Shown: one piece after another, positions 1 to 7,207 of the stretch
How the letters are laid out: every line of letters begins with the position of its first letter
Numbering within the stretch: the stretch's first letter is position 1
Assembly: GCA_030595925.1 (NCBI GenBank)
Contig: JAUVLC010000119.1
Coordinates: 1-7,207, forward strand
Length of the DNA stretch: 7,207 nucleotides
Direction of reading: 5' to 3'
DNA from: Clostridia bacterium
Lineage (GTDB): Bacteria > CBDUZB01 > JAGLHV01
Position numbers and translations under genes: made by a program
Notes under the pieces: model-generated
The model's database searches: none
Seen by the model: only the letters and a program-made list of their open reading frames with translations
What the model was told of the DNA's origin: nothing

Positions 1-24
1 TCCGAGTTTAATGAGTTGTTATCT
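1..24 (-). repeat. Left-edge partial attC site (integron recombination site)
   Basis: Read on the minus strand, the sequence begins AGATAAC (24-18), matching the outer left core of an attC site (RYYYAAC). It continues as AACTCATTAAACTCGGA, which lines up with the aadA-type attC left arm AATTCGTTCAAGCCGA as I recall it. The stop codon TAA of the upstream cysteine-rich gene (21-19) lies inside the AGATAAC core, as often happens in integron cassettes. The loop and right half are beyond the window, so the inverted repeat cannot be verified here. Confidence 0.6.
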
Positions 25-210
25 GTCAAACTTTCTATTTATTATTTCTCTTTTGCATGACTCCAATTGAATTAATTTTGGATGGGATTGCCCATGTTTA
101 ATACGTTCGCCTGTTTTGTTGCATATGTGGGGAATTTTCCATCCCCCCTCTTTTTCGTCTTGTTCTTTTTCTGTTATGGATAAATATTTACAATTATCTG
201 GGCAAAACAT
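19..210 (-). CDS. Small cysteine-rich protein, putative metal-binding, cassette-borne
   Basis: This encodes a 63-residue protein with an ATG start preceded by a very good Shine-Dalgarno site (AAGGGAGG at about 214-221, 5 nt from the ATG), so I consider it real despite its size. It starts MFCPDNCKYL and contains Cys3, Cys7, Cys30 and Cys52 plus His28, a spacing suited to one zinc site, followed by a polar HGQSHPKL segment. I see no signal peptide or membrane segment. It resembles small Cys/His proteins seen in phage and accessory DNA, but I cannot assign a function. It sits alone between two attC sites (226-282 and the left edge), and its stop codon falls inside the left-edge attC core, so it is a single-gene cassette. 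The zinc site is inferred from spacing only. Confidence 0.72.
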   Translation of the reverse strand: MFCPDNCKYLSITEKEQDEKEGGWKIPHICNKTGERIKHGQSHPKLIQLESCKREIINRKFDR

Positions 211-225
211 TTAGCCTCCCTTTAC

Positions 226-282
226 AGATAACGTTTTAATTAACCGCCGTGCTTTCCGGTCGGCTGCATTTGCTGGTTATGC
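226..282 (-). repeat. attC recombination site (57 bp), classical architecture
   Basis: Read on the minus strand, it starts with core GCATAAC (282-276) and ends with core GTTATCT (232-226). Between them are a left arm with GCAGCCGACCG and a right arm with CGGCGGTTAA. The plus strand folds as CCGCCG (244-249), a 7-nt loop, then CGG, an unpaired T at 260, then CGG. The 57-bp length, outer cores pairing as ATAAC/GTTAT, inner CCG arms, and one extrahelical T on the strand opposite the genes all match the aadA-type '59-base element' design. It lies between the small gene pair upstream and the cysteine-rich gene downstream. A rho-independent terminator is unlikely because no T-run follows the stem. 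Confidence 0.8.
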
Positions 283-550
283 CATGTTTACATATAAAAT
301 AGCAACCCAAATTAGAAATGGGGCGGCAAGGATAACTGACCAAGAATCGACGCTTTTACTTATCTTTCTTGGATAATCTGAATACCCAAGAGTCAGTATT
401 TTCTTTGTTTTTCTCGCCGATATCTTCAAAGATTGCGGTCGTTTGATACTTGACTGTAATTCTTTTTGGTGTTTTGGGGTCATTTGCACTCACTTCCACT
501 GATTTTTTTAATTCTATCTCTGTTGGAATAGGATTTATATAATCTGTCAT
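277..550 (-). pseudogene. Small protein with apparent frame disruption separating a C-terminal membrane segment
   Basis: An ATG at 550 overlaps the TIGR04255-like stop codon (TAATG), implying coupled translation. The frame runs 64 codons (soluble, charged; ends LSKKDK) to a stop at 356. Past that stop, the +1 frame encodes a hydrophobic segment (ILAAPFLIWVAILYV) and ends at a TAA (279-277) exactly inside the attC core GCATAAC, as expected for a cassette gene. Two imperfect copies of GGATAA...CCAAGA(A/G)TC start exactly 46 nt apart by their CCAAGA blocks (340-348 and 386-394). Forty-six is 1 modulo 3. Removing one copy joins ...ENT-DSW to SVILAAPFLI in frame and gives a protein of about 75 residues with a C-terminal membrane anchor. 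I infer a duplication-induced frameshift. Alternatives are a genuine 64-aa gene (356-550), a separate GTG-started ORF (277-489), or programmed frameshifting. I do not recognise the family. Confidence 0.5.
330..394. repeat. Imperfect direct repeat offset by 46 bp, inside the small membrane-tail gene
   Basis: On the plus strand, GGATAACTGACCAAGAATC (330-348) and GGATAATCTGAATACCCAAGAGTC-type sequence (371-394) are similar, with a few inserted bases in the second copy. The CCAAGA blocks are 46 bp apart, so the duplication shifts the reading frame by one. The repeat is imperfect and could be coincidental. Confidence 0.45.
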
Positions 551-1299
551 TAATTCAAAACCTCTATGTATTTAGGGTTAATCTCTTTAACAAATTTTCC
601 ATATGCTGCATGATTCAAGCTGGTAATTATTTCCTCCCATTCACTTGCACCACTCTCACTTTCAATAAATGAGTCTATGTCCAACAACAAATCAAAGACA
701 CCGATCACAGAAGGATAAAATTTATTAGGAATTCCATACTGAAAACGAATTTTAAACCCATCATCATTATATTCTTCCATTCCAATTACTCGTGATTGCA
801 GATCTTCTCCGCTAAGCATCGCCCTAACCACTGAAGACAATCTTTTTCCATAAATTTTACCTATGTTTCTTTTTGTTTTGCATTTGAATTGATTTACATA
901 TCTTAACCCAATTCTTCTCGACTTGGCTTCACCACAAAGAGAATCAACAACATTAACTACCTTGCTCATTATTCCCTTGTACAATGATTTATTTTTATAT
1001 TGATTACTTTCTAACCAAAATGCACATTGTGTCTCAGAAAAAGTCATCGAAATAGATTTTTCCTCTGACACCAAAACATAGTCGAAAGTATCTCCTTTGG
1101 TTAACTCAGAAGACCCTTTTGTGAAATTTATAGAAAACTTATTTATTTGTTTCTTTTCAGTTCTATCAAAGTATTCAGACATTGTTTCAGCAATTTTCGC
1201 AAGATCTAACTGGTCCTTACTTATTAGATCTACTCTGAGTATAAAATTTTTGATCTCATTTTTGGATAGTGTATTATCACCAGTTATATCTTCAGTCAT
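550..1299 (-). CDS. TIGR04255-like family protein, accessory gene of unknown function
   Basis: I place the start at ATG 1299 because AGAGGGTG (1305-1312) sits about 5 nt upstream. An in-frame GTG at 1329 would add ten residues and has no clear ribosome binding site. The product is 249 aa, close to the usual length of the family. Features supporting TIGR04255 are an early strand-rich part (NFILRVDLI), a central R-R-I-G-L-R-Y-V-N-Q segment matching the family's 'RiglRYiN' signature, a later DLLLDIDSF strand and the closing LNHAAYGKFVKEINPKYIEVLN-type helix. The family is sporadically distributed, often in mobile DNA, and its biochemical role is unknown to me. The stop codon overlaps the next small gene's ATG, so the two form a unit bounded by attC sites at 1405-1465 and 226-282. 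I am fairly sure of the gene and moderately sure of the family. Confidence 0.78.
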   Translation of the reverse strand: MTEDITGDNTLSKNEIKNFILRVDLISKDQLDLAKIAETMSEYFDRTEKKQINKFSINFTKGSSELTKGDTFDYVLVSEEKSISMTFSETQCAFWLESNQYKNKSLYKGIMSKVVNVVDSLCGEAKSRRIGLRYVNQFKCKTKRNIGKIYGKRLSSVVRAMLSGEDLQSRVIGMEEYNDDGFKIRFQYGIPNKFYPSVIGVFDLLLDIDSFIESESGASEWEEIITSLNHAAYGKFVKEINPKYIEVLN

Positions 1300-1404
1300 T
1301 AAGACACCCTCTATTGTTTGTTTGGACACATATAAATTTTCTGAGCTAACTTTTTACAATTAATTTTATTATATTTCGCTTAGTTTAGCTGGCATTTTTT
1401 GCAC
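1300..1404 (-). promoter_or_regulatory. Leader of the TIGR04255-like cassette, possible weak -10 element
   Basis: Between the attC site and the ATG at 1299 lies about 100 nt of AT-rich leader. On the minus strand a TATAAT hexamer occurs at about 1366-1371, but the hexamer 16-18 nt upstream is a poor -35 match. A cassette-specific promoter is therefore possible but weakly supported. The clear element is the ribosome binding site AGAGGGTG at 1305-1312. Confidence 0.3.
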
Positions 1405-1465
1405 GCCCGAACGGCTGAAATAACCAGCCACGCTGTTTGTGGTCTGGTTTATTAATTTGTTATGT
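1405..1465 (-). repeat. attC recombination site (about 60 bp), classical architecture
   Basis: Read on the minus strand, it opens with ACATAAC (1465-1459), 8 nt after the HNH gene's stop codon, and closes with GTTCGGG followed by C (1412-1405). On the plus strand the inner arms AACCAGCCAC (1422-1431) and GTGG-T-CTGGTT (1439-1449) pair perfectly around a 7-nt loop, with T1443 extrahelical. This is the same arrangement as in the 226-282 site: the unpaired T is in the same arm and the loop is again 7 nt. The minus-strand right arm GGCTGGTTATTTCAGCCGTT parallels the classical GGCTTAACTCAAGCGTT. Only AAC/GTT of the outer cores pair, which is permitted in attC. Confidence 0.8.
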
Positions 1466-1473
1466 GATTTTAT

Positions 1474-1929
1474 TTATCTAAGTGTGCCTCGTAACCAATT
1501 AATAGCTCTTTGCAAAATTGTTGGGTTGTCATCCATCATTCCCATACCAGAATTACACATACGACAAATATAACCTCTTACCTCGCCTGTTTTATGATTA
1601 TGGTCTAAAACTACATCGTTTACAAATTGTCTTTCAAAGATAGTGTCACAAATAGGACAAATAAAAATATCGCCTATTTGCGGTGACGGGTTCTTTTTTT
1701 GGTACTCACTTTTTCCCTTTTGAGATATAGGTTTTTTACTTTTACGGCAATCGTTACATTCGCCTCGTCTTGAAATACGCCCAGAGATACTTTTTTGGTT
1801 TTTTTGAAAATCAAATATACTTTTTTCAATACTACACTTACGGCATTTTTTAGTTGCCGATAAACACATGTCACAAATTTTATTTGAATTTTCCGTTTGA
1901 TTCTGGCCGCATTCGCTACAAAGAACCAT
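1474..1929 (-). CDS. HNH nuclease of the recombination endonuclease VII type, with zinc modules
   Basis: The 151-aa product contains three cysteine modules: Cys4/7/19/22, Cys29/32/58/61 and Cys91/94/122/125. The third surrounds the catalytic beta-beta-alpha-metal motif VLDHNHKTGEVRGYICRMCN (residues 107-126), with the DHxH pair at 109-112 and a closing CxxCN. This is the signature of Pfam endonuclease VII (T4 gp49-like), which cleaves branched or mismatched DNA. Many phage and mobile HNH nucleases share it. The second module is the common 'CrkC...K..F...CndC' finger found in front of such domains. The ATG at 1929 lies inside the end of the methyltransferase gene (14-nt overlap), indicating translational coupling. 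All key residues are present. It could be a resolvase, a homing-type nuclease, or the restriction partner of the methyltransferase. The sequence cannot decide between these. Confidence 0.88.
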   Translation of the reverse strand: MVLCSECGQNQTENSNKICDMCLSATKKCRKCSIEKSIFDFQKNQKSISGRISRRGECNDCRKSKKPISQKGKSEYQKKNPSPQIGDIFICPICDTIFERQFVNDVVLDHNHKTGEVRGYICRMCNSGMGMMDDNPTILQRAINWLRGTLR

Positions 1930-2722
1930 TCACAACCCCCATAATGCGTTCTTGAGCGATATCACAATATTCTTTACATATTTCGCTACCAACCCATTTT
2001 CGATTTAATAACTTACAACATTTAGCCACTGTTCCACTGCCCATAAACGGATCATAAACTAAATCTCCTTCGTTGCTCCATGATGTAATATGATCTTGAG
2101 CTAACTTTTCAGGGAATATAGCGGGATGTTTATACGCTTCCTTGTCAGAAGAACTATGCCCTTTACCCGTTGAATATTCCCAAATATTAGTCCTTCTCCC
2201 CATTTTAGAATAACCTTTTCTTTTTACTGCTTGCAAAGTACCGTCAAACATTCGCTTTTTGCTTATATCTCCACTACGTGAATCTTTATTTTTTCTATCC
2301 GTTAAAAGATTAATTGTTTTTGGTGTTCCTTTTGATAAAATAAACATATATTCGAATGTTTGCCAATACCCTTTATTGTTTCCAACTGCGCCACGAGGTT
2401 TTTTTTGATATATCATTGTATCAAATAAATTAAATCCAATTTTTTTAAAATATAACGCTTGGCGAAAAGACGTGCCACTTTCGTTGCTTTTTACGGTTTG
2501 GTCTCCGACAATCCAAACAGCGACACCACCAACAGCTATAATACGATACAATTCTTGAGCAATTTTTTCAAATTGGTCAAAAGTATTGCCAGAATATTTT
2601 CTCATATTGTCATATGGTGGGCTGGTAATAACTAAATCAATATAATTATCATTCATTAACGACATGGTATTTAAGCAACATTTATTATAGATTTTATTAA
2701 TAATAATATCTTTCTGAGGCAT
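1916..2722 (-). CDS. Beta-class site-specific DNA methyltransferase (N4-cytosine or N6-adenine)
   Basis: This 268-aa protein is predicted to transfer a methyl group from S-adenosylmethionine to an exocyclic amino group in duplex DNA. Catalytic motif IV TSPPY is at residues 33-37. The AdoMet-binding motif I DPFMGSGT is at 224-231, preceded by HPAIFPEKLAQDHI (199-212) and followed by acidic GSEI (245-248). The order IV...I is the beta-class arrangement. SPPY is common in N4-cytosine enzymes but not diagnostic. The recognition region should lie in the variable middle (about 100-195). The ATG at 2722 follows GAGAGGA with 4-5 nt spacing. The length and motif set are complete. It heads a two-gene cassette with the HNH nuclease, whose start overlaps its 3' end, so it may be a host-evasion methylase or half of a restriction-modification pair. 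Confidence 0.93.
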   Translation of the reverse strand: MPQKDIIINKIYNKCCLNTMSLMNDNYIDLVITSPPYDNMRKYSGNTFDQFEKIAQELYRIIAVGGVAVWIVGDQTVKSNESGTSFRQALYFKKIGFNLFDTMIYQKKPRGAVGNNKGYWQTFEYMFILSKGTPKTINLLTDRKNKDSRSGDISKKRMFDGTLQAVKRKGYSKMGRRTNIWEYSTGKGHSSSDKEAYKHPAIFPEKLAQDHITSWSNEGDLVYDPFMGSGTVAKCCKLLNRKWVGSEICKEYCDIAQERIMGVVNGSL

Positions 2723-2757
2723 AGCATCCTCTCAATTTATATTTTTTTATTTTTTAC

Positions 2758-2809
2758 ACATAACGTATAGCATTAAACAGAATAATTTCTGCATAATACC
2801 GCATTACGC
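2758..2809 (-). repeat. Degenerate attC-like site (about 52 bp)
   Basis: Read on the minus strand, it ends in core GTTATGT (2764-2758), preceded by TTCTGTTTAATGCTATAC, resembling an attC right arm. The inner stem CAGAA (2778-2782) / TTCTG (2787-2791) encloses a 4-nt loop, with flanking TTA/TAA pairing. The presumed left core GCGTAAT (2809-2803) begins 10 nt after the nuclease stop codon but ends AAT instead of the expected AAC. The position after a stop codon and the spacing support it. The imperfect left core and lack of a clear extrahelical base weaken it. Confidence 0.5.
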
Positions 2810-2819
2810 CATTAATTAA

Positions 2820-3416
2820 TTATAATTTTCGTTCTCGGCCCAATCCATCCGTAAACAAATAGCGCTCAGGATAAAAAGTTTTTTTAAACAATTTTTTAGG
2901 AATTATTTTTTCCACATAAATCCCCTTGGTGAAAAATATTACCTTTTGGAGCACAGGAAATTTTACAGCGTCTCCATGCCGTCCGAATGTCCCCTTTACG
3001 TCAATATAGGAAATGAGGTCATCGTTAGGGTAATTTTTATTCCTTATTGCTACAAAAGGTTTTCGAGTTCTTGAATGAACAGATATATCCTCCCCGTTAA
3101 GGGTATAAACATACTTTTCAACACCTTTTTTATTCCAGGTGATTACAAAATCTGGCGTGTAGTCAAGACTTTGCAATAGATTACCTGGTTTTTCTGTTTC
3201 AGATTTTATATTCTTTTTCGCCCAAAAATATTCTGGAGCTGGGATAATTTCCATTTGCTCCGGTTGGTATTGTGTCAGTTTTATATCCCCTGATTTTTCG
3301 AGGTCATCACAAAACCATTGAAAATATGTCTCTTCTTTAGAATCATATATTTGACCAGCATACTCATGTTTTGTGTTTTTACCAATTTTTATTGGAATTA
3401 TTTTTTGCACTGTCAT
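2820..3416 (-). CDS. PD-(D/E)XK-superfamily phage endonuclease (DUF1064-like)
   Basis: The 198-aa protein shows the restriction-endonuclease-fold signature: a helix with Glu28/Glu29 (SKEETYFQWF), a YTPDFVI strand with Asp89 (residues 86-92), then SYIDVKG (136-142) providing the D-x-K pair Asp139/Lys141. A further lysine-rich KFPVLQKVIFF segment follows, as in the family. Pfam DUF1064 and related phage nucleases have this layout (E...PDF...DVKG...K) and often sit in replication modules, where a resolvase or recombination role is assumed. The ATG at 3416 has an excellent AGGAGG site 8 nt upstream. An insert of about 45 residues between the PDF and DVKG strands (95-135) is longer than I expect for the family. 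It stands between two attC-like sites, so it may be a one-gene cassette or the last gene of the phage operon. Confidence 0.75.
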   Translation of the reverse strand: MTVQKIIPIKIGKNTKHEYAGQIYDSKEETYFQWFCDDLEKSGDIKLTQYQPEQMEIIPAPEYFWAKKNIKSETEKPGNLLQSLDYTPDFVITWNKKGVEKYVYTLNGEDISVHSRTRKPFVAIRNKNYPNDDLISYIDVKGTFGRHGDAVKFPVLQKVIFFTKGIYVEKIIPKKLFKKTFYPERYLFTDGLGRERKL

Positions 3417-3456
3417 TTTTTAAACCTCCTAAAATAGCTCTTACACACATTATTAT

Positions 3457-3520
3457 TTAAAACGCATATGACGGTTCGCCTTAAGTGTAGAAAGTTGGTT
3501 TTAAGGCTATCTCGTTTAGC
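3457..3520 (-). repeat. attC-like inverted repeat (about 64 bp)
   Basis: On the minus strand, GCTAAAC (3520-3514) starts 7 nt after the stop of the 103-aa gene. GTTTTAA (3463-3457) would be the right core. The inner arms GCCTTAA (3478-3484) and TTAAGGC (3501-3507) pair perfectly across about 16 nt. The length, position and AAAC/GTTT outer pairing fit an attC, but the right core departs from GTTRRRY. No T-run follows the stem in the transcript direction, so a simple intrinsic terminator is not favoured. Confidence 0.45.
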
Positions 3521-3527
3521 ATAGACG

Positions 3528-3839
3528 TCAAAAAGGAACATCCCCACCACAACCATCGGGAGTATCTTCTATGTTTTGCTCTTTTTCGGTCCCGAGCCGT
3601 TTCAACCCCACAACAAAAGATTCAAGAATTTCAATAGCTTCTTTTTTTGTACCGAGTGAAACCTTGAACGGGATTGCCTTTTCAGTAGGTTTTCGATTTA
3701 TTTGTGGAAACGTCCACTTCATAAAAATTTCACCTTCAGAATTATAATTTGTTGCAATTACAGAAAAAACACCTTTGTAATCCTGTAATTTCACGCCATC
3801 ACCATATTGACTGCTATCTATTCTTTTATCTATTTCCAC
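3528..3839 (-). CDS. Small phage protein with SSB-like acidic C-terminal tail
   Basis: The 103-aa product starts at GTG 3839, supported by AGGAGG 6 nt upstream. The body is predicted strand-rich at first (VFSVIATNYN, EIFMKWTFPQI, IPFKVSL), followed by a helix (KKEAIEILESFVVGLKRL, 65-82). The last 18 residues are acidic and disordered-looking and finish GGDVPF. This resembles the conserved D-D-x-P-F tip by which bacterial and phage single-stranded-DNA-binding proteins recruit replication and repair enzymes. A canonical OB-fold signature is not obvious to me, so it may be a divergent SSB or a protein that imitates the SSB tail. It follows the helicase-loader-like genes by 17 nt and would be translated from the same transcript. 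The gene is well supported; the role is inferred. Confidence 0.7.
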   Translation of the reverse strand: MEIDKRIDSSQYGDGVKLQDYKGVFSVIATNYNSEGEIFMKWTFPQINRKPTEKAIPFKVSLGTKKEAIEILESFVVGLKRLGTEKEQNIEDTPDGCGGDVPF

Positions 3840-3856
3840 AGCCCACCTCCTAACGT

Positions 3857-4318
3857 TTATATTGCCGCTCCGATTTTCTTAATCAAATCCGGCAATGAAC
3901 AATGATTACAACGCTCATGTTTACGAACAACAGCCTCCTGGCTTTGCAAGGGCATACGGTTTATTCTACAAAAAGATTCAAAGGCTGGAATTCCATTTTT
4001 TTCTAAAACGTCTGAAGCCTCATATAATTTGTCGATCGGGTACGAGGGATCTTTTATTTTATCAAAATTGGTGTATTGAAATTTTTTGTCAGGGAACGTC
4101 TCAAAGAACTCAAACGATAACGCTTTGAGCTTCATTGGTAGATTCCTTGGAATGTTATCAAAACTATTTTTCATTTTTTCGATGCTCCATAAAAATATTT
4201 CTGATTTTATATATTCGCAATTATCAAACCAGAGATCCATTGAATTAGGATTGGGTTGCTTGTTCCGAAAATAATCAAACAATGCTGTTATTTCATTATT
4301 AAATTCTAATTTATTCAT
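3857..4318 (-). CDS. Phage replication-operon protein of unknown function, helical
   Basis: The 153-aa protein begins at ATG 4318, overlapping the preceding gene's TGA by 4 nt (ATGA), with AAGGA upstream. It is rich in predicted helices. The stretch from DLWFDNCEYI through the IPRNLPMKLKAL segment (28-67) has the pattern 'W....I..E.....I......FPrn.P..l'. A similar rhythm (YWKVLEPFNSDECKKA...FFPKPADL) occurs in the neighbouring protein and in phage helicase loaders. The C-terminus carries Cys137, His139 and Cys140 in KHERCNHCS, too few ligands for a certain zinc site. I do not recognise a named family. The position between a loader-like gene and an SSB-like gene suggests a replication accessory role. 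Confidence 0.68.
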   Translation of the reverse strand: MNKLEFNNEITALFDYFRNKQPNPNSMDLWFDNCEYIKSEIFLWSIEKMKNSFDNIPRNLPMKLKALSFEFFETFPDKKFQYTNFDKIKDPSYPIDKLYEASDVLEKNGIPAFESFCRINRMPLQSQEAVVRKHERCNHCSLPDLIKKIGAAI

Positions 4319-4821
4319 TTTTCAATTCCTTTAATTAATTTTAATTTTCTTTTAGGTGCTTCGACCTGTAAATTGCCAATTTTTGAATGCGCAAGGTACG
4401 AGCTAATAAACTCTCTTTTCCAAAAAGGTAAATCTTCACCAAGGTTAAAATCCTTTGCCCATCGAACGTAATCCCATCGACACGTCATTAAGTATCTTGT
4501 AACTGGATCAATCATTTCAGGGATTTCAGGGAGTTCTTTGTAATAATCCCATTCTGAATTTTCTCTTCGAAACGCTATAAGTTTATCAGCTTCTATAATG
4601 GCTCTTTGCTCCAAGCTACCATTCATAAATTCAATCAAATCTGCTGGTTTTGGGAAAAATTTACAATATGTGATAGCCAGACTAAAAGCTTTTTTGCATT
4701 CATCGCTATTAAATGGCTCTAATACTTTCCAATATATTTTTGTTAAAACTGGAGTAATTTCTTTGTTAAAAACTTCGCCTATACCGGCCATAAATTCTTT
4801 AAAAGCAGCTTTATCCTTCAT
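4315..4821 (-). CDS. Putative phage replicative helicase loader (G39P-like)
   Basis: I prefer ATG 4821 over the in-frame GTG at 4824 because GGGAGG lies 6 nt upstream of the ATG, giving 168 aa. The N-terminal half (FKEFMAGIGEVF, then KIYWKVLEPFNSDECKKAF and ITYCKFFPKPADLIEFMNG) has the helix pattern and the 'F.P.p.di..' turn of small phage helicase loaders such as SPP1 G39P. The C-terminal half is basic (KRKLKLIKGIEK) and Trp/Tyr-rich (WDYYKEL, CRWDYVRWAKDF). Such proteins load the DnaB-type helicase at the initiator-bound origin. It starts inside the end of the DnaD-type initiator gene (11-nt overlap) and ends overlapping the next gene by 4 nt, the order expected for initiator then loader. 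The family assignment rests on pattern and context. Confidence 0.62.
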   Translation of the reverse strand: MKDKAAFKEFMAGIGEVFNKEITPVLTKIYWKVLEPFNSDECKKAFSLAITYCKFFPKPADLIEFMNGSLEQRAIIEADKLIAFRRENSEWDYYKELPEIPEMIDPVTRYLMTCRWDYVRWAKDFNLGEDLPFWKREFISSYLAHSKIGNLQVEAPKRKLKLIKGIEK

Positions 4822-5662
4822 CACCAGCCTCCCACTCGTTTAATACGTTAATATTCTTCATTGTTGTTTCAGACACTTTTCCTTGCAACGGATTATTTTT
4901 TTCGTTTAAATAACTTTCAAACTTATTGCTGAATAATGTTTGCGGCCGGAGCCACCCTGAACATTTTGGATCATTTAACCATTGTTGCGATTTAACTTTT
5001 ATTACAAACTTAAAATTATCAAAAGTAAACCCTTGTTTCCATCTGGCTTTAATCAAGGCTTTTGTAGTTGGAGTATTGCTTTTAAAATTTTTATCTGTTT
5101 TTTTATTTAGGTAAGATACTATTTCTTGGTAAGGGATTTTTGGGTTGGGGGTTGGGGGAGTAGTATTTTTTTCCTTTACCTTTACCTTTACCTTTTCCTT
5201 TACCTTTACCTTTACCTTTGTGGCATTTCCAACAACATTAACTCCGTTTCCAACAACATTAACTCCGTTTCCAACTCCAGAAACATTAATTAGCATATAT
5301 TTTGGTATGATCTCAACTTGTTTTTTAAGCCTTGCAGCAGCAAAATATCTTTTTTGAAGACCTCTTGATGTTAAAATTCTATGATTTTCATACATATTAA
5401 TATCGAAAATTCCGACATCAATGGCGTTTCTAACAACATTAACTATGTTTTCAACACTGGAAAAACACTTTTGTTTTATCTTTAATGGGAATTTTTTATC
5501 ATATGAGATATAATATCCCTGCCCTTTATAAATAGCTTGCCATATTGTTATTAAAATGCCTAAGCCCTCTGCCCCCGTTTCAGCGATTAACAGTTGTAAA
5601 TCATCGTCAAACTCTGTATCTAACGGGAAATAATCAATCCCTTGCTTTGTTGGCCTTGCCAT
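4811..5662 (-). CDS. Phage replication initiator, Lin1244/Lin1753 N-domain plus phage 2220-type C-domain
   Basis: The 283-aa protein has two recognisable parts. Residues 8-120 begin GIDYFPLDTEFDDD and include AEGLGILITIWQAIY and the closing RYFAAARLKKQ. This is the Lin1244/Lin1753-like (DUF4373) winged-helix domain typical of phage DnaD/DnaB-type initiators. Residues 178-253 (YQEIVSYLNKKT, then WLNDPKCSGWLRPQTLF and KFESYLNE) match the conserved phage C-terminal domain (TIGR02220 type). The linker (129-170) is low complexity: VNVVGNG repeats followed by alternating Lys/Val and Lys/Glu. Such proteins bind the phage origin and recruit helicase and loader. The ATG at 5662 has only a weak AAGG site and lies 17 nt after the winged-helix gene, so translation may depend on coupling. 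A phage origin could lie within this gene, but I cannot point to it. Confidence 0.85.
   Translation of the reverse strand: MARPTKQGIDYFPLDTEFDDDLQLLIAETGAEGLGILITIWQAIYKGQGYYISYDKKFPLKIKQKCFSSVENIVNVVRNAIDVGIFDINMYENHRILTSRGLQKRYFAAARLKKQVEIIPKYMLINVSGVGNGVNVVGNGVNVVGNATKVKVKVKEKVKVKVKEKNTTPPTPNPKIPYQEIVSYLNKKTDKNFKSNTPTTKALIKARWKQGFTFDNFKFVIKVKSQQWLNDPKCSGWLRPQTLFSNKFESYLNEKNNPLQGKVSETTMKNINVLNEWEAGDEG
5172..5219. repeat. Hexanucleotide tract in the initiator linker
   Basis: The plus strand carries about eight near-perfect units of CCTTTA, with two CCTTTT variants. On the minus strand they encode the alternating KVKVKEK linker. Unit-number changes stay in frame, so linker length can vary without disrupting the protein. 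Confidence 0.85.
5226..5275. repeat. 21-bp tandem repeat in the initiator linker
   Basis: Two identical units TTTCCAACAACATTAACTCCG (5226-5246 and 5247-5267) and a partial third (5268-5275) encode VNVVGNG repeats on the minus strand. A diverged copy, differing at four positions, sits at 5427-5447 in the N-terminal domain and encodes VNVVRNA, which suggests it as the source of the repeat. Confidence 0.85.
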
Positions 5663-5679
5663 AAAATGCCTTATTGATT

Positions 5680-5841
5680 TTACCTTAGCTTCTTTAAATG
5701 ATTATAGACGCTTACCCTTGATATCTCTAATTTTTTTGATATTTCAACGCCTGTAGCATCAGGATTTTTAAATAAATATTCTTTTATTCTTTTTAAATTT
5801 CTTCTGCCTGCGTTAATACCTGTTTTTGGAACATATCTCAT
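5680..5841 (-). CDS. 53-aa winged-helix DNA-binding regulator
   Basis: This short gene runs from ATG 5841 to TAA 5682-5680, with AGAGGT 4 nt upstream. The protein is basic at the N-terminus (MRYVPKTGINAGRRNLKRIK), then has a helix (IKEYLFKNPDATG). The segment VEISKKLEISRVSVYNHLKK (32-51) is a clear helix-turn-helix of the winged-helix type used by MarR, ArsR and GntR-like regulators. It ends after the recognition helix, so a wing would have to be minimal or supplied by a dimer partner. It lies between the Xre regulator and the initiator, 17 nt upstream of the latter, and just downstream of the strong promoter at 5865-5892. I infer that it regulates the replication operon or is a DNA-binding accessory of initiation. 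Confidence 0.8.
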   Translation of the reverse strand: MRYVPKTGINAGRRNLKRIKEYLFKNPDATGVEISKKLEISRVSVYNHLKKLR

Positions 5842-5864
5842 AGATACCTCTTTATTTTCTTTTT

Positions 5865-5892
5865 ATTATATATGCTCTTTTTATTCTGTCAA
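5865..5892 (-). promoter_or_regulatory. Strong sigma-70 type promoter of the replication operon
   Basis: Read on the minus strand, a consensus TTGACA (5892-5887) is followed after 16 bp by a consensus TATAAT (5870-5865). Transcription would start around 5858 and read the winged-helix gene, the replication genes and possibly the downstream cassette-like genes. Confidence 0.8.
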
Positions 5893-5905
5893 CAAAAAAG
5901 TTGAC
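5888..5905. promoter_or_regulatory. Perfect palindrome over the -35 box, candidate operator
   Basis: GTCAAC, six A, GTTGAC form a perfect 6-bp inverted repeat that covers most of the -35 hexamer. A bound regulator here would block the replication promoter. Either the Xre protein or the winged-helix protein could bind it. A lone half-site GTCAAC recurs at 6215-6220 over the -35 box of the upstream promoter. Confidence 0.6.
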
Positions 5906-5908
5906 TAC

Positions 5909-6109
5909 TTAAAAAATATCTTTGACCTCACACCCAAGACACGCCGCCAATATTGCCGCCTGTTCAGGTGTTGGGATTCTATGCCCCACAATAAATCCTG
6001 ATATAAACGAAGGATCAAGTTTTGTCTCTTTTGCTATATCCTGTTGCTTGCGCCTCTGATCCCGAATTTTTGCTTTTAGCTTACCGTTGTACTCAATTTT
6101 TTTTAACAT
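5909..6109 (-). CDS. Xre-family helix-turn-helix regulator (Cro/CI-like), single domain
   Basis: The 66-aa protein is almost entirely an Xre-type domain. KLKAKIRDQRRKQQDIAKET (10-29) forms helices 1-2, and KLDPSFISGFIVGHRIPTPE (30-49) forms the recognition helix and following turn. AAILAACLGCEVKDIF (51-66) completes the five-helix bundle and closes with the typical 'l.v...dlf' ending. It lacks the C-terminal peptidase or dimerisation domain of a long CI repressor, so it resembles Cro or a short repressor. The ATG at 6109 has AGGAG (6117-6121) 7 nt upstream. It is first in the minus-strand operon and immediately upstream of the palindrome-bearing promoter, which is its most likely target. It could also control the divergent plus-strand gene. 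Confidence 0.88.
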   Translation of the reverse strand: MLKKIEYNGKLKAKIRDQRRKQQDIAKETKLDPSFISGFIVGHRIPTPEQAAILAACLGCEVKDIF

Positions 6110-6137
6110 TTTTATTCTCCTTTAATTTATTAATCAT
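6093..6137 (-). CDS. Possible 14-codon leader ORF overlapping the Xre gene start
   Basis: An ATG at 6137 with its own AGGAG site 6 nt upstream opens a short frame (MINKLKENKNVKKN) that ends at TGA 6095-6093, just inside the Xre gene but in another frame. Its codons include the Xre ribosome binding site. Translation through it could modulate Xre initiation. It is very short and Lys/Asn-rich, so it may be coincidental. Confidence 0.25.
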   Translation of the reverse strand: MINKLKENKNVKKN

Positions 6138-6190
6138 TAGGTTCTCCTATTGTTTTATTTCTTCAGCCAGCGCATTTTAAATACAGCTTT

Positions 6191-6219
6191 AGGATAGTAT
6201 TGTTTTTTATTAATGTCAA
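6191..6219 (-). promoter_or_regulatory. Promoter for the Xre regulator gene
   Basis: On the minus strand, consensus TTGACA (6219-6214) is followed by a 17-bp spacer and TATCCT (6196-6191), four of six matches to TATAAT. The transcript would have a leader of about 75-80 nt before the Xre ATG. The GTCAAC half-site at 6215-6220 overlaps the -35 box and matches one arm of the palindrome at 5888-5905. Confidence 0.6.
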
Positions 6220-6424
6220 CTTAAAAATAATAAAAAAATAAACATAACAAGGACAATCGCTTATAGTCTATTGTAATAAATTTTTTATTTTTTTTAAAAT
6301 AATGCTTGACAAGAAAATTCTTTTATTGTAGCTTGTTTTTAACGGCAAAAACATTGCGTCATAATATATAATTCACGTTAGCCGATGATTAAAACGTTAT
6401 GTCCTCGGGCGAAGGGAATACAAA
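6220..6424. other. Divergent regulatory region between the Xre operon and the PRPP-synthetase-like gene
   Basis: This very AT-rich stretch carries the start signals of both directions. For the plus strand, TTGACA (6306-6311) is followed at 17 bp by a poor -10 (TAGCTT). A second candidate -10, TATAAT at 6367-6372, has no good -35. The ribosome binding site of the plus-strand gene, GAAGGGA, is at 6411-6417. A further short inverted repeat ACAAT/ATTGT occurs around 6253-6275. I see no RNA gene here. Confidence 0.5.
6336..6402 (+). repeat. Degenerate attC-like element in plus orientation before the PRPP-synthetase-like gene
   Basis: On the plus strand, the right end GCCGATGATTAAAAC followed by GTTATGT (6381-6402) closely parallels the right end of the good attC on the minus strand at 248-226 (GGCGGTTAATTAAAAC, then GTTATCT). 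GTTTTTAACGGC (6335-6346) pairs imperfectly with GCCGATGATTAAAAC, and TTTTAAC could serve as left core. The inner arms are poor. If real, this attC points opposite to the others. Confidence 0.35.
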
Positions 6425-7183
6425 ATGATATATCTCAATAATAAAAAAGTTAATTTTGGACAATTTCCGAACAATGAAATAAACCTACCATTGTCAAATT
6501 TGAAAATAAAAAAACATAATATTGTCAAATTTATATATGAAGACGATGGCGATATTTTTAAACTATCCCTTATTAAGTCATGCCTTGATGACCTTTCAGT
6601 AAGATCATTGTTGGAAATATGTTATATGCCATATTCCAGGATGGATAGGGCGAATGGTATTTATGCAGTCAGTTTGAAATGCATGACAAAGCTTATTAAC
6701 GATATGAAGTTTGGTTCTGTACAAGTGAGGGAGCCACATTCAATGGCAACAATATATGGAATCAACAATATGTTTGTAGATTGGTGGTGTGAATCTCGGC
6801 TTCTAAGCGTAGCCGAGCTTTTTAATGCGGATACACTTTTCTTCCCAGATAAGGGAGCACAAGATCGTTACAAAGTAGATAGCTTGCCATCAGCTATTGG
6901 GTTTAAAAAAAGAAATTTTCAAAGTGGGGATATTGAGGAATATAATATAGATGGTAATGTAGGACAGAATGTTTTAATTGTAGATGACCTTTGCAGTAGA
7001 GGAGGCACATTCATTAAAGCATCTATCCTACTGAAAGAAAAGGGAGCTAAACATATCGCTTTATTAGTTGCTCATTGCGAAAATAATGTTTTTACAGGAT
7101 CTATATTTGATCATATTGACATGCTCTACACAAGCAAAGAATTGTTAAATAGAGATCATTCAAAAATCATAAAATTAAATTAA
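6425..7183 (+). CDS. Short phage-type PRPP synthetase-like enzyme (possible ADP-ribose pyrophosphate synthetase)
   Basis: The 252-aa protein belongs to the ribose-phosphate pyrophosphokinase family. It has FPNNEINLPL (14-23), YMPYSRMDR (68-76, the ATP-binding flexible loop), EPHS (103-106, aligning with D-x-H-S), PDKGAQDRY (141-149), a KKR motif at 161-163 where the catalytic Lys and Arg lie, and the phosphoribosyl loop VDDLCSRGGTF (186-196). It ends with a VAHCENNVFTG segment. Cellular Prs is about 310-320 aa, so this is a compact version. Known members transfer pyrophosphate from ATP to ribose-5-phosphate; the phage NAD+-reconstitution enzyme Adps does the same to ADP-ribose. The ATG follows GAAGGGA by 7 nt. 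A new gene with a strong ribosome binding site starts 15 nt downstream, so it heads an operon divergent from the Xre operon. Which substrate it uses cannot be read from the sequence. Confidence 0.9.
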   Translation: MIYLNNKKVNFGQFPNNEINLPLSNLKIKKHNIVKFIYEDDGDIFKLSLIKSCLDDLSVRSLLEICYMPYSRMDRANGIYAVSLKCMTKLINDMKFGSVQVREPHSMATIYGINNMFVDWWCESRLLSVAELFNADTLFFPDKGAQDRYKVDSLPSAIGFKKRNFQSGDIEEYNIDGNVGQNVLIVDDLCSRGGTFIKASILLKEKGAKHIALLVAHCENNVFTGSIFDHIDMLYTSKELLNRDHSKIIKLN

Positions 7184-7198
7184 AGGAGAGATTTAAAA

Positions 7199-7207
7199 AT
7201 GATGAAA
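7199..7207 (+). CDS. Start of a downstream gene, cut by the window end
   Basis: ATG-ATG-AAA at 7199-7207 is preceded by GGAGAG (7185-7190) at 8 nt spacing, 15 nt after the stop of the PRPP-synthetase-like gene, so a co-transcribed gene almost certainly begins here. Only three codons are visible, so its product cannot be identified. By analogy with phage NAD+ salvage pairs, a nicotinamide (phosphoribosyl or ADP-ribosyl) transferase is the expectation to test. Confidence 0.6.

Follow-up and report, generated by a model that had tools for sequence, protein, structure and literature searches.

A phage-like contig from a Clostridia bacterium ends in a predicted Adps gene that probably opens a NARP1 operon

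The window comprises contig C172 (7207 bp) in full, from a genome bin of 193 contigs and 2.6 Mb (G000). The gene at positions 6425-7183 very probably encodes an Adps on a (probably temperate) phage, and it would open a NARP1 operon that continues past the contig end. We favor this reading because of the family, clade, motif set and fold of the protein, together with the constant Namat/NAMPT-like partner in its relatives. NARP1 counter-defence was reportedly described in 2024 by Osterman and colleagues. Both phage and bacterial members are already known (PMC12774641), and the system on C172 is likely an additional member of NARP1 and not a new system.

Most of C172 is a phage early region on the minus strand, which also holds small genes of unknown function. 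The sole large gene on the plus strand is the 252-aa open reading frame, which is divergent from a gene for an HTH regulator and was present exactly as described in the original prediction. The annotated genes are as follows.

550-1329, minus strand: TIGR04255 family protein (E 2.8e-15)
1474-1929, minus strand: endonuclease VII-like protein
1916-2722, minus strand: orphan N6/N4 DNA methyltransferase, phage-type
2820-3416, minus strand: DUF1064-like protein (weak family match)
4811-5662, minus strand: phage replication-initiation protein with Lin1244_N and Phg_2220_C domains
5909-6109, minus strand: HTH regulator of 66 aa (PF01381, E 4.4e-7), divergent neighbour of the Adps gene
6425-7183, plus strand: Adps-type enzyme of 252 aa with an ATG start, predicted ADP-ribose pyrophosphate synthetase with a PRPP-synthetase fold

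The replication-initiation protein, with its two phage domains, indicates that C172 is phage-derived. It is very unlikely that the Adps gene is instead a chromosomal NARP1-type gene of the host, or that the contig has been misbinned. Bacterial NARP1 systems do exist (PMC12774641; Clostridium loci L003-L006), and C172 is short, ends within the operon and contains no phage structural or integrase gene. Against a chromosomal origin, the neighbours include the replication-initiation protein, the endonuclease VII-like protein, the phage-type methyltransferase and the HTH regulator. Also, a search for the Adps gene in two genomes of the same genus and in wider relatives gave no match outside the bin, the remaining matches being cellular PRPP synthetases (Prs); beyond these two genomes, the nearest ones in the comparison belong only to the same domain. 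The G+C content of C172, 33.2%, is similar to the 29-33% of host stretches, which is neither a sign of misbinning nor proof against it. No closer phage relatives were found in viral contigs with the DUF1064-like, replication-protein and 169-aa genes of C172. The TIGR04255 family, which is sporadically distributed, is here found on a phage-like contig. A promoter scan of positions 6100-7207 gave 11 sites, as compared to 7.5 expected by chance, and no promoter is claimed; an inverted repeat at 6221-6297 consists of poly-A/T.

The 252-aa open reading frame is real, far beyond chance, since residues 5-247 match PHROG 619 (ribose-phosphate pyrophosphokinase) with an E-value of 9.4e-55, 1276 phage records match the protein in tblastn searches, and a Prs fold is modelled with confidence. 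The AlphaFold2 model, built from a 32-sequence alignment, has a pLDDT of 93.1 and a pTM of 0.87, and all Foldseek matches listed for it are Prs, with a TM-score of about 0.75 and 15-21% identity. The best phage matches are from Bacillus phages, with 36-40% identity. The second-best of them is the Adps of SPbetaL1 (WIT26982.1; 39% identity, 97% cover), which is also the nearest Adps that has been assayed. The protein scored far below the cut-offs of two curated Prs models, with 69.7 bits against NF002095 (cut-off 296) and 68.7 bits against TIGR01251 (cut-off 113); the SPbetaL1 Adps likewise falls below the latter cut-off (106 vs. 113). The original prediction of a PRPP-synthetase-like enzyme, a candidate Adps, is supported by the PHROG 619 match, the fold model, the sequence motifs and the grouping with the SPbetaL1 Adps. 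The motifs, all on the plus strand, are located as follows.

6464-6478, plus strand: FPNNE, residues 14-18, aligned with F-[SA]-DGE of cellular Prs
6623-6649, plus strand: YMPYSRMDR, residues 67-75, aligned with cellular YxGYxRQDR
6728-6742, plus strand: REPHS, residues 102-106, aligned with cellular DLH[AS], with the conserved His inside
6845-6871, plus strand: PDKGAQDRY, residues 141-149, aligned with cellular PDxGGVxRA (pyrophosphate loop)
6905-6919, plus strand: KKRNF, residues 161-165, aligned with the KRR catalytic loop
6980-7012, plus strand: VDDLCSRGGTF, residues 186-196, the PRPP-synthetase signature loop, with SRGGT instead of cellular DT[A/G]GT

The F-[SA]-DGE motif of Prs is the ATP site, and the signature loop holds the 5'-phosphate of ribose-5-phosphate. 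In cellular Prs this loop typically reads DD[MI]xDT[A/G]GT, whereas the C172 protein has DDLCSRGGTF, and VDDLCSRGGTF was found in none of the 32 cellular Prs. Loops of the type DD[LIM]xS[RKYF]G are common to the C172 protein and its SPbetaL1-type relatives, as compared to DDMxDT[A/G]GT, typical of the cellular enzymes. A bulkier or basic side chain at the Thr position might fit a phosphate that is part of the diphosphate of ADP-ribose. No Adps structure has been reported (PMC12774641), and the loop argument is a correlation, because the residues behind the preference of Adps for ADP-ribose are unpublished. The C172 protein carries the complete set of SPbetaL1-group motifs: YMPYSRMDR, EPHS, PDxGAxxRY and DDLCSRGGTF. 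The exact loop is a mark of the SPbetaL1-type clade and not of all Adps, since more distant relatives, such as those of the Felixounavirus and ICP1 types, have DDICDGGRTF or DDICDGAASF instead.

We inferred a quick maximum-likelihood tree, midpoint-rooted and with SH-aLRT support, from an alignment of 121 sequences: the C172 protein, 88 relatives from phages, plasmids or bacteria, and 32 cellular Prs, one of which is encoded by the host itself on contig C50. A branch of length 2.7, for which the SH-aLRT support is 100%, splits the cellular Prs, that of the host included, from the other 89 sequences. In this quick tree, the original test for an ordinary Prs, the C172 protein is placed on the phage side with the SPbetaL1 Adps, apart from the cellular enzymes. 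Within the large SPbetaL1 Adps clade, it forms a group with 98% support together with proteins from two IMG/VR contigs, L034 (52% identity) and L035 (45%). A second scan with this close clade recovered mostly loci already found, and none closer than 52%. The KVP40 record (AY283928), whose Prs had originally been proposed as a comparator, was searched, in the absence of a positive control, for a relative of the Adps/Prs-like protein of Aeromonas phage 65, and none was found.

Judged from its sequence, the 252-aa protein is no ordinary PRPP synthetase. With cellular Prs it has in common the fold (TM-score of about 0.75), the conserved His and the basic catalytic loop, but it is a compact form, about 60 residues shorter, with only 15-21% identity in structure alignments and a different ribose-phosphate loop. 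It is unlikely that the enzyme is a phage PRPP synthetase with ribose-5-phosphate as its substrate, whose product would supply either a downstream NAMPT (PRPP + nicotinamide to NMN) or nucleotide synthesis. Such an activity would agree with the Prs fold, with the name ribose-phosphate pyrophosphokinase given to both PHROG 619 and the Pfam family, and with the PRPP-dependent, NMN-forming activity that Namat keeps in vitro (PMC12774641). It is argued against by the tree, in which all 32 cellular Prs are clearly set apart, the replaced ribose-phosphate loop, the Adps activity shown for SPbetaL1 in the same large clade, and the Namat clamp motif in the partners of the nearest relatives, in L034 with one change to His. 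This selectivity-clamp motif, published as GSX-Phi-X-Phi-X-Phi-TRD, is a helix motif that is absent from Nampt and distinguishes Namat from it. In L035 it is complete (GSYTFQYNTRD), while in L034 (GSYTYQHNTRD) a His stands where the second adenine-contacting residue would be an aromatic Tyr/Phe; both partners are of the Namat type.

We compared the Adps gene of C172 to known systems. The SPbetaL1 NARP1 (Adps WIT26982.1 and Namat WIT26983.1) has an enzyme with the same motif blocks and 39% identity over 97% of the length, with Phe in the loop where the C172 protein has Arg192. In vitro, Adps and Namat of SPbetaL1 turn ADPR, ATP and nicotinamide into NAD+, and the pair protects cells from the Kongming NADase (PMC12774641). 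The NrsA/NrsB pair of phage ICP1 likewise has a PHROG-619-type enzyme beside a Namat-like gene, and NAD+ is raised in infected cells that carry Nezha (PMC11559045); however, the ICP1 enzyme shows only 31% identity over 69% to the C172 protein, with DDICDGAASF in place of DDLCSRGGTF. Bacterial NARP1 systems, in Paenibacillus foliorum (PMC12774641) and in the Clostridium loci (L003-L006), also combine an Adps-type enzyme, with about 40% identity for Clostridium, with a partner that carries the Namat motif, but these are chromosomal, and the Clostridium loci include NrtR and nicotinamidase, while C172 is a phage-like contig. The order in the Clostridium operon is NrtR (NUDIX and winged helix), Adps, nicotinamidase and a Namat-type gene, which suggests a role in regulated ADP-ribose salvage in bacteria.

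Only 24 bases of the contig are left after the stop at 7183, and they contain two features.

7184-7188, plus strand: AGGAG, Shine-Dalgarno-like, directly after the Adps stop codon
7199-7207, plus strand: first codons of the following gene, ATG ATG AAA, truncated where the contig ends; predicted to be Namat, or else a small gene (for example a macro domain) with Namat after it

Of the gene that was originally predicted to follow immediately, the start-like site is present, but the gene itself hardly enters the window; it is seen only as the Shine-Dalgarno sequence and ATGATGAAA, that is, two to three residues (M-M-K). The spacing from the stop to the next start is 15 bases, as compared to SPbetaL1, where Namat directly follows Adps and overlaps the end of its gene. 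No overlap with the last 127 bases of C172 was identified among the other contigs of the assembly. A gene of the NAMPT/NAPRTase type was not found elsewhere in the assembly with PF04095, and PHROG 12872 matched only two Prs-like genes.

The downstream genes were examined in 78 non-redundant relatives. In 77 of these, the Adps gene is followed by 700 bp or more of sequence, and all 77 contain a downstream NAMPT/Namat-like gene on the same strand, which starts within 100 bp of Adps in 42 cases and within 1 kb in 70. The operon claim is thus a well-grounded prediction from relatives, which speak strongly, if indirectly, for a Namat gene in the truncated operon of C172, not necessarily as the next one. 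In the closest relative, the uncharacterised L034, which is 52% identical end to end and shares both the VDDLCSRGGTF loop and the closing residues KLN, a macro domain gene (154 aa, Pfam-confirmed) lies between Adps and Namat. Macro-like genes occupy this position in four phage contigs (L034:5772-6236, L039:5789-6289, L058:4896-5327, L084:5821-6279), although in L058 and L084 the Pfam scores lie close to the cut-off or under it. The L034 macro domain was also searched for in the genome of the window, and none was found. A HAD-type gene directly follows Adps in 13 loci, some of which are near-copies. In L048, L051, L063, L071, L078, L080 and L093, a gene of about 133-147 aa with the sequence IIIAYDFDxTVYDF, HAD-like by eye, is located between Adps and Namat; one member was tested and gave no Pfam match. 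In L050, a nucleoside 2-deoxyribosyltransferase-like gene (PF15891; 5829-6329) is found in the same place.

In 24 loci, mostly on a separate branch, NadE is present, nearly always together with PncA. The combination of Adps-like, PncA, NAMPT-like and NadE genes is seen in L016, L017, L025, L076, L082 and L085-L113, mostly in one branch with 98% support, and the NAMPT-like gene of this branch has an insertion before TRD (GSFSMQC..TRD). The gene content of this branch suggests a deamido form of NARP1, in which nicotinamide would be converted to nicotinate, nicotinate and ADPR-PP to NaAD, and NaAD by NadE to NAD+; no description of such a variant was found in a literature search.

These loci raise the doubtful possibility that the Adps of C172 belongs to an extended ADP-ribose operon, either with a macro domain gene next or with a deamido route through nicotinamidase and NadE. 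The macro domain directly next to Adps in L034, the three further relatives with macro-like genes, the 13 HAD-type loci and the 24 loci with NadE and nearly always PncA speak for such an arrangement. Against the deamido form, the C172 protein groups with the plain Adps-Namat branch and not with the PncA/NadE branch. As a clue to the next gene the visible M-M-K is uninformative, since many Namat proteins begin with MK. The macro-domain form is compatible with the reading of the gene as an Adps in a NARP1 operon. By analogy to L034, the operon could perhaps be a three-gene unit for ADP-ribose recycling (Adps, macro domain, Namat), although we consider this rather doubtful.

For the C172 phage, we infer which substrate Adps uses, that a Namat gene is present and which defence the system would counter. 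A NADase defence of the host, for example the DSR1-like SIR2 protein of the bin, would cleave NAD+ to ADP-ribose and nicotinamide. Using ATP, Adps would then pyrophosphorylate ADP-ribose at its terminal ribose, and the downstream Namat would swap the pyrophosphate for nicotinamide to yield NAD+, in two steps in all, such that NAD+ would be rebuilt and the infection could go on.

Candidate sources of such an attack were identified in the bin. The DSR1-like SIR2 protein (1360 aa; L232:566-4648, contig C151) matches the PADLOC Dsr1 model with an E-value of 7.5e-247, and two adjacent TIR-domain genes at a contig end (L231:4272-6119, contig C165) represent a possible TIR-based defence. Further SIR2 proteins are present, one of which resembles the SIR2 of short-Argonaute systems. 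Enzymes of the DSR1, TIR and SIR2 types yield ADP-ribose and nicotinamide, which are the inputs of NARP1. The NADase-type proteins of the bin are a plausible target of the C172 system, as context and not as proof of an encounter. The suggestion that other genes point to phage-host conflict holds weakly within C172, for the orphan methyltransferase and the endonuclease VII-like protein, and better for the NADase-type genes elsewhere in the bin.

Genes that handle ADP-ribose near NARP1 have been described in other phages. A macro gene is located near NARP1 in Pseudomonas phage Adele, with a role that is only proposed (PMC12846349), and an RyR-domain enzyme of mycobacteriophage DyoEdafos has been shown to feed ADP-ribose into NARP1 (PMC13232231). 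If the operon of C172 is indeed a three-gene unit, the macro domain would detach ADP-ribose, either from ADP-ribosylated targets or from immune signals based on ADP-ribose, and supply it to Adps, and the phage would both erase the ADP-ribose signal and rebuild NAD+. With the predicted Adps, NARP1 would reach a phage-like element from a bacterial lineage for which few relatives could be compared. The bin combines this counter-defence gene with the DSR1-like NADase and further candidates for NAD cleavage, which would make a natural pair of attack and repair. The loops also provide a sequence rule, DDxxS[RKYF]GGT for the SPbetaL1-type Adps and DDxxDT[A/G]GT for PRPP synthetases, the name under which the former are routinely annotated.
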